A stretch of 64,000 nt of DNA from Parabacteroides faecis (lineage in GTDB: Bacteria > Bacteroidota > Bacteroidia > Bacteroidales > Tannerellaceae), in the NCBI RefSeq assembly GCF_014647375.1, contig NZ_BMPB01000020.1, positions 1-64,000 of the forward strand. Direction: 5' to 3'. Shown in pieces: positions 1 through 64,000 of the stretch. Below the pieces are notes generated by a model. The model searched no databases. It was not told the origin of the DNA and was given only the letters and a program-made list of their open reading frames with translations. The stretch's first letter is position 1. Each line of letters starts with the position of its first letter. The position numbers and the translations under genes were made by a program.

Positions 1-111
1 GCTCTCCAATAACGGGGCAAAAGCTCCGTCCTTACCCAACAAGGGCTTGCCAGCCTTGAGCTGTTCGATTGCCTTGTTCTTGATCCTTTCAAAATCAAAT
101 TCTTCACTCAT
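1..111 (-). CDS. IS256-family (mutator-type) transposase, N-terminal 37 codons, cut by window edge
   Basis: The minus strand starts with ATG at 111 and stays open to base 1, giving 37 codons that read MSEEFDFERIKNKAIEQ and then LKAGKPLLGKDGAFAPLLES. The GKDGAFAPLL block is typical of the N-terminus of IS256/mutator-type DDE transposases in Bacteroidetes. The rest of the protein, including the catalytic DDE residues, lies outside the window, so it cannot be judged intact or broken. The element points out of the window, and its upstream terminal region is at about 112-180. Identification rests on N-terminal resemblance only. Confidence 0.72.
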   Translation of the reverse strand, partial: MSEEFDFERIKNKAIEQLKAGKPLLGKDGAFAPLLES

Positions 112-212
112 AAAAAAACTCTGTTAGCAAAGTTAATACTTTATTTGTTTGCTTTGCTGACACAGTTTAAATTACAGCCTCAACAAATCACATGCTTTAA
201 CTAGCTGTAATT
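112..212. mobile_element. Probable outer end of the IS256-like element (terminal repeat region)
   Basis: Just upstream of the transposase start, AACTCTGTTAGCAAAG (118 on) and the complement of CTTTGCTGACACAGTTT (152-168) are imperfect inverted copies; the TGACACAG type of end fits IS256-family terminal repeats. A -7-like box TAACTTTG reads toward the transposase. A 9-bp inverted pair, AATTACAGC (170-178) and GCTGTAATT (204-212), follows. The exact IS boundary and target duplication cannot be fixed because the other end is outside the window. Confidence 0.4.
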
Positions 213-271
213 CAATAATATACATGGTGTGGTTTGAATAATCCTACTTATTAGACTGGAAAAATACAGTA

Positions 272-301
272 AACCCCTATCAGCATTTACTGGTAGGGGT
301 T
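272..301 (-). terminator. Terminator hairpin downstream of the serine recombinase
   Basis: Arms AACCCCTATCAG (272-283) and CTGGTAGGGGTT (290-301) pair over 12 positions with one G-U, with a 6-base loop. On the minus strand the hairpin is followed by a T-rich stretch (TTTACTGTATTTTT). It lies 33 bases beyond the stop of the recombinase gene, as expected for an intrinsic terminator. Confidence 0.7.
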
Positions 302-333
302 ATATATTAAGCTCTCTAAAGTATCTTTTCTAT

Positions 334-2058
334 TCAATAGTATTGTCTATTTTCTTCAATATCCAGATAATTTACAAAGTCTATAATACCGTATTCTCTA
401 TCTTCTCCTTTAAGATCACCTAGATAAATAGTACCATCTGTATTAATAGTCGGCTTCTCCTTTATATGGTTAATGTAACCTTTAGCATTTTGAGTATCAA
501 AGTAAATATCCTGTGAAGGCTGGAAGATTATATAGTATTTACTATTGCGTTTAGAGAAATAACCCAGATAAATAGTTTGCCCAGTACTAAATGTTACTAC
601 TATGATGGAAGTTTTACCTTCTCCAAAAATCATAATCTTATCTACTGCCTTATGTACTAGATTATACTTTTCTACCTCATCAGTAATACTATCTACTATA
701 CTAGAATCCTCACTAGCTTTATTGATATTCTTAATTCTGGATTCATTAGAATGAATGAGCTTTTCCAGTCTATCAATTTCTTGCTGATATTTACCCACTT
801 CCTTATTGATTACTTCTATTTCTTTCATCTTATTGATATAAAGAGTGGGCATATTAGGAAACTGGCTCTTTATTTCAATGGCTGTATCTACTATTATGTT
901 TGCTTTAGTAGTAAGTTCAGCCTGTTTACCATCTAAAAGAAGAATCTGCTGCTTATATGATTCTATTTCAGCCAGTAAAGGTTCTATCTTTTCCTGTGCT
1001 TTACCTGCTGCCAGTTCCTTATAGAAGAATGTTTTCACTATATTCCATATAATAGTTTCTAGTTTAGTAGTTATAGTTTTACTATTACAAAGACTACCAT
1101 CAATATGTTTATTACTACAACGGTAATATTGGTAGTTATTACTATAAGCATATCTTCTGCCACATTTAGGACAAACTATTAATCCTCTTAATAATGGCAA
1201 ATATTTAGTACCCGTACTATTACTTCTATTTGTTCTGGCTTTTGTTTGTTCTTTAGACTGCTGATATATATCTGCGGTTATAATAGCAGGAACGTCTATA
1301 GATACTGATTCTATTGGTTTTCTGTATGTTTTACCATTTTTAGGCTTTTCACTCTTTATATGGTATTCAGCTTTTCCCATATAAACAGGATTATCTAGTA
1401 TAGTTCTTATACTATTTTGAGTCCATTTGTTTTTCTTCTTACTCAATATTCCTTCTGCATTAAGGATTATAGGAATCCTATAAGTCGAATACCCATCTAT
1501 TGATAATTGGAATATACGCTTTATTATTTCTGCTTCTTCTATGTTTATAGATAGTCTTTTTGTCAGCTTATTATAATCATAACCATAGGGAGCTGTAGAA
1601 GCATAACTATGACCTTCTTTTAATATCTTATGTCTTTTGCCAGATAAAGTTCTGGCTTTTAAAGTTATTGCTTCTTGTTCTGCTATTGTTGCTGTTATGG
1701 CTATAACTAAGTTGGCTTGATCATTTTTTGTTCCATCCCTATTTAATGTATGCAGGTTCTCTTTATAAGAATAAATACATATTCCCTTATTAGTAAAATC
1801 CTCAATTTGTTGCTGTAGATAAATGGAACGTCTACTAAGCCTACTTATTTCCCAAACTAGAACAATATCAATATCCTGTTTGGTTAGTTTTCTTAGTTTC
1901 TCAAATTCTGGTCTATCATTATTAAAGCCCGATTCTTTTTCTTCAAATACATAGACTACTTCTATGTCATTTTTACTAGCATAGTCTCTTAATTCATTTG
2001 TCTGCTTACTATAGTCTTGCATTTCTGTAGATACCCTACTATAAATTGCACCTCTCAT
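334..2058 (-). CDS. Large serine recombinase/integrase (resolvase, recombinase and zinc-ribbon domains)
   Basis: The protein has 574 residues from the ATG at 2058. An upstream in-frame start at 2136 is rejected because the promoter -7 box (2085-2092) lies between the two. Residues 1-145 form the resolvase catalytic domain: AIYSRVST carries the nucleophile Ser10, and ISRLSRR the conserved arginines. Residues about 155-270 are the recombinase domain. A zinc beta-ribbon follows, with cysteines at 296, 299, 314 and 324, then a coiled coil (about 345-450). This order is that of large serine integrases, which catalyse directional integration and excision between attachment sites. The gene is clearly more AT-rich than its neighbours, a sign of transfer. 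No accessory or conjugation genes of an element are visible inside the window; any such element would extend left past the IS256 fragment. Confidence 0.92.
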   Translation of the reverse strand: MRGAIYSRVSTEMQDYSKQTNELRDYASKNDIEVVYVFEEKESGFNNDRPEFEKLRKLTKQDIDIVLVWEISRLSRRSIYLQQQIEDFTNKGICIYSYKENLHTLNRDGTKNDQANLVIAITATIAEQEAITLKARTLSGKRHKILKEGHSYASTAPYGYDYNKLTKRLSINIEEAEIIKRIFQLSIDGYSTYRIPIILNAEGILSKKKNKWTQNSIRTILDNPVYMGKAEYHIKSEKPKNGKTYRKPIESVSIDVPAIITADIYQQSKEQTKARTNRSNSTGTKYLPLLRGLIVCPKCGRRYAYSNNYQYYRCSNKHIDGSLCNSKTITTKLETIIWNIVKTFFYKELAAGKAQEKIEPLLAEIESYKQQILLLDGKQAELTTKANIIVDTAIEIKSQFPNMPTLYINKMKEIEVINKEVGKYQQEIDRLEKLIHSNESRIKNINKASEDSSIVDSITDEVEKYNLVHKAVDKIMIFGEGKTSIIVVTFSTGQTIYLGYFSKRNSKYYIIFQPSQDIYFDTQNAKGYINHIKEKPTINTDGTIYLGDLKGEDREYGIIDFVNYLDIEENRQYY

Positions 2059-2084
2059 ATAATTAGTTGTTATATTATTTGATA

Positions 2085-2115
2085 CAAAGGTAATTATATT
2101 ACATGTATGTGCAAA
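2085..2115 (-). promoter_or_regulatory. Bacteroidetes-type promoter of the recombinase
   Basis: On the minus strand TTTG (2112-2115) is followed 19 bases later by TACCTTTG (2085-2092), matching the TTTG-N19-21-TAnnTTTG promoter of the Bacteroidetes primary sigma factor. Transcription would start near 2079, giving a leader of about 20 bases and fixing the start codon at 2058. Confidence 0.75.
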
Positions 2116-2124
2116 TGTTTTTAC

Positions 2125-2170
2125 TTCGTTCGACAACCATCGAATAATTATACGACAGTTGTCGAACGAA
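2125..2170. other. 46-bp near-perfect palindrome beside the recombinase promoter (candidate attachment or operator site)
   Basis: The outer arms TTCGTTCGACAAC (2125-2137) and GTTGTCGAACGAA (2158-2170) are perfect 13-bp inverted repeats. Inside them TCG (2140-2142) pairs with CGA (2153-2155) and the centre ATAATTAT is itself palindromic. The only mismatches are at CA (2138-2139 against 2156-2157) and at 2143/2152. It begins 10 bases upstream of the recombinase -33 box. Serine integrase att sites are about 40-50 bp, dyad-symmetric and commonly next to the integrase gene, so this may be an att half or an autoregulatory operator. It has no T-run and is unlikely to be a terminator. Confidence 0.55.
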
Positions 2171-2229
2171 TAGAGAACAACTGCCGTATGAATACTTATT
2201 TAAACCCAACGGTAGTTTACATTCAGACA

Positions 2230-2919
2230 TTAATCATCCAACTCTCCCTGATTCCGCATGTGCTTGCCATCGCAGAAGGGTTTGTTCTGTGAAAGACCGC
2301 AACGGCATAACGTAACACGGTTGCGCACCGGATAGACACGTCCGTTTTCGTCTTCTATAGGAATACCGCCTTTCACCCAGATAGGACCGTGTACGCTGGC
2401 AGGGACATCTTCCAGGATGCTGATACCTTCGGGCAGTTCGGGTTCAATCCGTTTACCATCTTTCGTAACGGCTGTCAGCCGACCACTGGGGCAGTTGGCG
2501 CACTGTTGTTTTACTATTTCAATCGTATCCTTCGAGTCACCCTCCTCCACCTGTTGCCAGGCAGTACCGTGCGTATCGCAGAAACGGGCTACCGCACAAA
2601 GGCTTTCGGCATCCAACATATCGATCACTTTGCCTTCATAAAGGACAGACATTTCATCGTACGAATCGTGACTGGCCGTCGTATCTCCTTTAAAGCCAAT
2701 CTTTTTATGCGTTCCGTCGCAGAAAGGTTTGTTGTGCGAGCCACCGCAGCGGCACAGATGATATACGCCTTCAACGGAATACTTTTGTATTTCCTTATAA
2801 CCGGTGGAAGCTCCTTTCCGGTCGCCGATATAACGTAACTGATTCACCGGGACATCCCCGATCACTTCGTAAGGTCCGTTTGGGAGAACCTTGATTTTCT
2901 TTTCACTATTAGATTCCAT
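2230..2919 (-). CDS. CDGSH iron-sulfur protein with two CDGSH motifs and a Fer4_19-like segment
   Basis: The protein has about 229 residues. Two CDGSH-type 2Fe-2S motifs are visible, CRCGGSHNKPFCDGTH near residue 60 and CRCGLSQNKPFCDGKH near residue 205, each with the Cys-x-Cys...Cys...His ligand set. Between them a Cys-rich segment, with cysteines in CAVARFCDTHG and QQCANCPSG, matches the divergent 4Fe-4S (Fer4_19) domain often fused to CDGSH proteins. It is probably a cytosolic Fe-S electron-transfer or cluster-handling protein; its substrate is unknown. The ATG at 2919 is directly preceded by an in-frame GTG at 2922, so the start is uncertain by one codon. It is transcribed alone, and no clear promoter was recognised. 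Confidence 0.88.
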   Translation of the reverse strand: MESNSEKKIKVLPNGPYEVIGDVPVNQLRYIGDRKGASTGYKEIQKYSVEGVYHLCRCGGSHNKPFCDGTHKKIGFKGDTTASHDSYDEMSVLYEGKVIDMLDAESLCAVARFCDTHGTAWQQVEEGDSKDTIEIVKQQCANCPSGRLTAVTKDGKRIEPELPEGISILEDVPASVHGPIWVKGGIPIEDENGRVYPVRNRVTLCRCGLSQNKPFCDGKHMRNQGELDD

Positions 2920-3010
2920 CACCTAAGTTGTTTTAATTTTATGTACTATTTATTAAACAACGTGGATTTCAGTTTGTTTAGTCAAACCTTCCGGAAAATC
3001 AAGCCATCCG

Positions 3011-5587
3011 CTAAAATCCCAGTCCAAGCTCGAACATGAAACGGAAACTATCGGTCGAACCGAACCATGAATACTTCGTCGTGACCTTGTTGATCAACGT
3101 CAGCCATACCCCTCCTCCGTACGAGGTATGCCACCTTTTCGATTCTTCACCCGGGAACCAGACACGGCCGTAGTCGAACCCGGCAAACACTCCGTACTTC
3201 AAAGGGGTGAACGGATTCTTAAGTTTCCCCATATCCAACCGGATATCCGAATATTGGTAAAAAGCCTGTTTCCCGATAAAACGGTTATCCCGGTAACCGC
3301 GTAGCTCGGTGGATGCCGCCTGGTAGAATTCATATTTATTGTTGAAGAGCAGTTTACATTTCGCCATCGTCGCCCAGGTCAGACGATCGGTAATCCGTAC
3401 GTCCAGTTCCATAGAAGCACCGGCATAAGGAAAATTACGTCCGGCATCCCTCAGATTCATCATCCAACCGGCTGTTACAGCTCCACCGATCCGGGGGATA
3501 AAAGAAGAAAGCTCTTTCTCCGTCTCCAGCGTAGCTCCCAGGTCGAAGAAGTAGTTATTCTTGAAAATCCGGTGATCTTCGGGATAATACAGGTTGATGA
3601 AACGGTCGCTCGTTTCCTTCGCCTTGAACATTTCCAGCGAAGTTCGAACAGTCAGCTTTTCATTCTTTCCGAAATTGAGCAGAAAAGAAGGCGACAGTTT
3701 GAACTCGCGGATATGGACACGGTTGTAATTTTTCTTCGCTTCCTTATATCCGTCCGTATTATTCCCGAAACCGAAAAAGTTATAGAAGTTCCTCTTCGAA
3801 CTGATTGTCGCCTCTATATTGAACGATTTCTTTCCGTCGTAAGAAGGAAAAATCCCCTGGTACATGAACCCTTGCAGGTAATTATACCCGACACGGTGCT
3901 GGTAAGTAAACGGCGAACGTTTAAAGCCATACATCGTATAGGTAAAAAATGTGCCGAGACTGAATCCTTTATCCGAGTCGTAAATCCCCCAGGGTGTGAG
4001 TGACATTTTATGATATTTGATCTTATTGTAGTCATACTGATGTATTTCCGGTATATCCGAAAAAACTTTACGGGCATGAGGAATGGAGTCTAACCGGGCC
4101 TTTTCCGACTTATACTCGTAAATCCGTATATGATGACCCGGGTCCAGCCGATAACTATTCTCACCGCGACCGGCGATCAAGAAGACGGGCATTTCTTTCT
4201 TTGCTTCTCCGTTCACTTCAAAACGGTCGTCACCTTCAAGACCGTATAGCCAAAGTTCTTTGGTCTTTTTACGGCTATATTTCCGGTCGAACACCAGTCG
4301 GTCTGTCTCTTTATCGTAGATGCGGATAAACAAACTGTCGGGATTAGTACGATCGACGACGAAACGGTCAGAACGGTTGCTTCCCGTCAGAACCGGAGTC
4401 CGCTGCAACTGATCGAAATAAGCCGTTGCTATCTCCTCCAGCCTATCCCGTCTCTGTTTCACGATCGCGCTGATCCGTTCGATCTCCTTATCCTCTATTC
4501 CCTTCGGCAAACGCGAGAAAGCATCGTCTATCACCGAATCGGTCAGTGTCCCGCGGATAAATCGGGCCTGCTGCATCCATACATCGGCATCACTTTGGGA
4601 AGCCAACGCCATATCCAAAGAAAAACCCAAGGCGTTCTCTTTGCGGACGCTTTTCAGCGAAGGATCGTAATTAACAATGAAACCCAGACCCAACACCCGG
4701 AGCATTTGTTTGAACAAAACGCCGTCAACCTTCGTAAAAGCATGGTTACGGTCGATGACGATCGGGTCGAAGGTTAGGCTATCGCCCTGCCGACGCGCTA
4801 TCCAGTTCCAGTTTTCGGGTATCTTATTCCAGTCACCTATCACCATATCCAACAAACGTTCGCGGATATAAAGTTCCTGATTCACCTGATAATTCTTATC
4901 CGTCCGGATAGTATCCAGCAAATCTTCTGTCAGGAGAATATTCGGGCGGGTATTAAAATCGGGCACATCGATGACACTGACCAGCTTATTTCCGATAGGC
5001 GTTCCATCCGCCACTGTATCGGTTGTGGAATACTCGGGCAAGTAAAAGATCCGCGAATTATTTGAGTTCAGCCCCGACGAACGCGCCAGATAATCGGCAG
5101 AGATAAAGGTAAACGGATTGATAATAGTATAGGCATCGCCGATGAACTGGTCCAGATATGTATTTCTGAATACTTGTTTGCTATAGACTTCCTGGAAGAA
5201 TTTCGATTCGAGGAAGGTAGTATATCCGCCTAGCGGCTTCAAAAGACATAACTGTGCCTGATCGTTTTCCAGAAGTAATCCCTGGAAATCAGTCGCCTGC
5301 TCCATCACCTTCATCCCACCCCAAAGCGTTTGCAGGGTGACGGCAGGCACGGTGATCGGGATAGAATATAATTTCCGATAATGTTCTCCCCAAAGCATCT
5401 TATAAAAATCACTTTTCTCAGTGGCCGACGACGGGTAGATCGATTTCCGAACCAGCGAATCGCCTTCGGTCATACCGGCACTGTCGACCGGCAACAATAG
5501 ATCCGCAGCCGCCTCCGGAGACGGAAAAAACAGCAGGACCAACAATAATATATAGTAACAGACAGTATAAACATGTAATTTCATCAT
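3011..5587 (-). CDS. BamA/TamA-family outer-membrane beta-barrel protein with a large N-terminal domain
   Basis: The protein has about 858 residues with a signal peptide (LHVYTVCYYILLLVLLFF). The C-terminal third is an Omp85-like barrel: it carries the RGYRDNRF motif of surface antigen D15/ShlB proteins and ends in aromatic GLGF. The middle resembles the region joined to barrels in Bacteroidetes metallophosphoesterase-barrel proteins, with a motif MVIGDWNKIPENWNW and later IDRNHAF. No phosphoesterase domain is seen here, so it may be the barrel half of that family. A role in transport across or insertion into the outer membrane is inferred, and the substrate is unknown. ATG codons at 5587 and 5584 are both possible starts. 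It stands alone between the CDGSH gene and a divergently transcribed small membrane protein. Confidence 0.8.
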   Translation of the reverse strand: MMKLHVYTVCYYILLLVLLFFPSPEAAADLLLPVDSAGMTEGDSLVRKSIYPSSATEKSDFYKMLWGEHYRKLYSIPITVPAVTLQTLWGGMKVMEQATDFQGLLLENDQAQLCLLKPLGGYTTFLESKFFQEVYSKQVFRNTYLDQFIGDAYTIINPFTFISADYLARSSGLNSNNSRIFYLPEYSTTDTVADGTPIGNKLVSVIDVPDFNTRPNILLTEDLLDTIRTDKNYQVNQELYIRERLLDMVIGDWNKIPENWNWIARRQGDSLTFDPIVIDRNHAFTKVDGVLFKQMLRVLGLGFIVNYDPSLKSVRKENALGFSLDMALASQSDADVWMQQARFIRGTLTDSVIDDAFSRLPKGIEDKEIERISAIVKQRRDRLEEIATAYFDQLQRTPVLTGSNRSDRFVVDRTNPDSLFIRIYDKETDRLVFDRKYSRKKTKELWLYGLEGDDRFEVNGEAKKEMPVFLIAGRGENSYRLDPGHHIRIYEYKSEKARLDSIPHARKVFSDIPEIHQYDYNKIKYHKMSLTPWGIYDSDKGFSLGTFFTYTMYGFKRSPFTYQHRVGYNYLQGFMYQGIFPSYDGKKSFNIEATISSKRNFYNFFGFGNNTDGYKEAKKNYNRVHIREFKLSPSFLLNFGKNEKLTVRTSLEMFKAKETSDRFINLYYPEDHRIFKNNYFFDLGATLETEKELSSFIPRIGGAVTAGWMMNLRDAGRNFPYAGASMELDVRITDRLTWATMAKCKLLFNNKYEFYQAASTELRGYRDNRFIGKQAFYQYSDIRLDMGKLKNPFTPLKYGVFAGFDYGRVWFPGEESKRWHTSYGGGVWLTLINKVTTKYSWFGSTDSFRFMFELGLGF

Positions 5588-5747
5588 CTGCAAACTGAAT
5601 CACAATTATATTCAAACAAGTAACACCTGTATATTTACATAACAGAGCAGGCATTCAACTTGTTTTACTCATAACGCCTGGCAGCCTGATCCAGTTTTTT
5701 TTCGTATTTTAGCAGACAAAAAACGAATCCTTTAAAAAGAGAAGCTT

Positions 5748-6026
5748 ATGAGTTTTGCTGGCCATGTTTTCGATATGATACGAAGGAACAAAGAAGATCG
5801 GGAGATGCTCAGACAGCTCCGTGACCGGGGAAAAGACACCCGTGCAAAGTATGCTTCACAACTCCCGGACATCAGTGCCGAAGAGTTCGACCGGATCAAC
5901 CGGCAGGTGAAAGAACGCGAACAAGATGAACAAAAGTACTTCTTACAAATAAAATATGTGATTTTACTGGCTGCCCTTGCCGCCTTTATCTTATTATGGA
6001 TCATATTAAAAGTATTCTCTTTCTGA
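5748..6026 (+). CDS. Small membrane protein of unknown function, one C-terminal transmembrane helix
   Basis: This 92-residue protein has a charged, helical N-terminal part (IRRNKEDREMLRQLRDRG and ISAEEFDRINRQVKEREQDEQK) and one hydrophobic helix near the C-terminus (YVILLAALAAFILLWIILKV). It looks like a tail-anchored inner-membrane protein with the helical region in the cytoplasm. A purine-rich AAAAAGAGAAG lies 5-15 bases before the ATG. I do not recognise a family. The gene ends in TGA, and the following bases in the same frame encode an RtcB remnant. Confidence 0.7.
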   Translation: MSFAGHVFDMIRRNKEDREMLRQLRDRGKDTRAKYASQLPDISAEEFDRINRQVKEREQDEQKYFLQIKYVILLAALAAFILLWIILKVFSF

Positions 6027-6119
6027 TATCACTATAACTTCGCCTGGTGGGAAGAGATTTCACCCAACCGCTACGCCATCGTCCACCGCAAAGGGGCCAC
6101 TCCTGCCGAAAAAGAGTAA
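6027..6119 (+). pseudogene. Remnant of RNA ligase RtcB (about 30 codons)
   Basis: Directly after the stop of the preceding small gene, and in the same frame, the sequence reads YNFAWWEEISPN followed by RYAIVHRKGATPAEKE and TAA. The VHRKGATPA block is the conserved strand of RtcB tRNA-splicing ligases, in which the histidine binds metal. In intact proteins it is followed by a glycine-rich IPGSMG stretch, which is missing here, as is everything upstream. There is no start codon and no room for a functional ligase, so this is a deletion scar. Confidence 0.62.
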
Positions 6120-6231
6120 AAGAGAGTAATCTACGAAACATCTTATATAATGTAAAACCAGCAAGATCGGACAAATAGAAACCGTAAAAGTTTCTTACAT
6201 TTGTCGTCCAGGCTAAAAAGACTCTATTTTA

Positions 6232-7176
6232 ATGAACAAACATAGTTTTACCGAATCTTACGACACATGCCCCGCCCTGCTGACAGAGGGTGCTATCGTC
6301 GAAAGATTACGCCACGAATACCGGATCTCCCTGGACGAACAGATCGTCCACGCCGGATTGATATACGACGAACAACATAAGCAACAACTGGCTGCCATCT
6401 ACAGCCAGTATCTGGATATCGCGGAAAGCTCGCGGCTCCCTCTCCTGCTGATGACCCCTACCCGGAGAGCGAATAAAGAACGGATTGCCGCATCGGTATT
6501 CAGGGACAAAAATATCCTGGCGGACAATGTCGCCTTCCTTTCTGAGCTAAGGGACCGGTACACGGCTCCGGTCTATATCGGCGGACTGACCGGATGCCGG
6601 GGAGATGCTTACAGCAACCGGAAGTATTTTTCCATTGAAGAGGCTTTCAGCTATCATCTTCCTACGCTCCTTGATTTCAAAGAGTCCGGAGTCGATTATC
6701 TGTTTGCCGGCATCATGCCTGAACTGACCGAAGCAACCGGCATGGCCAAGGCGATGGAGACAACCGGTTTGCCCTACATCATCAGCTTTATGATCGGACG
6801 CAACGGCCGACTGATGGACGGAACGTTCATCCACGAAGCAATCGAGGCTATTGATAAACAGACCTCACGCCCTCCCGTCTGCTATATGGCGAACTGCGTG
6901 CATCCGGATGTCCTCTTTGAAGCTTTGTCGCATCCGATGAACGATACGGAACTGGTGAGAACGCGCTTCAACGGCATCCAGGCGAACGCATCCAGTCTCA
7001 GTCCCGAGGAACTGAACGGTTGCTCCTGCCTGCAATCGTCGACCGCCGCCGAACTTTCAGACCGCCTTATGACTTTATTATGGGATTTCCCGCTGAAAAT
7101 CTGTGGCGGTTGCTGCGGAACCGACGGCTCGCACCTGAAAGAGTTTGCCGATATCCTGTCGCGCCGCGCCGGATAG
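6232..7176 (+). CDS. Homocysteine S-methyltransferase family protein
   Basis: The 314-residue protein belongs to the zinc-dependent homocysteine S-methyltransferase (betaine- or S-methylmethionine-homocysteine methyltransferase) fold. The zinc-binding cysteines are visible in MANCVHPDV (about residue 222) and in CGGCCGTDGSHL (about 285-296), and the N-terminal half forms the TIM-barrel core. It should transfer a methyl group from a small donor to homocysteine, giving methionine, in the cytoplasm. The donor cannot be read from the sequence. It ends two bases before the convergently transcribed Lrp-type regulator. Confidence 0.85.
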   Translation: MNKHSFTESYDTCPALLTEGAIVERLRHEYRISLDEQIVHAGLIYDEQHKQQLAAIYSQYLDIAESSRLPLLLMTPTRRANKERIAASVFRDKNILADNVAFLSELRDRYTAPVYIGGLTGCRGDAYSNRKYFSIEEAFSYHLPTLLDFKESGVDYLFAGIMPELTEATGMAKAMETTGLPYIISFMIGRNGRLMDGTFIHEAIEAIDKQTSRPPVCYMANCVHPDVLFEALSHPMNDTELVRTRFNGIQANASSLSPEELNGCSCLQSSTAAELSDRLMTLLWDFPLKICGGCCGTDGSHLKEFADILSRRAG

Positions 7177-7178
7177 TT

Positions 7179-7652
7179 TCATTCACCCGGCACCACCTTC
7201 AAGGCGGTTGTATGCTTGATCTCGTTCAACACGAACGAACTTTGCATCTTGACGATACCATTTACTTTGGTAAGCTTGTTAAAGACAAACTGGTCGTATG
7301 CGGCCAGGTCTTTAACAACCACCTTGAGAAAGAAGTCGTAGATGCCGCCGATCGAATAACATTCCATCACCTCGTCGATCTCTTGTATCTCTGCTTTGAA
7401 CCGCTGGATATGCTCATCGTTGTGCACCGCCAGCGAGACGTTGCAGAAAACCACGAGCGGAAGTCCTACCTTCTTATTATCCACCAGGGCGACATAATTC
7501 CTGATATAGCCTTCTTCTTCCAGCCTTTTCACCCGTTCGTAGACAGGCGTTTTAGAGATATTCAGCTCCGCCGAAAGCTCTTTCATATTCACTTTGGCAT
7601 TATTCTGCAAAGCCTGTAAAATTTTAATATCGATCTGATCCAGTATTGCCAT
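7179..7652 (-). CDS. Lrp/AsnC-family transcriptional regulator
   Basis: The 157-residue protein begins MAILDQIDIKILQALQ; this start is preferred over in-frame upstream codons because the promoter is at 7717-7749. Residues 1-60 are the AsnC winged helix (LSAELNISKTPVYERVKRLEEEG), and the rest is the RAM/ACT-like effector and oligomerisation domain. Such proteins sense amino acids and form octamers on DNA. It is divergent from an EamA exporter gene, whose expression it probably controls together with its own. A short palindrome lies inside its promoter. Confidence 0.92.
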   Translation of the reverse strand: MAILDQIDIKILQALQNNAKVNMKELSAELNISKTPVYERVKRLEEEGYIRNYVALVDNKKVGLPLVVFCNVSLAVHNDEHIQRFKAEIQEIDEVMECYSIGGIYDFFLKVVVKDLAAYDQFVFNKLTKVNGIVKMQSSFVLNEIKHTTALKVVPGE

Positions 7653-7716
7653 AGTATTTTTTCCTATTTTCGTTGTAAAAGATATTCCCAAAACACACAT
7701 TATCCTGTATAGAATC

Positions 7717-7749
7717 CAAATATAGGAATAATTCCTTATTTTCAACAAA
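7717..7749 (-). promoter_or_regulatory. Promoter of the Lrp-type gene with an internal palindrome
   Basis: On the minus strand TTTG (7746-7749) is followed after 21 bases by TATATTTG (7717-7724). Between the boxes lies the perfect palindrome AGGAATAATTCCT (7724-7736), similar in form to Lrp/AsnC operators, so autoregulation by occlusion is likely. Confidence 0.6.
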
Positions 7750-7775
7750 TACACAGAACCTATTTACTTAATACA

Positions 7776-7783
7776 TATATTTG
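7776..7783 (+). promoter_or_regulatory. -7 box of the EamA transporter gene
   Basis: TATATTTG matches TAnnTTTG and lies 43 bases upstream of the chosen ATG. No clear -33 box is seen at the right distance, which is compatible with activator dependence, for example on the divergent Lrp-type protein. Confidence 0.5.
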
Positions 7784-7825
7784 CGGAACCATTTTCCTCC
7801 ATTGTTAATAGAAATTCATAAAAAT

Positions 7826-8731
7826 ATGGCAAAGAATAATCTGACTTACTGGTATCATCTGATCGCAATCATCACGGTTATTATCTGGGGTACGACTTTC
7901 GTTTCGACAAAAATCCTGATTCATAACGGGCTGTCTCCTGTCGACATTCTTTTCTACCGTTTCGCGCTGGCTTATGTCTGCATCTGGTTTATTTCGCCCA
8001 AGGTGCTGTTCGCTAGGAGCAAACGGGATGAACTTATGTTCGTAGCCGCCGGGCTTTGCGGGGGATCGATCTATTTTATTACCGAAAATACGGCGCTGGG
8101 GATCACGCTGGCTTCAAACGTGTCGCTCATCATCTGCACCGCTCCTATCCTGACGGCGTTTCTTTCGCTCCTGTTTTACCGCGGGGAGAAGATCAAACCG
8201 AATCTAATCTACGGCTCGGTCATGGCGCTGATCGGGGTGGCGTTTGTCGTGTTCAACGGTAGTTTTCTACTGAAGATCAATCCACTGGGGGATATGTTAA
8301 CGCTGATCGCAGCGTTGATGTGGGCGTTTTACTGCCTGATACTGAAACAGATGGGGAACCGGTATCCGACATTGCTGATTACCCGGAAGGTGTTTTTCTA
8401 CGGGCTTGTCACATTAACCCCGATGTTCCTGCTCCATCCCCTAAATACGGATACGGCGATACTCTTCCGCCCGGTCGTTGCAGCTAACCTGCTGTTTCTG
8501 GGTGTGGTAGCATCGATGCTTTGTTACATCATGTGGAACACGGCAGTCAAAGAGCTGGGTCCGTTCCGCACGGCCAACTATATCTATATTGTCCCGCTGG
8601 TGACGCTGATCACTTCCGCCATCGTGATCGACGAAATCATCACGGTGATCGCCCTGATCGGATCGGTCTTTATCCTGAGCGGGGTTTATATTGCGGAGAG
8701 GGGATTTCATTTTAAAAGAAACAAGGGATAA
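7826..8731 (+). CDS. EamA/DMT-superfamily transporter (RhaT/YdcZ type exporter)
   Basis: This 301-residue inner-membrane protein has about ten hydrophobic helices in two EamA repeats; the first repeat begins IIWGTTFVSTKIL and the second LTLIAALMWAFYCLILKQMG. EamA proteins export amino acids or related metabolites by a drug/metabolite transporter mechanism. The ATG at 7826 (MAKNNLTYWYHL) is chosen over an earlier in-frame codon, which would fall inside the -7 box at 7776-7783. Its divergent Lrp/AsnC neighbour suggests amino-acid efflux, but the substrate is not readable. Confidence 0.9.
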   Translation: MAKNNLTYWYHLIAIITVIIWGTTFVSTKILIHNGLSPVDILFYRFALAYVCIWFISPKVLFARSKRDELMFVAAGLCGGSIYFITENTALGITLASNVSLIICTAPILTAFLSLLFYRGEKIKPNLIYGSVMALIGVAFVVFNGSFLLKINPLGDMLTLIAALMWAFYCLILKQMGNRYPTLLITRKVFFYGLVTLTPMFLLHPLNTDTAILFRPVVAANLLFLGVVASMLCYIMWNTAVKELGPFRTANYIYIVPLVTLITSAIVIDEIITVIALIGSVFILSGVYIAERGFHFKRNKG

Positions 8732-8866
8732 ATAAATATTCGTTTCATGTATCATCATAGTCTTAAAATCTTGCCTGATAATAAAAAATAAGGCTTTAAG
8801 CATGCTGAAAACAAATAATGGTTATCTTTACGAGACTAAGATTAATCATAAAAAAATATCTTAACT

Positions 8867-9436
8867 ATGAACGAATTGCAATTAATCCAAAGTAAGATCT
8901 ATGAAATAAGAGGTCAAAAAGTGATGCTGGACAAAGATCTAGCGGAGTTATACCAGGTTACAACCGGAAACCTGAATAAAGCAGTTCAAAGGAACATTAA
9001 GCGTTTTCCCGTTGATTTTATGTTTCAGTTAACAAAAAGCGAGTTTGAAGAACAAAACTTGATATTCCAAAATGGAACATCAAGATGGGGTGGAACTCGT
9101 AAGTTTCCCTTTGCTTTTACAGAACAGGGATTAGCTATGCTTTCAGGAGTACTCAATTCGGACATCGCGATACAGGTAAATATAAATATTATGCGTGCTT
9201 TCGTTGCTGTCCGCCAAAAATTAATTATGCCCCCTATCGATAAGTTCACAGTACTTAAGCAGGAAATAAAAGACCTGAAAGAATATATCGAAGAGACGTT
9301 CACCGACTACAACGACATCAACGAAGATACCCGGATACAACTTGAATTAATCAATAAAACACTGGCTGAATTGCAAGTACAAAAGACACTATCAGATAAG
9401 CCACGTAACCCGGTAGGCTTTGTGAAGCCAAAATAA
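8867..9436 (+). CDS. ORF6N-domain protein
   Basis: The 189-residue protein has an N-terminal ORF6N DNA-binding domain: [19 protein letters not shown], then [12 protein letters not shown] and the [12 protein letters not shown] block (residues about 8-110). A coiled C-terminal tail follows. ORF6N proteins occur in phages as antirepressors and are common as lone chromosomal genes in Bacteroidetes, where their role is unknown. No phage genes surround it here, so it is probably a domesticated orphan. Confidence 0.9.
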
Positions 9437-9437
9437 T

Positions 9438-9554
9438 TTACTCATAGAAACGTACGGGGATAGTGTATCTTACCCGAATAACCTTTCCCCGACGTTTAGC
9501 TGATTTCCATTTAGATACCTTCTTCATCCAAGCGTTCGGACGAAGAGGAACGGA
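9438..9554 (-). pseudogene. Remnant of a TonB C-terminal domain
   Basis: On the minus strand, immediately after the stop of the DJ-1 gene and in the same frame, 38 codons read to a TAA and contain WMKKVSKWKSAKRRGK followed by VIRVRYTIPVRFYE. The pattern KW-x-x-x-K-x-RGK then V-x-YTIPVRF is the last helix and strand of the TonB C-terminal domain. No start codon, membrane anchor or proline-rich linker is present. This is a decayed or recombined fragment. Confidence 0.6.
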
Positions 9555-10082
9555 TTACTTCAGTGCCTCAACCACCTGCGGCAGCATCGTCCAGATAGCG
9601 TTTTCGCACTGTGCTGTGTAGAAATTACCATCTATCTCAGATTTTTCGTCGGTAGCCTGGGCAGACTGGATGGCAGGCTTTGCCAACGGGTGAACGGCCA
9701 CTTTCTTTCCTTTCGCAACGCCTGCGATCTCAAACATCATCGCGGCGGCACAATGTCCGATCATGATCTTGCCTTTATCACCAAAGGCTTTGATAACGGC
9801 CAGCATATCCTGGTTGTACTGCTTGCCGGCATTTTCGCTGAACACCGGAACGGCATCGCCGCAACCGAACACCAGCGCATCGAACTCGTCCTCATGCCCT
9901 TTCAGGTTGGCTATCACATCATCCACGATCAGCTTGATACCTGAATTTGTCTTGATCTCTGCCGTCTCGGCAACAGCAAACACCTTATAAGAAATTCCGT
10001 TTTCAAAAAATGCTTCCAGATACTGGAACAACCCTGATCCGTTCACCGGATTTACTGCTAAAACTGCTACTTTCTTTGACAT
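9555..10082 (-). CDS. DJ-1/PfpI-family protein
   Basis: The 175-residue protein starts MSKKVAVLAVNPVNGSGL. It has the class I glutamine amidotransferase-like DJ-1/PfpI fold, with the nucleophile-elbow cysteine in IGHCAAAMMF and a conserved acidic strand in the N-terminal half. Relatives are glyoxalases, deglycases or stress chaperones; which of these applies is not readable. It is divergent from an HxlR-family regulator (10248), a common arrangement for reactive-electrophile response genes. An earlier in-frame start eight codons upstream is less likely. Confidence 0.82.
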   Translation of the reverse strand: MSKKVAVLAVNPVNGSGLFQYLEAFFENGISYKVFAVAETAEIKTNSGIKLIVDDVIANLKGHEDEFDALVFGCGDAVPVFSENAGKQYNQDMLAVIKAFGDKGKIMIGHCAAAMMFEIAGVAKGKKVAVHPLAKPAIQSAQATDEKSEIDGNFYTAQCENAIWTMLPQVVEALK

Positions 10083-10247
10083 AATTGTAATTATTAAGTG
10101 AAACAATAGTTACCTTTCGTAAGTTTATTACCTTTGTGCAGCAAATGTAGACGATCCGGGCGAAAGAAACAAGAACGCACCTCGGAATAAGCTACTTACA
10201 CGCAGGTAACCATTATTGAGTTTCAACTTCATACGAAAAGAAAGAAA

Positions 10248-10601
10248 ATGAAAAATTTTCATCCTACAGGAAATTGCCCGGTCCGGGACGTCCTCAGCCG
10301 ACTTGGCGACAAATGGTCGATGCTGGTCCTGACTACACTGAGTGCGAACGGCACGATGCGTTTCAGCGACATCCACAAGACCATCGACGATATCTCGCAA
10401 CGGATGCTGACCGTCACGCTCCGTACCCTCGAATCCGACGGCCTTGTGCACCGCAAAGTCTATCCCGAAGTGCCGCCCCGCGTGGAATATTGCCTCACGG
10501 AAATGGGCACGACACTCATGCCTCATATCCAGAACCTGGTAGATTGGGCACTCGGACATATGGACGAGATTCTGACCAGCCGGGAGACGGTTAAAGGATA
10601 A
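10248..10601 (+). CDS. HxlR-family winged-helix transcriptional regulator
   Basis: The 117-residue protein has the HxlR signature: CPVRDVLSRLGDKWSMLVL near the N-terminus, followed by the winged helix (FSDIHKTIDDISQRMLTVTLRTLE) and the wing ending PRVEYCLTEMG. The cysteine in NCPV is the residue that senses thiol stress in HypR/YodB-type members. It is transcribed away from the DJ-1 gene and probably regulates it. A TACCTTTG box (10129-10136) lies upstream. Confidence 0.92.
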   Translation: MKNFHPTGNCPVRDVLSRLGDKWSMLVLTTLSANGTMRFSDIHKTIDDISQRMLTVTLRTLESDGLVHRKVYPEVPPRVEYCLTEMGTTLMPHIQNLVDWALGHMDEILTSRETVKG

Positions 10602-10660
10602 ACAAGTATGAAAATCAATCTTTTCCCTAAAACGGCCACCGCTACGGAGAAGCCCCTATT

Positions 10661-10815
10661 GCCTTGCCGGAAAAAAGAATACATGCCTTGCAAAAAGAGG
10701 ATACATCCTTTTGAAAAATAGGGTGCATGCTTTTCGGAAAAAGGGTGCATGCTTTTTGAAAAGAGGGTGCATGCTTTTTCGATAAAGGGTGCGGACCTTT
10801 TGCGCAAGGGAAAAA
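10661..10815. repeat. 22-bp hairpin repeat array, cluster 1
   Basis: About six tandem units of 22 bp lie between convergent genes. The best units each contain a small hairpin such as CTTTTCGGAAAAAG and end GGTGCAT or GGATACAT; unit junctions form TGCATGC. Successive unit starts in the core (for example 10729, 10751 and 10773) are spaced by 22. The flanking units are degenerate. Similar arrays are at 24091, 38246 and 49885. No spacers or coding signature are present. Confidence 0.8.
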
Positions 10816-10850
10816 TAGGGTTTTATCCGAAAATATAGAGACAGTTGCTT

Positions 10851-11786
10851 TCAGATGCGGATCTTGCCGATCAACTCCCGGACGACCGTTTTCAAAGATT
10901 CCGGCGCGATGATCTCCGCCCGGTCGGCAAACGACAGGTACCAGTGGCCGAACTTGTCGAGCGAATAGGTCCGGTATTTCTGGACGAAGTACTCCCCGTC
11001 CGCCACCTCCTCATAAAGTCCGTAAGTGTATTTGGAAACTTCCGTATCGCGTGCCACGTCACGGTGGACACGGAGCGTCACTTCGACCTCATCCTCTACA
11101 TCATAGATCCGGGGGATCAGCTCGTCGAGCGGAAGATGCTCCTCCTCGAAACCGTTTTCGCCCAGACAGAGGTGGACGATTCTGCCGAGATGGAAGGTGC
11201 GGTAATCCCTCCTCAACTTACACCAGGCGAGGACATACCAGATGCCGCCCATGAAGAACATACCCTGGGGTTCGATCGTGCGGTGGGTGACCTGGTAGTT
11301 GTAGCCCGCCTTGTAGGTCATGACGAGCTGTTTCTTGTTCAGCAACGCCTTCATAAGGGTTTGCAGGACGTTGGCAGAGGCGGTGCGCGTATTCTGGTGG
11401 ATACCCGAGATACGGATATAGGGGTCGAAATGATGGAGGATATCCTTGTCGGCCGTCCGCAGCACGGCACGTATCTTGTCCATCCCGCTGCGGAATACAT
11501 CGTAGGTATCGCCGTCGGTCTGATGGCGGACAAGTTTCTCCGCCACGAGAAAAGAGAGGGCCTCGTCGATCGTGAACATCAGGGGTGGCAGCTTGAAACC
11601 GTCCACCAGCGAGTAACCCAGCCCAGCCTCGCCGCCGACAGGGATCCCCGACTCTTCCAGCGAACGGATGTCGCGATAAACCGTCCGGAGACTTACACCG
11701 AACTGATCCGCTATCTCACGTGCGGTGACGACCGGGCGGGATTGCAGCTTGACCAGTATAGCGGATATTCGTTCCAGGCGGTTCAT
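10851..11786 (-). CDS. YafY-family WYL-domain transcriptional regulator
   Basis: The 311-residue protein starts MNRLERISAILVKLQ. The N-terminal HTH_11 winged helix (VTAREIADQFGVSLRTVYRDIRSLEESG) is followed by the WYL domain (about residues 130-220, with FFMGGIWYVLAWCKLRRDYRTFHLGRI split between strands) and a C-terminal WCX extension. WYL proteins bind nucleic-acid or nucleotide ligands and often regulate neighbouring genes. The PNPOx-like gene lies 62 bases upstream on the same strand. A -7 box TATCTTTG (11815-11822) gives the regulator its own promoter. Confidence 0.92.
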   Translation of the reverse strand: MNRLERISAILVKLQSRPVVTAREIADQFGVSLRTVYRDIRSLEESGIPVGGEAGLGYSLVDGFKLPPLMFTIDEALSFLVAEKLVRHQTDGDTYDVFRSGMDKIRAVLRTADKDILHHFDPYIRISGIHQNTRTASANVLQTLMKALLNKKQLVMTYKAGYNYQVTHRTIEPQGMFFMGGIWYVLAWCKLRRDYRTFHLGRIVHLCLGENGFEEEHLPLDELIPRIYDVEDEVEVTLRVHRDVARDTEVSKYTYGLYEEVADGEYFVQKYRTYSLDKFGHWYLSFADRAEIIAPESLKTVVRELIGKIRI

Positions 11787-11814
11787 TGTGTGCGTTTGTC
11801 GGATTGATTGGTGA

Positions 11815-11822
11815 CAAAGATA
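11815..11822 (-). promoter_or_regulatory. -7 box of the WYL regulator gene
   Basis: TATCTTTG on the minus strand lies 28 bases before the ATG at 11786, so the regulator can be transcribed separately from the upstream PNPOx gene. No clear -33 box. Confidence 0.5.
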
Positions 11823-11848
11823 CAACTTTTACGTTACCGGCAGCGGGA

Positions 11849-12277
11849 TCAGCAGATCATCGCCCGGATAGAAGCCGGGATAAGGCGGATGATACAGATG
11901 CCCTCTCCCGTCGGTCCTTCGGGTGAGTATTCGTTCATCCAGTCTTGCCAAAGTTCGCGTTTCAATGCTTCGTCGGTGATGATCTCGGCTTTGCCTGCGA
12001 TCTGGACCTGTCCGCTCTCCATCGTGGCGTACATCACTTCACAGCGCGGATCCAGGCGGAGGTTCGCTAATTTCTGACAGCTGGCTTCTGTCGCAAAATG
12101 GAGTTGCTGCAAGGTCTGGCCTGCCAGGTTGTTGAGCCCCGAAAGGCGTGGTCCCGTCTCCGGATTGTTGGTGGCAACGATGCCATATTCAAATCCCCGG
12201 ATGAACTTTTCCGCTTCTTCCACCTGCTCTTTCGTCATCCCCGCAACTTCCCCTAAATAAAACAATTTCATTTCCAT
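11849..12277 (-). CDS. Pyridoxamine 5'-phosphate oxidase-like (FMN-binding split barrel) protein
   Basis: The 142-residue protein has the split-barrel fold of the PNPOx-like family: IRGFEYGIVATNNPETGPRLS is the first strand pair, FATEASCQKLANLRLDPRCEV follows, then an AGKAEIITDE strand. Members bind FMN, F420 or haem; catalytic use is not readable. It is about 140 residues, shorter than true PdxH (about 215), so vitamin B6 synthesis is not implied. A -7 box TACCTTTG at 12316-12323 lies upstream, and the WYL regulator follows downstream. Confidence 0.85.
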   Translation of the reverse strand: MEMKLFYLGEVAGMTKEQVEEAEKFIRGFEYGIVATNNPETGPRLSGLNNLAGQTLQQLHFATEASCQKLANLRLDPRCEVMYATMESGQVQIAGKAEIITDEALKRELWQDWMNEYSPEGPTGEGICIIRLIPASIRAMIC

Positions 12278-12315
12278 CTTCGTAGTTTTTTAATGTTAAT
12301 ATTTGAACTGTGAAG

Positions 12316-12323
12316 CAAAGGTA
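12316..12323 (-). promoter_or_regulatory. -7 box of the PNPOx-like gene
   Basis: TACCTTTG on the minus strand matches TAnnTTTG and lies 38 bases before the ATG at 12277. Confidence 0.5.
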
Positions 12324-12444
12324 TGGGGAGGCGGTGACAACAGTATGTCAGCAGGGAAGAGATTATTTCGATAGTAAAAAACATTTTATTTCGATGGTGA
12401 TGAAAAAAAGAGAGGAAAAGATAGAGTATATCACAATAAGTATT

Positions 12445-12486
12445 TATATTTGTAACCCATAGGTTACATTATAAAACCTAGAGGTT
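12445..12486 (+). promoter_or_regulatory. Promoter with two AACC-N4-GGTT operators
   Basis: The -7 box TATATTTG (12445-12452) overlaps the first operator, TGTAACC (12451-12457), CATA, GGTTACA (12462-12468). A second copy, AACC (12475-12478), TAGA, GGTT (12483-12486), follows. Their centres are 21 bp apart, two helical turns, so two repressor dimers could bind the same face just downstream of the -7 box. The likely repressor is the HTH protein encoded second in this operon. Confidence 0.65.
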
Positions 12487-12520
12487 ATATTAATAAACAC
12501 TAGTTAACACATTTGTCATT

Positions 12521-12952
12521 ATGGAAGCATCTATCATTGAAAAAACAGAGAAAGCTAGATTTAATGTCATGTTATTACAGATAATCAGTTTTGGATTTTG
12601 GATGGCCGGAGGGATTTTAATTCAATTTCCTTTCAGTAAACCTGTTATTATTATATGTAGTGTAATGTCGGCTATTTCCGGCTTATTATTCTGTTATGCA
12701 ACGTTTAAGAACCTGTTCCTCAGCCGGGAGATCAAGAACAATAAAGAGTTATTCTATGCTCTAAGTAACGAAATGTACAAAAGTTTCGATTACAAAGCCC
12801 GAACCAGTGGCTTATTCTCCACACTTATAAGCGTAATACTTATTTATTTGCTGGATGATTATATCCATTTGCCGGTCAAGATGTACTGTTTAATCCTTCT
12901 GTTCATCGCCGTTATTACGGTAGGTGTACATCGGTTGATTCTATATAAATAA
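12521..12952 (+). CDS. Four-helix membrane protein of an HTH-regulator operon
   Basis: This 143-residue protein has four hydrophobic segments at about residues 18-35, 42-62, 95-110 and 120-138, with a hydrophilic stretch (NLFLSREIKNNKELFYALSN) in the middle. No family is recognised. The next gene, an XRE-type regulator, starts 7 bases after its stop, and membrane protein plus small HTH pairs of this kind are widespread. Transcription starts at the doubly operated promoter at 12445-12486. Confidence 0.78.
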   Translation: MEASIIEKTEKARFNVMLLQIISFGFWMAGGILIQFPFSKPVIIICSVMSAISGLLFCYATFKNLFLSREIKNNKELFYALSNEMYKSFDYKARTSGLFSTLISVILIYLLDDYIHLPVKMYCLILLFIAVITVGVHRLILYK

Positions 12953-12959
12953 TAGTCAG

Positions 12960-13184
12960 ATGGAAAACAAAGAACTAATTAATAAAATAAAAGTCTACCG
13001 GGCGATAAAAAAGATCAGCCAGGAAGAACTGGCCATTGCCATCGGGGTTACCCGCAAAACCATAAATACCATCGAAACAGGTAAATATATCCCTTCAACT
13101 ATCCTCGCATTAAGGATCGCCCGATATTTTAACGCTCCCGTCGAAGCTATCTTTGAGTTGAATGAAAACGACGAGGCCACTTGA
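12960..13184 (+). CDS. Small XRE/Cro-type HTH regulator (YgzD-like)
   Basis: The 74-residue protein is almost entirely one helix-turn-helix domain: VYRAIKKISQEELAIAIGV, then TRKTINTIETGKYIPSTILA, then the ARYFNAPVEAIFELNE tail typical of YgzD/YozG-like regulators. It is co-transcribed with the upstream membrane protein gene (7-base gap). The palindromic AACC-N4-GGTT sites in the operon promoter suit a small dimeric HTH repressor, which would make the operon autoregulated. Confidence 0.93.
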   Translation: MENKELINKIKVYRAIKKISQEELAIAIGVTRKTINTIETGKYIPSTILALRIARYFNAPVEAIFELNENDEAT

Positions 13185-13309
13185 TCATACTCCGAAAACC
13201 GAACAATTTTCAGATAAATGAAAGGTCTCCTTCTTTTTTATTTCAAAGGATATAGAGTTTTCCTTTTTATTATGTAAGTTTACAACTCAAACCATAAATC
13301 TAAAATCGT

Positions 13310-13564
13310 ATGCTTGATAATACTCAAATTGATAGAATATTTAAGAAGTTAAGAAAGATATATCCTATAATAACAGGAACAGCAATCGGACTATTTTTAT
13401 CAGGGAATATTGTTCCTATACCTCCCAATTTCCCTTATAGTCACGGGATATGGGGAGTTATGGGAGTCTGCATAATTATCCTGATCTCCTTCATTTTCTC
13501 CTATCTGAGCTACGTGATTAAAAAAAAAATCGGCCTCCTGCAAAAGAAAGACGGCGAGGCATAG
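13310..13564 (+). CDS. Small two-helix membrane protein, unknown
   Basis: This 84-residue protein has a weakly hydrophobic segment (IYPIITGTAIGLFLSGNIVPI) and a strong one (WGVMGVCIIILISFIFSYLSYVI), then a basic C-terminal tail. No family is recognised. A near-consensus -7 box (TAAGTTTA) lies about 35 bases upstream. It is close to, but not tightly coupled with, the preceding HTH operon. Confidence 0.6.
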   Translation: MLDNTQIDRIFKKLRKIYPIITGTAIGLFLSGNIVPIPPNFPYSHGIWGVMGVCIIILISFIFSYLSYVIKKKIGLLQKKDGEA

Positions 13565-13662
13565 AATTAAGCTATCATTCAATCCTCTTTTCATCAGAAA
13601 CATCTATACAAAACTACGGTTTATTTCAAAAAAGGTAGTCGTTTTGTACAAATAAGATCCAA

Positions 13663-14028
13663 TTACACACCCAAAACAATATTAGCATCAATATGTAATT
13701 TCCGGCTTATATCTCTGGCTACCTTTAATGTCGGTTCACATTTACCGGAAAGATACTCACTAATCCGGGAAGGACTAACACTCAACAACTCTGAGAGCTT
13801 TGTCTGGGTAAGATTCATTTCATACATACGAAGCTTAAGTACATCTACCAGAAGAGGGGTTTCCACTGGAAAATGTTCTTCTTCGTAATCGGCTACTAAG
13901 TCCGAAAGCAAATCCAGTTCAAGGAAATTCTTGTTATCAGTAGGTGTATTGTTATTTACAACCTTCAGCAGTTCTTCTATTCTTGCACAGGCTGCATCAT
14001 ACTGTTTTTTATCTTTTATCTTTGCCAT
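13663..14028 (-). CDS. higA: HigA-type antitoxin (XRE HTH)
   Basis: The 121-residue protein has an N-terminal segment that likely binds toxin (AACARIEELLKVVNNN through the acidic LVADYEEEHFP) and a C-terminal HTH (MNLTQTKLSELLSVSPSRIS followed by EYLSGKCEPTLKVARDIS). This domain order is that of HigA/COG5499 antitoxins. It follows the toxin gene by 41 bases on the same strand, the toxin-first order typical of higBA. Confidence 0.9.
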   Translation of the reverse strand: MAKIKDKKQYDAACARIEELLKVVNNNTPTDNKNFLELDLLSDLVADYEEEHFPVETPLLVDVLKLRMYEMNLTQTKLSELLSVSPSRISEYLSGKCEPTLKVARDISRKLHIDANIVLGV

Positions 14029-14069
14029 ATTTATCTACAGTTTAAAGTGTGTCCCACTAATGCAAAATA

Positions 14070-14363
14070 CTATATCTTAGAACAGTCTATTTTATCGTAT
14101 TCATTATGTGTGCCTATAAAGCGAATGAAAACTTTTCTGGCAGCAAATAATATGATAGCAACCAATCTATAGTCATTACCTTTTATATTAAAAACAAATC
14201 GGTCATTACCCACAAAATCAACACTATTGAATGTTTGCTTTACATCTGCCAGGCATAACCAATCGCTTCTTTCCGTCTTTTTATACCAATCTTTCAAAGC
14301 GACATCTGCATCAGCATGTTTCTTAGAATATTCTCTTATGGCTGCAAATGTGATTATTCTCAT
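14070..14363 (-). CDS. higB: HigB-type mRNA interferase toxin
   Basis: The 97-residue protein matches the HigB_toxin family (RelE superfamily): ALKDWYKKTERSDW, then FNIKGNDYRLVAII, then KVFIRFIGTHNEYDKIDC. The Arg in YRLV and the GTHNEYDKI motif are family hallmarks. Such toxins cleave mRNA on the ribosome and are neutralised by the HigA partner encoded downstream. A strong promoter (14380-14410) precedes the pair. Confidence 0.93.
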   Translation of the reverse strand: MRIITFAAIREYSKKHADADVALKDWYKKTERSDWLCLADVKQTFNSVDFVGNDRFVFNIKGNDYRLVAIILFAARKVFIRFIGTHNEYDKIDCSKI

Positions 14364-14379
14364 GATTAATTATTTGCGA

Positions 14380-14410
14380 CAAAGCTACTCACTTTATTCC
14401 AAATAACAAA
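14380..14410 (-). promoter_or_regulatory. Promoter of the higBA operon
   Basis: On the minus strand TTTG (14407-14410) is followed by exactly 19 bases and TAGCTTTG (14380-14387). Both boxes match the Bacteroidetes consensus. The leader to the higB ATG is about 11 bases. Confidence 0.75.
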
Positions 14411-14490
14411 ATATTTTTCCAATATACAAAAGCGCTTTCCCTTAAGAGTAGAGATTATCCCTCAAAGAGTATTTAATTCTATTTTTTATA

Positions 14491-14498
14491 TACATTTG
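14491..14498 (+). promoter_or_regulatory. -7 box of the DsrE-family gene
   Basis: TACATTTG matches TAnnTTTG and lies 36 bases before the ATG at 14535. There is no convincing -33 box. Confidence 0.5.
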
Positions 14499-14534
14499 CG
14501 AATCGACATAACCATATACATAAATCATCTTATT

Positions 14535-14873
14535 ATGAACGACAAATTAAACATTCTCTGGACAACCGACAATAAAGACACCATATTCAATATGTTATCG
14601 ATGTACACCCTCAACTCCAAAAAGAGAGGCTGGTGGAAAGAAGTGAACGTGATCCTTTGGGGAGCCTCCGTTAAACTCGCCGCCCAGGATACGCAGGTGC
14701 AGACGGAAATCCTGGAAATGCTTCAAGCAGGCGTCACCGTCGAAGCCTGCCAGGACTGCTGCGAAAGGTTCGAAGTGAAGCCAATCATCGAGAAACTGGG
14801 TGTTACCGTCAGATACATGGGAGCCCCGCTAACCGAATATCTCAAGAACGGAGAAAAAATATTGACCCTTTAA
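14535..14873 (+). CDS. DsrE-family protein
   Basis: The 112-residue protein (MNDKLNILWTTDNKDTIFNM) has the DsrE/DsrF-like fold: an N-terminal strand, the NVILWGASVKLAAQD segment and a Cys-bearing loop (VEACQDCCERFEV) where sulfur-relay members carry their persulfide cysteine. Its partners (DsrF, DsrH, TusA) are absent nearby, so a role in sulfur transfer is only possible. It is followed after 57 bases by a DUF3788 gene. An earlier in-frame ATG (14496) overlaps the -7 box and is rejected. Confidence 0.8.
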   Translation: MNDKLNILWTTDNKDTIFNMLSMYTLNSKKRGWWKEVNVILWGASVKLAAQDTQVQTEILEMLQAGVTVEACQDCCERFEVKPIIEKLGVTVRYMGAPLTEYLKNGEKILTL

Positions 14874-14930
14874 CGGGCAACATATCCTTATACAACTCTC
14901 TTTATTTTATACACCGAAATACACAACATT

Positions 14931-15347
14931 ATGGAACCTCTGATTTTAAAAGACAAAAACGTTTTCCCCACTAATGAAGTCATCGCCGACGTTCTGGAGG
15001 CAAGTTTTCCCGCATTCGAAGAATTCAGCGCATCAGCCGCAGCCGCCGACCTGACACTCGAGTGGAACTATTACAACGACGGGAAGGCCTGGTTATGCAA
15101 AGTCCTGTCAAAGAAGAAAAACCTTGCCTGGCTGGTCATCTACCAGAGCTTTTTCAAAGTCACTTCCTACTTCACGGAAAAACACCTGGACCGTATCGCC
15201 GGGATGGAAATTACGGAAAGTATCAAAGAAGAATTCTACCGGGCCAAACCCAGCGGAAAACTCATCCCTATGACTGTTGCCATCACCGAAAAAGAGCAGG
15301 TGAAGGATGCCTTATCGATGATACTTTTCAAAAAAGGATTAAAATAG
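14931..15347 (+). CDS. DUF3788-family protein
   Basis: The 138-residue protein shows the DUF3788 pattern: an N-terminal FEEFSAS helix, LEWNYYNDGKAWLCKVL, KKKNLAWLVIYQSFFKVTSYF and a C-terminal LIPMTVAITEKEQVKDA helix. The function is unknown; the fold resembles YdhG/DUF1801 proteins. DUF3788 genes are commonly next to DUF3795 genes; here only a truncated DUF3795 start remains, six bases downstream. Confidence 0.85.
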   Translation: MEPLILKDKNVFPTNEVIADVLEASFPAFEEFSASAAAADLTLEWNYYNDGKAWLCKVLSKKKNLAWLVIYQSFFKVTSYFTEKHLDRIAGMEITESIKEEFYRAKPSGKLIPMTVAITEKEQVKDALSMILFKKGLK

Positions 15348-15353
15348 ACGCAT

Positions 15354-15461
15354 ATGCAACCCAACGAAATCATAAAGAAACATATCGCCCCCTGCGGACT
15401 TCACTGCGGGGGCTGCTTTGCCTTCACATATTCGCCAGTCCCGTTTGGGAAATCAGATTAA
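15354..15461 (+). pseudogene. Truncated DUF3795 gene (35 codons)
   Basis: An ATG six bases after the DUF3788 stop opens a frame reading MQPNEIIKKHIAPCGLHCGGC followed by FAFTYSPVPFGKSD and stop. The CGLHCGGC motif is the start of DUF3795 proteins, whose intact length is over 100 residues. The sequence loses similarity after FAF, so an internal or 3' deletion is likely. It overlaps the region feeding the aspartate dehydrogenase promoter. Confidence 0.72.
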
Positions 15462-15468
15462 AATCAAG

Positions 15469-15476
15469 TACCTTTG
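15469..15476 (+). promoter_or_regulatory. -7 box of aspartate dehydrogenase, 5 bases from its ATG
   Basis: TACCTTTG at 15469-15476 is followed by CCTGC and ATG (15482). Because the Bacteroidetes -7 box lies about 5-7 bases before the transcription start, this mRNA should begin at or next to the start codon (leaderless). Confidence 0.5.
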
Positions 15477-15481
15477 CCTGC

Positions 15482-16270
15482 ATGGAAAAGTTAGTAATTG
15501 TTGGATGCGGACGGCTCGGAGGTATCGTGGCCGACGCTGTAATCAAAGGCATTTTGCCCGAATATGAGTTAGTGGGGGTCTATTCCCGCACAGTCTCCAA
15601 AGCAGAAAACCTGGCTGCCCGGATGCAACAACACGGGAAACCTTGCCGGGTATGTGCGACCATCGAAGAATTGCTTGCCCTGAAGCCGGACTATCTGGTG
15701 GAAGCCGCCTCGCCTGCCGCCATGAAAGAGCTGGCGTTGCCTGCACTGAAAAACGGCACTTCCATTGTCACCCTTTCGATCGGGGCGCTGGCCGACGACC
15801 TCTTTTATCGCGAGGTAGCGGAGACAGCCAAGGCAAACGGCACCCGTGTCTACCTGGCCTCCGGGGCTACCGGCGGCTTCGATGTATTGCGGACTGCCGC
15901 CCTGATGGGAAACGCCACCGCCCGTTTTTTCAACGAGAAAGGCCCTAACGCCCTGAAAGGAACCGCCGTCTACGATGAATCGCTGCAAACGGAACAGCGC
16001 GTCGTCTTCTCCGGAAATGCGGTGGAAGCCATCCAACTCTTCCCGACGAAAGTCAATGTTACGGTAGCGGCCTCGCGGGCTTCGGTAGGACCAGCGAACA
16101 TGGAGGTGACAATGCAGTCCACCCCCGGATTTACGGGCGATACCCAGCGGGTAGAGATCAGGAACGATCAGGTGCATGCCGTCATCGACGTCTACAGCAC
16201 AACGGCAGAGATAGCAGGATGGTCAGTAGTGAACACCCTGCTCAATATCACCTCACCCATCGTATTCTGA
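15482..16270 (+). CDS. L-aspartate dehydrogenase (NadX-like)
   Basis: The 262-residue protein starts MEKLVIVGCGRLGGIVADAV. It has a Rossmann fold with GCGRLGG, the EAASPAAMKELALPAL segment and the C-terminal aspartate dehydrogenase domain (SGATGGFDVLRTAALMG; KVNVTVAASRASVG). The enzyme oxidises L-aspartate with NAD(P)+ to iminoaspartate, which can feed NAD synthesis. No nadA or nadC lies nearby. Its 3' end overlaps the convergent 2-hydroxyacid dehydrogenase gene by 18 bases. The start is fixed by the promoter at 15469. Confidence 0.85.
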   Translation: MEKLVIVGCGRLGGIVADAVIKGILPEYELVGVYSRTVSKAENLAARMQQHGKPCRVCATIEELLALKPDYLVEAASPAAMKELALPALKNGTSIVTLSIGALADDLFYREVAETAKANGTRVYLASGATGGFDVLRTAALMGNATARFFNEKGPNALKGTAVYDESLQTEQRVVFSGNAVEAIQLFPTKVNVTVAASRASVGPANMEVTMQSTPGFTGDTQRVEIRNDQVHAVIDVYSTTAEIAGWSVVNTLLNITSPIVF

Positions 16271-17137
16271 GAGGTTAGCCAGTACTTTTTCGCTCAGGCG
16301 GTCGAACGCCTGGCGTGTACGGCCGGTCGACACCTGCATGCAACGTACGTGCGGATGGCTCAACAACTGGGCACCGCCCAAAGCACCTGCAGTATCGCAG
16401 AAACAAAGGTTGTCGCCTTCCAGCCACTTCACAAACGGAGTCTCGTCCCAGGCGGGAGACAACCCCGTATTGAACAATATCTTTTTATTACCGAGCTGCT
16501 TAAATTCCGCTTCATGCAGCAAGACCGTGTTCTTATTCAGGCAGCAGCAAACCACTTCACTTTGTGCCAGCAGCTCACCCAGTGGCAGGAAACGGTAACC
16601 TTTCCTACATGCCTCTTCCTTCTCGCTCCGGGCGAAATAGGCGACATCGGCACCGAAGAACTTCAAGGCATCGGCAATCATCCCACCGGACTTACCCAGC
16701 CCGACGATCCCCACTTTCAATCCGGTGATCTCGCGAGGCATTTCATCCCATGCCTCCTGTCCGAAGCCGTGCAGGCAACGAACCAGCTCGCTGATAACAT
16801 ACTCCACCACCCCTTCGTCGCCATAATCGCGGATACCGGTCACAACAATCCCCCGTTCGTTAGCATAGCGGATATCGACATTGGCGCTCTCCGGCGAGTA
16901 AAGGGAACAGCACATCCCGATATAGCGGACATTCGGGCATTTCTCCAGTGCCGCCCGTTCGATCCGGGAGGTGTAACTCAAAAGGACAGCGTCCGCATCC
17001 CCGATACGGGCAGCCACCTCTTCATCCCCCGCGGGTATGTCATCGTACATAACTACTTCTTTCGCAAAATCTTGCAATTTCTTTTCTGCTGACGGAATCA
17101 GGCTTACAGGCTCTATCGCCACAAGTTTATTGAACAT
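16253..17137 (-). CDS. D-isomer-specific 2-hydroxyacid dehydrogenase family protein
   Basis: The 294-residue protein has an N-terminal catalytic lobe (AEKKLQDFAKEV; DADAVLLSYTSRI) and a NAD-binding lobe with VGIVGLGKSGGMIADALKFFG. The usual catalytic Arg-Glu-His set is not all evident: the C-terminal region reads LFNTGLSPAWDETPFVKWLEG and then DTAGALG, without the typical GGAALDV end. It is therefore a divergent member, possibly with an altered substrate. It overlaps the aspartate dehydrogenase gene tail to tail by 18 bases. A -7 box TAATTTTG lies at 17165-17172. Confidence 0.8.
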   Translation of the reverse strand: MFNKLVAIEPVSLIPSAEKKLQDFAKEVVMYDDIPAGDEEVAARIGDADAVLLSYTSRIERAALEKCPNVRYIGMCCSLYSPESANVDIRYANERGIVVTGIRDYGDEGVVEYVISELVRCLHGFGQEAWDEMPREITGLKVGIVGLGKSGGMIADALKFFGADVAYFARSEKEEACRKGYRFLPLGELLAQSEVVCCCLNKNTVLLHEAEFKQLGNKKILFNTGLSPAWDETPFVKWLEGDNLCFCDTAGALGGAQLLSHPHVRCMQVSTGRTRQAFDRLSEKVLANLSEYDG

Positions 17138-17164
17138 GAATATTTCTGCTTATTTGTTTCCTCA

Positions 17165-17172
17165 CAAAATTA
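17165..17172 (-). promoter_or_regulatory. -7 box of the 2-hydroxyacid dehydrogenase gene
   Basis: TAATTTTG on the minus strand lies 27 bases before the ATG; a TTTG is found about 18 bases further upstream. Confidence 0.5.
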
Positions 17173-17235
17173 ATCCTTTTCGGTAAGAAACAAAAGACTA
17201 TTTCCATCCATTCTTCCTTTCTCTCCCCTATTTGC

Positions 17236-17301
17236 GCATCTGTTATGCTACCGGGAAGCATCTGTTATGCCTCCGAATAGCATCTCTTTCCCGGAAATTC
17301 C
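17236..17301. repeat. Short 22-bp periodic repeat, three copies
   Basis: GCATCTGTTATGC occurs at 17236-17248 and again at 17258-17270, and a third partial copy (GCATCT) starts at 17280, giving an exact 22-bp period. Each full copy is an imperfect GCAT...ATGC palindrome. The period and the GCAT start match the larger 22-bp arrays at 10661, 24091, 38246 and 49885, so this may be a degenerate member. Confidence 0.5.
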
Positions 17302-17320
17302 ATATCTCGAAAACTTATCT

Positions 17321-17328
17321 TATCTTTG
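17321..17328 (+). promoter_or_regulatory. -7 box of the VOC gene, 5 bases from its ATG
   Basis: TATCTTTG at 17321-17328 is followed by GAAAC and ATG (17334). Transcription should start at or next to the start codon, suggesting a leaderless mRNA. Confidence 0.5.
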
Positions 17329-17333
17329 GAAAC

Positions 17334-17723
17334 ATGGAAACAAAGCAAGCAACAATCAACCGGATCAACATCGTGATCGACTGTAAGGACGCGGGCCTCA
17401 TGGCCTCCTTTTACAGCCGCCTCCTCAACTGGCAGTGGACACACCCGCAGGCAAACGTCTGGTCGGCCATCACCTCTCCCACCGGCATGGTCATCGCCTT
17501 CCAGGAGATAGAAGAATACGAACCGCCCGTCTGGCCCTGGCAAGAAGGGAGACAGGGACAAATGCTCCACCTCGACTTCTACGTCGACGATCTGGAGGAA
17601 GCCGTCCGCCACGCCCTCAGCCTGGGAGCCAGCTTGGCAGGCGAGCAATACTTCAAAACTTCCCGTACACTGCTCGACCCCTCCGGCCATCCTTTCTGCC
17701 TGGATACGGACGAACCGGAATAA
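17334..17723 (+). CDS. VOC-family (glyoxalase/bleomycin-resistance fold) protein
   Basis: The 129-residue protein has two beta-alpha-beta-beta-beta modules: INRINIVIDCKDAGLMASFYS starts the first, and HLDFYVDDLEEAVRHALSLGA the second, ending LLDPSGHPFCL. The motif HLDFYVDD and the terminal DPSGHPF are typical of uncharacterised VOC proteins of the glyoxalase-like superfamily. The reaction is unknown. It is followed after 19 bases by the GrpB gene. Confidence 0.88.
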   Translation: METKQATINRINIVIDCKDAGLMASFYSRLLNWQWTHPQANVWSAITSPTGMVIAFQEIEEYEPPVWPWQEGRQGQMLHLDFYVDDLEEAVRHALSLGASLAGEQYFKTSRTLLDPSGHPFCLDTDEPE

Positions 17724-17742
17724 CCTTTCCAACCCTACCGCC

Positions 17743-18309
17743 ATGAAAAATAAGAATTTGAACGAAATGAGTAACGAAGAACTCTGGCAACTGTTCCCGA
17801 TCATCCTCTCGGCACACGACCGGGACTGGCCCAATCGTTACGAAACAGAAAAAGACCGCCTCGTGAAAGCCATAGGAGCGGAAAACATCGTCCGCATCAG
17901 CCATATCGGAAGCACATCCGTACCGGGACTGACAGCCAAACCGACGATCGACATATTGCTGGAAATACAACTGGAAACCGACCTCATCCGCCTCATCCCG
18001 ACCATCGAAGCGGAGGGTTACATCTATTCCCCCCAACCCGGGAATCCGCCTCCTCATATGATGTTTATGAAAGGCTATACCCCCGAAGGCTTTAAAGGTC
18101 AGGCCTTCCACCTCCACATAAGATACTCCGGCGACTGGGACGAACTCTATTTCCGCGACTACCTTCTCTCCCATCCCGACACGGCGCAAGCCTACGGAGA
18201 ATTGAAAGTCAAACTACAAAAAGAGTACGAACATGACCGCGACGGCTACACCGATGCAAAAACCGGTTTCATCCGCGAAATAACGAACCGGGCAAAAGAA
18301 CAAGTCTGA
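17743..18309 (+). CDS. GrpB/UPF0157-family protein (nucleotidyltransferase fold)
   Basis: The 188-residue protein has the GrpB signature HIGSTSVPGLTAKPTIDILLE, in which GST-V-G-x-x-KP-x-D is the nucleotidyltransferase-like active-site region, and HLHIRYSG followed by YFRDYLLSHPD downstream. Members are related to nucleotidyltransferases; some are fused to CoaE, but the activity of stand-alone proteins is unknown. It is 19 bases downstream of the VOC gene and probably co-transcribed. Confidence 0.92.
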   Translation: MKNKNLNEMSNEELWQLFPIILSAHDRDWPNRYETEKDRLVKAIGAENIVRISHIGSTSVPGLTAKPTIDILLEIQLETDLIRLIPTIEAEGYIYSPQPGNPPPHMMFMKGYTPEGFKGQAFHLHIRYSGDWDELYFRDYLLSHPDTAQAYGELKVKLQKEYEHDRDGYTDAKTGFIREITNRAKEQV

Positions 18310-18350
18310 ATTTGGCCGGATTGGACAACTCCCGGTCAGTATAGATTGCC

Positions 18351-18358
18351 TACTTTTG
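18351..18358 (+). promoter_or_regulatory. -7 box of the AraC-yoaP unit
   Basis: TACTTTTG matches TAnnTTTG and lies 19 bases before the AraC start codon at 18378. The -33 region has no TTTG, which is compatible with activation. Confidence 0.45.
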
Positions 18359-18377
18359 TCGCTAAAGAATCAGAAGC

Positions 18378-19223
18378 ATGCGAAGCAGTACCGAAAATAT
18401 CTATCAGGAAAAGGTGAACCAGGTAATCGATTACATCAGCGCTAACCTGCACCAGCCGTTACAACTGGACGTTATAGCCGGAAGGATCTGTGTATCCCGG
18501 CGGCAGTTGCTCCGCATCATGCTCTCCGCCCTCGACGAATCCCTCTATGCCTACATGGCCAGGCAGCGGATGGAACGGGCCATCATGTATATGCAGACGG
18601 AGGAGATGACGCTTGCCGAACTGGCCGCGCGGGTAGGCTACGACAATCCGCAATCGTTCTCGAAAGCCTTCAGGAAGCTGTTCGGAATCTCGCCGAAAGC
18701 CTATATCAACGGGTTGAACGCCCGCTTGCAGGAATATGTGAAAAGCAGCGGTGGCAAATACGAAACCGTCCCTTCGGAAATCTGCGAGGAGGAAGACCTA
18801 AATCTGATTTATATCCGCATCGTGGGACAATACGGGGAGGAAAAGCCTTACGAAACGGCCTGGAACAAGCTGATAAAGTTCCTGGAAGAAAAGCAGGCAC
18901 TATCCGCCGCCACCCGCTTCATCGGCCTGAGCTTCGACGATCCGAATGTCACCACAGCCGGACAATGCCGCTTCTACGCCTGTGCAACGGTGGATAAGCC
19001 GGTCGAAGCGGCAGGCGTCTTCGGCACACTCCGGCTGCGGAAAGGGAAATATGCCGTTTATACGTTGAAAGGCAGTTATTCCAGCCTGCAGGAGTTTTAC
19101 AACAACATCAGCGTCAGCTTCAACCACACCATCCGCCACGGGATGCCTTTCGAGGAATACATCCATTACACCGGGACGGACAGCGAAACGGCTCTAACCA
19201 AGATTTACATACCCATAAAATAA
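18378..19223 (+). CDS. AraC-family regulator with GyrI-like effector domain
   Basis: The 281-residue protein has an N-terminal AraC double HTH (residues about 10-110: ISVSRRQLL-like ICVSRRQLLRIMLSAL and VGYDNPQSFSKAFRKLFGISP) and a C-terminal GyrI-like/AraC effector-binding domain (about 125-280, ending EEYIHYTGTDSETALTKIYIP). This order is like Rob/SoxS-type and YdeE-type sensors of small hydrophobic molecules. The YoaP/GNAT gene starts 7 bases downstream and is a likely target and operon partner. Confidence 0.92.
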   Translation: MRSSTENIYQEKVNQVIDYISANLHQPLQLDVIAGRICVSRRQLLRIMLSALDESLYAYMARQRMERAIMYMQTEEMTLAELAARVGYDNPQSFSKAFRKLFGISPKAYINGLNARLQEYVKSSGGKYETVPSEICEEEDLNLIYIRIVGQYGEEKPYETAWNKLIKFLEEKQALSAATRFIGLSFDDPNVTTAGQCRFYACATVDKPVEAAGVFGTLRLRKGKYAVYTLKGSYSSLQEFYNNISVSFNHTIRHGMPFEEYIHYTGTDSETALTKIYIPIK

Positions 19224-19230
19224 GATCATC

Positions 19231-19998
19231 ATGGAAACGAAATACATCACCCTGACGAAGGAAAACATCGCAACCGAACATATCTGCTGCGCCTTCTCCG
19301 ACAAGAAATGCAAGGAAAGTTACGAGCTGAAAAAGGAATGGCTCAGGAAAGAGTTCGATAACGGATACGTATTCCGCCGTCTCGACGAACGCGCCAAGGT
19401 ATTTATCGAATATGTTCCCGCCGAAAAGGCATGGGTTCCCGTCGATGCCCCCGGTTATCTGATGATAAACTGCTTCTGGGTTTCAGGGCAGTACAAAGGA
19501 TGCGGGCACGGAAAGGCCCTGTTGCAATCCGCCATCGACGATGCCAGGGCACAGGGAAAGGCGGGGCTGGTCACCGTAGCGGGCACCTCCAAGTTCCATT
19601 TTATGAGCGACACCAAATGGCTTTTGCGCCAGGGTTTCCAAACGGTGGAGAAGCTGCCTGACGGTTTCAGCCTGCTGGCTTTGAAAATCGACTCCGAAGC
19701 CCCTGACCCGTCGTTCAGGGCAAGCGTGCGAAGCGGGGAATGCGAGGAGAAGAACGGCGCGGTCGTCTATTACACCAACCGTTGCCCGTTCACGGAATTT
19801 CATGTACGCGGTACGCTGGCAGAGATGGCCGAAAGGAAAGGTATACCGCTGAAAATCATTAAATTGGAGACGATGGAACAGGCACAGGACGCTCCTACCC
19901 CGGCTACCCTGTTCACTCTTTTCTACAACGGGAAGTTCGTTACGACCGACGTCAGCGTATGTATGGAGAAGCGGTTCGAGAAGATTGTCGGAATTTGA
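19231..19998 (+). CDS. GNAT acetyltransferase with C-terminal YoaP-like domain
   Basis: The 255-residue protein has a GNAT fold in residues about 1-155, with the acetyl-CoA loop in QYKGCGHGKALLQSAIDDAR, and a thioredoxin-like YoaP C-terminal domain (about 175-255) with YYTNRCPFTEFHVRGTL. The cysteine of NRCPF sits where thioredoxin-like proteins carry their redox cysteine. The acetyl acceptor is unknown. It is tightly linked to the upstream AraC/GyrI regulator. Confidence 0.85.
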   Translation: METKYITLTKENIATEHICCAFSDKKCKESYELKKEWLRKEFDNGYVFRRLDERAKVFIEYVPAEKAWVPVDAPGYLMINCFWVSGQYKGCGHGKALLQSAIDDARAQGKAGLVTVAGTSKFHFMSDTKWLLRQGFQTVEKLPDGFSLLALKIDSEAPDPSFRASVRSGECEEKNGAVVYYTNRCPFTEFHVRGTLAEMAERKGIPLKIIKLETMEQAQDAPTPATLFTLFYNGKFVTTDVSVCMEKRFEKIVGI

Positions 19999-20000
19999 TC

Positions 20001-20021
20001 GCCCGTCTGCCAGCAGACGGG
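20001..20021. terminator. Bidirectional terminator-like hairpin between convergent genes
   Basis: CCCGTCTG (20002-20009) pairs perfectly with CAGACGGG (20014-20021) around a four-base loop. It fills the gap between the stop of the YoaP gene and the stop of the convergent ogt gene. No T-run is present, so it is a barrier of uncertain efficiency. Confidence 0.45.
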
Positions 20022-20543
20022 TTACCCAAACAGGCCGGCAGGCGACTCCAATTCGAGCAGCAGCTTCTTCGCCGGAAGACCTCCGGCATAACCTGTCAGT
20101 TGGCGGTTGCTGCCGATAATACGATGACAGGGTACAAAAATTGAGAGGGCATTCGCACCGTTAGCCGCCGCCACCGCACGCACTGCCTTGGGATTGCCCA
20201 GGCGTTGGGAAAGCCCGGCGTACGACTCGGTCGCTCCATAAGGGATCTTCAATAGTTCATTCCAGACCTTTTTCTGAAAATCGGTTCCGGCAAAAAGCAG
20301 GGGGATATCGAAAAAGGTACGTTTATGGTCGAAATATTCGTCGAGCTGGGTGATCGCTTCTTCGATCGTCGCGGATCCGCCCTCCTCATATCCGGCATGC
20401 AATTCTTTCTGAAGCCGGGCGTCGATCAACTTTCTACGCCCCTCATCCTGCCAGTCGCACAGGCATAGTTTATCACCGTATGAACCGATAATCAATTTTC
20501 CGCAAGGGGACTGATAGTATTGTATCCGGATCGTTTCTTCCAT
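20022..20543 (-). CDS. ogt: Methylated-DNA-protein-cysteine S-methyltransferase
   Basis: The 173-residue protein carries the alkyl-acceptor motif FVPCHRIIGS with Cys139, the preceding helix-turn-helix (PYGATESYAGLSQRLGNPKAVRAV) and NGANALSIF. It removes O6-alkyl groups from guanine by suicide transfer to Cys139. An N-terminal RNase H-like domain occupies residues 1-80. It is the Ogt type, without an Ada regulatory domain; the nearby AraC-type gene is convergent and not fused. Confidence 0.94.
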   Translation of the reverse strand: MEETIRIQYYQSPCGKLIIGSYGDKLCLCDWQDEGRRKLIDARLQKELHAGYEEGGSATIEEAITQLDEYFDHKRTFFDIPLLFAGTDFQKKVWNELLKIPYGATESYAGLSQRLGNPKAVRAVAAANGANALSIFVPCHRIIGSNRQLTGYAGGLPAKKLLLELESPAGLFG

Positions 20544-20664
20544 TTGGGTATCGTATTTATTTGTATGACAGCAAATCTACAAACTTTACAGGGAGGAAAC
20601 AACAGGATAACAGGTGTTTTCATACATTTTAAGTTATAGGGAAACTGTCCGTTGTTTCAACAAA

Positions 20665-20718
20665 AAAGATACATTGCCCGGATAGGATACATGAATTTTC
20701 CAGATAAAAGACATTTGT
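20665..20718. repeat. Degenerate 22-bp-type repeats upstream of tRNA-Ser
   Basis: Three successive segments end in ATACAT, ATACAT and GACAT (near 20674, 20692 and 20714), with spacings of about 18 and 22 bp, and contain AT-rich hairpin halves such as TTTTCCAGATAAAA. They resemble the outer, degenerate units of the array at 10661, which also end GGATACAT. The rest of 20544-20778 shows nothing else recognisable. Confidence 0.35.
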
Positions 20719-20778
20719 AATCTGCATAAAAAGAAAAATCCTCATAAACCTAAGTTTACAAGGACTTCTTATACTCTG

Positions 20779-20863
20779 CGGAGAGATAGGGATTCGAACC
20801 CCAGGAACCTCTCAGTTCAACGGTTTTCAAGACCGCCGCAATCGACCACTCTGCCATCTCTCC
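20779..20863 (-). tRNA. tRNA-Ser (anticodon UGA)
   Basis: The 85-base gene folds as a class II tRNA: acceptor stem GGAGAGA with TCTCTCC, anticodon loop in GTCTTGAAAAC giving TGA, a long variable arm (TGAACTGAGAGGTTC region) and the T arm GGTTCGAATCCC. The 3' CCA is not encoded. A -7 box lies upstream at 20900-20907. Confidence 0.95.
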
Positions 20864-20899
20864 AGTACGTTTTGCTATCGTTTTCTCTCGATTGCGGTG

Positions 20900-20907
20900 C
20901 AAAGGTA
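20900..20907 (-). promoter_or_regulatory. Promoter -7 box of tRNA-Ser
   Basis: TACCTTTG on the minus strand is followed by CACCGCAATCGAGA, nearly the same initial sequence as at the tRNA-Lys promoter (28426), so it is very probably the tRNA-Ser promoter. Confidence 0.6.
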
Positions 20908-21053
20908 GTGATTATTTTTATATCTCCTAATCTTTGGAGAGATTTTTTTCTTTTTACGCTAATATTTTTCTTTTAACCGCAAGGGATGGGAGTTGTATCC
21001 GTTTTATTGCTATTTTTGTATTCTATAATTATCAATGAAGTAATAAGTTTTAT

Positions 21054-21527
21054 ATGAGAAAGTTGAAAGATTTATTCCTGATTTCAGTCGTGTTGCTGCT
21101 CGTCAGTTGCTCCATGTCTGCCAAATCGGATAAAAACGAAACGGGAGGTGTCGCTGCTCAGGGCGAAGTGGTCGTTCTGAACAAGGCAGATTTCCTGACC
21201 AAAGTATATAATTACGAAAAAAATCAATCGGAATGGGTGTACGAAGGCACCAAACCTTGCATCGTGGATTTCTATGCCGACTGGTGCGGCCCCTGCAAGA
21301 AAGTATCGCCGATCCTGAAGGAACTGGCCGGAGAGTATAAGAACGACATCATCATCTATAAGATCAACGTCGATAACGAAAAGGAACTGGCCGCCGCTTT
21401 CGGCATACAGAGCATCCCTACCCTGCTGTTCATCCCGGCAAAAGGAAAACCGCAGATCGCACAGGGCGCGCTTTCAAAGGAACAGTTCGTTGAACAGATC
21501 AACGGATTCCTGCTGGGTAAAAAGTAA
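21054..21527 (+). CDS. Thioredoxin-family lipoprotein
   Basis: The 157-residue protein has a lipoprotein signal ending LLVSC (Cys19), so it is anchored in the envelope, and a thioredoxin fold with YADWCGPCKKVSP (Cys78 and Cys81) and the cis-proline in IQSIPTLLF. It should reduce or isomerise disulfides in the periplasm. The active site CGPC is that of reducing thioredoxins. It is transcribed alone and ends at a strong bidirectional terminator shared with rpsP. Confidence 0.92.
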   Translation: MRKLKDLFLISVVLLLVSCSMSAKSDKNETGGVAAQGEVVVLNKADFLTKVYNYEKNQSEWVYEGTKPCIVDFYADWCGPCKKVSPILKELAGEYKNDIIIYKINVDNEKELAAAFGIQSIPTLLFIPAKGKPQIAQGALSKEQFVEQINGFLLGKK

Positions 21528-21571
21528 TTTTCAGCCACGTGGTTATATCATTCCACGTGGTTTCAACCATA

Positions 21572-21608
21572 AAAAAAGAGGGCACCTCAACGAGATGTCC
21601 TCTTTTTT
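21572..21608. terminator. Bidirectional intrinsic terminator between thioredoxin gene and rpsP
   Basis: AAAAAAGAGGGCA and TGTCCTCTTTTTT form a 13-bp stem with one G-U and a loop of about 11 bases; the A-run on one side and T-run on the other make it work in both directions. It separates the convergent thioredoxin and rpsP genes. Confidence 0.85.
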
Positions 21609-21625
21609 ATTTGGCATTGAGCGAA

Positions 21626-22174
21626 TTATTCAGCGCTTTCTGCTGCGGGAGCTTCTTCTGCAGGAGCGTTGGCTGCTGCTTCTTCAGCTGCCTTTGCTGC
21701 AGCAGCTGCTGCTAATTCTGCTTTCTTTTTAGCTACTTCTTCAGCTTTTGCCTTGTTAGCTTCTTTTTCAGCGTCCATACGAGCTTTTTCAGCAGCCTTA
21801 GCTGCTTCGCTGTCTTTAGACTTTACTGCTTCAACAGAAGCCTGTTTGTTTTTCAACCAAGCCTGGAACTTTGATTCCGCTGCTGCTTCGTCGAATGCAC
21901 CTTTCTTTACACCTTCCAGTAAATGCTTTTTCATGCATACACCTTCGCGTGACAGAATGTTGCGAGTTGTGTCTGTAGGCTGTGCACCTACCTGTAACCA
22001 ATACAAAGCTCTTTCGAAGTTCAAATCTACTGTAGCAGGATTAGTGTTCGGATTATAAGAACCTATCCTTTCAATAAACTTTCCATCACGTGGAGCCCTG
22101 CTGTCTGCGACTACGATCTGATAAAAAGCGTAGCTTTTGCGACCGTGTCTCTGCAATCTAATTTTTGTTGCCAT
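21626..22174 (-). CDS. rpsP: 30S ribosomal protein S16 with long Ala/Lys/Glu-rich C-terminal extension
   Basis: Residues 1-80 are the conserved S16 core ([20 protein letters not shown], then [20 protein letters not shown]). S16 is usually 80-100 residues; here 182 residues include a region 85-120 that is conserved in Bacteroidetes and a tail of about 60 residues made of Ala, Lys and Glu, predicted to be helical. The protein is part of the 30S subunit. No rimM or trmD is adjacent, unlike in Proteobacteria. Its promoter is at 22214-22245. Confidence 0.97.
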
Positions 22175-22213
22175 GTTTGAATAATTAATTTAAGCTGTTT
22201 GTATTAGCGGGTG

Positions 22214-22245
22214 CAAAGATAAGTTGTTTCGATTCATAAAACAAA
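22214..22245 (-). promoter_or_regulatory. Promoter of rpsP
   Basis: On the minus strand TTTG (22242-22245) is followed after 20 bases by TATCTTTG (22214-22221). The start region reads TTTGCACCCGC, as at the tRNA-Lys promoter. Confidence 0.8.
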
Positions 22246-22305
22246 TCTTCGGAGAGGAAATATCCGGGAAATCCGGACTTTTTATGCGACAAATTGGATC
22301 GCCGG

Positions 22306-22335
22306 TTGCTTTTACAGACATTTTTCCTACCTTTG
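22306..22335 (+). promoter_or_regulatory. Promoter of the ABC-F gene
   Basis: TTG (22306-22308) is followed by 19 bases and TACCTTTG (22328-22335). It decides the ATG at 22369 against an earlier in-frame start at 22294. Confidence 0.7.
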
Positions 22336-22368
22336 CGCCTTCTTTTTACACATATATATAATGTACGT

Positions 22369-24012
22369 ATGATTTCTATAGACGGACTTACAGTAGAGTT
22401 TGGTGGAAGCGCCCTCTTTTCTGATATATCTTTCGTGATTAACGAGAAGGACCGGATCGCCCTGATGGGGAAAAACGGTGCGGGCAAATCGACTTTGCTC
22501 AAAATACTTGCCGGGACACGCGAACCGACACGCGGAAAAGTGTCGGCTCCCAAAGATACGGTGATCGCTTACCTGCCCCAGCACTTGATGACGGAAGACG
22601 GCCGGACGGTTTTTGAAGAAACGGCACAGGCCTTCGCCCACCTGCATGAGATGGAAGCGGAGATCGAGGCGATCAACAAGGAACTGGAGACACGGACCGA
22701 CTACGAATCGGACAGTTATATGGAGCTGATCGAGCGTGTCTCGACACTCAGCGAGAAGTTTTATTCGATCGAAGAGATCAACTATGATGCCGATATCGAG
22801 AAAACATTGCTCGGACTGGGATTCAAGCGCGACGACTTCGGGCGGCAGACCAGCGAGTTCAGCGGCGGATGGCGCATGCGTATCGAGCTGGCAAAGTTGC
22901 TGTTGAAGAAACCCGACGTGCTGCTGCTGGACGAGCCGACCAACCATCTGGACATCGAATCGATCCAGTGGCTCGAAGACTTCCTGATCGACAACGGACA
23001 GGCGGTGGTTGTGATCAGCCACGACCGCGCGTTTGTCGACCATATCACCACCCGTACGATCGAGGTCACGATGGGCCGCATCTATGACTACAAGGTGAAT
23101 TACAGCAGTTACCTGCAACTCCGCCAGGAACGCCGCGTACAGCAGCAGAAAGCCTTCGACGAGCAGCAGAAGATGATTGCCGAAACAAGGGAATTTATCG
23201 AACGTTTCAAAGGTACATACTCCAAGACCCTGCAGGTGCAGAGCCGCGTCAAGATGCTTGAAAAACTTGAGATACTGGAGGTGGACGAGGAAGACACTTC
23301 GGCACTTCGCCTGAAATTCCCACCCTCTCCCCGCTCCGGCAACTATCCGGTGATCGTGGAGGACGTGGCAAAGGCGTATGGCGACCATGTGGTGTTCCGC
23401 AACGCCAACCTGACCATCGAACGGGGCGACAAGATCGCTTTCGTAGGGAAAAACGGTGAAGGAAAATCCACCCTCGTGAAATGTATCATGAAAGAGATCG
23501 AACACGACGGCACACTGACGATCGGGCATAACGTGATGATCGGCTATTTTGCGCAGAACCAGGCTTCGATGCTGGACGAGAACCTGACGGTTTTCCAGAC
23601 CATCGACGACGTGGCGGTGGGCGATATCCGCAACAAGATCAAGGACTTGCTGGGCGCGTTCATGTTCGGCGGCGAAAATTCAGCCAAGAAGGTGAAGGTT
23701 CTGTCGGGAGGCGAGCGCACACGTCTGGCGATGATCAAGCTGCTGCTCGAACCGGTCAACCTGCTGATCCTCGACGAGCCGACGAATCACCTGGACATGA
23801 AAACGAAAGACATCCTGAAACAGGCGTTGCTCGACTTCGACGGTACGCTGATCGTGGTGTCGCACGACCGTGACTTCCTCGACGGCTTGGTAACCAAAGT
23901 CTACGAGTTCGGCAACCAGCGGGTGACGGAACATCTGGAAGGCATCTACGAATTCCTGCAACGGAAGAAGATGGAAAACCTGAACGAGTTGGAGAGAAAC
24001 CAGAAGAAATAA
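22369..24012 (+). CDS. ABC-F family ATPase (ribosome-associated)
   Basis: The 547-residue protein has two ABC domains and no membrane segments. The first has Walker A GKNGAGKSTLL, signature SGGWRMR and Walker B LLLDEPTNHLD; the second has GKNGEGKSTLV, LSGGERTR and LLILDEPTNHLD. The helical linker between them (about 245-315: RRVQQQKAFDEQQKMIAETR) is the P-site tRNA interaction motif of ABC-F proteins. These factors act on the ribosome, in housekeeping translation or in antibiotic protection; which one cannot be told from the sequence alone. It is divergent from rpsP and followed by a 22-bp repeat array. Confidence 0.93.
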   Translation: MISIDGLTVEFGGSALFSDISFVINEKDRIALMGKNGAGKSTLLKILAGTREPTRGKVSAPKDTVIAYLPQHLMTEDGRTVFEETAQAFAHLHEMEAEIEAINKELETRTDYESDSYMELIERVSTLSEKFYSIEEINYDADIEKTLLGLGFKRDDFGRQTSEFSGGWRMRIELAKLLLKKPDVLLLDEPTNHLDIESIQWLEDFLIDNGQAVVVISHDRAFVDHITTRTIEVTMGRIYDYKVNYSSYLQLRQERRVQQQKAFDEQQKMIAETREFIERFKGTYSKTLQVQSRVKMLEKLEILEVDEEDTSALRLKFPPSPRSGNYPVIVEDVAKAYGDHVVFRNANLTIERGDKIAFVGKNGEGKSTLVKCIMKEIEHDGTLTIGHNVMIGYFAQNQASMLDENLTVFQTIDDVAVGDIRNKIKDLLGAFMFGGENSAKKVKVLSGGERTRLAMIKLLLEPVNLLILDEPTNHLDMKTKDILKQALLDFDGTLIVVSHDRDFLDGLVTKVYEFGNQRVTEHLEGIYEFLQRKKMENLNELERNQKK

Positions 24013-24090
24013 AACGCTCCGCCACGAAGGTGTGCGGAGAAGAGACAAGCGAGCAACAGGCGGCCGTCCGCAGAGCAGCCGACCTATCTC

Positions 24091-24183
24091 CTGAAAAGGA
24101 TGCATGCTTTTCCGAAAAAGGGTGCATGCTTTTTCAAAAGAGGATGCACCCTTTTTATCGAAAGGGCGCATCCTTTTTTTCGC
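24091..24183. repeat. 22-bp hairpin repeat array, cluster 2
   Basis: About four units lie between the convergent ABC-F and DUF3943 genes. The units contain CTTTTCCGAAAAAG, CTTTTTCAAAAGAG and CCTTTTTATCGAAAGG hairpins; three successive unit starts are at 24104 (GCATGC junction), 24126 and 24148, a 22-bp step. Junctions read GCATGC, GCATGC and GCACCC. Same family as cluster 1. Confidence 0.78.
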
Positions 24184-24187
24184 GAGT

Positions 24188-25663
24188 TTAAATCTTCACT
24201 CCGAAAGTGAGCATGAGGTCGTAAGTGGCGCGGTTCACGTCGTCATGATAGCTATAATGCGTGCGCCGCGAGAAATAGCGGTTCGAGAGCGCGATATTCC
24301 ATTTTTTCCCGGAGAAATAAACCAGCTTGATGCCCATCACCGTCAGGCGTGAATGCCCTTTGTCGCCCTGTACGCTGAAGGTATTCGGGTCGACCGTACT
24401 CAAATCGATGTCCGGATTGTAACCTTTCCAGGTAAAGATATGGTAGTTCTCCATATTCAGCAGAAACGACCAGTGCCTGTTGTAAGTCAACCCCGTGAAA
24501 GCCTTCACACTGTAACCGCTTCCCATATTGTAATCGCGTTCGTCGAGGCGGAAATAATCGGACGAGCCACCGCCCAGGGCGACACCGTTCACATAAAATT
24601 CGCCGTAAGCATCCACCTTGTCACTCGGTTCCGACCGTTTGTAATAGATCAGGCCGCCACCCACCGCTGCCGCTTCCGAGATGCGGTAAGGGGAAACCTT
24701 GTCGCCCTCGCTGTCGCGCAGCTGCGAGTCATAATAGTCAAAATGCTGGAAGATACCTGCCGTCAACGTGCGCGGCCCTTTCTCCCACACCCGCTTTCCC
24801 CACAGGGCGCCGATGGCATTCACCTGGGTGATGACGGGCTGACTGGAGAAGAAATCGAAACCGGCACGCAGTTGGAACCACTCGTAGGGCGAATAGAACT
24901 CATCTTCAAACGGGTCGCCATAATCCAGCCGCAGCGACAGGTGCATACTGGTCGTGCCATGCTTCGAATGCTCCTGTTCAGCCAGGAAACGGGGACCGGC
25001 ACTCACGATAAAGTTCACGGGCACAAACGAATAGGTACGGCCTTTGTGCGGACGATGACGCCACGCCTCACCTGTTATCAGACGGTTGATGCCGCGCACG
25101 GGCGATATCAGTCCCGAAAGGATCTCGCGCCCGACACGCTCGGCTCCCGAGGTACGGTCGTCGATGAAAAGGTCGGACAGACGGTAGGTGATCTCGCCCA
25201 GTTCCACGCCACCGAACGTAGTGGCCATCAGGTCGTTGATGGAGGGCGGCTCCGCCTCCATGAAGAACTCCCACATCAGACTTCCTCCGGCGGCGAAGGG
25301 AATGGATTGCCAGAAGTTCATCCCATTACTACGGGCAGCATTGAAATACAACGATCCATGATAAGGATGCGCCACCAGGTTGGTAGAGAATTTATCCGTG
25401 TCCCAGACGGGACCTGTCTTGAAATTGTTCTTGATCGTACGGCCATTGATGCGGGCGAAGTCTTCGTTCATCGCAAAACGGTCGAAGGCCCAGATCGCCA
25501 TGTTCAGGCCAAACACCTCACCGGCTGCCAGCCAAGGCTTCTTGGGCATAAAGGTGGTCGAGTCGCTCACGTAATTTCTTGTATCCATTTTTGGGAAGTG
25601 CTGCGCCCGAATCCATTGGGTCGAAAACAGAGCCAGCACCCCTATCCAAATAAACTTTTTCAT
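24188..25663 (-). CDS. DUF3943-domain outer-membrane protein
   Basis: The 491-residue protein has a signal peptide (KFIWIGVLALFSTQWIRAQ) and the DUF3943 core: AHPYHGSLYFNAARSNG followed by FWQSIPFAAGGSLMWEF (about residues 95-140), then DLMATTFGGVELGEITYRLSD. The C-terminal half has alternating aromatic strands ending YDLMLTFGVKI, as expected of an outer-membrane barrel. The function is unknown. ATG at 25663 is used; an in-frame TTG three codons upstream is less likely. Converges on the ABC-F gene. Confidence 0.87.
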   Translation of the reverse strand: MKKFIWIGVLALFSTQWIRAQHFPKMDTRNYVSDSTTFMPKKPWLAAGEVFGLNMAIWAFDRFAMNEDFARINGRTIKNNFKTGPVWDTDKFSTNLVAHPYHGSLYFNAARSNGMNFWQSIPFAAGGSLMWEFFMEAEPPSINDLMATTFGGVELGEITYRLSDLFIDDRTSGAERVGREILSGLISPVRGINRLITGEAWRHRPHKGRTYSFVPVNFIVSAGPRFLAEQEHSKHGTTSMHLSLRLDYGDPFEDEFYSPYEWFQLRAGFDFFSSQPVITQVNAIGALWGKRVWEKGPRTLTAGIFQHFDYYDSQLRDSEGDKVSPYRISEAAAVGGGLIYYKRSEPSDKVDAYGEFYVNGVALGGGSSDYFRLDERDYNMGSGYSVKAFTGLTYNRHWSFLLNMENYHIFTWKGYNPDIDLSTVDPNTFSVQGDKGHSRLTVMGIKLVYFSGKKWNIALSNRYFSRRTHYSYHDDVNRATYDLMLTFGVKI

Positions 25664-25800
25664 TTTTTTCAATCTTGTGCCTTAAAGACTAATCAACTAA
25701 CTCATGCAAACTTATACATAATTAACAGTATGGAACTCGTTTGGTTTAAATTATTCTTAGGTTGTGTTGCTAGAAACAGACACAATTCAAAGGAAATACT

Positions 25801-25808
25801 TACTTTTG
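25801..25808 (+). promoter_or_regulatory. -7 box of the TRIC-type gene
   Basis: TACTTTTG lies 14 bases before the ATG at 25823. No -33 box is evident. Confidence 0.45.
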
Positions 25809-25822
25809 CAGAAAAAAACAAA

Positions 25823-26434
25823 ATGATAGATTTCATTACCTTTTGCGACTACACCGGAACGTTCGCCTTCGCAATTAGTGGGATCAGACTAGCTTCTGCC
25901 AAACAATTTGATTGGTTTGGCGCCTATGTGGTCGGGCTGGTGACGGCCGTCGGAGGCGGTACGATACGCGATATCCTGCTGAACGCGACTCCTTTCTGGA
26001 TGGAGCAGACTTCTTATTTAACAGTTTCGGCTCTCGCCTTATTATTTGTTATCATCTTCCGGAAATATGTGATCCGGCTGAATAATACCTTTTTCATATT
26101 CGACGCCATCGGCCTGGGGCTGTTCGGCGTGGTCGGGATCGCCAAAACACTCGAATTCGGCTTCCCCATGTGGGTGGCAATCGTGATGGGAACGATCACA
26201 GGGTCGTTCGGAGGTATGATGCGTGACATATTGATCAACGAGGAACCGCTGATCTTCCGGAAAGATATCTATGCCCTGGCGTGCGTGTTCGGCGGAGGCG
26301 TATATTATTTATGTATGCTTGCCGGGCTGAATCCCTCCATCACCCAGTTCGCGGCGGCGCTGGGCATATTCCTGGCACGTATTATAGCCGTAAAATATCA
26401 CATAAGCGTTCCCGTATTGAAGGGAGAAGAATAA
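25823..26434 (+). CDS. TRIC-type cation channel family protein (YicG-like, UPF0126)
   Basis: The 203-residue inner-membrane protein has about seven hydrophobic helices in two repeats with the family motifs FAISGIRLA, AVGGGTIRDILL and, in the second repeat, FDAIGLGLFGVVGIAK and GSFGGMMRDIL. Bacterial UPF0126 proteins are homologous to trimeric intracellular cation channels and have been linked to glycine uptake in some species. A much longer upstream extension of this frame is rejected because it runs antisense through the DUF3943 gene. The asparaginase gene follows after 18 bases but has its own promoter. Confidence 0.93.
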   Translation: MIDFITFCDYTGTFAFAISGIRLASAKQFDWFGAYVVGLVTAVGGGTIRDILLNATPFWMEQTSYLTVSALALLFVIIFRKYVIRLNNTFFIFDAIGLGLFGVVGIAKTLEFGFPMWVAIVMGTITGSFGGMMRDILINEEPLIFRKDIYALACVFGGGVYYLCMLAGLNPSITQFAAALGIFLARIIAVKYHISVPVLKGEE

Positions 26435-26448
26435 ATTTATTACCTTTG
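26417..26448 (+). promoter_or_regulatory. Promoter of asparaginase, 4 bases from its ATG
   Basis: TTG (26417-26419), 21 bases, then TACCTTTG (26441-26448), CATT and ATG (26453). The promoter starts inside the end of the TRIC gene, and the mRNA should be leaderless or nearly so. Confidence 0.55.
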
Positions 26449-26452
26449 CATT

Positions 26453-27523
26453 ATGACAGTAAATATGAATGATCAGCGAGATAAGGCCTCCATCCTGCTC
26501 ATCTACACAGGCGGAACAATCGGTATGATTGAAAACCCCGAAACCGGAGTATTAGAATCATTTAATTTCCAGCATCTTAGAGACAATATGCCGGAATTGA
26601 AGAAGCTCGGTTACGCGGTTTCGACCTATCAGTTCGACCCGGTGCTCGACTCGTCGGAGATGGGCCCCGACTCCTGGATGAAGATCGTGAAGATCATCGC
26701 AGACAATTATGCGAAATACGACGGCTTCGTGGTGCTGCATGGCACGGATACGATGTCGTTTACCGCCTCTGCCTTGAGTTTCATGCTCGAAAACCTGAGC
26801 AAGCCGGTCATCTTCACTGGTTCGCAGTTGCCCATCGGCATGTTGCGGACGGACGGGAAGGAAAACCTGATCACGGCGATCGAAATAGCTGCTGCCAAGG
26901 AAAACGGCGTACCGATCGTACCCGAAGTCTGCATCTTCTTTGAAAACGACCTGTTGCGCGGCAACCGGACAAGCAAGATCAATGCGGACAATTTCAACGC
27001 ATTCCGTTCATACAATTACCCGGCGTTGGCGCATGCCGGTATCTATATCAAATATGACACAGGCCAGATTTATCACCCTGTTTCGCGCAAACCGCTGAAA
27101 CCCCACTATCTGCTCGACCGCAACATAGCGATCCTGAAGCTGTTTCCCGGCATCTCGCCGCAAGTGGTGGAAAGCATCCTCAATATTCCCGACCTGAAAG
27201 GGGTCGTGATGGAAACCTTCGGCAGCGGAAACGCTCCGAGCTACGACTGGTTCCTGAAGATGCTCAAAGAGGCGGTCGACCGTGGTATCGTGATCGTAAA
27301 TGTAACCCAGTGTTGCGCCGGAAGCGTTGAGATGCACCGATACGAAACGGGCCATAAATTACTGGAAGCCGGCGTTATAAGCGGGTTCGACAGCACAACG
27401 GAAAGTGCCGTCGCCAAGCTGATGTTCCTTTTCGGCCACGGACTTTCTCCGGAGGAAGTGAAGGACCACATGAACTGCTCGCTGATCGGGGAAGTGACAA
27501 TCCCTGATACGTTCCGTTCCTGA
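26453..27523 (+). CDS. ansA: Type I (cytoplasmic) L-asparaginase
   Basis: The 356-residue protein carries both asparaginase signatures: LLIYTGGTIGM with the nucleophile Thr22, and VLHGTDTMSFTASAL with the second Thr-Asp. There is no signal peptide, so it is the cytoplasmic type I enzyme, hydrolysing asparagine to aspartate and ammonia. A second Met at residue 5 is also possible as the start. It lies between TRIC and an MBL hydrolase and may be co-transcribed with the latter (46-base gap). Confidence 0.94.
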   Translation: MTVNMNDQRDKASILLIYTGGTIGMIENPETGVLESFNFQHLRDNMPELKKLGYAVSTYQFDPVLDSSEMGPDSWMKIVKIIADNYAKYDGFVVLHGTDTMSFTASALSFMLENLSKPVIFTGSQLPIGMLRTDGKENLITAIEIAAAKENGVPIVPEVCIFFENDLLRGNRTSKINADNFNAFRSYNYPALAHAGIYIKYDTGQIYHPVSRKPLKPHYLLDRNIAILKLFPGISPQVVESILNIPDLKGVVMETFGSGNAPSYDWFLKMLKEAVDRGIVIVNVTQCCAGSVEMHRYETGHKLLEAGVISGFDSTTESAVAKLMFLFGHGLSPEEVKDHMNCSLIGEVTIPDTFRS

Positions 27524-27569
27524 ATATACTATGTAAAACAGAATGAGCCGCGAGGCGGAATAGAAAAAC

Positions 27570-28373
27570 ATGAAACTATCATTTCTTAGCTTAGCAAGTG
27601 GAAGCAGTGGTAACTGCTATTATCTGGGTACTCCCGAGTTCGGGATACTGATTGATGCTGGTATCGGAATACGTACCATAAAGAAGGTGTTGAAAGATAA
27701 GGCGATCGACTTTTCTAAAATCGTGGCTGTCCTGATAACCCACGACCACGCCGATCATATAAAGACGGTAGGTTGCCTGGGAGAGAAAATGAACATTCCG
27801 GTATATTCTACCGCCGCCGTCCACCGGGGGATCGAAAAGAGCCGCTATGTGGAGGAAACCTTGATCGGTTCGCGCCGGATCATCGAGAAGGAAGTGCCTT
27901 TCTCGATACGCGATTTCCTGATCACCGCCTTTGAAGTTCCGCACGACAGCACCGACAACGTCGGCTATTATATCGAGTATGGCGATCATAAGTTCACCTT
28001 CGCTACCGACGTGGGCCATATCACGGATACGGTCAGTCATTACATGCGGCTGGCGACCCATCTCATCATCGAAGCGAACTATGACGAGGAAATGTTGAAG
28101 TTCGGCACCTACCCCGCTTTCCTGAAAGAGCGTGTAGCAAGTCCGACCGGCCACCTGAGCAACCGCGAAGCTGCCGAATTCCTGGCCGCCAACTACGACC
28201 CCAAACTGAAGGATATCTGGTTGTGCCACCTCAGCCGCGACAATAATCATCCGGAGCTAGCCTATAAAACCGTCGATATCCGCCTTTTCCAGGAGGGTGT
28301 TCGTGTCGGCAAAGATGTCTCACTTATAGCACTTAAGCGTACGACTCCGTCTGATATATTTGAATTCGAGTAA
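27570..28373 (+). CDS. MBL-fold hydrolase (YycJ/WalJ-like)
   Basis: The 267-residue protein has the metallo-beta-lactamase motif THDHADH (about residue 58), SGSSGNCYYL at the N-terminus as in YycJ/WalJ proteins, a metal-binding His in PHDSTDNVGY and Asp in FATDVGH, and a late WLCHLSRDNNHPEL. YycJ relatives are implicated as DNA or RNA exonucleases, in mismatch repair in some species. The role here is inferred. It ends about 55 bases before the tRNA-Lys promoter. Confidence 0.88.
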   Translation: MKLSFLSLASGSSGNCYYLGTPEFGILIDAGIGIRTIKKVLKDKAIDFSKIVAVLITHDHADHIKTVGCLGEKMNIPVYSTAAVHRGIEKSRYVEETLIGSRRIIEKEVPFSIRDFLITAFEVPHDSTDNVGYYIEYGDHKFTFATDVGHITDTVSHYMRLATHLIIEANYDEEMLKFGTYPAFLKERVASPTGHLSNREAAEFLAANYDPKLKDIWLCHLSRDNNHPELAYKTVDIRLFQEGVRVGKDVSLIALKRTTPSDIFEFE

Positions 28374-28402
28374 AATTTAGTCAGAAAAAAGCGACAAAAA
28401 AA

Positions 28403-28433
28403 TTTGCAAAGAAAAATTAAACCCCTATCTTTG
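28403..28433 (+). promoter_or_regulatory. Promoter of the tandem tRNA-Lys genes
   Basis: TTTG (28403-28406), exactly 19 bases, TATCTTTG (28426-28433), followed by CACCCGCAATCGAGA. This is the best promoter match in the window. Confidence 0.85.
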
Positions 28434-28488
28434 CACCCGCAATCGAGAAACAAAGATCACGATCAGGAAACGAAGATAGCAACAGATT

Positions 28489-28561
28489 GACTTGGTAGCT
28501 CAGTTGGTAGAGCAAATGACTCTTAATCATTGGGTCGAGGGTTCGAGCCCCTCCCAGGTCA
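28489..28561 (+). tRNA. tRNA-Lys (anticodon CUU), copy 1
   Basis: The 73-base gene has acceptor stem GACTTGG with CCAGGTC and discriminator A. The D arm is GCTCAGTTGGTAGAGC, the anticodon loop is CTCTTAA giving CTT, and the T arm is GAGGGTTCGAGCCCCTC. CCA is not encoded. It is transcribed with copy 2. Confidence 0.95.
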
Positions 28562-28579
28562 CTCCAAGATACCAACATC

Positions 28580-28652
28580 GACTTGGTAGCTCAGTTGGTA
28601 GAGCAAATGACTCTTAATCATTGGGTCGAGGGTTCGAGCCCCTCCCAGGTCA
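28580..28652 (+). tRNA. tRNA-Lys (anticodon CUU), copy 2
   Basis: Identical over its 73 bases to copy 1, starting 91 bases downstream. The spacer is 18 bases. A terminator hairpin follows at 28684. Confidence 0.95.
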
Positions 28653-28683
28653 CTTAAAAAGAATTACATTCTTATTCTGAAAG

Positions 28684-28720
28684 CCTTTCGTAAATAAACT
28701 ACGAAAGGTTTTTCTTTTTT
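28684..28720 (+). terminator. Terminator of the tRNA-Lys operon
   Basis: CCTTTCGTA (28684-28692) pairs perfectly with TACGAAAGG (28700-28708) around a 7-base loop and is followed by TTTTTCTTTTTT. Confidence 0.9.
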
Positions 28721-28847
28721 ATGAAAAGATAAAAAACGCATCTATTTTTTTTGCATACAATACAAAGAGAATCAAGCAGAAACAACCGCATTCAAATATA
28801 AAAAACTTGAAAATAACAAATCAAAAACAATCTAAATCATCTGTCAA

Positions 28848-29471
28848 ATGAAAAAAATTCTGACAACACTGCTACTGGCATTCATTACCCTGTGTACCGT
28901 AAATGCCCAACTACCTTATTCAAAACTACTCGGACTCAGCGAAGATGGCTTAAAAGAAGGACATTTCAAGTACGACAAAAATAAAAACCAGTATGTCCTC
29001 AAAAAAAGTAACGGACTTAACAGTACCATGAACGTCCTTAGTGCGATAAACGGACAAACGGCAGACATCAAACCTCATCCTGATGATTATGTCATCGTTC
29101 TGCAAGAAGGAAAAGAGAAAGTATCTTCATTAACTGTCGTTTTCTATAAAGACGAAACATTCCACGAAATACAAACATGGTTGGCCGATAATAATATCGA
29201 TGTACTGGAAACCAGTTCCGGAAAACTGACCATGCAGAAATTTAATTATGAAGATTACGCCGTCGAGTTGGACATTGAAAAGGTGGGAGTAAGCACGACT
29301 ACAGGAAATACGGCTGCTTTGGCTAAGTCGATCGACGAATCCTATAACATATATACCTATACAATATATACAGGTGTACTTCCCTACTCTAAATGGCATG
29401 AAAAACAGGCTGGCAAAAAGGCCAAAAGAGATGAAAAAGGGAAAAAGAAAGATCTGGATGATTTAATGTAA
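28848..29471 (+). CDS. Secreted protein of unknown function
   Basis: The 207-residue protein has a clear signal peptide (MKKILTTLLLAFITLCTVNAQ) and a C-terminal basic tail (KQAGKKAKRDEKGKKKDL). The central part alternates strands and turns, with no recognised domain. Repeated TYTIYTG and LPYSK near both ends (residues about 22 and 182) hint at a duplicated element. There is no lipobox, so it is periplasmic or exported. It is transcribed alone behind the tRNA-Lys terminator. Confidence 0.72.
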   Translation: MKKILTTLLLAFITLCTVNAQLPYSKLLGLSEDGLKEGHFKYDKNKNQYVLKKSNGLNSTMNVLSAINGQTADIKPHPDDYVIVLQEGKEKVSSLTVVFYKDETFHEIQTWLADNNIDVLETSSGKLTMQKFNYEDYAVELDIEKVGVSTTTGNTAALAKSIDESYNIYTYTIYTGVLPYSKWHEKQAGKKAKRDEKGKKKDLDDLM

Positions 29472-29531
29472 AAACATCACCGATGCCAATTACAGGATAT
29501 TTAGTTTGTATTTGCATCAGTTATTATTTAC

Positions 29532-29576
29532 TGTAACATTTGTTACATTTTTAAATAGAAGTATCGTGTACCTTTG
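29532..29576 (+). promoter_or_regulatory. FNR/CRP-like palindrome and -7 box upstream of yecH
   Basis: TGTAAC (29532-29537), ATTT, GTTACA (29542-29547) is a perfect 16-bp palindrome of the TGTAA-N6-TTACA type bound by CRP/FNR-family proteins. The -7 box TACCTTTG is at 29569-29576, placing the palindrome centre about 42 bases before the expected transcription start, the class II activator position. No good -33 box is present, as expected for an activated promoter. Confidence 0.6.
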
Positions 29577-29601
29577 TTCCAAATTATTTAAGAATTAAAA
29601 T

Positions 29602-29835
29602 ATGGAACAGTTACATGCACACGAAGTCCTTTTCATGATGGAAGGAAATAGTTATTCGGAAGCCAGCCTGCGGGAAGCTATCATCGGGAAATTTGGCCGG
29701 GAACAACGTTTTTATGCTTGTTCGGCTGAAAATATGAATGTGGATGAGTTGATCGAATTCCTGAAACAAAAAGGGAAATTCATGCCGAAGGATGATGGTT
29801 TCACTGTGGATATCACGAAGGTTTGCAGCCACTAA
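29602..29835 (+). CDS. yecH: YecH-family (DUF2492) small metal-binding protein
   Basis: The 77-residue protein has the family pattern: HAHEVLFMMEGNSYSEASL at the N-terminus, FYACSAENMNVDELIEFL and KGKFMPKDDGFTVDITKVCSH at the end. The His and Cys residues (HAHE, CSAENM, VCSH) are the likely metal ligands. The cellular role of YecH is unknown. It is a single gene under what looks like an FNR/HcpR-type promoter, which suggests a link to low oxygen or nitrosative stress. Confidence 0.88.
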   Translation: MEQLHAHEVLFMMEGNSYSEASLREAIIGKFGREQRFYACSAENMNVDELIEFLKQKGKFMPKDDGFTVDITKVCSH

Positions 29836-29897
29836 AAAGATTTCTTCGGAATGAGAATCACACTTTTTCTGATTAAATAGATAATACTATTTAATAC

Positions 29898-29944
29898 GGC
29901 AAATAAAAACCGCCCCATTCTCACGAACAGGGCGGATGTTTGCC
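29898..29944. other. Structured intergenic hairpin downstream of yecH
   Basis: Two nested stems, GGCAAA (29898-29903) with TTTGCC (29939-29944) and CCGCCC (29910-29915) with GGGCGG (29930-29935), form a hairpin with an internal bulge. It has no following T-run on either strand. A further inverted pair, AACGTTA (29965-29971) and TAACGTT (29986-29992), lies just beyond. It may be a terminator or part of a small RNA; nothing else is recognised in 29836-30041. Confidence 0.4.
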
Positions 29945-30041
29945 CACTAAAGGGCTTGGGATACAACGTTATTAGATATGAGGATTAACGTTATAGAGTA
30001 AAAAGTATGATTTCACCAATTACATTGAATTCATAAAAAAA

Positions 30042-30332
30042 TTAGTTAGTCCAATCAACTACAAAATCAACGCCGGGGTCCTCTCTTGTACCCTGCGGCT
30101 CCTTAGGGATTTCCCAATCCGTAATAAAAGCACCTGTATAATCAGATCCGTAACCTGCCTCCTGGGTTTTATCGTCGCCGTCAGCAGGCTTTTTACAATT
30201 CCATACCGGTGAAGCACCACGTTTGCGTCTTGCAAGGCAAACGGCATACACTGATCTCTGTCTTCTTTTGTTCCCTCCACCCTTCCGGGGGAAGAAATTA
30301 GTTTCAGCACCAAAATATTCAACTCCAATCAT
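30042..30332 (-). CDS. Small hypothetical protein, possibly secretion-independent peptide of 96 residues
   Basis: An open frame of 96 codons (MIGVEYFGAETNFFPRKGGG at the start, DPGVDFVVDWTN at the end) stands alone in an otherwise empty 800-base spacer. It has two cysteines, a basic N-terminal half (NKRRQRS, ARRKRG) and an acidic C-terminal half, and no signal peptide or membrane segment. No family is recognised. A near-consensus -7 box (TACCTTTA) lies about 60 bases upstream. It is probably real but unproven. Nothing is recognised in 30333-30649 apart from the start region of the next gene. Confidence 0.5.
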   Translation of the reverse strand: MIGVEYFGAETNFFPRKGGGNKRRQRSVYAVCLARRKRGASPVWNCKKPADGDDKTQEAGYGSDYTGAFITDWEIPKEPQGTREDPGVDFVVDWTN

Positions 30333-30649
30333 CTATAAATAAATTTTCTCAAGTGACCCTGGTAAGAGTTTTTTTAACTCTGATGTAAAGGTATCCTACC
30401 GAATGTATTGTTTTGCACCCATCTCCAACTATTTTATTTACGAAATTTATAAATGTGGGGCATCGCTTAGCCGGAATACTCCAAAAATGCCAAAACGGGA
30501 GAGTGGAAAGAAAAAATACTCCTTTTCTATCAAAGCTGACTGTTTGTTGATAAAATCAGCTTATTTTGCAACGGCTGGCAGAAACGGAGGAAATACGCCT
30601 CCAACATTTCGCATCCGCCTGTTGTTGTATTGATACAAAAAGAAAGAAA

Positions 30650-31510
30650 ATGAAGAATAAGACACACCAAAAAAGAGTCGCAGCCATACACGACATTTCC
30701 GGCTTCGGAAAATGCTCGCTGACGGTAGCGTTACCCATTTTATCGGCCGCAGGAATCGAGACCTCGGCGCTCCCCACAGCCATCCTCTCCACCCATACCG
30801 GAGGAATCAGCGGATACACCTACAGGGACCTGACCGACGATATGCACCCGATCATGCAGCACTGGAAGTCGCTCGGCATACCATTTGACGCCATCTATAC
30901 CGGCTATCTCGGATCGTTCGAGCAGCTGGACATCGTAAAGGAGTTCTTCGACACCTTCCGCAGAAACGGCAACCTGATACTGGTCGACCCCGTGATGGGC
31001 GACAACGGCGAGCTCTACACCAGCTTCACCCGCCAGTTTGCCGCCGGAATGAGGGCGCTCTGCCAGAAAGCGGACATCATCGTGCCCAACCTGACCGAGG
31101 CCGCCTTGCTGCTGGACGAGCCTTATCAGCCGGGACCTTATACGCACGCCTACATCGAAAGTATGCTGCACAAGCTGGCTGACCTCGGACCGAAACAGGT
31201 GGTCCTGACAGGCGTTTATTTCAAAGATGACGAGCTGGGCGCAGCTACCTACGACCGGACGACGAATGCGGTGGACTATGCCTTCACCAAGAAAGTGCCC
31301 GGCTATTACCACGGGACGGGCGACGTGTTCGCAAGCGCCTTGCTGGCCGCCTTGCTGAACGGCTTCACCCTGATCGGAGCGGCCGCTATCGCCGTGCATT
31401 TCACCGCCGAAAGCATCCGCCGCACCTATGAAGCAAAGACAGACTACCGCTTCGGTGTTAATTTTGAAGAAAGTTTTCCCGACTTTCTAAAAGAACTGAA
31501 ACTCATATAA
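30650..31510 (+). CDS. Pyridoxamine/pyridoxal kinase (PfkB-like, PdxK/PdxY type)
   Basis: The 286-residue protein begins MKNKTHQKRVAAIHDISGFG after a purine-rich AGAAAGAAA; this start is preferred over an earlier in-frame ATG. It shows the vitamin B6 kinase features: SGFGKCSLTVALPILSAAG, the STHTGGISGYTYRDL loop, VDPVMGDNGELYTSF and the ATP-site GYYHGTGDVFASALLAALLNG with the catalytic Asp. It phosphorylates pyridoxal or pyridoxamine in B6 salvage. panE follows after 74 bases and may be co-transcribed. Confidence 0.9.
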   Translation: MKNKTHQKRVAAIHDISGFGKCSLTVALPILSAAGIETSALPTAILSTHTGGISGYTYRDLTDDMHPIMQHWKSLGIPFDAIYTGYLGSFEQLDIVKEFFDTFRRNGNLILVDPVMGDNGELYTSFTRQFAAGMRALCQKADIIVPNLTEAALLLDEPYQPGPYTHAYIESMLHKLADLGPKQVVLTGVYFKDDELGAATYDRTTNAVDYAFTKKVPGYYHGTGDVFASALLAALLNGFTLIGAAAIAVHFTAESIRRTYEAKTDYRFGVNFEESFPDFLKELKLI

Positions 31511-31584
31511 ATAGTTTCGATTTTATTTTTCATCTTTGCGCTATTATAATAAAGTATAAACTTGAAACCGCCGATATTACAGAT

Positions 31585-32517
31585 ATGAGTAAAGTAAAAA
31601 TTGCTATTTCCGGAATAGGAGCTGTAGGAGGCTATTACGGTGGGTTGCTGGCAGCCTACTATCAGAACTCGGAAAACGTGGATATCTTCTTCATTTCACG
31701 GGGCGAAAACCTGCAGGTTATCAGAAAAGACGGATTAGAAATAAAGAAATCATTTAAGAAAATAAACGCCCGTCCGACGCTGGCCACCGACGATCCGGCA
31801 GAGATCGGCCCGGTAGACTACCTGTTCTGCTGCACCAAAAGTTACGACCTGGAGGATAATATCCGGAGCCTTGCCCCGGCGATCGGTCCCGACACCGTGA
31901 TCATCCCGCTGCTCAACGGCGCGAATATCTCCGAACGGATACAGCAGGTGTTGCCCGGCAACAAGGTATGGAAAGGCTGCGTTTACATCGGCTCGCGGCT
32001 CGTCGCCCCCGGCTATGTACAAAAGTTCACGCTGAAGGACCGTCTGTTCTTCGGACTCAACGGCAAGGACAAGGAAAAACAAGCCGAGTTGCAGAAAATA
32101 CTTAGCAGCGCACGCATCCTGTCGACCAATCCGGACGACATAGACTTCGAGATCTGGAAGAAATTCTTTATGATCTCTACGGCCGCTACGGTCACCTCCT
32201 ATTTCAACGAGACGATCAACGAAGTGATAGACAAGCACATCGACCTGTTCATCACCCTGGGATACGAACTCCAAAGCGTAATAGAGGCCAAAGGGATCAA
32301 ACTGCCGGAAGACATCGTTTTCTCGTCGATCAAGTCGCAGCAGATGATGCCGAACGGTTCGACCACCTCCATGCACAGCGATTTCAGACGCGGAAGCAAG
32401 ACCGAAATAGAGACGCTGACCGGCTACGTGATACGCGAAGCGGAGGCGCTGGGGCTGGAAGTCCCAACCTACCAGTTCATGTACAAAGGGCTGACCCAAT
32501 TCCCCTATCCCCGCTAA
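31585..32517 (+). CDS. panE: 2-dehydropantoate 2-reductase (ketopantoate reductase)
   Basis: The 310-residue protein has the Rossmann motif ISGIGAVGGYYGGLLAAYY, the NADP-binding CCTKSYDLEDNIRSL strand, LLNGANISERIQ with the substrate Asn, and a C-terminal helical domain with the catalytic Lys in FEIWKKFFMIS. It reduces ketopantoate to pantoate for coenzyme A synthesis. panB and panC are not adjacent. A near-consensus CATCTTTG box lies about 40 bases upstream. It is convergent with manA, and the spacer contains a long inverted repeat. Confidence 0.9.
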   Translation: MSKVKIAISGIGAVGGYYGGLLAAYYQNSENVDIFFISRGENLQVIRKDGLEIKKSFKKINARPTLATDDPAEIGPVDYLFCCTKSYDLEDNIRSLAPAIGPDTVIIPLLNGANISERIQQVLPGNKVWKGCVYIGSRLVAPGYVQKFTLKDRLFFGLNGKDKEKQAELQKILSSARILSTNPDDIDFEIWKKFFMISTAATVTSYFNETINEVIDKHIDLFITLGYELQSVIEAKGIKLPEDIVFSSIKSQQMMPNGSTTSMHSDFRRGSKTEIETLTGYVIREAEALGLEVPTYQFMYKGLTQFPYPR

Positions 32518-32555
32518 GGTTCACGGAGAACGTCCGGACAGCCTGACAAAACAAA

Positions 32556-32661
32556 AGGGAACGCAGACAACGCAAAATACGCAGAGAAGTGCAGGTATCA
32601 TATTGATCGGTAATCAAATATCCTGCAAGACTCTGCGTATTCTATTTTATCTGCGTTCCCT
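32556..32661. repeat. 106-bp imperfect inverted repeat built of ACGCAG units, between convergent genes
   Basis: AGGGAACGCAGA (32556-32567) pairs with TCTGCGTTCCCT (32650-32661). Further in, AATACGCAGAG pairs with CTCTGCGTATT, and GTGCAGG and ATA with TATCCTGC. The arms contain ACGCA repeats about every 8-13 bases. The transcript of either strand would fold into one long hairpin, so it can act as a bidirectional terminator for panE and manA. Confidence 0.75.
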
Positions 32662-32704
32662 GAAATCTGTTTTCAGAAAGACGCATACCGTTTTTCCCGA
32701 AAGA

Positions 32705-33679
32705 TCAGCCGATATAAGTTTCCATAAACTTCGCATTCGGAGCCGGCGAGATCGTCACCACTTCCGTATCAGCCGGGATCAGCACGGTCTGCCCCTGGTG
32801 GATAAAGACCTCGTTCCCCTTATTGTCGCGGATGGAAGCCTTGCCCTCCATACATATATATACGACAAACGAATCGAGTTCGGAGAAGTCGCGCACCATC
32901 ATCGTATCCAGGTCGAGCAGGTTGGTCGTGAAATACTTGCAGTTGGCAAGCTCGACCGTAGCGTTGGTATGCGCCTTGTAATGCGTGCGGTAGTCGGGAA
33001 GCGTCGTATAGTCGATCGCATCCTTAGCCAGTTCGGTGTGCAGCTCGCGCCCGTTGCCGTTGGCGTCCTTGCGGTCGTAGTCGTATATGCGGTAAGTGAT
33101 GTTGCTGGTCTGCTGTATCTCGGCGATGAAGCACCCGGCACCGATGGCATGCACGCGTCCGGCAGGCAGGAAGAAAACATCGCCCGGAGAGACTTCATAG
33201 CGCTGCAAAACATCCATGATGGTGTTGTCGCCTACCCGTTTCACATACTCGTCCGCGTCGATCTGCTGCGAGAAACCGGAGTAAAGCCCCGCGCCCTTTT
33301 CGGCCTTTATCACGTACCACATTTCCGTCTTTCCGAAAGAGTGATGCCGTTTCATGGCCAGTTCGTCATCCGGATGCACCTGGATAGAGAGGTCATCGCG
33401 GGCGTCGATAAACTTGATGAGCAGGGGGAAGGTGGAACCGAATTGCTCCATCACCTTCTCACCCAGCAACTGCTTGCCGTAGGTACGGATCAGTTCGTCG
33501 AGCGATTTGCCTTCCTGTTCGCCGTTATCGACGATCGAATAGTTTCCTTCCACATGAGAAAGTTCCCAGCTTTCGCCGATACCTTCTTCTACTGGCGTGA
33601 TGCCCTTGAACGGGCAGATGTCTGCGCCTCCCCAAATGATCTTCTTGAGGATAGGCTTAAATGTCATTGGATATAACAT
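32705..33679 (-). CDS. manA: Mannose-6-phosphate isomerase, class I
   Basis: The 324-residue type I isomerase has zinc-site features: QVHPDDELAMKRHHSFGKTEMWYVI (split over the active-site strand), DVFFLPAGRVHAIGAG and EIQQTSNITYRIYDYDR. It interconverts mannose 6-phosphate and fructose 6-phosphate. A second ATG four codons in (33667) is also possible. It is 21 bases downstream of glgB on the same strand and so probably in one operon. Confidence 0.95.
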   Translation of the reverse strand: MLYPMTFKPILKKIIWGGADICPFKGITPVEEGIGESWELSHVEGNYSIVDNGEQEGKSLDELIRTYGKQLLGEKVMEQFGSTFPLLIKFIDARDDLSIQVHPDDELAMKRHHSFGKTEMWYVIKAEKGAGLYSGFSQQIDADEYVKRVGDNTIMDVLQRYEVSPGDVFFLPAGRVHAIGAGCFIAEIQQTSNITYRIYDYDRKDANGNGRELHTELAKDAIDYTTLPDYRTHYKAHTNATVELANCKYFTTNLLDLDTMMVRDFSELDSFVVYICMEGKASIRDNKGNEVFIHQGQTVLIPADTEVVTISPAPNAKFMETYIG

Positions 33680-33700
33680 AACTGTGTTTTTGTTGTTTGG

Positions 33701-35719
33701 TTATTTCTTTACTTTTACTTTTCTCAGTACAACAGCACTACGTGCCGGAATGTACAGTTTCAACCACTCTTTTTTCTCTTTTTTATACAAAGGGTCAAAT
33801 TGTGTGAAATGATGTACCGAATCGTCCGCGATGCCGAAGCCTCCGAAACGGGTAGCATCGGTGTTCAAAACCACCTCATACTCGCCTTGGGGCACAAGGA
33901 AGCCGTAATCGGTATAGGATTTTGAAGGACTGAAATTGAAGACGAACACGAGGTCTTTGCGCATATAGGCCAGGATCTGGTCGCCATCGCTGTCCCACAC
34001 CTTCTGTATCGGGGTGGACTGGAAATTCTTCACGCTGCGGATCAACTCGATCATCTCGCGGTCGAAATCGCCGAGGTAGTGGTATTTCAAATCCATGTTG
34101 TCTACCAGCTCCCACTGGCGGCGTGCGTACTTGCATGACCAGCCGTTGCCCTCGCGCGGGAAATCGATCCACTCCGGATGCCCGAACTCGTTGCCCATAA
34201 AGTTGAGGTAGCCGCCGTTGATGGTCGAAGCCGTCACAAGGCGTATCATCTTATGGAGTGCCACACCACGTTCGACCACGAAGTTACGGTCGTCCTTCTG
34301 CATATGCCAGTACATATCCGCATCTATCAGGCGGAAGATGATGGTCTTATCTCCTACCAGCGCCTGGTCGTGGCTTTCGGCGTAACTGATCGTCTTTTCG
34401 TCGGCCCTGCGGTTGGTCGTCTCCCACCAGATGGAGGAAGGATGCCAGTCCTCGTCTTTCTTCTCCTTGATCGTCTTGATCCAGTAGTCGGGAATGTTCA
34501 TCGCCATGCGATAGTCGAAGCCATAGCCGCCGTCTTCATATTTGGCTGCCAGTCCGGGCATGCCGCTCACTTCCTCGGCGATGGTGATGGCATTTTTATT
34601 CACTTCGTGTATCAGTTTGTTGGCAAGGGTAAGGTAAGCGATCGCGTCGCCGTCTTGATGCCCGTTGAAGTAGTCGCCGTAATTGCAGAAAGCCTCGCCC
34701 AACCCGTGGCTGTAGTAAAGCATCGAGGTGACACCGTCGAAACGGAAACCGTCGAACTTATACTCTTCGAGCCAGAATTTACAGTTGGAAAGCAGGAAAT
34801 GCAGCACCTCGTTCTTACCATAGTCGAAGCACAGCGAGTCCCAGGCCGGATGCTCGCGGCGTGAACCGCTGAGGAAATACTGGTTGTAGGAGCCGTCGAA
34901 ACGTCCGAGGCCCTCCACCTCATTCTTGACAGCATGGCTGTGCACGATGTCCATGATCACCGCAATACCCATCCCGTGCGCATCGTCGATCAACTGTTTC
35001 AGCTCTTCGGGCGTGCCGAAACGCGACGAAGCGGCGAAGAAGCTGCTGACATGGTAGCCGAAGGAGCCGTAATAAGGATGCTCCTGGATAGCCATGATCT
35101 GGATGGCGTTGTAGCCTTCGCGGGCGATGCGGGGCAGAACGTTGCGGCGGAACTCATCGTACGAGCCGACCTTTTCCTCGTTCGTCGACATGCCGATATG
35201 ACATTCGTAGATGAGGAGCGGGGCGGTATCGGGTTTGAAACGCTTGTTCTTGAACACATACGGCGTAGCCGGGTTCCAGACCTGTGCGCTGAATATCTTC
35301 GTCGTGTCGTCCTGTACGACGCGCCGTATCCATGCCGGGATGCGTTCGCCGCTGCCCCCGTCCCACTCGACCAGCAGCTTGAACAGGTCTTCGTGGTGCA
35401 ACAGATCTTCTTCGAGAGCAATCTCCCAGACGCCATATCCCTGGCGTCTCATTTTATATCGTTCTTCTTTTTTCCAGTCGTTGAATGTACCGATCAGGTA
35501 GATGGCCGTGGCGTTCGGGGCCCATTCGCGGAATACCCAGCCCTTGTTGGTCTTGTGCAAACCGAAGTACAGATATCCGGAAGCCATTTCCGACAAGGTT
35601 TGTTTTCCTTTGTTCGTCAGGCTCCTTTCCTTATCAATCACGTATTGATACCGTCCTTCTATCGCCTCTTTATAAGGGGCAAGCCAAGGGTCATTCTTTA
35701 TTAGATTCAGAGACTCCAT
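33701..35719 (-). CDS. glgB: 1,4-alpha-glucan branching enzyme (GH13, eukaryotic-like subtype)
   Basis: The 672-residue protein has a CBM48 N-terminal domain (FREWAPNATAIYLIGTFNDW), the GH13 barrel with DIVHSHAVKN, the nucleophile Asp in YKFDGFRFDGVTSMLY, the acid Glu in AITIAEEVSGMP and YAESHDQALVGDKT, and a C-terminal beta domain. The overall pattern (SSFFAASSRFGTPEELK, NYGDYFNGHQDGDAIAYL) resembles eukaryotic GBE1 more than E. coli GlgB. It forms alpha-1,6 branches in glycogen. manA follows it. A -7 box TATCTTTG lies at 35744-35751, divergent from the antiporter promoter. Confidence 0.95.
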   Translation of the reverse strand: MESLNLIKNDPWLAPYKEAIEGRYQYVIDKERSLTNKGKQTLSEMASGYLYFGLHKTNKGWVFREWAPNATAIYLIGTFNDWKKEERYKMRRQGYGVWEIALEEDLLHHEDLFKLLVEWDGGSGERIPAWIRRVVQDDTTKIFSAQVWNPATPYVFKNKRFKPDTAPLLIYECHIGMSTNEEKVGSYDEFRRNVLPRIAREGYNAIQIMAIQEHPYYGSFGYHVSSFFAASSRFGTPEELKQLIDDAHGMGIAVIMDIVHSHAVKNEVEGLGRFDGSYNQYFLSGSRREHPAWDSLCFDYGKNEVLHFLLSNCKFWLEEYKFDGFRFDGVTSMLYYSHGLGEAFCNYGDYFNGHQDGDAIAYLTLANKLIHEVNKNAITIAEEVSGMPGLAAKYEDGGYGFDYRMAMNIPDYWIKTIKEKKDEDWHPSSIWWETTNRRADEKTISYAESHDQALVGDKTIIFRLIDADMYWHMQKDDRNFVVERGVALHKMIRLVTASTINGGYLNFMGNEFGHPEWIDFPREGNGWSCKYARRQWELVDNMDLKYHYLGDFDREMIELIRSVKNFQSTPIQKVWDSDGDQILAYMRKDLVFVFNFSPSKSYTDYGFLVPQGEYEVVLNTDATRFGGFGIADDSVHHFTQFDPLYKKEKKEWLKLYIPARSAVVLRKVKVKK

Positions 35720-35743
35720 GATTTATTTGAGATTGGTTTAGCG

Positions 35744-35751
35744 CAAAGATA
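35744..35751 (-). promoter_or_regulatory. -7 box of the glgB-manA operon
   Basis: TATCTTTG on the minus strand lies 24 bases before the glgB ATG. No -33 match is seen. Confidence 0.5.
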
Positions 35752-35771
35752 AAAGAAAAAAACATACTGTA

Positions 35772-35801
35772 TTGATATTCCCGGGATATTTCTTAATTTT
35801 G
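35772..35801 (+). promoter_or_regulatory. Promoter of the cation/proton antiporter
   Basis: TTG (35772-35774), 19 bases, TAATTTTG (35794-35801). The ATG follows 20 bases downstream of the box. It contains the palindrome ATATTCCCGGGATAT between the two boxes (about 35775-35790), a possible operator. Confidence 0.65.
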
Positions 35802-35821
35802 CGTCAAACCCCATATAACAT

Positions 35822-38128
35822 ATGAGTAAAGGAACAAAGAGTATTGCCTTTTATTTTATAATGATCCTGGTTTTTGGTTCATTAATGTATCTGATCGCCA
35901 AAGAAGGAGAAAGACAACAGATTGAAAGCGCCATCACTGCTGCCTACGACGCCCCGAAAGACCTTGGTGAAGGTTTTTCTTTGTTCTGGGAGCTGATGAC
36001 GCACCATATACAGTCGCCCATCGGAATATTATTGTTGCAGATCATCACGATCCTGCTGACCTGCCGCCTGTTCGGATGGTTGTTCCAGCGGATCGGGCAG
36101 CCGACGGTGATCGGCGAGATCGTGGCGGGTATCGTGCTGGGCCCCTCGGTGCTGGGGCATCTCATGCCCGAAGTTTCGGGGTTCCTCTTCCCGGTCGAGT
36201 CGCTCGCCAACATCACCATCCTGAGCCAGTTCGGGCTGATCCTGTTTATGTTTGCCATCGGTATGGAGCTGGATATCACCGAGGTACGGAAGAAGCTGAA
36301 GGAAACGATCCTGATCAGCCATACGAGCACCATCGTGCCCTTCTTCTGCGGGATGCTTACCGCCTACTTCGTCTACGACACCTATGCAGATAAAAGCACC
36401 CCCTTCCTATCGTTCGCCCTGTTTATCGGTATCGCCATGAGTATCACCGCCTTCCCTGTGCTGGCACGCATCATACAGGAGAAGGGACTGACGCGGACGC
36501 ATCTGGGGACGATCTCGCTCGCCAGCGCCGCCAACGGCGACATCACGGCCTGGTGCCTGCTGGCTGTCGTGATCGCCATCGCACAGGCGGGCACGATGCT
36601 GAGTGCGATCTACAACATTCTCTTCTCGATGCTTTACATCGCTTTCATGTTCTTCGCCGTCCGTCCGTTCCTGAAGATGATCGGGCATATCTATCATAAC
36701 AAAGAAGTGATCGACAAGGGTCTGGTCGCCTTTATGTTCCTCCTCCTGATCATCTCGGCTTACCTGACGGAGATGCTGGGGCTGCATGCGCTGTTCGGTG
36801 CGTTCATCGCGGGCGTGGTGATGCCGAGCAACGTGAAGTTCCGCAAGATCATGACCGAGAAGGTGGAAGACGTCTCGCTGGCGTTGTTCCTGCCGTTGTT
36901 CTTCGTCTCGACGGGGTTGCGCACGGAGATCGGGCTGCTCAACAGTCCGGAGCTGTGGTGGATGTGCGGGGTGTTCATCGTGGTGGCCATCGTCGGTAAG
37001 TTCGGCGGGGCGATGTTCTCCGCCCGTTTCGTGGGCGAGAGCTGGAAAGACAGTTTATATATCGGCGCGCTGATGAATACGCGCGGACTGATGGAGCTGG
37101 TAGTGCTTACCATCGGTTACGAAATGCATATCCTCCCCCCCTCCATTTTCGTGATGCTGGTGCTGATGACGTTGGTAACGACGTTTATGACGATCCCGCT
37201 GGTTTCGTTCATCAAGTTCTGCTTCCAGACGCGCGAGAAGATCAAAGAATACAAGGCGGTAGACGTGGCCGACGGCACCTACAAGGTGTTGCTCTCGTTC
37301 GGACGCGCGGGTAACGGGCAGATCATGCTCGACGTGGCGTACCAGATGTTTGCCCACCGCCGCCACCAGGTAGACCTTACGGCACTCCATCTCACCGTCG
37401 GCTCGGACGTGAACCCGCTCCACACCGACAACTTCGAGGAAGTGAGCTTCGGCCCTATCCTTTACGGAGCGAAAAAGCTGGGGATCAACATCGAAACGCG
37501 CTACGAGGTGTCGAACAACGCCGGACAGGATATCACGGACATCGTCAACACGGAGGGTTTCGACTTCCTGCTCGTGGGCTCGGGCATCTCGATGAGCAAC
37601 CAGCCTGACGACATCGAGGCGAACCGTTACCGCACGTCGTTCTACAACCGTTTCTTCCGCCGTTTCAAAGCACCCGAATCGTGGTTTTACCCCGGCGCGC
37701 TGCTGAAAGACAAGACGAAGATGTTTATCGGGAAAAGCAATTGCGACGTGGGCGTATTCGTGAACCGGGGATTCGTGAAGGCGAGCAATGTGATCGTGGT
37801 GATCGACTCGGAGAAGGATCTCTTCCTCCTGGATTATACCTCGACGTTGCTCAAGACGACCCACGGCTCGGCTAGCATCCTCGACCGCAGCAGCTCGACG
37901 ACGCCGGGCAGCGAGAAGATACAGTATGCCATCCGCCAGTTCACCGAATCGGCCAAGCAGGCGAACCTGCTGGCGGAAAAAGACATGACACCGGCTATTT
38001 TCAACGGCTACAACTTCATGCTGATCAGTTACGATAGCTGGAACGACGTCTCCGAACACCGCCGCGAAGCGTTGCAGAAGATGCCGTCGACGCTGATCCT
38101 GAACCATAAGGAACGGACAGAGGAATAA
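35822..38128 (+). CDS. Cation:proton antiporter (CPA2/KefB type) with C-terminal USP-like domain
   Basis: The 768-residue protein has one N-terminal hydrophobic helix, then a CPA2 Na+/H+ exchanger domain of about 12 helices (residues about 55-470) with GQPTVIGEIVAGIVLGPSVLG and the helix SAANGDITAWCLLAVV carrying the ion-binding Asp. The C-terminal 280 residues are soluble and resemble universal stress/nucleotide-binding domains (GTYKVLLSFGRAGNGQIMLDV). It likely exports K+ or Na+ against protons under control of that domain. It is a single-gene unit with its own promoter and terminator. Confidence 0.93.
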   Translation: MSKGTKSIAFYFIMILVFGSLMYLIAKEGERQQIESAITAAYDAPKDLGEGFSLFWELMTHHIQSPIGILLLQIITILLTCRLFGWLFQRIGQPTVIGEIVAGIVLGPSVLGHLMPEVSGFLFPVESLANITILSQFGLILFMFAIGMELDITEVRKKLKETILISHTSTIVPFFCGMLTAYFVYDTYADKSTPFLSFALFIGIAMSITAFPVLARIIQEKGLTRTHLGTISLASAANGDITAWCLLAVVIAIAQAGTMLSAIYNILFSMLYIAFMFFAVRPFLKMIGHIYHNKEVIDKGLVAFMFLLLIISAYLTEMLGLHALFGAFIAGVVMPSNVKFRKIMTEKVEDVSLALFLPLFFVSTGLRTEIGLLNSPELWWMCGVFIVVAIVGKFGGAMFSARFVGESWKDSLYIGALMNTRGLMELVVLTIGYEMHILPPSIFVMLVLMTLVTTFMTIPLVSFIKFCFQTREKIKEYKAVDVADGTYKVLLSFGRAGNGQIMLDVAYQMFAHRRHQVDLTALHLTVGSDVNPLHTDNFEEVSFGPILYGAKKLGINIETRYEVSNNAGQDITDIVNTEGFDFLLVGSGISMSNQPDDIEANRYRTSFYNRFFRRFKAPESWFYPGALLKDKTKMFIGKSNCDVGVFVNRGFVKASNVIVVIDSEKDLFLLDYTSTLLKTTHGSASILDRSSSTTPGSEKIQYAIRQFTESAKQANLLAEKDMTPAIFNGYNFMLISYDSWNDVSEHRREALQKMPSTLILNHKERTEE

Positions 38129-38245
38129 AAGAGGGCTTCCAACAGAAAAAATAAATAAAACTATGGAACTATACACACAAAACTATGGGATTTATATATG
38201 CATAGAAACAGGCTGAAAAAGGGCCTGAAAAGATGAAAAGCCACA

Positions 38246-38283
38246 GGGCGCATGCTGGAAAAAAAGCATGCGCCCTATTTTTT
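38246..38283 (+). terminator. Terminator of the antiporter gene, inside repeat cluster 3
   Basis: GGGCGCATGCT (38246-38256) pairs perfectly over 11 bp with AGCATGCGCCC (38265-38275), loop of 8, followed by TATTTTTT. The stem contains the GCATGC core of the 22-bp repeat family, which shows that the repeat can serve as an intrinsic terminator. Confidence 0.8.
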
Positions 38284-38372
38284 AAAAGGGTGCGGGCTTT
38301 TTCCAAAAAGGATGCATGCTCTTTTCGGAAAGAGTGCACCCTTTTTGGGCAAAAGGATGCGGGCTTTCAGGG
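38246..38372. repeat. 22-bp hairpin repeat array, cluster 3
   Basis: About five units follow the antiporter gene. Clear ones contain CTTTTTCCAAAAAGG, CTCTTTTCGGAAAGAG and CCTTTTTGGGCAAAAGG hairpins joined by GATGCATGC, GTGCACC and GATGCGGGC. The two best units are exactly 22 bp (starting at 38295 and 38317). The 38376-38640 stretch beyond shows no further feature, and the sigma-factor promoter follows at about 38656. Confidence 0.75.
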
Positions 38373-38655
38373 CGGTCGTCCTCTATATACTGTTTTTAGG
38401 GAAGAATGCCGCGATATTTCCCCCTCTTCCGCCCCGGAAACAGACCGCTCCGGAACCGGCCGCCGGAAACAGACGAAAACGTTTGATTATCATAGCAGTT
38501 GAAAATTATGACGCACTACTTGCAAATATTACAATTTACAAGTGGAAAACTTGTATATTCCGTTCAAATTCAGACGGTTTTAGCATACAAATATTAATAG
38601 TGAGGCTGCATCATTAATATTAGTAAAATAATTAGTTTTTTATAAAGTATAAGTT

Positions 38656-38663
38656 TATTTTTG
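38656..38663 (+). promoter_or_regulatory. -7 box of the ECF sigma factor gene at 38727
   Basis: TATTTTTG matches TAnnTTTG; the -33 region is T-rich without a clear TTTG. The leader would be about 58 bases. Confidence 0.45.
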
Positions 38664-38726
38664 TATTGTATTAGTTGTTGAATTACAGCTATTAACCGAC
38701 TTATAAACATTCAAAAAGTTAAAATT

Positions 38727-39230
38727 ATGAATGGGATACAATTTCAACAAAAATTATTGGGCTTACAAGAGAACATGATGAATTTCGCTCTTATGCTCAC
38801 AGCAAACCGGGACGATGCCCAGGATTTATTGCAAGATACAGCACTTAAGGTTTTAGATAATCAGGATAAATTCGTTGACAACGTTAATTTCAAAGGTTGG
38901 GTTCTGACCGTCATGCGTAACATTTTCATCAACAACTACCACAAGGTGGTACGCGTGCAGACGGTGGTAGACTCCAGCGCAGACCTTTACAACCTGGACG
39001 TGGCCAACGACTCCGGTTTCGACTCGCCTGAAAAGGCATACAACATTCAGGAGATCACGAAAGTAATCAACGCCTTGAATGACGACCTGAAAATGCCGTT
39101 CTCCATGTTCGTCAGCGGCTACAAGTACAACGAGATAGCCGAAAAGCTCAATCTTCCGCTCGGAACAGTCAAAAGCCGTATCTTCTTCGCCCGGCAGGAA
39201 CTACAGAAGAAGTTGCAGGATTTCAGATGA
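38727..39230 (+). CDS. ECF-type RNA polymerase sigma factor
   Basis: The 167-residue protein has region 2 (FALMLTANRDDAQDLLQDTALKVL and NVNFKGWVLTVMRNIFINNY) and region 4 (MPFSMFVSGYKYNEIAEKLN followed by LPLGTVKSRIFFARQELQ). It has no extra domains and no adjacent anti-sigma gene; FecR is 8 kb away and belongs to the other sigma factor. It resembles the stand-alone stress ECF group of Bacteroidetes, but the regulon is unknown. A strong terminator follows. Confidence 0.93.
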   Translation: MNGIQFQQKLLGLQENMMNFALMLTANRDDAQDLLQDTALKVLDNQDKFVDNVNFKGWVLTVMRNIFINNYHKVVRVQTVVDSSADLYNLDVANDSGFDSPEKAYNIQEITKVINALNDDLKMPFSMFVSGYKYNEIAEKLNLPLGTVKSRIFFARQELQKKLQDFR

Positions 39231-39245
39231 TAAAATTCAAAAAGT

Positions 39246-39288
39246 CAAGTCCTAAATAACCGTAAAAAGTTATTTAGGACTTACTTTT
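39246..39288 (+). terminator. Terminator of the ECF sigma factor gene
   Basis: AAGTCCTAAATAAC (39246-39259) pairs perfectly over 14 bp with GTTATTTAGGACTT (39268-39281), loop of 8, then ACTTTTTT. Nothing else is recognised in 39289-39465. Confidence 0.92.
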
Positions 39289-39465
39289 TTCCCCCTACCT
39301 TTCTCAAAAATAACCTATCCCGATTCATACGTGAAATCAAACAGAGGTACTGCACCGGGAAACCGGAAGATAAAAGTTTTTTTCCCGCCTGCCACATTCA
39401 CCACACAGGAGATTGCCCCCAATATACGGAACAACCTCCTTTAGAAGTAATTTATTTAACAGGAA

Positions 39466-41358
39466 CTAGAATGTCACATCAATCCCTCCCATAAACACAG
39501 CCTTGGGCATCGGATAACCATCGTTGATGGAATAGCGGGTGGCCGTCAGATTCTCTCCTTTTACAAACAGCTTCAACCCTTTATCCTGTGAGCCGAAACG
39601 ATAAGAGGCACGAGCGTTCAGTACCGTATAGTCTTCCTTTCTATTATCTTCCGGCTTATTCCCTACATTTGTATACAGGTCAAAAATAGATTGCACACTC
39701 AGATTAAATGTAAAGCGTCCGGGCATATAGGTAGCACTGGCATAAAATTTATGGGCAGGGGCGGCTACTATATCTTTGTTCATATACAGGTAACTGTAGT
39801 TCATATCCACGTTCAAGTTGTTCAGAATCTGATAACCGGCTTCAAACTCGACACCCTTATTATAAAAACGCCCGATATTCGACATCTGACGGTCTACAAC
39901 AGAGATCATATCTTTACCTTCAATATAAAAAGCTGTCAGTTCGGCATGCAGGCGATTATCGAGTAGATATTGCCCGACGGATAACTCATAACTCAGCATA
40001 CTTTCCGGCTTCAGATCCGGATTCGCTTTTGAATAAGGGAGATATGAGATATACAATTCACGCAACGTCGGACTCCTGTAGCCTTTTGAAAAAGATCCTT
40101 TGATCGTATTTCCTTCAAACGGACGGAGTGCAAATCCCGCCTGTGGCACCCATTCGTTGCCATAAACACTGCTATGTTCATAACGCACACCGGCATTCAG
40201 GCTCAGGATATCAAATAAATCCTGCTGCATGATTGCATAACCGGCCACCTCGTTCACCGATTTCTTGACAATCTCTCCGATCGGTCCGTTAATCGAATCG
40301 TTCCAGGCATGCCCTCCCCAATTCTTATAATCGACACCGGCTGTAAACGTATTTCCTTCCACCAAGCGGAAAGACTGGTATAGTTGTACCCCCGTGTTAT
40401 GGTCGTCGGAATAGAAAAGGAACTCGCGAGGATCGGCATTTACCGCATGCCCGTCGTTGATTTTATGGTGGCCCCAGTTATAAAAAACGCGCAGGGCACC
40501 GCTTGTCTTCTCATGGTGATTCTCCAAAGCGAACGAGGTTGTACCACGAAGGATATGCATATCATGGTCTAACAACGGGCTCGTGATCGTCCCGGGGTCT
40601 TCGGTATTGTACTTGGCCAGGCTCAAATTGCCGGTAACCTTATATTGGTTGTTGATACGGTATCCGAGGTTGGCAAAACCGTTGGTGATATTAAATTTGG
40701 AATCCGGCCTATGCCCATCCGAACGATCATGGTTCAAAGAGATGAAACTGCTGAAATTTCCTATGTTATAGCCGTTGTTAACCATGTATTTCTGTGTATT
40801 GTAAGAACCGAACATCACTCGGGCCTGCGTACGGCGGCCTTGCTGTTTATGCTGCCGGGTTATAATGTTGACCACGCCACCCATCGCATTCGATCCATAC
40901 AACAACGAACCCGGCCCGCGGATCACCTCCACCCTTTCAATATCAGAAGCCACATAAGTATCCGGCAGGGAATGTCCGAAAACGCCTGCCCACTGCGGCT
41001 GGCCGTCAAACAGCATTAGTACCTTACTCCCTTGCCCTACCCCGCGGATGTTCACGGTTCCCGCCGATCCGGTAGAAACCCCGAAGCCAGTCACACCCTT
41101 CTCGGTCACAAACAACCCGGGAACCCGCTCCGATAGAACCGGCAGTAAAGCCGATTCGCTACTTGCTTCTATCTGATCCCGGTCTATCACCGAGACAGTC
41201 AGCGGGACACTGTTACGGTTCACCTGTATCTTATTCGCAGATACGACAACACCCTGCAGATTAATCAGACTATCTATTTCCATTGGTTCGACAGGTTCGG
41301 TTGCATAAGCTGTCGCTCCTGCCAACAATCCTGAAATAAGTAAAAATCCTTTCTTCAT
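39466..41358 (-). CDS. TonB-dependent outer-membrane receptor linked to a NikR-like regulator
   Basis: The 630-residue receptor has a signal peptide (GFLLISGLLAGATAYA), a plug domain (about residues 45-165: SERVPGLFVTEKGVTGFG, NIRGVGQGSKVLMLFDGQP and IERVEVIRGPGSLLYGSNAMGG, quoted in parts) and a 22-strand barrel ending MPKAVFMGGIDVTF. It has no carboxypeptidase-like or STN domain, so it is a classical BtuB/Cir-sized receptor and not a SusC. Its gene follows the NikR-like gene by 86 bases, with an operator-like palindrome between, so metal or metallophore uptake is likely. The substrate is not readable. Confidence 0.92.
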   Translation of the reverse strand: MKKGFLLISGLLAGATAYATEPVEPMEIDSLINLQGVVVSANKIQVNRNSVPLTVSVIDRDQIEASSESALLPVLSERVPGLFVTEKGVTGFGVSTGSAGTVNIRGVGQGSKVLMLFDGQPQWAGVFGHSLPDTYVASDIERVEVIRGPGSLLYGSNAMGGVVNIITRQHKQQGRRTQARVMFGSYNTQKYMVNNGYNIGNFSSFISLNHDRSDGHRPDSKFNITNGFANLGYRINNQYKVTGNLSLAKYNTEDPGTITSPLLDHDMHILRGTTSFALENHHEKTSGALRVFYNWGHHKINDGHAVNADPREFLFYSDDHNTGVQLYQSFRLVEGNTFTAGVDYKNWGGHAWNDSINGPIGEIVKKSVNEVAGYAIMQQDLFDILSLNAGVRYEHSSVYGNEWVPQAGFALRPFEGNTIKGSFSKGYRSPTLRELYISYLPYSKANPDLKPESMLSYELSVGQYLLDNRLHAELTAFYIEGKDMISVVDRQMSNIGRFYNKGVEFEAGYQILNNLNVDMNYSYLYMNKDIVAAPAHKFYASATYMPGRFTFNLSVQSIFDLYTNVGNKPEDNRKEDYTVLNARASYRFGSQDKGLKLFVKGENLTATRYSINDGYPMPKAVFMGGIDVTF

Positions 41359-41393
41359 AATTTATTCTTGTATAATGTAAAATCGTCCCCATC

Positions 41394-41423
41394 GGTAACA
41401 CAAAATAATCAAATCGTGTTACC
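41394..41423 (-). promoter_or_regulatory. Operator-like palindrome with NikR geometry upstream of the TonB receptor
   Basis: GGTAACAC (41394-41401) and GTGTTACC (41416-41423) are perfect 8-bp arms with a 14-base spacer. Read as GTAACA-N16-TGTTAC it has exactly the half-site spacing of the E. coli NikR operator (GTATGA-N16-TCATAC). A weak -7-like TTATTTTG lies inside the spacer on the minus strand, so binding would block transcription of the receptor gene. Confidence 0.65.
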
Positions 41424-41444
41424 TTTCGAGCAAAAAAAATAGAC

Positions 41445-41858
41445 TTAATCCGCCCGACTCATCACCAATTTGCCGTGTTTAATTCCCTTGATAGCAGTCA
41501 GTTTATCCGACAATTCAGTCAGGCGATGGGCGGTTCCCATCACAGTAACGATGTGAAGGCAGAAATTCTGATTGACATAATATTGGGAAGAAGACAGTAT
41601 CGCATCCTGATAGTCCTGCTGGATGCTTACGATCTTTGCAGAAATAGCCTTCTTTTCCTGGTCGTACATGATAATAATTGTGCCGGCCACGATGTGATTG
41701 CATTGCCATTTCTTCTCAGCCACGTTCTTTTCTATCAGGAAGCGGATGGCCTGCGAGCGGTTGGCAAAGCCATTCTCGTCCACATACTGATCCAGCGATT
41801 CCAACAGGTTGTCTTCCAAAGAGACGCCAAAACGTTTTATCGACATATAGTGCTTCAT
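41445..41858 (-). CDS. nikR: NikR-family ribbon-helix-helix/ACT regulator lacking the nickel-binding histidines
   Basis: The 137-residue protein has a ribbon-helix-helix N-terminus (RFGVSLEDNLLESLDQYV, then GFANRSQAIRFLIEK) and a NikR ACT-like C-terminal domain (GTIIIMYDQEK, AKIVSIQQDY, CLHIVTVMG, GIKHGKLVM). Aligned from memory with E. coli NikR, the high-affinity site residues His76, His87, His89 and Cys95 correspond to Gln81, Gln92, Tyr94 and Cys100, so only the Cys remains. It may sense another metal or ligand, or bind nickel differently. It heads a unit with a TonB receptor. Met5 is an alternative start. Confidence 0.88.
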   Translation of the reverse strand: MKHYMSIKRFGVSLEDNLLESLDQYVDENGFANRSQAIRFLIEKNVAEKKWQCNHIVAGTIIIMYDQEKKAISAKIVSIQQDYQDAILSSSQYYVNQNFCLHIVTVMGTAHRLTELSDKLTAIKGIKHGKLVMSRAD

Positions 41859-41868
41859 TTATTTTGAG

Positions 41869-41904
41869 CGGTAAATATACTATTTTATTACCGGTACAAA
41901 GATA
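41869..41904 (-). promoter_or_regulatory. Promoter of the NikR-like gene with a palindrome over the start site
   Basis: TATCTTTG on the minus strand (41897-41904) is the -7 box. CGGTAA (41869-41874) and TTACCG (41888-41893) form an inverted pair with a 13-base spacer covering the expected transcription start. The half-site GGTAA is shared with the operator at 41394, although the spacing differs, so autoregulation is possible. Confidence 0.5.
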
Positions 41905-41971
41905 ATTTGTCTAAAAAGAAATAATGTAATATAAATTACAGATATTATTACCAGTATTACTGATTTCACAA

Positions 41972-42001
41972 AAAACGGGAGTCACATTCCTGCAACTCCC
42001 G
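41972..42001 (-). terminator. Terminator of the FecR-SusC-SusD series
   Basis: CGGGAGT (41976-41982) pairs with ACTCCCG (41995-42001); on the minus strand the hairpin is followed by TTTTTT. It separates the SusCD unit from the NikR-like gene. Confidence 0.85.
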
Positions 42002-42070
42002 TCCTCATTACCTCATACTCTAACTATAATCTAATAACTCTGTGTTATCAATCTAATAACGTTGTATCCT

Positions 42071-43690
42071 TTAAAAGTTTCTTCCGGTGTCCCACCACAG
42101 GCGGGTTCCGCAATTGTCTGCACCACCTAAAGCCGTTACTAAAGCAGCATACTGATCAGGATTGGCGGTTTTGATGCCGACAAAGAAATTCAACCTGCGC
42201 GGGCCCAGCTTCGAGTCGATCGTACCCTGGCTGTCGTTCACCAGAACCGGGAACAACTTAGGATAACCCGTACGTCTCTGTTCGGCCCAGGCTTCGCAAC
42301 CTTCCGGGAAGCAGGCGATCCATTTCTGGGTGATGATTTTTTCCAGCTTCTCCTCATTCGTTGCAGCATTATCCCATGCCGGAGTGACGGTACCTACCGC
42401 TTTTGCGTTGAAAGAGGCATCGAAAGCATCCAGATAGTCTTTCGGAGTTTTCGTACTTTCCAGGTAAGTAGCCACCTCTTTAGCACCCCACTGGGCAAAA
42501 GAAGCCTTGACGCCATTTTCGTAACAAGAGCCCGGATTTTCAGAAGACCAGCCTCTCAAAGCAGCTTCTGCACGCAGGAACCATACTTCGGCTGCCGTCA
42601 TCAGGACCGCATCGGTTGTCTGTGCGACGGTACTCTTTGAATGCTTGCTGTAATTTTTATGTTTGAAACCTGTACCCTGGCGGATTCCTTTGTAGGTACC
42701 CTTTACCGGAACGATCTCAGTGCCTTCGCCACCGGCCGCTTTATCGAAGTACTTCGGCAAGCGGGGATCTTCATAACCTCCCATATAGGATTCCATGTTC
42801 GCGTTCAGGAATACTTCGCCCCATCCTTTATTGATCTCACCAAACGGATTATTGTAACCGGTGCCATCGGTAGAAACAGCCACGATATCGTTGTCGTCTT
42901 CCAGCAAACCACCTGCATCCGCGAATGCTTTCTTCGCTTCTGCGGCAGCCAGCTGAGGATCGGCCATAGCGATACGGACAGCCAGACGGAGGCGCAGCGA
43001 GTTAGCGAACTTGATCCATTCGGAATAGGTCCGTTTGCCTTGCGGCATCAGGATATCGAACTTCGCGAAGTTCTCCACATCCGGATGAGCTTCCATGTAA
43101 GCGCGGATCAAACCGATCCCGTTATCGAGGTCTTCAAAGAAAGCCTTATAGGCAGCAGCCTGCGTATCCGGCATGGAACCGGTCTTCGATCCGAACTGTG
43201 TATAGACAACAGGGCCGTACAAATCGGAGACGCGATGTATCAATTCCACCTTCAGAATCTGGGTGATCCCGTAGAAAGAAGGATAATCCTTTTCTGTCAG
43301 GTCCTCGGATTTCTGTATCTCCGTCATGATATACCCGTAGGTATTTTCCCAAAACGAGCCGTTCCATCCGTCCTGCATGTTGTAGGTTGTGTTCGCACGG
43401 CCTTCGTTAAACGGGTTGAAGTCGTGCACATAACCGGAAAACATATCGGCACTCAGGTTCTGCATAACCTGGAAAGGCCAGTTTTTACCACCACCCCAGT
43501 CGTAATTGAAGTAAATGCCCTGCTGAACAACTCCCAGAGGAATCCCGTATTTATTGAACTCCTGCTCCTTCGACTTGTCCGGGAAACCGGCCTGGTTCGT
43601 ATTATAAGATTCAAAATCATCCGTACAAGCTGAAAAACCGATCAATCCGCCCAGAAAAATTGCGGCTATATATTTATAATTCTTTTTCAT
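42071..43690 (-). CDS. SusD/RagB-family outer-membrane lipoprotein
   Basis: The 539-residue protein has a lipoprotein signal ending GFSAC (Cys22), placing it on the outer-membrane surface. The body matches the SusD-like superfamily: FNYDWGGGKNWPFQVMQNL, TEIQKSEDLTEKDYPSF, the YSEWIKFANSLRLRLAVRIA helix and the late TDAVLMTAAEVWFLRAEAALRG TPR-like helix, given in parts. It binds substrate and hands it to SusC. It lies 15 bases after the SusC stop. No degradative enzyme is encoded next to it. Confidence 0.94.
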   Translation of the reverse strand: MKKNYKYIAAIFLGGLIGFSACTDDFESYNTNQAGFPDKSKEQEFNKYGIPLGVVQQGIYFNYDWGGGKNWPFQVMQNLSADMFSGYVHDFNPFNEGRANTTYNMQDGWNGSFWENTYGYIMTEIQKSEDLTEKDYPSFYGITQILKVELIHRVSDLYGPVVYTQFGSKTGSMPDTQAAAYKAFFEDLDNGIGLIRAYMEAHPDVENFAKFDILMPQGKRTYSEWIKFANSLRLRLAVRIAMADPQLAAAEAKKAFADAGGLLEDDNDIVAVSTDGTGYNNPFGEINKGWGEVFLNANMESYMGGYEDPRLPKYFDKAAGGEGTEIVPVKGTYKGIRQGTGFKHKNYSKHSKSTVAQTTDAVLMTAAEVWFLRAEAALRGWSSENPGSCYENGVKASFAQWGAKEVATYLESTKTPKDYLDAFDASFNAKAVGTVTPAWDNAATNEEKLEKIITQKWIACFPEGCEAWAEQRRTGYPKLFPVLVNDSQGTIDSKLGPRRLNFFVGIKTANPDQYAALVTALGGADNCGTRLWWDTGRNF

Positions 43691-43705
43691 AATATACTGT
43701 CTTTA

Positions 43706-46700
43706 TTAGAATGTAAATTTAACATTGAAACCTAAGCTTCTGGTAGTCGGCATACCGAATACATCGATACCCTGGTTGTCGTTGCCTGTTGAAAGGACTG
43801 CATCCGGATCGAAAGGAGCCGATTTGTGGAAGAAGAATAAGTTACGACCGACAAATGACAACTGTACATCCTGGAAAACCTTCGTTTTCTCCAGCAATCT
43901 CTTCGGGAACGTATATCCTAAAGATAGTTCGCGCAGGCGGATATTGGTTGCACTATACATATAATATTCGGTACATCCGTTACGACCGCTGACAGCCGTA
44001 TAGAATTTATCCGGTTTCACTTGCGTACCTTCCAGGTCTACAAATCCGGCATTACGTGCTGCGGCTGATTCGACGCTCACACCCTTCTGGTCCATATCGG
44101 CCTGTGTCTGCGACAAAACATCGCCACCAAAGCGGCCATCGATCAGGAAGTAAAGGCTAAATCCTTTATAAGTCAGGGTATTTCCCCAACCCAACATAAA
44201 GTCGGGGTTGCTGTTGCCGACCTTGATCGTGTTGCCTGAACCGACCACGTTAGGGATCAAATCGCCATCATCATCCTTCGAGAAAACAATTTGGCCTGTC
44301 GCTTCGTCGCGTTCAAACGCCTTACCATAGATATCACCCAGCGCACCCCCTTCTACAAGGCGCATAGAGTAAGAAGAAGAGAAACCTTCGTCGCCATAAA
44401 CAAATGTTTTCAGGTCAGGGTGAAGCTCGATCACTTTGTTCTTGTTCGTCGAGAAGTTAAAGGAAGTCTTCCAGCGGAAATCTTCCGTCATCACCGGCGT
44501 GATGCCCAAACTGATTTCAACCCCCTGGTTCTGAATGTTACCCGCATTCACATAGTAATATTTATAAGCTGCACCGGCAGAAGAAGGCAACGTAAACAAC
44601 TGGTTCTTCGTGTTTGTCTTATAGTAAGTGAAATCGAAGTCCAGGCGGTAGTCGAAGAATTTCCACTCCGTACCTACTTCCCATGAAGTACTCATTTCAG
44701 GTTTCAGTTCATCGAACGGAGCTTTTGAATTTGTCTGGATAGCTCCACCAGCCACGATCAGGTCGTTGCTTCCGGCAATCGGGTTGCTGATGAAAAGAGG
44801 CAGGTCATTACCTACTTTACTCCACGAACCTCTCAGCTTGCCGAAGTTGATCCATTCCGGCATCGTCAGCGAGTTGTTGATGATCCATGACAGACCTACC
44901 GAGGGATAGAAGAAGCTGCTGTGCTTCGTATAAGCCAGGGTCGACGACCAATCGTTACGGGCGGTCAGGTCCAGGTACAGACTTTCTTTCCATCCCAGCT
45001 GGGCGGTTGCGAAGATAGACTGCATCACACGTTTCTGGTCGATCTGCTGGTCGATGTAAGAAGCCGTAGACATCATAATGTTAGCTACCGAGAACTGGTT
45101 GGGGTAATACAGTGAAGCCGTCTTCGAGTCGAGCCTCAACGAGTTGACGGTCGTGCTGTTGATGCTACCACCGATGGCGCCTGTCAAAGCAAAGTCGTCC
45201 CACTTTTTATTAAACATGGCCATAACGTCGCCATAATAGAGCGTCTCCGTATGATTCAGATCGATATAACGGCCGTTCGATCCGGCGATAGCCGGGGCGG
45301 TGGTGGCATACATTTTCTGGTTGTATGTATCGTGTGTATAATCGACTGTTCCGCGAGCTTGCAGGCTTAACCAATCTGTCACCTTCACGTTGGCAGTCAA
45401 AGAAGCGATGGCGCGCGAACGTTTGTCGTTACTTTGGATGCGGTTGGTGATCCAGTAGGGATTCTGTTCCATATCGCGTTCGGCATCCGTGTACCAGTTT
45501 TGCTGCATCAGGTTGCGGTCGTTGTTGAAAGTTTCAAAGTTCGTGCGGTACTCGCCGATGTTCTCGCCACGCGGGAAACGGTAAAGGCCCACCAACGGGT
45601 TCATATAATAACCACCGGAAGCCGGTCGGTTCTTAATACTTTGCGACATCAGGTTCACGTTAGCATCCAGTTTCAGGTAATCGTCGAAGAAACCGGCGGT
45701 TTCACGGAAGTTCAGGTTATGCTTCTGCATCTTGTTATGTTCCACGATACCCTTGGCACTGGTGTTGGCATAGGAGAAGTAAGTCTGCATCTTTTCGTTA
45801 CCGGTCGTAAGCGACAGCGAGTTGATGGCCGTCACCCCGTTCTGGAAGAAGTCGCCGGCATTATCATAATCAGCCAGATTCCCCTTCGCGCCCCAGCTCG
45901 TCTTCGTTTCCTTGTCCATGCCATATTCGTTCTGGAATTCGGGCAAACTCATCGCATGATCCACCGTCAGGTTGGAAGAGAAAGTTACTTTCTGCACACC
46001 CGCTTTTCCTTTCTTTGTAGTGATCAGGATGACACCGTTGGCAGCTTGCGAGCCATACAGGGCAGCAGCCGAGGCCCCTTTCAAAATGCTCATGCTCTCG
46101 ATGTCGTCCGGGTTAAGGTTGGAAATACCGTCGCCACCGTCGCGGTTACCAGCGTCCGCCGTGCCACCGATTGCGCTGACTGCCTGTTCGTTGCTGCTGT
46201 TCAGCATCGGCACACCGTCGATAACGTATAACGGCTGGTTGTTACCGCTTACCGAGCGGTTACCACGGATAGAAACTTTGGCAGATCCACCTAAACCGGA
46301 AGAACTCTTGTTGATCTGCACACCGGCGGTCTTACCTGCCAGGGCATTGATCATGTTCGGGTCTTTGGCACGAGTCAGCTCATCGCCGCCGACCTGCTGG
46401 GTCGAATAAGTCAGGGAGGATTCTTTTTTCTTGATACCCAAAGCAGTCACCACCACTTCTTCGATATTCTGTGAATCTTCTTCCAGCAGCACCTTCAGGG
46501 ATGCTTGTCCCGCATATTTGATTTCCTGCGGGTTATATCCGATATAAGAGATAACGATGATGGAATTATCGGGCAAGGTCAATGTAAACTGGCCGTCGAC
46601 ATCGGTTATCGTCCCGTTCGTTGTACCTTTTTGCAGCACGTTCGCACCGATGATCGGTTCGCCGGACTTATCCGTAACAACTCCTTTGACAGTCTTGGCT

Positions 46701-47092
46701 GCCTGCTGCATGATCGCCTCTTTCTTGTTGAGGATAATTTTGGTGTTTACCACCGTATAGGCCACATCGGAGTCGCCGAACAATTTGTTCAAGACATCGA
46801 AAATGTTTTTTTCGTCCACTTTCACCGACACCTTACGGCTGGTGTTCACGATACTGGCATCATAGATAAAAGAGAAATCCGTTTGGTTCTCAACGGCTTC
46901 GAGCACGTTGGCTATCGTGCTGTTCGACATATCCAGCGAGAGCGTAGCATTCTGTGCATACGTATTACCCGCTACTGCGATACCAAGACTAAGGAAAAAG
47001 AATACAACGCTCAATCTCATAACTAATGGTATTTTTCGGAAAAGATGAAAACTTTTCTTCCCGATAATTTCTAAGGTTACAATTTTATTCAT
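43706..47092 (-). CDS. SusC/RagA-family TonB-linked outer-membrane porter with STN signalling domain
   Basis: The 1128-residue protein has an N-terminal signal region (MRLSVVFFFLSLGIAVAGN), an STN (secretin/TonB N-terminal) domain at about residues 50-125, a CarboxypepD-reg domain (GVVTDKSGEPIIGANVLQKG), the SusC hallmark TALGIKKKESSLTYS, the plug and a large barrel ending SLGFNVKFTF. The STN domain is used to signal substrate to FecR. Together with SusD it forms a nutrient porter. It is encoded 163 bases after the FecR gene on the same strand. Confidence 0.95.
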   Translation of the reverse strand: MNKIVTLEIIGKKSFHLFRKIPLVMRLSVVFFFLSLGIAVAGNTYAQNATLSLDMSNSTIANVLEAVENQTDFSFIYDASIVNTSRKVSVKVDEKNIFDVLNKLFGDSDVAYTVVNTKIILNKKEAIMQQAAKTVKGVVTDKSGEPIIGANVLQKGTTNGTITDVDGQFTLTLPDNSIIVISYIGYNPQEIKYAGQASLKVLLEEDSQNIEEVVVTALGIKKKESSLTYSTQQVGGDELTRAKDPNMINALAGKTAGVQINKSSSGLGGSAKVSIRGNRSVSGNNQPLYVIDGVPMLNSSNEQAVSAIGGTADAGNRDGGDGISNLNPDDIESMSILKGASAAALYGSQAANGVILITTKKGKAGVQKVTFSSNLTVDHAMSLPEFQNEYGMDKETKTSWGAKGNLADYDNAGDFFQNGVTAINSLSLTTGNEKMQTYFSYANTSAKGIVEHNKMQKHNLNFRETAGFFDDYLKLDANVNLMSQSIKNRPASGGYYMNPLVGLYRFPRGENIGEYRTNFETFNNDRNLMQQNWYTDAERDMEQNPYWITNRIQSNDKRSRAIASLTANVKVTDWLSLQARGTVDYTHDTYNQKMYATTAPAIAGSNGRYIDLNHTETLYYGDVMAMFNKKWDDFALTGAIGGSINSTTVNSLRLDSKTASLYYPNQFSVANIMMSTASYIDQQIDQKRVMQSIFATAQLGWKESLYLDLTARNDWSSTLAYTKHSSFFYPSVGLSWIINNSLTMPEWINFGKLRGSWSKVGNDLPLFISNPIAGSNDLIVAGGAIQTNSKAPFDELKPEMSTSWEVGTEWKFFDYRLDFDFTYYKTNTKNQLFTLPSSAGAAYKYYYVNAGNIQNQGVEISLGITPVMTEDFRWKTSFNFSTNKNKVIELHPDLKTFVYGDEGFSSSYSMRLVEGGALGDIYGKAFERDEATGQIVFSKDDDGDLIPNVVGSGNTIKVGNSNPDFMLGWGNTLTYKGFSLYFLIDGRFGGDVLSQTQADMDQKGVSVESAAARNAGFVDLEGTQVKPDKFYTAVSGRNGCTEYYMYSATNIRLRELSLGYTFPKRLLEKTKVFQDVQLSFVGRNLFFFHKSAPFDPDAVLSTGNDNQGIDVFGMPTTRSLGFNVKFTF

Positions 47093-47131
47093 AATTTTGT
47101 GATGCTTATTATTTAATATAAAGTTAACTAT

Positions 47132-47182
47132 AGCTGCGTCAACAGCTTGGACTTTTGCATGCGGGGAGATGCGTCAACATCT
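47132..47182 (-). other. Twin hairpins with a shared loop in the SusC leader
   Basis: AGCTG-CGTCAA-CAGCT (47132-47147) and AGATG-CGTCAA-CATCT (47167-47182) have the same six-base loop and stems that differ at one position on both sides, so pairing is kept. They are spaced 35 bases apart, upstream of the SusC start (47092). On the minus strand the loop reads TTGACG. A protein-binding or RNA-level control site for the susC mRNA is possible. Confidence 0.5.
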
Positions 47183-47255
47183 TTCCGTATGTTTTTGGAC
47201 TTTTTTTCTACTTCCACATAGGCATTTCGATTTAAAAAGGTTCTACACTATTATT

Positions 47256-48284
47256 TTACTCTTTTGATATTTCTATGACTGACATTTCCAGCCGGTTGTC
47301 GGCCGTTATCGCCGGTTTGCTGATCTTAAACTTGACGTTCGACGCCAGTTTGAGATATTCCATCACCTGCGGCAACTGTTCCTCTTTGAACTTCGCGGTG
47401 ATGATGGCTTCGAGCACTTCCTTGTCTTTCACATCGAACCGTACGTTATAATGGCGCGTCAACGCCTTGAGTACCCGCGACATGGGTTGGTTTTTGAAGA
47501 TGATCTCGCCGTTGCGCCAGGCGGTATTGTTGTCGGCGTTGACCGAAGTGATGTACAACTTACCGCCCACCCGTGTAAACTCCGCCCGCTCGTCGGGTTT
47601 CAGGATCTGATGGGTGACGTGGCCGCCTGCCTGCGCGATGTTGAGCTGCACCGAGCCTTCGACGAGGGTGGTCGAGACAAACTCGTCATCCTTGTAGGCC
47701 GATACGTCGAAGCGGGTTCCGAGCACTTCCACCGAATAAGACGGATCGACTTTCACGATAAAAGGTTTCTCCGGATTCTTCGCCACCTCAAAATACCCTT
47801 GTCCGGTCAGTTCGACCTGGCGGCATTCGGGCCAGAAATTTTTAGGATATTTCAATGAACTTCCTGCGTTCAACCAAACTTTCGAACCGTCCGGCAGGTC
47901 GAACGTCGAAACTACCCCGGGATTGGTGCGCACTTCGACCATGCGCACCTCTTCTTGCCCAATCTGCATGAAAAGGTATGCAGATAAAACTAACACCGGG
48001 ATAAAAAGTACGGCTGCAACTCTTTGCAGCATCTGTAGGGAACGGTGTAAACTAACTTTCTTATTTTGTTTACGTACTTTCGATTTGAAACGGACCAGGG
48101 CCATTTCGGGATCGACCGACTCCATCACCCGTACGCGGTCTGTCACCTGCAAGGTAAAATAAACCTGCTCCAGCAACTTTGCGTTTTCCGGCGAGGCTGC
48201 CACCCAGTCGTCAACCTGGGCGCGTTCGTCGTCGGGCAGTGTCCCTTCGATATATTTTATCAGTATGTATTCGTCTACTATCAT
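47256..48284 (-). CDS. FecR-family anti-sigma factor
   Basis: The 342-residue protein has a short cytoplasmic N-terminal part (EYILIKYIEGTLPDDERAQV), one transmembrane helix (about residues 89-108: VAAVLFIPVLVLSAYLFM), the FecR domain (EVRTNPGVVSTFDLPDGSKVW followed by LNAGSSLKYPKNF) and the C-terminal DUF4974 segment (NQPMSRVLKALTRHYNVRF). It should hold the ECF sigma factor encoded at 49294 until SusC signals substrate. The gene is not next to its sigma gene: gpmA is in between. Confidence 0.94.
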   Translation of the reverse strand: MIVDEYILIKYIEGTLPDDERAQVDDWVAASPENAKLLEQVYFTLQVTDRVRVMESVDPEMALVRFKSKVRKQNKKVSLHRSLQMLQRVAAVLFIPVLVLSAYLFMQIGQEEVRMVEVRTNPGVVSTFDLPDGSKVWLNAGSSLKYPKNFWPECRQVELTGQGYFEVAKNPEKPFIVKVDPSYSVEVLGTRFDVSAYKDDEFVSTTLVEGSVQLNIAQAGGHVTHQILKPDERAEFTRVGGKLYITSVNADNNTAWRNGEIIFKNQPMSRVLKALTRHYNVRFDVKDKEVLEAIITAKFKEEQLPQVMEYLKLASNVKFKISKPAITADNRLEMSVIEISKE

Positions 48285-48433
48285 CGCTGTTTCTCCTGTT
48301 TCTATTATTAATACAATTCAGAAAAAGGATATACTAAACGAAAATGTTACTTTTTTAAGAAAAAATTCAAAATCTTTTTCCTATCCCCGTTTGTTATCTA
48401 AAATACAGACAGTTATCATAAATAAAAAAGAAC

Positions 48434-49186
48434 ATGAAAAAGATAGTTTTGCTCCGCCACGGCGAAAGTGCCTGGAACAAGGAGAACCGGTTTACCGGAT
48501 GGACCGACGTCGATCTTACCGAAAAAGGTATTGAGGAAGCTCGCAAGGCGGGCGATTTGCTGCGTAAAGAAGGGTATGTTTTCGACAAAGCCTATACATC
48601 TTATTTGAAGCGTGCTGTTAAGACATTAAATAATGTACTCGACCGGATGGACCAGGACTGGATTCCGGTAGAAAAAAGCTGGCGCCTGAACGAGAAGCAT
48701 TACGGCGCACTGCAGGGCCTCAACAAAAGCGAGACGGCCGAGAAGTATGGCGACGAACAGGTGCTGATCTGGCGCAGAAGCTACGATGTGGCACCACATG
48801 CCCTGAACGAGGACGATCCGCGTAACCCACGTTTCGAGATCCGTTATAAAGATGTACCCGACAAGGAGCTGCCGCGCACGGAGTCGCTGAAAGATACCGT
48901 CGAACGCATCCTGCCTTACTGGAAAGACGTGATTTTCCCGTCGCTCGAAACTGCCGACCAGATCCTGGTGACGGCCCACGGGAACAGTCTGAGGGGCATC
49001 ATTAAATATGTACGCAACATCCCGGACGAGGATATCGTGCATCTGAACCTGCCTACGGCCGTTCCTTACGTACTCGAATTCGATGACAACCTGAACCTGG
49101 TAAAAGATTATTTCCTGGGTGACCCGGAAGAGATCAAGAAATTGATGGAAGCCGTTGCAAACCAAGGAAAAAAAGAAAAGAAATAG
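48434..49186 (+). CDS. gpmA: 2,3-bisphosphoglycerate-dependent phosphoglycerate mutase
   Basis: The 250-residue protein has the catalytic phosphohistidine motif [20 protein letters not shown] (His9), [20 protein letters not shown] and the second catalytic His in [15 protein letters not shown]. It interconverts 3- and 2-phosphoglycerate in glycolysis and gluconeogenesis. The gene is inserted between fecR (divergent) and the ECF sigma gene (same strand, 107 bases downstream), which is unusual for such a signalling pair. Confidence 0.96.
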
Positions 49187-49203
49187 TTGTTTTTCACAGT
49201 CCG

Positions 49204-49235
49204 CGCCCGGGATTTTTTTGGAAATTTTCCGGGCG
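49204..49235 (+). terminator. Possible terminator between gpmA and the ECF sigma gene
   Basis: CGCCCGG (49204-49210) pairs with CCGGGCG (49229-49235) around an 18-base T-rich loop; the following tail (TTGATTCTTT) is only moderately T-rich. It would limit read-through from gpmA into the sigma gene. Confidence 0.5.
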
Positions 49236-49263
49236 TTGATTCTTTATTCACCAAATATTTGTT

Positions 49264-49271
49264 TAAGTTTG
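49264..49271 (+). promoter_or_regulatory. -7 box of the ECF sigma gene
   Basis: TAAGTTTG matches TAnnTTTG and is 22 bases before the GTG start at 49294. No -33 box is found at 19-21 bases. Confidence 0.5.
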
Positions 49272-49293
49272 CATTCAATCAAATTAACTATCA

Positions 49294-49854
49294 GTGATTA
49301 CAAGCAACGAAGAGACCTTAAATAGACTAAAAACCGGCGACGAAAGCGTATTTGATACGGTCTACAAACAATATTACAGGGGGCTATGCGCATTTGCATC
49401 CCAATATGTGGCCGAAACAGAAACTGAAGAAATCGTGCAGGAAGTGATGATGTGGCTTTGGGAAAACCGTTCTGCGCTGATCCCGGAAATGTCCCTGAAA
49501 TCGCTGCTGTTCACCATGGTAAAAAATAAATGCCTCAACAACATCACGCACAACCAGATCAAACAACGGGTACACGAGGCGCTATATGCCCGGTTTGAAG
49601 AGCAATTTGAAGATCCCGACTTTTACATGGAAAGCGAACTGATCGCCCTGGCGGCCAAGGCAATCCACGCGCTGCCGGAGGAATACCGGAAGGCGTTCGA
49701 GATGAACCGCTTCGGCCACCTTACCTACAACGAGATAGCCGAACGCACCGGCGTATCGCCCAAAACCATCGCCTACCGCATCTCCCAATCACTGAAAATA
49801 CTGCGCACGGAACTCAAAGATTACATGCCGCTGCTGATGGCGTTGCTGAACTGA
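49294..49854 (+). CDS. ECF RNA polymerase sigma factor, FecI-like (Bacteroides expansion family)
   Basis: The 186-residue protein begins with GTG; no ATG lies upstream in frame before the -7 box. Region 2 is FDTVYKQYYRGLCAFASQYV plus EEIVQEVMMWLWENR, and region 4 is LPEEYRKAFEMNRFGHLTYN followed by EIAERTGVSPKTIAYRISQSL. This is the RpoE-type 'Bacteroides expansion family 1' that partners FecR-like anti-sigma factors and STN-type SusC proteins. Its likely partners are FecR at 47256 and SusC at 43706. A 22-bp repeat array follows its stop. Confidence 0.93.
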   Translation: MITSNEETLNRLKTGDESVFDTVYKQYYRGLCAFASQYVAETETEEIVQEVMMWLWENRSALIPEMSLKSLLFTMVKNKCLNNITHNQIKQRVHEALYARFEEQFEDPDFYMESELIALAAKAIHALPEEYRKAFEMNRFGHLTYNEIAERTGVSPKTIAYRISQSLKILRTELKDYMPLLMALLN

Positions 49855-49884
49855 CCGGCGAACTTCACCAGCCCCAAACAAGGC

Positions 49885-50003
49885 ACTTTTCCCCCGTCCG
49901 GAAAAGGACGCATCCCTTTTCTAAAAAGGGCGCACCCTTTTTCGGAAAAGCATGCACCCTTTTCCGAAAGAGCATGCATCCTATTTTACAGAGAGCATAT
50001 ACC
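49885..50003. repeat. 22-bp hairpin repeat array, cluster 4 (opposite orientation)
   Basis: About five units read in the complement orientation: ACGCATCCCTTTTCTAAAAA, then GCACCCTTTTTCGGAAAAG and GCACCCTTTTCCGAAAGAG, joined by GCATGCA. Unit starts at 49931, 49953 and 49975 are 22 bases apart. A partial copy (GCATGTATCCTATT) recurs near 50021. The rest of the spacer to 50124 is AT-rich with nothing else recognisable. Confidence 0.75.
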
Positions 50004-50124
50004 CGGTCATTTATTAAAAAGCATGTATCCTATTATTCAATTATAACCTTTACTGAACAAAAATTAATCAAGCATGTTTAAATAATAGGGCGCCCCTTAT
50101 AAAACAACTAAAATAAAACAGAAT

Positions 50125-51006
50125 ATGAAACGTACATGCTTAATGATAGTATTCGCCGTGCTGGCCGGCATCACTCATGCCCAGACCGACGATAAAGGAT
50201 ATGAAGAAGGAAAATGGGTATTGAAAGGCGTATCAGGCCTCAACCTGTCGCAGACCGCCATGACCAACTGGTCGGCAGGCGGCGAAAACTCCGTTGCCGG
50301 AAATGCTTACCTGAACGGCTCGCTGACACATAAAAGCGGTAACTGGCTATGGATGACCACCCTGGTTGCCGACTACGGTCTGGCGAAAACCAAATCGCAG
50401 GGTGTCAGGAAGAGCACCGACAAGATCGGAATCTCGACCCAGCTAGGCTATTCGACCAACAATGTCTGGTTCTACACCCTGATGGGCGATCTCAACACCC
50501 AGTTCGCCAAAGGCTACAATTACCCGGACAAGGAACATTACATCTCCAACTTCTTTGCCCCGGCCTACTCCAACATTTCGCTGGGTATGGAGTACCGCCC
50601 CAGGAGTAACTATTCGGTCTTTCTCTCGCCCGTTTCCGCGAAGATGACCTGGGTGGCAGACGATTACCTCTCCGACATAGGTGCATTCGGCGTCGATCCG
50701 GGCGACCGTTTCAAGATCGAATGCGGCGCTTACCTGAAAGCCCGTGCCGAAATGCCGGTGATGGAAAACGTGAGCCTGATCACGACGGCCGACTTCTTCA
50801 CCCCGTACAACGACCAGTTCGGGAATATCGACGTCAACTGGGATGTATTGATCAGCATGAAGATCAACAAATTCCTCTCGGCCACGCTCAACACCACCCT
50901 GAAATATGACAACGACGTGAAAACGTTCGACGACAACGGCACGAAGCACGGCGCGAAAGTGCAGTTCAAAGAGATACTCGGTGTAGGACTTGCCTATAAC
51001 TTCTGA
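50125..51006 (+). CDS. DUF3078-domain outer-membrane or periplasmic protein
   Basis: The 293-residue protein has a signal peptide (LMIVFAVLAGITHAQ) and the DUF3078 body: WVLKGVSGLNLSQTAMTNWS, GGENSVAGNAYLNGSL, then alternating beta strands ending EILGVGLAYNF, a typical C-terminal barrel strand. DUF3078 proteins are found only in Bacteroidetes; their function is unknown. It is transcribed alone, between the repeat array and pheS. Confidence 0.88.
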   Translation: MKRTCLMIVFAVLAGITHAQTDDKGYEEGKWVLKGVSGLNLSQTAMTNWSAGGENSVAGNAYLNGSLTHKSGNWLWMTTLVADYGLAKTKSQGVRKSTDKIGISTQLGYSTNNVWFYTLMGDLNTQFAKGYNYPDKEHYISNFFAPAYSNISLGMEYRPRSNYSVFLSPVSAKMTWVADDYLSDIGAFGVDPGDRFKIECGAYLKARAEMPVMENVSLITTADFFTPYNDQFGNIDVNWDVLISMKINKFLSATLNTTLKYDNDVKTFDDNGTKHGAKVQFKEILGVGLAYNF

Positions 51007-51078
51007 CCGGATTAAGGAACAAGAATATAGCAATCAACCCGCAGAATCACGTTTTTAATAAAAAACCTGCTGCAATCG

Positions 51079-51109
51079 GTTGCAGTATCCAAAAGAAAGG
51101 AGTAAATTT
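51079..51109 (+). promoter_or_regulatory. Promoter of pheS with an overlapping palindrome
   Basis: TTG (51079-51081), 20 bases, TAAATTTG (51102-51109), ATG at 51137. The palindrome CTGCAA-TCGG-TTGCAG (51069-51084) covers the -33 box and could be an operator or the terminator of the preceding gene. Confidence 0.65.
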
Positions 51110-51136
51110 GCACGTCGAAAACAAATATGATTAGAA

Positions 51137-52156
51137 ATGATCGATAAAATTAAAGCTCTGCTTCAGGAAGTAGAGAATATGAAGGCTGCAAATGCCGAAG
51201 AACTGGAAGCTTTACGTATCAAATATCTCAGCAAGAAAGGTGAGATATCTTCCCTGATGAACGATTTCCGCAACGTTGCGGCCGATCAGAAGCGTGAAGT
51301 GGGACAGTTTCTGAACCAGCTGAAAGAAGCTACTCAAAATAAGATCAACGAACTGAAAGAAGGTTTTGACAACGTACAGACAGGCAACGACGACATCGAC
51401 CTGACCCGTACCGCTTATCCGGTGCAACTCGGTACACGCCACCCCCTTTCGATCGTTAAAAAAGAAATCTGTGATATTTTCGGACGCCTGGGATTCAGCA
51501 TCGCTGAAGGACCGGAGATCGAAGATGACTGGCACGTGTTTTCTTCCCTGAATTTCGCTGAAGATCATCCTGCGCGTGATATGCAGGACACATTCTTCAT
51601 ACAACATAACCCGGACGTTTTACTGCGTACGCACACTTCGTCGGTACAGACCCGCGTGATGGAGAATCAAGAACCTCCCATCCGTATCATCTGCCCGGGA
51701 CGTGTGTACCGTAATGAGGCCATCTCTTACCGTGCTCACTGCTTCTTCCACCAGGTGGAAGCGCTTTACGTCGATAAGAATGTCTCATTCGCCGACCTGA
51801 AACAGGCATTACTTTTCTTTGCAAAAGAAATGTTCGGTCCGGAAACGAAAATACGTTTGCGCCCCTCCTACTTCCCGTTCACGGAACCTTCTGCGGAAAT
51901 GGATATTTCCTGCAACCTCTGCGGCGGTAAAGGATGTGCTTTCTGTAAACATACCGGCTGGGTAGAGATCCTCGGCTGCGGTATGGTAGACCCGAATGTA
52001 CTCGAAAATTGCGGTATCGACAGTAAAGTCTATACCGGCTACGCTCTGGGAATGGGTATCGAACGTATAACCAACCTGAAATACCAAGTTAAAGACCTTC
52101 GAATGTTCTCTGAAAACGATGTCCGTTTCCTGAAACAATTCGAATCAGCCAATTAA
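51137..52156 (+). CDS. pheS: Phenylalanine-tRNA ligase alpha subunit
   Basis: The 339-residue subunit has the N-terminal coiled coil (AEELEALRIKYLSKKGEIS) and the class II synthetase motifs: HPLSIVKKEICDIFGRLGF, motif 2 in RIICPGRVYRNEAISYRAHC and motif 3 in GYALGMGIERITNLKY. Its partner pheT is not in the window on either side, so the two subunits are encoded apart, which is common in Bacteroidetes. Downstream are crcB and nth. Confidence 0.96.
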   Translation: MIDKIKALLQEVENMKAANAEELEALRIKYLSKKGEISSLMNDFRNVAADQKREVGQFLNQLKEATQNKINELKEGFDNVQTGNDDIDLTRTAYPVQLGTRHPLSIVKKEICDIFGRLGFSIAEGPEIEDDWHVFSSLNFAEDHPARDMQDTFFIQHNPDVLLRTHTSSVQTRVMENQEPPIRIICPGRVYRNEAISYRAHCFFHQVEALYVDKNVSFADLKQALLFFAKEMFGPETKIRLRPSYFPFTEPSAEMDISCNLCGGKGCAFCKHTGWVEILGCGMVDPNVLENCGIDSKVYTGYALGMGIERITNLKYQVKDLRMFSENDVRFLKQFESAN

Positions 52157-52184
52157 ATTGAAAACCTAAATCATGTACCATCAT

Positions 52185-52209
52185 CCCCGGGCCTCTAACC
52201 AGCCCGGGG
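52185..52209 (+). other. GC-rich hairpin in the crcB leader
   Basis: CCCCGGGC (52185-52192) pairs perfectly with GCCCGGGG (52202-52209) around a 9-base loop. Flanking TCATCC can extend to the GGATGA that overlaps the ribosome-binding region of crcB. It lacks a T-run. The conserved loops of the fluoride (crcB) riboswitch are absent. Confidence 0.55.
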
Positions 52210-52231
52210 AAAACACACTGGAGGATGAAAG

Positions 52232-52618
52232 ATGATAAAGGTTTTGATTTTAATTACAGGAGGAGCAATCGGATCGGCACTACGCTATTGGGTTTCCATG
52301 TGGGTGCAGCGGTCGTTGCTTTACTCCTTTCCCTTCGGGATACTTTCCGTTAACGTAATCGGCTCTTTCCTTATCGGCTTCTGCTGGAGCCTGGCCGAAA
52401 ATTACAACTTCTCTGCCAACACAAGAGCTTTCCTGTTCACCGGACTTTTCGGCGGATTTACTACTTTCTCTTCGTTCGCACTGGATACAATGTCGCTCAT
52501 GAAAACGGGCGATTATAAATTAGCATTTCTAAATATACTGGCTAGCAATATCTTAGGACTTATTGCGGTATTTTTGGGTTTGTTACTCGGAAAAAATGTC
52601 TTATCTTTATTGAAATAA
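52232..52618 (+). CDS. crcB: CrcB/FEX-family fluoride channel
   Basis: The 128-residue inner-membrane protein has four helices and the family motifs GGAIGSALRYW, FGILSVNVIGSFLIG with the conserved Asn, and GLFGGFTTFSSFALDT with the Phe pair of the fluoride pore. It functions as a dual-topology dimer exporting F-. nth starts 5 bases after its stop. An SD-like GGAGG lies upstream of the ATG at 52232. Confidence 0.95.
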   Translation: MIKVLILITGGAIGSALRYWVSMWVQRSLLYSFPFGILSVNVIGSFLIGFCWSLAENYNFSANTRAFLFTGLFGGFTTFSSFALDTMSLMKTGDYKLAFLNILASNILGLIAVFLGLLLGKNVLSLLK

Positions 52619-52622
52619 CAAT

Positions 52623-53264
52623 ATGAGAAAGGAAGAACGATATAAAGGTGTATTGAACTGGTTCGAAGAAAACGTACCGGTTGCTGAGACAGAGCTTCAT
52701 TACGACGATCCGTACCAACTGCTTATTGCCGTGATCCTGTCGGCCCAGTGTACCGACAAGCGTGTAAATATGATCACCCCCGCCCTGTTCAGGGATTTCC
52801 CTACAGCCGAAGTGCTGGCTGCATCTACGCCGGAGGTGGTGTTCGAATATATCCGCAGCGTCTCGTATCCCAACAACAAATCGAAACATCTGGTCGGCAT
52901 GGCACGGATGCTGATCTCTGATTTCGGAGGCGTGGTGCCGTCCGACATCGACGAGTTGCAGAAGCTGCCCGGCGTAGGACGCAAAACGGCGAATGTCATC
53001 GCATCGGTGGTCTACAACAAACCGACGATGGCGGTAGACACACACGTCTTCCGCGTAGCCAACCGCATCGGCCTGACCAACAACAGCAAAACGCCGCTCG
53101 AAACGGAAAAGGAACTGGTGAAAAACATACCGGAAAGACAGATACCCATCGCCCACCACTGGCTGATCCTGCACGGACGATATGTCTGCGTGGCACGAAA
53201 ACCCAAGTGCGAAGCCTGCGGCCTGAAGCCCTGGTGCAAGTATTTCCTGAAGGCAAAAATATAA
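52623..53264 (+). CDS. nth: Endonuclease III (DNA glycosylase/AP lyase)
   Basis: The 213-residue protein has the helix-hairpin-helix LPGVGRKTANVIA with the catalytic Lys, the catalytic Asp in AVDTHVFRVANRIG and the 4Fe-4S cluster loop CVARKPKCEACGLKPWC (C-x6-C-x2-C-x5-C). It removes oxidised pyrimidines and cleaves the abasic site. It is tightly linked to crcB and followed 4 bases later by a membrane-anchored gene of unknown function. Confidence 0.97.
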   Translation: MRKEERYKGVLNWFEENVPVAETELHYDDPYQLLIAVILSAQCTDKRVNMITPALFRDFPTAEVLAASTPEVVFEYIRSVSYPNNKSKHLVGMARMLISDFGGVVPSDIDELQKLPGVGRKTANVIASVVYNKPTMAVDTHVFRVANRIGLTNNSKTPLETEKELVKNIPERQIPIAHHWLILHGRYVCVARKPKCEACGLKPWCKYFLKAKI

Positions 53265-53267
53265 AGC

Positions 53268-54155
53268 ATGAGAATATACAGGCGGGAAATAGTGATTACC
53301 ATTTTAACTGCTCTCGCTACCCTGTCGGCAGTCTGCTACTTTTTCGGTGACATGAAGAAGAGTAAGGAGCTGGCACAAACCGACCTGTACACCCTGACCG
53401 CACCGGCACCGGAAGCCATACTGGCCGTCAACCGCCCCGCCGTCTTCGCCAAGGTCATACTGACGAAAGAGCCTGTTTATCAGGCGTTCGCTTCCGAAAT
53501 TCCGGATATATACCTGAACATCATACGGAAGAATCCGGAGATCGCCTCGCTGCATCTCTCGTTTCATCCGCAGGGTGTCGTCATGTATGCGAAAGTGGAC
53601 AACAACATCGTGCGGCAAATCGAGGAGAATGTGCTGAAACAGGCTTTCAGGTCGTTCGCTCCCCAACAACAGGCAAGAGGGGGAATTACTTTCACCTATT
53701 GCCCGGATACGGGAAACAAGTTCTTCGGCTATTACGAATATAATGGTGTCTGGGTGGCCAGTTACAGCAAGAAATTGCTGGAGGAAGTGGCCGCCATACA
53801 AAGGAAGCAGAAAAACAACCTGTCGAAAGAACAGATGAGGCTTCGCAAAACGCTCGACAACAATGCCCCGGTCAACCTGCTGATACAGTCGAAATTGCTC
53901 GACTTATACGTAAAGAGCAACGATTCGACGCAGTGGAGGGTCAGCGACAGGTGGCTGGCAGCGGACTTGTTCGAGAGTGAAGGGAATATCTGTTATTTCA
54001 GCAGCCTGTCTTATCTTGAACCTGCCGACACGCTTTTCCGGACGATAGCCGATACGCTGGCGGTCAGGCTGGAACAGCGTTTCCCACAACTCCATATCTC
54101 CAACCAGATTTACGAAGAGAACGGAAAGTTCTTTTATACGGGATGTACTTTCTAG
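53268..54155 (+). CDS. Membrane-anchored protein of unknown function
   Basis: The 295-residue protein has one N-terminal transmembrane helix (VITILTALATLSAVCYFFG) and a long periplasmic part with no recognised domain. It has the pattern of Bacteroidales periplasmic lipid/substrate-handling proteins but no secure family. The gene starts 4 bases after the nth stop and so is co-transcribed with crcB and nth. It ends inside a long inverted repeat shared with the convergent MBL gene. Confidence 0.72.
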   Translation: MRIYRREIVITILTALATLSAVCYFFGDMKKSKELAQTDLYTLTAPAPEAILAVNRPAVFAKVILTKEPVYQAFASEIPDIYLNIIRKNPEIASLHLSFHPQGVVMYAKVDNNIVRQIEENVLKQAFRSFAPQQQARGGITFTYCPDTGNKFFGYYEYNGVWVASYSKKLLEEVAAIQRKQKNNLSKEQMRLRKTLDNNAPVNLLIQSKLLDLYVKSNDSTQWRVSDRWLAADLFESEGNICYFSSLSYLEPADTLFRTIADTLAVRLEQRFPQLHISNQIYEENGKFFYTGCTF

Positions 54156-54243
54156 TTGACAGGTGACAGTTGACAGATGACAGATACGGATTACTCACAA
54201 TCACCAGACTGTTCTTCCAACTGTCAACTGTCACTTGTCAACT
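54154..54243. repeat. Inverted repeat of TTGACAG units between convergent genes
   Basis: The left arm, positions 54154-54176, pairs over 23 bp with the right arm, 54221-54243, with one G-U. The left arm is itself made of direct TTGACAG/GTGACAG units (also GATGACAG at 54177). It fills the gap between the stop of the anchored-protein gene and the stop of the MBL gene and can act as a bidirectional terminator. Confidence 0.78.
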
Positions 54244-54244
54244 G

Positions 54245-55000
54245 TCAACTGAAAAGCATCAGTCCGTCGTACGCAAAATGCACATGCGGGGGTAATTCTT
54301 TTTCCACCTCGGCATGCAAACCGATGCGGTGACTCATATGAATAAGGTAGGCTTCCTTCGGACGCAAACGTCCGATCATGGCCAGCGCCTCTTCCTGGCT
54401 CTCGTGTGCCGGATGCTCTCCTTTCCGGAGGGCGGTCAGGATAAGCACGTCCAATCCCTGCAATTTGGCAAACTCTTCCTCCGGCAGCGACTTCAGATCC
54501 GTCAGGTAGGCCATATTCCCTATCCGGTAACCCAGGATAGGCAGGCGCCCGTGCATCACACGGATCGGCACGACCGGCAAACCGGCGGCTACGAAAGGTG
54601 TATTGTCTATAGTGTGAAGTTCCAGTTTGGGGACACCCGGATATTTATGTTCGCGGAAGACGTAAGGTATGCGGGTACGGATCGCTTCGGCCACATTCTC
54701 CTCCGCGTATATATCCACACTCTTGTCACGGGTAAAGGGACGCAGGTCGTCCAGCCCTCCGACATGGTCATAATGTTCGTGTGAAATCAGGACTGCATCC
54801 AGCTGATACGTTTTACTTTGGATCATCTGCCAGCGGAAATCCGGTCCGCAGTCCAACAAGAGACGTTTGCCCTCCGTTTCTACTAATACCGATGTGCGCA
54901 GACGCCAGTCGCGAGGGTCTTTGCTTGTACATACTTCACACTGGCAGCCTATTTCGGGAACCCCGGTCGAAGTTCCCGTTCCCAGAAATGTAATTTTCAT
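54245..55000 (-). CDS. PhnP-like MBL-fold hydrolase
   Basis: The 251-residue protein has the MBL motif ISHEHYDHVGG (about residue 73), the N-terminal GTGTSTGVPEIGC with a zinc-finger-like CQCEVC typical of PhnP/lipB-linked proteins, the metal residues of LTDLKSLP and the C-terminal MSHRIGLH. PhnP relatives hydrolyse cyclic nucleotide-like phosphodiesters; the substrate here is unknown. Its ATG overlaps the murB stop (TAATG), so translation is coupled. Confidence 0.9.
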   Translation of the reverse strand: MKITFLGTGTSTGVPEIGCQCEVCTSKDPRDWRLRTSVLVETEGKRLLLDCGPDFRWQMIQSKTYQLDAVLISHEHYDHVGGLDDLRPFTRDKSVDIYAEENVAEAIRTRIPYVFREHKYPGVPKLELHTIDNTPFVAAGLPVVPIRVMHGRLPILGYRIGNMAYLTDLKSLPEEEFAKLQGLDVLILTALRKGEHPAHESQEEALAMIGRLRPKEAYLIHMSHRIGLHAEVEKELPPHVHFAYDGLMLFS

Positions 55001-56013
55001 TATCCTACATATTTAACCTCAGGCATTATCTCGATGCCAAAACGATCTTTTACGGCGGTACGGATACTTTCCGCCACCAAAGCAATCTCGTGCCCCCTGG
55101 CCTCTCCCAGATTGACGAGAACCAACGCCTGCTTCTCATATACCCCTACCTGGCCATGCGACTTTCCTTTGAAACCGCACTGTTCGATCAGCCAGCCGGC
55201 AGGGACTTTCACTTTCCCCTCGCCTGCCGGATAAGAAGGTATCGCAGGATATTGCTCCTTCAGTTTTCCGAACTGGGCGGCCGAAATGACCGGGTTCATA
55301 AAGAAACTGCCTGCATTTCCCAGCTTCTCCGGATCGGGCAGCTTCTCCTCACGGATCGCGATCACCGTCCGGCGAACGGCATCCAGAGTAAGCTCCGGAC
55401 AACCGGCCAGCGCCTCCTTCAGGTTACCGTAGTTTATGGAAAAAGCAGGGCGCTTATCCAACCGTATCAGTATATATGTAACAATGTACGGATCGTTATG
55501 TTCGTTTTTGAAGAAGCTGGAGCGATAACCGTACTGACATTCCTCGTTCGTAAAAATCCGCTTTTCAAAAGTCAGCTGGTTGTATGTTTCCACACTTTCT
55601 ATCACATCTTTTATCTCCGCCCCATAGGCTCCGATATTCTGGATAGCGGCGGCACCTGCCTCGCCGGGGATCAGCGACAGGTTCTCGATCCCTCCCCACC
55701 CGTTGGCAACGGCATGCGCAACAACGTCGTCCCACTTCTCGGCGGCTCCGACGCGCAGCCAGATATGTTCGTCGGTTTCCTTCTCCACACTGATGCCTTT
55801 GATAGCCGAGTGCAGAACGATACCGTTAAAGTCATTTATAAACAACAGATTGCTTCCGCATCCGATATGCAGCGACAAACACTCCTGAAAATACTCGTCC
55901 CGTAAGATCCGTCCTAATTCTTCTTCATCGGTATATTCCATGAACCACCGTGTTTTCACCGGCAGATGGAATGTATTATGCTTCTCCAGGGAGTAATTTT
56001 CTTCTATCCTCAT
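55000..56013 (-). CDS. murB: UDP-N-acetylenolpyruvoylglucosamine reductase (type I MurB)
   Basis: The 337-residue enzyme has the FAD-binding region with SLHIGCGSNLLF, SLIPGEAGAAAIQNIGAYGA, the Tyr/Arg region YGYRSSFFKNE and the catalytic Ser in GNAGSFFMNPVI; the C-terminal catalytic Glu is in PEVKYVG. It reduces the enolpyruvyl group to make UDP-MurNAc in peptidoglycan synthesis. The long form with the extra loop is type I. The MBL gene is coupled to its 3' end. Confidence 0.95.
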   Translation of the reverse strand: MRIEENYSLEKHNTFHLPVKTRWFMEYTDEEELGRILRDEYFQECLSLHIGCGSNLLFINDFNGIVLHSAIKGISVEKETDEHIWLRVGAAEKWDDVVAHAVANGWGGIENLSLIPGEAGAAAIQNIGAYGAEIKDVIESVETYNQLTFEKRIFTNEECQYGYRSSFFKNEHNDPYIVTYILIRLDKRPAFSINYGNLKEALAGCPELTLDAVRRTVIAIREEKLPDPEKLGNAGSFFMNPVISAAQFGKLKEQYPAIPSYPAGEGKVKVPAGWLIEQCGFKGKSHGQVGVYEKQALVLVNLGEARGHEIALVAESIRTAVKDRFGIEIMPEVKYVG

Positions 56014-56141
56014 AATATCTGTTTATTATTTATTGCAGGACAAAAGTAGTAATAATGTGCCAATAGGTCAATATACCGATCAGCCAATTAAGAAATATCT
56101 TTATAATTGGCTGACCGGCATATTAGCACACGGCTACATTA

Positions 56142-57101
56142 TTATAATGTATCGACGATCTCACGCTGCTTCGTGAAAAAGATCATTCGCTGTATCTCCC
56201 CGCTCTGCGATATCAAAGTGGAATAACGTTTCAACGACTGGATCCATTCTTTCTGGGCACGGCAGATCTCCGGATGCTGCGAATCCATATAGTTGATGGC
56301 ATAAAGGCGGAACATACATAGCTGGAAACTTCCCTTTTCCAGAAATGTATAGGTTGCTTCAAAATTGATGTTCGACAGGTAAAGGTACGCCTTGTTGCCG
56401 TTCGAATACTCTCCCCGTGCCGCGATCAGCTCCATTTCGTCCAGCAAACGGTGGAGTTCCTGCTTCATAACGTCGATATCGTCGTCGGTCAGCATATTCA
56501 ATCCTGCAAAGTATTTGATCTCCCTGACCATCGACTGGAAAATGTTGCTATCTAATATGGTATAGGAAGACGGGACCTGCCGGAGTTCCTGCATCAACTT
56601 ACGCTGCGACTCCAGCACCTTCTCCGGAACTACAACATCAGACATGCTGGCAGTGATCTTCATCCCGTTGTTCTGATGCATCCAGCGGCAGAGGCGAAAC
56701 TTCGTCAAACGTTCGAAAGGCGAATAGAAAGTGAACGGCACGATGTTGCATGCCGCGCTGAGGACTGCCTTCGGATCGTCCTTGATGAAAGCAAATAGCT
56801 TATGGTACCGTTTGAGAATATCATGGTAATTATCGATCTGACTCATGGTATTAGAGACATTCAGATTGAAAACGGCCCCTTCCGCCCGGTTGGTTCCCAC
56901 GATCTGATCGAGTGAGATCCCCAGACTTTGGGATAATAATGATACTTCAAAAAAAGTAAACGGAACCTCTCCGCGTAACCGGCGATAAACAGCTTCTTTT
57001 CCTATGGATATAATATCCATAATATAGTTAGCTAGGTTCGTCTCCTCCGGGAGATGTTCTCTCATGGCTTTTATCAGCCCGTTATTCAATGCATCTTTCA
57101 T
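56142..57101 (-). CDS. HTH-containing protein of unknown function
   Basis: The 319-residue protein has a short N-terminal helix-turn-helix-like region: LANYIMDIISIGKEAVYRRL followed by VPFTFFEVSLLSQSLGISLDQI (residues about 20-75). The remaining 240 residues are helical with no recognised domain. The DNA-binding end resembles phage-type and BetR-like regulators. It is transcribed away from the HU gene, with 274 bases between them. Confidence 0.72.
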   Translation of the reverse strand: MKDALNNGLIKAMREHLPEETNLANYIMDIISIGKEAVYRRLRGEVPFTFFEVSLLSQSLGISLDQIVGTNRAEGAVFNLNVSNTMSQIDNYHDILKRYHKLFAFIKDDPKAVLSAACNIVPFTFYSPFERLTKFRLCRWMHQNNGMKITASMSDVVVPEKVLESQRKLMQELRQVPSSYTILDSNIFQSMVREIKYFAGLNMLTDDDIDVMKQELHRLLDEMELIAARGEYSNGNKAYLYLSNINFEATYTFLEKGSFQLCMFRLYAINYMDSQHPEICRAQKEWIQSLKRYSTLISQSGEIQRMIFFTKQREIVDTL

Positions 57102-57336
57102 AATTATTAGTATGTTATTTTACTGTTTTTACTCATATTGTTTTTACAAAAATGTCCAAAGAACGATTCCACTCAATAGCATAAATGCCTTCCTTTGTTT
57201 CGATTACCGCAACCCAATGCAAATTAACGTTTTTTGTTTCTCTAATCGTAACAAAAGCCTACAGCTATTGTTTAATAAGAAATGAACGCCATTTTGCTTA
57301 CTTGGAAAAAGACACCATATAGAAAAAGCAATGGCT

Positions 57337-57344
57337 TACATTTG
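57337..57344 (+). promoter_or_regulatory. -7 box of the HU gene
   Basis: TACATTTG matches TAnnTTTG and lies 31 bases before the ATG at 57376. No good -33 box. Confidence 0.5.
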
Positions 57345-57375
57345 CAATGTATATAATCATTAAAAAGAAACACTC

Positions 57376-57666
57376 ATGAACAAAGCAGAACTTATCGAGG
57401 CCTTAGCAGATAAGGCAGGGTTACAAAAACAGAAAGCGAAAAAAGTATTAGATGCTTACATCGAGATCGTAACCGAAAAAATGTCGCAAAAAGAGGAAAT
57501 TACTCTTATTGGTTTTGGTACTTTAATACCGAGACCTCAAACAAGTCGCCTGGCTCGTAATCCAAAAACTGGTACTCCAGTACAAATTCCAGCCAGAACA
57601 ACGGTAAAGTTCAAACCCGGTAAATTCTTGCTGGAGGCTATGAACGGCACTGGCGAAAAAAAATAA
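57376..57666 (+). CDS. HU-family nucleoid DNA-binding protein
   Basis: The 96-residue protein has the HU/IHF fold: MNKAELIEALADKAGLQKQK, the VTEKMSQKEEITLIGFGTLIP strand in parts, and the DNA-binding arm with RNPKTGTPVQIPARTTVKFKPGK. It bends and compacts DNA as a dimer. The start has a strong AAAAAGAAA region upstream. A canonical terminator follows 27 bases after the stop. Confidence 0.96.
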   Translation: MNKAELIEALADKAGLQKQKAKKVLDAYIEIVTEKMSQKEEITLIGFGTLIPRPQTSRLARNPKTGTPVQIPARTTVKFKPGKFLLEAMNGTGEKK

Positions 57667-57692
57667 TATGATTTTTCTCTATAACATCCTTC

Positions 57693-57729
57693 TTGCTTTT
57701 GCGGGAAGGATGTTTTTTTACACCTCCTT
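57693..57729 (+). terminator. Terminator of the HU gene
   Basis: AACATCCTTC (57693-57702) pairs perfectly with GAAGGATGTT (57715-57724) and runs into a T-run of seven or more. Nothing else is recognised in 57730-58010. Confidence 0.93.
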
Positions 57730-58010
57730 GTTCTTTTACTTTATCATATCTGCAAAAATACATACAGATTTCTAGTAAAATGAGGTGTTTTTAATGAATA
57801 TCGAAACATTCAGGTTCTAATTAAACAACCGCCAGCATGTCCCCTACTCAATTATCGCAATTCCAGAATCCGAACAACCTACCCTGTTTCGGAATATGAA
57901 ACTTTTGCCCTAAATTTAGAATTTTACAGAGAAACATTTGTGTGATGCTCTAATTATATATAATTTCGGCTCCGAAAAAAAATTAGTCTGCATAATACAA
58001 CAGAATACAC

Positions 58011-58664
58011 ATGAAAATAGTTAATCTTGGGGAATCAAACTCCGTCCTGAACAGATTCGTTTCCGAACTCAGAGATGTAGATATCCAGAAAGACAGTCTC
58101 CGCTTTCGCAGAAACATCGAACGTATCGGTGAAATCATGGCTTATGAGATCAGTAAAGATTTTACTTACACCCGGAAAGATATCCAGACTCCGTTAGGGA
58201 TCGCACCGATGAATACTCCCGACGACCGGATAGTGATCAGTACCATATTACGGGCAGGACTGCCTTACCATCAGGGCTTTTTGAGTTATCTCGATTATGC
58301 AGAAAATGCCTTTGTCTCTGCTTATCGCAAATACAAAGACCGTTTGAACTTTGATATTCATATCGAATACATAGCCTCTCCAAGACTTACCGAAAAGACA
58401 TTGATCATTACCGACCCGATGCTTGCCACCGGAAGTTCGATGGAACTCGCCTACGAAGCATTACTGACCAAAGGACACCCGGCGCATATCCATGTGGCAT
58501 CCATCATCGCCAGCAAACAAGCGATAGAATACCTGCAACGGAAAATGCCGGATGACAAAACAACCATCTGGATCGCTGCTCTCGACGATGAGCTGGATGA
58601 TCATTCGTACATCATCCCGGGACTGGGAGATGCCGGAGACCTGGCTTACGGAGAAAAGGAATAA
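58011..58664 (+). CDS. upp: Uracil phosphoribosyltransferase
   Basis: The 217-residue enzyme has the PRPP-binding loop LIITDPMLATGSSMELAYEAL (given as two parts: LIITDPMLATG and SSMELAYEAL) and the C-terminal uracil-binding AALDDELDDHSYIIPGLGDAG. It makes UMP from uracil and PRPP in pyrimidine salvage. It converges on the histidine kinase gene with a 6-base gap, and no terminator fits between them. Confidence 0.95.
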   Translation: MKIVNLGESNSVLNRFVSELRDVDIQKDSLRFRRNIERIGEIMAYEISKDFTYTRKDIQTPLGIAPMNTPDDRIVISTILRAGLPYHQGFLSYLDYAENAFVSAYRKYKDRLNFDIHIEYIASPRLTEKTLIITDPMLATGSSMELAYEALLTKGHPAHIHVASIIASKQAIEYLQRKMPDDKTTIWIAALDDELDDHSYIIPGLGDAGDLAYGEKE

Positions 58665-58670
58665 AATCTT

Positions 58671-61043
58671 TTATCGGGGTAAGGAGAACCAGAAACGCGA
58701 ACCTTTGCCAATTTCTGAACTTACTCCGATCTTACCTTTCTGCTGTTCCACAATACTTTTACAGATAGAAAGTCCAAGACCTGTCCCTTGCTTAAAGTCA
58801 TTCCCTTTATAGAAACGGTCGAAAACGTGCGACTGGACTTCTTTACTCATGCCCTCTCCCGTATCAGTGACCGAAAATTCGATTTCATCCGGACGAAGTT
58901 CATAAGCCAATGTAATAAAGCCTTTTTCCGTATGCTTGATCGCATTATTGATAAAATTGGAAAAGAGCTGGCTCAACCGTACATGGTCGAACGTGAAGAT
59001 ACAAGGCTCCAGACCCGGTTGACTGCAAAGCTCCACACCCCCATGAAGTTTTATTTTCATGGATTTTACCAAATCTTCCAAAAAGTCTTTCAGTTGTATA
59101 TCTACCGGTTTGAATTCGATCGTATTCGCTTCTATCTTCGCCAGATCGAGCACATCGGATATCAGCTGCAATAAAAGTTCATTGTTCTTCTGGATTATCT
59201 CGACAAACTGCAATTGCTCTTCCTTGTCTTCCGTTTCGGTCAACAGGGTCGAAAAGCCGACAATCGCGTTTAGCGGAGTACGTATCTCGTGGCTCATATT
59301 TGCCAGGAAAGCCGATTTCAATCGGTCCAGCTCTTCCGCCTTTTCCCGCTGCTGCTCTGTCTCTTTCAACTCGGTAATATCATAATTCACACAGATCATT
59401 TCGATCTTGTCTGAATCACTCAACTGGGAAGTACACATCACATTGACACGTATCCATTTCCATCCGTCTTCATGTTTGATACGTAGCTCTTTACGGATAC
59501 TGGTAGCTTCCCCCTTCACTACTTTATCAAAAAAGTCCAGCATCACGGCACGGTCTTCCGGATGTACACTTTTATAGTTTCCTATTATTTCAGGTAAAGG
59601 TGTCCCATCTTTTTCCCCAAGGTTCTGATACCACTGGCTGATCGCATATCCTTCGCGAGTCAGCAGGTCGAATTTGGCATATCCCACTTTCGCATAACGG
59701 CTGACCAATGTGAAGAAATATTCGAACTCTTCAATACGATTGTAAGCAATCGTTTTATCTGTATTATCCAGATTGATAAAAAGATAGTTTATCAACTCAC
59801 CCTTATTATCATAAAGCATGCTGACCTTTGTTATCAGGTCGATCGAATCGTTCTTCCTGGTTGGGTAATATTTATAGGATCTGATATCCGTAAAAGAATA
59901 ATTCAACCGGAACGAGACAGGTTTCTTCCTGGACATCTTGTCCAGTACATCCTGTGGAAGCAGCGGATTGTCAAAAATGTTGATCCCTAACGCATCTTTC
60001 TTGGAGTTCAAACCAAAGATCTCTACATCCTTATTATTCATATCTATCAGAAATCCGTCCTTGTCGTACAGCTCGATCCCGACAGGTATATTCGTATAAA
60101 TATTGCGCAACAACTTTTCACCCCGGTCGAGCGCCTCGTTGATACGCGCCATCTTCGTTATGATACTGATAATATTGGCGATGGAAGAAAGCCATTGATA
60201 ATCTTCCAGGTTCCACATACGATATTTGTCGACGATATCGATGCCGATATAACCCCATGCCTTTTTCTTAATGATCAAAGGGATCAGGATAAAGGAAAGT
60301 ACGCCTCTCCGCTGCAGGTATTTTTTCTCTTCGCCCGCTTCTGCCGGCAGTTCATCCAGATTACTGATCATCACCGGGTACAGATTCCGTATCCGGCGTG
60401 TCGACCACGGCAATGTGGAAACCGGAATATTCTGCAGCGATGAACGGACAGTCGAAACGCCGTCACTACACACTTCGTAGGTACAACTAATCGTTTTTCT
60501 GTCGTCACTGTATTCCATAATACAGGCTCGTCCCTTTGTGTCGATGGAAAACAGAATTTCGGTAAGGACCAGTTGGATAGAAGTCAACAAGTCGTTTGTC
60601 TGGATGAAAGAATGCAAAGCGCGGGATATGGTGTTCAGGTGACGGAGAAGACTGTCCACCTGATTATTTACGGCTGGCTTATTTTCTTCCGTTTCACTAA
60701 AAGGAACTAGCTGCAGGATACCCAGTACATAGATCTTTCCGGTAGCATCGATCTCCCGTTTACAGATCTTTGTCCGTACAAAGCGAAGACCATAACAGGT
60801 CTTCATCGGGAAAATCTGCTCATAAATGCCTACTTCTTTAAAATAAGCAAACTCATTCGCTATCCTGGCCCTGTAGTCCTCGCGGATCAAACCAAGAAAA
60901 TCATCTGTCGGAATGGCATTGTCTTTCAAGCCTAACAGACTGATCAAATAATCTGAACAGATATAGCACTTTCTCTTGAAATCAATTTCCCACCAACCAA
61001 CTTGTGCCGTATCCAATAATAACTTATACTGATCTGTACCCAT
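58671..61043 (-). CDS. Soluble PAS/GAF sensor histidine kinase
   Basis: The 790-residue protein has no membrane segments. The order is PAS (about 5-110), GAF (about 135-300), PAS (about 305-425), PAS (about 440-560), a coiled linker, HisKA with SHEIRTPLNAIVGFS (His585) and HATPase_c with NFINNAIKHTEKG, DTGEGM and GTGLGLSICKSIV. It senses an unknown cytoplasmic signal and phosphorylates a response regulator that is not encoded nearby. It lacks receiver or HPt domains, so it is a classical orphan kinase. Confidence 0.94.
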   Translation of the reverse strand: MGTDQYKLLLDTAQVGWWEIDFKRKCYICSDYLISLLGLKDNAIPTDDFLGLIREDYRARIANEFAYFKEVGIYEQIFPMKTCYGLRFVRTKICKREIDATGKIYVLGILQLVPFSETEENKPAVNNQVDSLLRHLNTISRALHSFIQTNDLLTSIQLVLTEILFSIDTKGRACIMEYSDDRKTISCTYEVCSDGVSTVRSSLQNIPVSTLPWSTRRIRNLYPVMISNLDELPAEAGEEKKYLQRRGVLSFILIPLIIKKKAWGYIGIDIVDKYRMWNLEDYQWLSSIANIISIITKMARINEALDRGEKLLRNIYTNIPVGIELYDKDGFLIDMNNKDVEIFGLNSKKDALGINIFDNPLLPQDVLDKMSRKKPVSFRLNYSFTDIRSYKYYPTRKNDSIDLITKVSMLYDNKGELINYLFINLDNTDKTIAYNRIEEFEYFFTLVSRYAKVGYAKFDLLTREGYAISQWYQNLGEKDGTPLPEIIGNYKSVHPEDRAVMLDFFDKVVKGEATSIRKELRIKHEDGWKWIRVNVMCTSQLSDSDKIEMICVNYDITELKETEQQREKAEELDRLKSAFLANMSHEIRTPLNAIVGFSTLLTETEDKEEQLQFVEIIQKNNELLLQLISDVLDLAKIEANTIEFKPVDIQLKDFLEDLVKSMKIKLHGGVELCSQPGLEPCIFTFDHVRLSQLFSNFINNAIKHTEKGFITLAYELRPDEIEFSVTDTGEGMSKEVQSHVFDRFYKGNDFKQGTGLGLSICKSIVEQQKGKIGVSSEIGKGSRFWFSLPR

Positions 61044-61151
61044 ACATTACTCATACTAGTATGAACACAAAATTCGGTATTAAAAATCATTCCAGCAAAT
61101 TAAAGTTCATTTATATTCAAGGCTTTTCAAAGATTCTACGTTAAAATAAAA

Positions 61152-61183
61152 AAAGCGGAGACCGATAAACCGAGCTCCGCTTT
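61152..61183 (-). terminator. Terminator of the DUF1080/HEAT gene
   Basis: AAAGCGGAG (61152-61160) pairs with CTCCGCTTT (61175-61183); on the minus strand it is followed by TTTTTTTATTTT. It lies 20 bases after the stop of the gene at 61203. Confidence 0.88.
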
Positions 61184-61202
61184 CCTTTCAGATAAGAATC
61201 TG

Positions 61203-64000
61203 TTATTTCAATTCTTTGATCCGGATATTACGGAATTTCACAGGTGAGCCATGTCCCAGGAATCCGATATGTCCTTTCTTGTTGAACAAGCCCGGATGTT
61301 CCTTACCGTCAGGTGTTCCGTTCTTAACGGCATCACGGATGTTACCTTCCAGGATCACCACTCCATTCACTGTTACACGGATATTATCACCGTTAGCAAC
61401 AATCTCCTCTTCATTCCATTCACCCACCGGCTTGAATGCTTTGTGGTGATCGGCATTCGTTGGGATGATACCGTAAACGGAACCATGGTGCTGATACTTG
61501 GTAATATCTTTATAGATAGGATGTTCGCAGTCCAGTATCTGGATCTCCATACCTACATAAGCAGCATCGCCTTCCATCGGAGTACGGATACCTACGCCGT
61601 TGTTCGCTCCAGGAGTCAACTGGAACTCAAAACGATAAACGAAGTTTCCGAATTCATCCTTTGTATACAGGTTTCCACCATAACTCTTGCTGGGTATCAT
61701 AGAGATACAACCATCTTCAATCGTATAGTCGACTGTATTTCCAGTCCACTGATGCATGTTAGTACCGTCGAACAAGACTTTGAAACCTTCTTTCTGTTCT
61801 TCTGCCGACAGTTTGAACGGTTCCTTGCGTTCCAGTTCCTTTACATATATATTACGGTAGTACACTTTACTGCCATGAGCCTGCAATTCGATCTGTTCGA
61901 TCGGGAAGATCGGTTGTTTACGATCCCAATAGTTTTCAAGGATCACGTCGTCCACTACCTTTTCTCCGTTCAGGATTACAGTTACGCGGTCGCCAACCAT
62001 CTTGATGTAGAAGCTGTTCCACTCGCCCAGCTTGTTATCTGCCACTTTAGACGGCTTACTCGGGTTCACCTGGTTATTATACAGACCGCCGGAACCAACC
62101 TGGGCACCTACATTGACACGGGAAGTATCCCAGATCTGCACCTGAGGTGTTCCGCGCAGATAGATACCTGCATCTGCTTCAGGACCAGCCGGATCAAGCA
62201 TCCAGTCTACATACATTTCAAAGTCGCCATATTGCTTTTCCGTACACAGGTTGTCATAACCGGTACCATCGAACATCAACAGTCCGTTTTCGACTTTCCA
62301 GTCACGACGCATATTATCGTCAGCCTTCTCTTGTGCTTTTGCCAATTGGGCTGGCTTCATCTTTGCACGTGCGATCGGATTTTCAACCAAGCCTTTCCAG
62401 CCTGTCAGGTCTTTCCCGTTGAAGATAGAAACGAAGCCTTCACCCTGCGGCATTTCAGCCAGATGTTTCTTGATCGCTTCTTTCTGATAACCGGCATCCG
62501 GATTGTCAAGTACCTGCATTACTTTGTTCAGCAATTCACGTACATTGGTTCCTGTATAGTCTTTATTTCCTAAAGCAATATTCATGACTGCGTTGGCTGC
62601 TGCCTGCTGAACAGGTTTCTGATCCAGGAATTCACCGGCATACAACATTCCCAGGAATGTTCCTGTCCGTTCAATCTGTTTCAGGATGATATTCTTCTGT
62701 TCATCTGTTTTAGCAATTTCCATCGCCTTACGCAAACTCAATAAGCGATTCTCGCCGGTAAAGGCAGGATTAGAAACCAACTTCACATAGGCTTTCAGAG
62801 CACGATCGAAATAAGCGGAAGAAGGAGCATCCGCACAGATGGCATACAGTTCGTCGGCAGCTTCGATACCTTTCCAGTTCAATAAAGCATCAAAAGCAGC
62901 ATCGCGGGCAGCACCCGATCCCTTACGGAAACCATCTACGATAGTAGCCAGCGCATCTTTTTCACCGGTTGTAGCCAAAACAGTATAATACAAATGCTTT
63001 TTGCTGTCGCCGGCCTGGAGCATACGACGGCTGATCGTTTCTTTCTGTTTTGCAGGAGACATAGAAGAGATCGCGGAGATCACAGCCTGCTGGATCGGAG
63101 CCACGGCAGACGCATCTGCAGTTTCGAGCATTCCGCACAGATTGACCAGGTCGCCTTCCGATACGACATCTTTCAATGCAGTATAAGCCGCTTTCTTCAC
63201 TTCCGGTGAACCGGACTTGATCAGTTCGAGTACCGTCGTCAGGTTGGCCGTCGCTTTACGCATAGCCAGCAATTCAGCACCGGCAATCTTTCCGGCATCC
63301 GTAGCAGACGGGATAGCACGTGCTACAGCCTGGTCGATATCACCGCTGAAGGCAGCCAATGCATCCTGTCCCAACAGGATTATATCTTTATTGTCGCTTG
63401 TCAGTAAATCGGCAAGAGCAGGGATAACCTGTTTGTCGCCTATCTTAACCATTGTCCAGACAGTTGCCTGTTTCACATCGAAGTTCTCGTCTTTCAACTG
63501 ACCCAGCAGAACCTGCATAGCTGTCAGATCGAAACGAAGTTCAAGATTCTTGATCACATCATGTTTAGACGGGCATTTAGCTTCACGGCCGATCCAGTTG
63601 ATAACATCCACTTTCACTTCCGGTTTTGCTTTCTGCATCGCCTTCATCACTTCGATATATACTTCTTTATTTGCAAAATCGGATGCATAGTTCAATGCTG
63701 CATTACGATATTCCTTGTTGCCGTCTTTCAGAGCTGAAAGCAATAATTTAGTACTGTTTTCTTTCTTCAGCGATAACAGGATCTGCAAAGCTGCGTCACG
63801 GGTCTGAGTCTGTCCTGCTTTGGTAGCTTTCTTCAACAGATCGTTGGCAGCCTTTTCCACTTCCTTTACATCTCCCTGTGCAGCAACGCGTTTCAGCAAC
63901 GCGATATATGCTTCGTTCGCATTTGTCTTCGTCATTGTATATCCGGCAGCCGCTGCAGCATCAGCCAGTTCTTTGATAGAGGCCTTGCTTCCCACACGAC
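61203..64000 (-). CDS. HEAT-repeat protein with two DUF1080 (3-keto-disaccharide hydrolase-like) domains, 5' end beyond the window
   Basis: At least 932 codons are present and the frame is open at base 64000, so the start and signal peptide lie outside. The first 530 residues are HEAT-like helical repeats, for example LLSALKDGNKEYRNAALNYA and VKQATVWTMVKIGDKQVIPAL. Then come two DUF1080 jelly-roll domains, from FVSIFNGKDLTGWKGLVENP and from FKVLFDGTNMHQWTGNTVDY. DUF1080 members include 3-keto-glycoside hydrolases/lyases working on sugars. Secretion is expected but unproven here. A terminator follows. Confidence 0.85.
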   Translation of the reverse strand, partial: RVGSKASIKELADAAAAAGYTMTKTNANEAYIALLKRVAAQGDVKEVEKAANDLLKKATKAGQTQTRDAALQILLSLKKENSTKLLLSALKDGNKEYRNAALNYASDFANKEVYIEVMKAMQKAKPEVKVDVINWIGREAKCPSKHDVIKNLELRFDLTAMQVLLGQLKDENFDVKQATVWTMVKIGDKQVIPALADLLTSDNKDIILLGQDALAAFSGDIDQAVARAIPSATDAGKIAGAELLAMRKATANLTTVLELIKSGSPEVKKAAYTALKDVVSEGDLVNLCGMLETADASAVAPIQQAVISAISSMSPAKQKETISRRMLQAGDSKKHLYYTVLATTGEKDALATIVDGFRKGSGAARDAAFDALLNWKGIEAADELYAICADAPSSAYFDRALKAYVKLVSNPAFTGENRLLSLRKAMEIAKTDEQKNIILKQIERTGTFLGMLYAGEFLDQKPVQQAAANAVMNIALGNKDYTGTNVRELLNKVMQVLDNPDAGYQKEAIKKHLAEMPQGEGFVSIFNGKDLTGWKGLVENPIARAKMKPAQLAKAQEKADDNMRRDWKVENGLLMFDGTGYDNLCTEKQYGDFEMYVDWMLDPAGPEADAGIYLRGTPQVQIWDTSRVNVGAQVGSGGLYNNQVNPSKPSKVADNKLGEWNSFYIKMVGDRVTVILNGEKVVDDVILENYWDRKQPIFPIEQIELQAHGSKVYYRNIYVKELERKEPFKLSAEEQKEGFKVLFDGTNMHQWTGNTVDYTIEDGCISMIPSKSYGGNLYTKDEFGNFVYRFEFQLTPGANNGVGIRTPMEGDAAYVGMEIQILDCEHPIYKDITKYQHHGSVYGIIPTNADHHKAFKPVGEWNEEEIVANGDNIRVTVNGVVILEGNIRDAVKNGTPDGKEHPGLFNKKGHIGFLGHGSPVKFRNIRIKELK

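Follow-up and report, generated by a model that had tools for sequence, protein, structure and literature searches.

REP and BIME sequences are described as short extragenic palindromes that occur in clusters, often between convergent genes (PMC3733652, PMC1525189), and REP sequences are said there to bind gyrase, IHF and DNA polymerase I (PMC1525189). The BrickBuilt MITE of Porphyromonas gingivalis is an intergenic element of head-to-tail 23-nt repeats without spacers, and it is described as also having a leader, a tail and small inverted-repeat ends (PMC4596501).

Here we describe palindromic repeat arrays that came to light in a 64,000-nucleotide stretch of Parabacteroides faecis DNA (the window). 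Like REP and BIME sequences, they are short extragenic palindromes that are clustered and enriched between convergent genes. They differ in their unit of about 20 bp, their rigid 22-bp head-to-tail period, the small number of arrays per genome, and the lack of a linked RAYT gene and of a GTAG or CGTC end tag. REP and BIME palindromes are the nearest kind of element, although the linked RAYT gene and high copy number of that kind are not found here. Porphyromonas gingivalis belongs to the order Bacteroidales. BrickBuilt shares with the arrays this order, an intergenic location and head-to-tail repeats without spacers, and it is the nearest described tandem element that we found. However, its consensus AGAYCATARTATCCTCTCRTRTG, compared by eye, has no visible core in common with the arrays, which also lack constant flanks comparable to the leader, tail and ends reported for BrickBuilt.

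Bidirectional Rho-independent terminators are similar in having an A-tract, a G+C stem and a T-tract on both strands and in lying between convergent genes. Ordinary terminators need share neither sequence between loci nor a fixed period, whereas the arrays share both across genera. Iteron arrays and the 22-bp transposase sites at the ends of Mu and Tn7 also form small arrays of sites of about 22 bp. Those sites have a direction and are linked to a replicon or to the end of an element, whereas the arrays described here are symmetric and follow genes of various kinds. We found no description of this array family in the open-licence PMC literature searched.

Arrays in the window

The initial annotation held that four arrays in the window share a 22-bp unit, and unit coordinates, an excess of the core and arrayless controls confirm that they do. 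The arrays and their neighboring genes are as follows.

10248..10601, + strand: HxlR-family regulator gene, upstream of array 1
10671..10802, no strand assigned: array 1, six 22-bp units (10671, 10693, 10715, 10737, 10759, 10781), the outer two weak
10851..11825, - strand: WYL-domain regulator gene, 3' end facing array 1
22294..24012, + strand: ABC-F ATPase gene, upstream of array 2
24092..24179, no strand assigned: array 2, four 22-bp units, between the convergent ABC-F and DUF3943 genes
24188..25672, - strand: DUF3943 gene, 3' end facing array 2
35822..38128, + strand: CPA2-type cation:proton antiporter gene, upstream of array 3
38246..38370, no strand assigned: array 3, a hairpin, then five scored units, one spacing of 23
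49294..49854, + strand: ECF sigma factor gene, upstream of array 4
49900..49987, no strand assigned: array 4, four 22-bp units, between the ECF sigma gene and a DUF3078 gene
50015..50036, no strand assigned: stray single unit, 3' of array 4, out of phase

As had been claimed, all four arrays lie behind the 3' end of a gene, at 69 nt (HxlR, array 1), 79 nt (ABC-F, array 2), 117 nt (CPA2, array 3) and 45 nt (ECF sigma, array 4) after the stop codon. Array 1 occupies the spacer between the convergent HxlR and WYL genes and is bounded by the imperfect inverted repeat CCCTATTGCCTTGC / GCGCAAGGGAAAAATAGGG. The hairpin of array 3 has arms at 38246-38255 and 38266-38275 and is followed by TATTTTTT.

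The core GGGTGCATGC, with at most one mismatch, occurs 14 times in the window where 2.7 occurrences are expected, and none of 100 shuffles reaches 14. With a symmetrised unit profile, trained partly on the window arrays that it later scores, 22 stretches of the window reach at least 9 bits, namely 19 array units, the stray unit and two elsewhere. Tandem Repeats Finder reports period 22 at arrays 1, 2 and 4. The array finder found no arrays in first-order Markov copies or in reversed copies of 1.07 Mb of loci, and shuffled controls contained none either. That the arrays belong to no recognised class also agrees with Rfam, which at gathering score gives only three tRNA matches in the window, and for array 1 alone two microRNA models far below the cut-off. 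A simple terminator scan of array 1, limited to loops of 3-8, returned no terminator.

Repeat unit and array architecture

The unit common to the four window arrays is a palindrome of approximately AAAAAGGRTGCAYCCTTTTTnn with an exact 22-bp period, and the majority consensus of 50 two-unit stretches is nAAAAAGGATGCATCCTTTTTnn. Each unit consists of an A-tract, the core GGRTGCAYCC and a T-tract. A and G, or C and T, alternate at the third position to each side of the core, and the linker positions between units are near-random in sequence.

We collected 91 distinct arrays, 90 of which are from Tannerellaceae, in a set that includes orthologues and whose members are therefore not fully independent. 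They comprise two to six units, with two in 21 arrays, three in 48, four in 18, five in 3 and six in 1. The proposal that units keep a 22-bp period is borne out by this set: the array finder, which accepts spacings of 20-24 and which larger slips would escape, gave 22 bp in 181 of 188 intervals, 21 in three and 23 in four, and never the permitted 20 or 24. The units abut without unique spacers between repeats. Because spacers are absent, we rejected a CRISPR array, in agreement with the initial annotation.

Recent tandem duplication, as in a minisatellite, is ruled out because units of the same array are on average not closer to one another than units taken from different arrays within a genome. 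For eight genomes, within-array minus between-array likeness ranges from -0.6 (G060) to +0.6 (G014) of 22 positions. The half-sites instead form dialects by lineage that overlap but are distinct, and the arrays of one genome share a dialect. Genome G003 prefers GCATG, three others (G120, G121 and G123) prefer GGGTG or GGATG, and G014 has a mix of GGATG, GGGTG and GTATG. The base-rigid period despite varied units, same-array units that are no closer than others, these lineage dialects and carriage by phages are unusual compared with ordinary repeats.

No constant flanks were found around the arrays, and the unit consensus has no GTAG or CGTC end tag. Outer flanks are complementary beyond the A/T tracts above the 99% level of the null in 6 of 88 arrays, and above the 95% level in 8 of 88. 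Some arrays occupy the loop of a longer hairpin, and most do not. Identity with BrickBuilt was rejected on the grounds of this low count at the 99% level and a unit that differs by eye. In G041 and G070, two-unit cores lie within longer inverted repeats that are followed by runs of 7 and 8 T.

Occurrence in Tannerellaceae and phages

A sequence-only 44-position model of two units, applied to the 6.66-Mb genome that contains the window, recovered the four window arrays and a fifth strong array (C7:377609-377696), located between genes read by eye as tsaD and cinA. A weaker array (C6:28456-28518, E 7e-5) has three units according to the array finder. A further match lies at C14:213593 (E 0.004), and others are lower. 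DNA uptake sequences are present in very many single copies spread over a genome, and this explanation was rejected because few matches fall outside arrays and isolated sites are scarce. The initial view of a dispersed, structured REP-like or terminator-like element stands in part. The family is structured and extragenic, but it is barely dispersed, as four of the five strong arrays of this genome lie in the window, within 39 kb.

Clustering could be judged in few genomes, among them G060, where all seven listed matches (four arrays) fall within 44 kb of one contig, and G041, where two arrays are 12 kb apart. The G060 arrays are surrounded by portal and terminase genes, and thus they appear to sit in a prophage. 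That they represent the same region as the window was rejected, as no protein match to the window was found at E 1e-10.

Matches extend to relatives. At a cut-off of E 1e-4, matches occur in 34 of 124 Tannerellaceae genomes, representing 6 of 16 genera, and the other 90 genomes have none. Filters are stricter when more than 40 genomes are searched, so that weak arrays can be missed. Matches are most numerous in G014, with 51 that overlap and cover both strands, and 17 distinct arrays were collected from it. An order-wide draw of 393 genomes returned matches in the genome of the window and two weak ones in other families, one a two-unit stretch with 21-bp spacing by a relaxed finder and the other without an array. 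Scanning GTDB genomes for exact patterns yielded 32 stretches, of which 18 are named Parabacteroides, Tannerella or Tannerellaceae, one is from Dysgonamonadaceae and 13 are from other bacteria. By the array finders, the Dysgonamonadaceae stretch has an array of at least two units, and the last 13 have none. The array family is confined almost wholly to Tannerellaceae and some phages, as judged by patterns and a model that derive from Tannerellaceae arrays and could miss diverged relatives elsewhere.

Two IMG/VR phage contigs carry three-unit arrays. One is Mu-like (transposase, terminase) and the other has a RecT-like gene. On the Mu-like contig, the array is located behind the last plus-strand gene and before the 3' end of minus-strand genes, unless an overlapping small minus-strand ORF is real. 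Arrays as a general phage trait were rejected, since IMG/VR gave two stretches for one pattern and none for a second. Array 2 had no match in phage or plasmid records by BLAST, which masks simple sequence, and the array-1 region had none against plasmids.

Gene context

Genes on the fetched loci were called by codon usage. One call (a 31-aa ORF at window 49903) was corrected by hand, and others may be wrong. By these calls, 78 of the 91 arrays lie between genes, 12 are too near an end to call and one is in a called ORF. The 78 callable spacers, including the hand correction, are tandem in 42 cases, convergent in 25 and divergent in 11, compared with 164, 28 and 71 among 263 array-free spacers of at least 100 bp from the same loci. 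Arrays are enriched between convergent genes (p=2e-5) and depleted between divergent genes (p=0.023). In tandem spacers, the array is nearer the upstream stop than the downstream start in 31 of 41 cases (p=0.0015), with medians of 48 and 124 bp. For all arrays, the median distance is 48 bp to adjoining stops (91 ends) and 145 bp to adjoining starts (65 ends). The bias to gene 3' ends seen in the window is thus real across the callable spacers. Three genus-g4 genomes (G003, G006 and G014) account for eight of the 11 divergent cases, and some divergent cases may reflect missed small genes.

Convergent enrichment with divergent depletion is also consistent with supercoiling-related sites like the gyrase-binding BIME-2 of E. 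coli, placed where positive supercoils build up, and with what is reported of REP sequences, many of which lie between convergent genes and bind gyrase (PMC1525189). However, there is no sequence evidence for gyrase sites, the exact phase and TGCA core would go unexplained, and most family genomes have no match. We consider this explanation very improbable.

Clusters of neighboring genes that recur by arrays were read as SusC-like, ECF sigma or FecR-like, or came from orthologous loci. The SusC-like, ECF sigma and FecR-like families are common in Bacteroidales, and a conserved neighbor gene was rejected because the recurring neighbors are these common families or orthologous loci. HU-HIG genes stop within 13 bp of an array in three loci (L185 7123-7189, L210 5927-5993 and L307 6014-6080), which are two phage-like loci and one further genome. 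There are 6-54 HU-HIG genes per genome in 10 genomes. Because such genes are common, this adjacency is only a lead, and three such neighbors among 93 arrays are only mildly above chance.

Pairing, covariation and strand direction

Among 138 units, the third-base pairs (AT 37, GT 35, AC 29, GC 29) look independent and the second-base pair shows an excess (p=0.001). When 278 units were compared with global shuffles, both the third-base pair (p=0.012) and the second-base pair (p<0.001) were in excess, but against within-genome shuffles the excess is gone (p=0.51 and p=0.23). No hairpin register has surplus pairing at p<0.05 under the within-genome control, and three pairs show less. When arrays are sorted by size, neighboring units show strong outer-stem covariation against global shuffles, and three-unit arrays show resemblance between half-sites that are three steps apart (z 5.9, 4.8 and 4.2). 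Against within-genome shuffles, the latter values become 2.4, 2.2 and 1.1 (41 of 47 three-unit arrays).

The expectation that units keep their pairing was therefore not borne out as covariation, since the excess is gone or marginal within genomes. The stems largely fail this check in base identity as well, with A-C mismatches about as frequent as G-U in the sense strand. G-U and A-C number 73 and 62 in tandem dimers and 59 and 42 in gene-proximal tandem dimers (p=0.11), or 116 and 110 with convergent dimers added. An RNA hairpin as the main constraint was rejected on the basis of this shrinking covariation and the lack of a clear strand bias in G-U and A-C. The pairing data speak for a DNA-level or strand-neutral role. 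These results weaken a reading of the arrays as terminators but do not kill it, because Watson-Crick pairs dominate.

Strand comparisons give a mixed picture. The T-run that follows the second unit of tandem arrays (42 compared) is longer on the sense strand than on the antisense strand (4.36 versus 3.71, p=0.012). When flanks are included, the best hairpin with T-tail is better in sense for tandem arrays (28 versus 13, p=0.0009), with corresponding counts of 16 versus 9 (p=0.13) for convergent arrays and 6 versus 5 for the 11 divergent ones. Within the array only, the tandem counts are 24 versus 17 (p=0.19, not significant). A hairpin with T-tail is present inside 37 of the 42 tandem arrays in sense and 36 of the 42 in antisense, and the last T-run is barely longer than the first A-run (4.43 versus 4.07).

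The unit profile is two-fold symmetric and its half-sites are nearly independent. The nested hairpins follow from these two properties, and a site for a dimeric protein fits as well as an RNA hairpin does. The arrays might be phased sites for a putative, lineage-specific DNA-binding protein with a nucleoid, silencing, or chromosome- or phage-structuring role. Its dimers would line one face of the DNA at intervals of two helical turns, and the terminator-like fold would be a by-product of the palindrome. Such a protein could account for the exact spacing despite near-random linkers, for the global pairing excess that vanishes within genomes, for the lack of a clear strand preference, and for same-array units that are on average no closer than units of other arrays. 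Dialects that are lineage-specific yet common to the arrays of a genome are expected from a drifting trans-acting protein, and the HU-HIG gene ends at three separate loci point the same way. However, no matching protein is known and the HU-HIG adjacency is only mildly above chance. A genome has few arrays and hardly any isolated sites, 90 of 124 family genomes have no match, and losses are clean. The bias to 3' ends is one that operators usually do not show, and the dialects are also expected from a repeat spreading within lineages. We regard the protein array as unlikely, although it is the leading alternative. Its fuller form is slightly less likely again. There, the arrays would be phase-locked for a putative protein common to host and phage, protein and sites would have drifted together into dialects, and the arrays would mark the ends of transcription units or organise the DNA there.

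Gain, loss and conservation at orthologous loci

Array 1 is present in the genome of the window (G000) and in G041. G045 lacks it, with 97% identity in the flanks and the two stop codons no more than about 20 bp apart. It is also missing in G070, and there the WYL gene is not the one that comes next. Array 2 is carried by G000 and G070. In G045 and G041, which lack it, the aligned blocks are separated by 16 and 26 bp. The array finder reports none at this locus in G046, G054, G053, G033, G047 or G035, and so array 2 occurs in one of nine relatives examined. The absences of arrays 1 and 2 from relatives are clean, and the arrays have been gained or lost as blocks at these two spacers. Unit number changes at a third spacer.

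The first hairpin and T-run of array 3 are largely kept in four species, and the remainder varies. A compensatory C-G/T-A change occurs once in this hairpin, and G045, G070 and G041 have single mismatches. Array 4 is also present in G070. The two-unit hairpin is also largely retained, with C-A mismatches in L186 and L206, in another three sets of orthologous arrays (G026/G027/G028, preceding a mutS-type gene; G041/G045/G070; G046/G047), where the linker or outer units vary. Orthologous arrays thus retain period and hairpin while their flanks drift.

This pattern of presence and absence raises the possibility of a selfish or neutral REP-like repeat, spread by an enzyme or by recombination, that survives in safe places behind genes and has no host function. 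A repeat of this sort would be patchy, as in 34 of 124 genomes, and cleanly present or absent at orthologous spacers, as array 2 is. Among the array pairs listed, similarity is mostly limited to the array, the exceptions being orthologues and a 641-bp pair (L218/L219). The presence of arrays in DNA of phages and a prophage, and a place bias the same as that reported for REPs, fit as well. Neutral decay, however, should give indels in the A/T tracts and so break the 22-bp phase, which is rarely seen, and orthologous arrays retain period and hairpin as flanks drift. Nor are arrays associated with Y1/RAYT genes (14 of 34 genomes with arrays versus 31 of 90 others, p=0.53). We find this explanation improbable, although less so than supercoiling.

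Mobilisation by RAYT was rejected as well. In addition to the missing genome-level association, an array was found at only one of 30 RAYT loci scanned, where other palindromes are closer to the gene. A separate palindrome, around CCGTCAGTT...AACTGACGG and unrelated to the arrays, flanks the only RAYT-type gene of the genome that contains the window (L056 1330-1990, G000:C8 at about 122.8 kb).

At another locus of G041 (L264 8040-8200), an array lies between the arms of an inverted repeat, and the counterpart in the window (2150-2260) is an array-free loop. The array looks as if it had been inserted into a terminator loop. Along window 6900-39200, identity to G045 and G070 shifts abruptly between two levels, about 92-99% and 76-90%, a pattern suggestive of interspecies recombination.

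Possible function as a two-way terminator

The explanation that we favor, with some reserve and at rather less than even chance, is that the arrays are a REP/BIME-like element working as a two-way terminator. Two adjacent units are predicted to fold as A-tract, G+C stem and T-tract on either strand, and an array would act as a bidirectional intrinsic terminator or insulator. It would persist where it brings a benefit, chiefly at transcription-unit ends and in convergent spacers, and be lost elsewhere. In favor of termination are the convergent enrichment and the stop-proximal placement in tandem spacers, the longer sense T-runs and the better sense hairpin with T-tail when flanks are included. 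The hairpins largely kept at orthologous loci, the longer inverted repeats with T-runs in G041 and G070, and the placement on the Mu-like phage contig add to this. Against it are the lack of a significant sense preference within arrays, of a clear preference for G-U and of more than marginal covariation within genomes. In addition, 11 of 78 arrays lie between divergent genes, and array 2 (in G045 and G041) and array 1 (in G045) are missing at close convergent gene ends.

The terminator reading is weakest in that termination requires neither a fixed 22-bp phase nor the TGCA core. It leaves unexplained the exact phase, the conserved core, the near-independent half-sites and the dialects, all of which fit a bound dimer better. 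However, no suitable protein is known and most family genomes have no match, and for these reasons we place termination tentatively first and hold the protein array to be the less probable of the two. The choice is thus between a modular two-way terminator, which if true would be of use in the genetics of Bacteroidales, and a set of landing sites for a putative protein.

Other repeats in the window

Two or three 21-bp palindromic repeats of the AACCTAGAGGTTA type are located at window 12454-12503, directly upstream of a gene at 12521, and resemble operator sites. The beginning of a sequence that resembles them is present in G070 (L258 near 4950). A 91-bp tandem duplication at 28473-28654 is 95% matching and contains two tRNA genes. 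Finally, 7-bp repeats with TGACAGA and CAACTGT units are clustered at 54154-54251, and a CAACTGTCAACTGT run near the RAYT gene described above (L056) resembles them.
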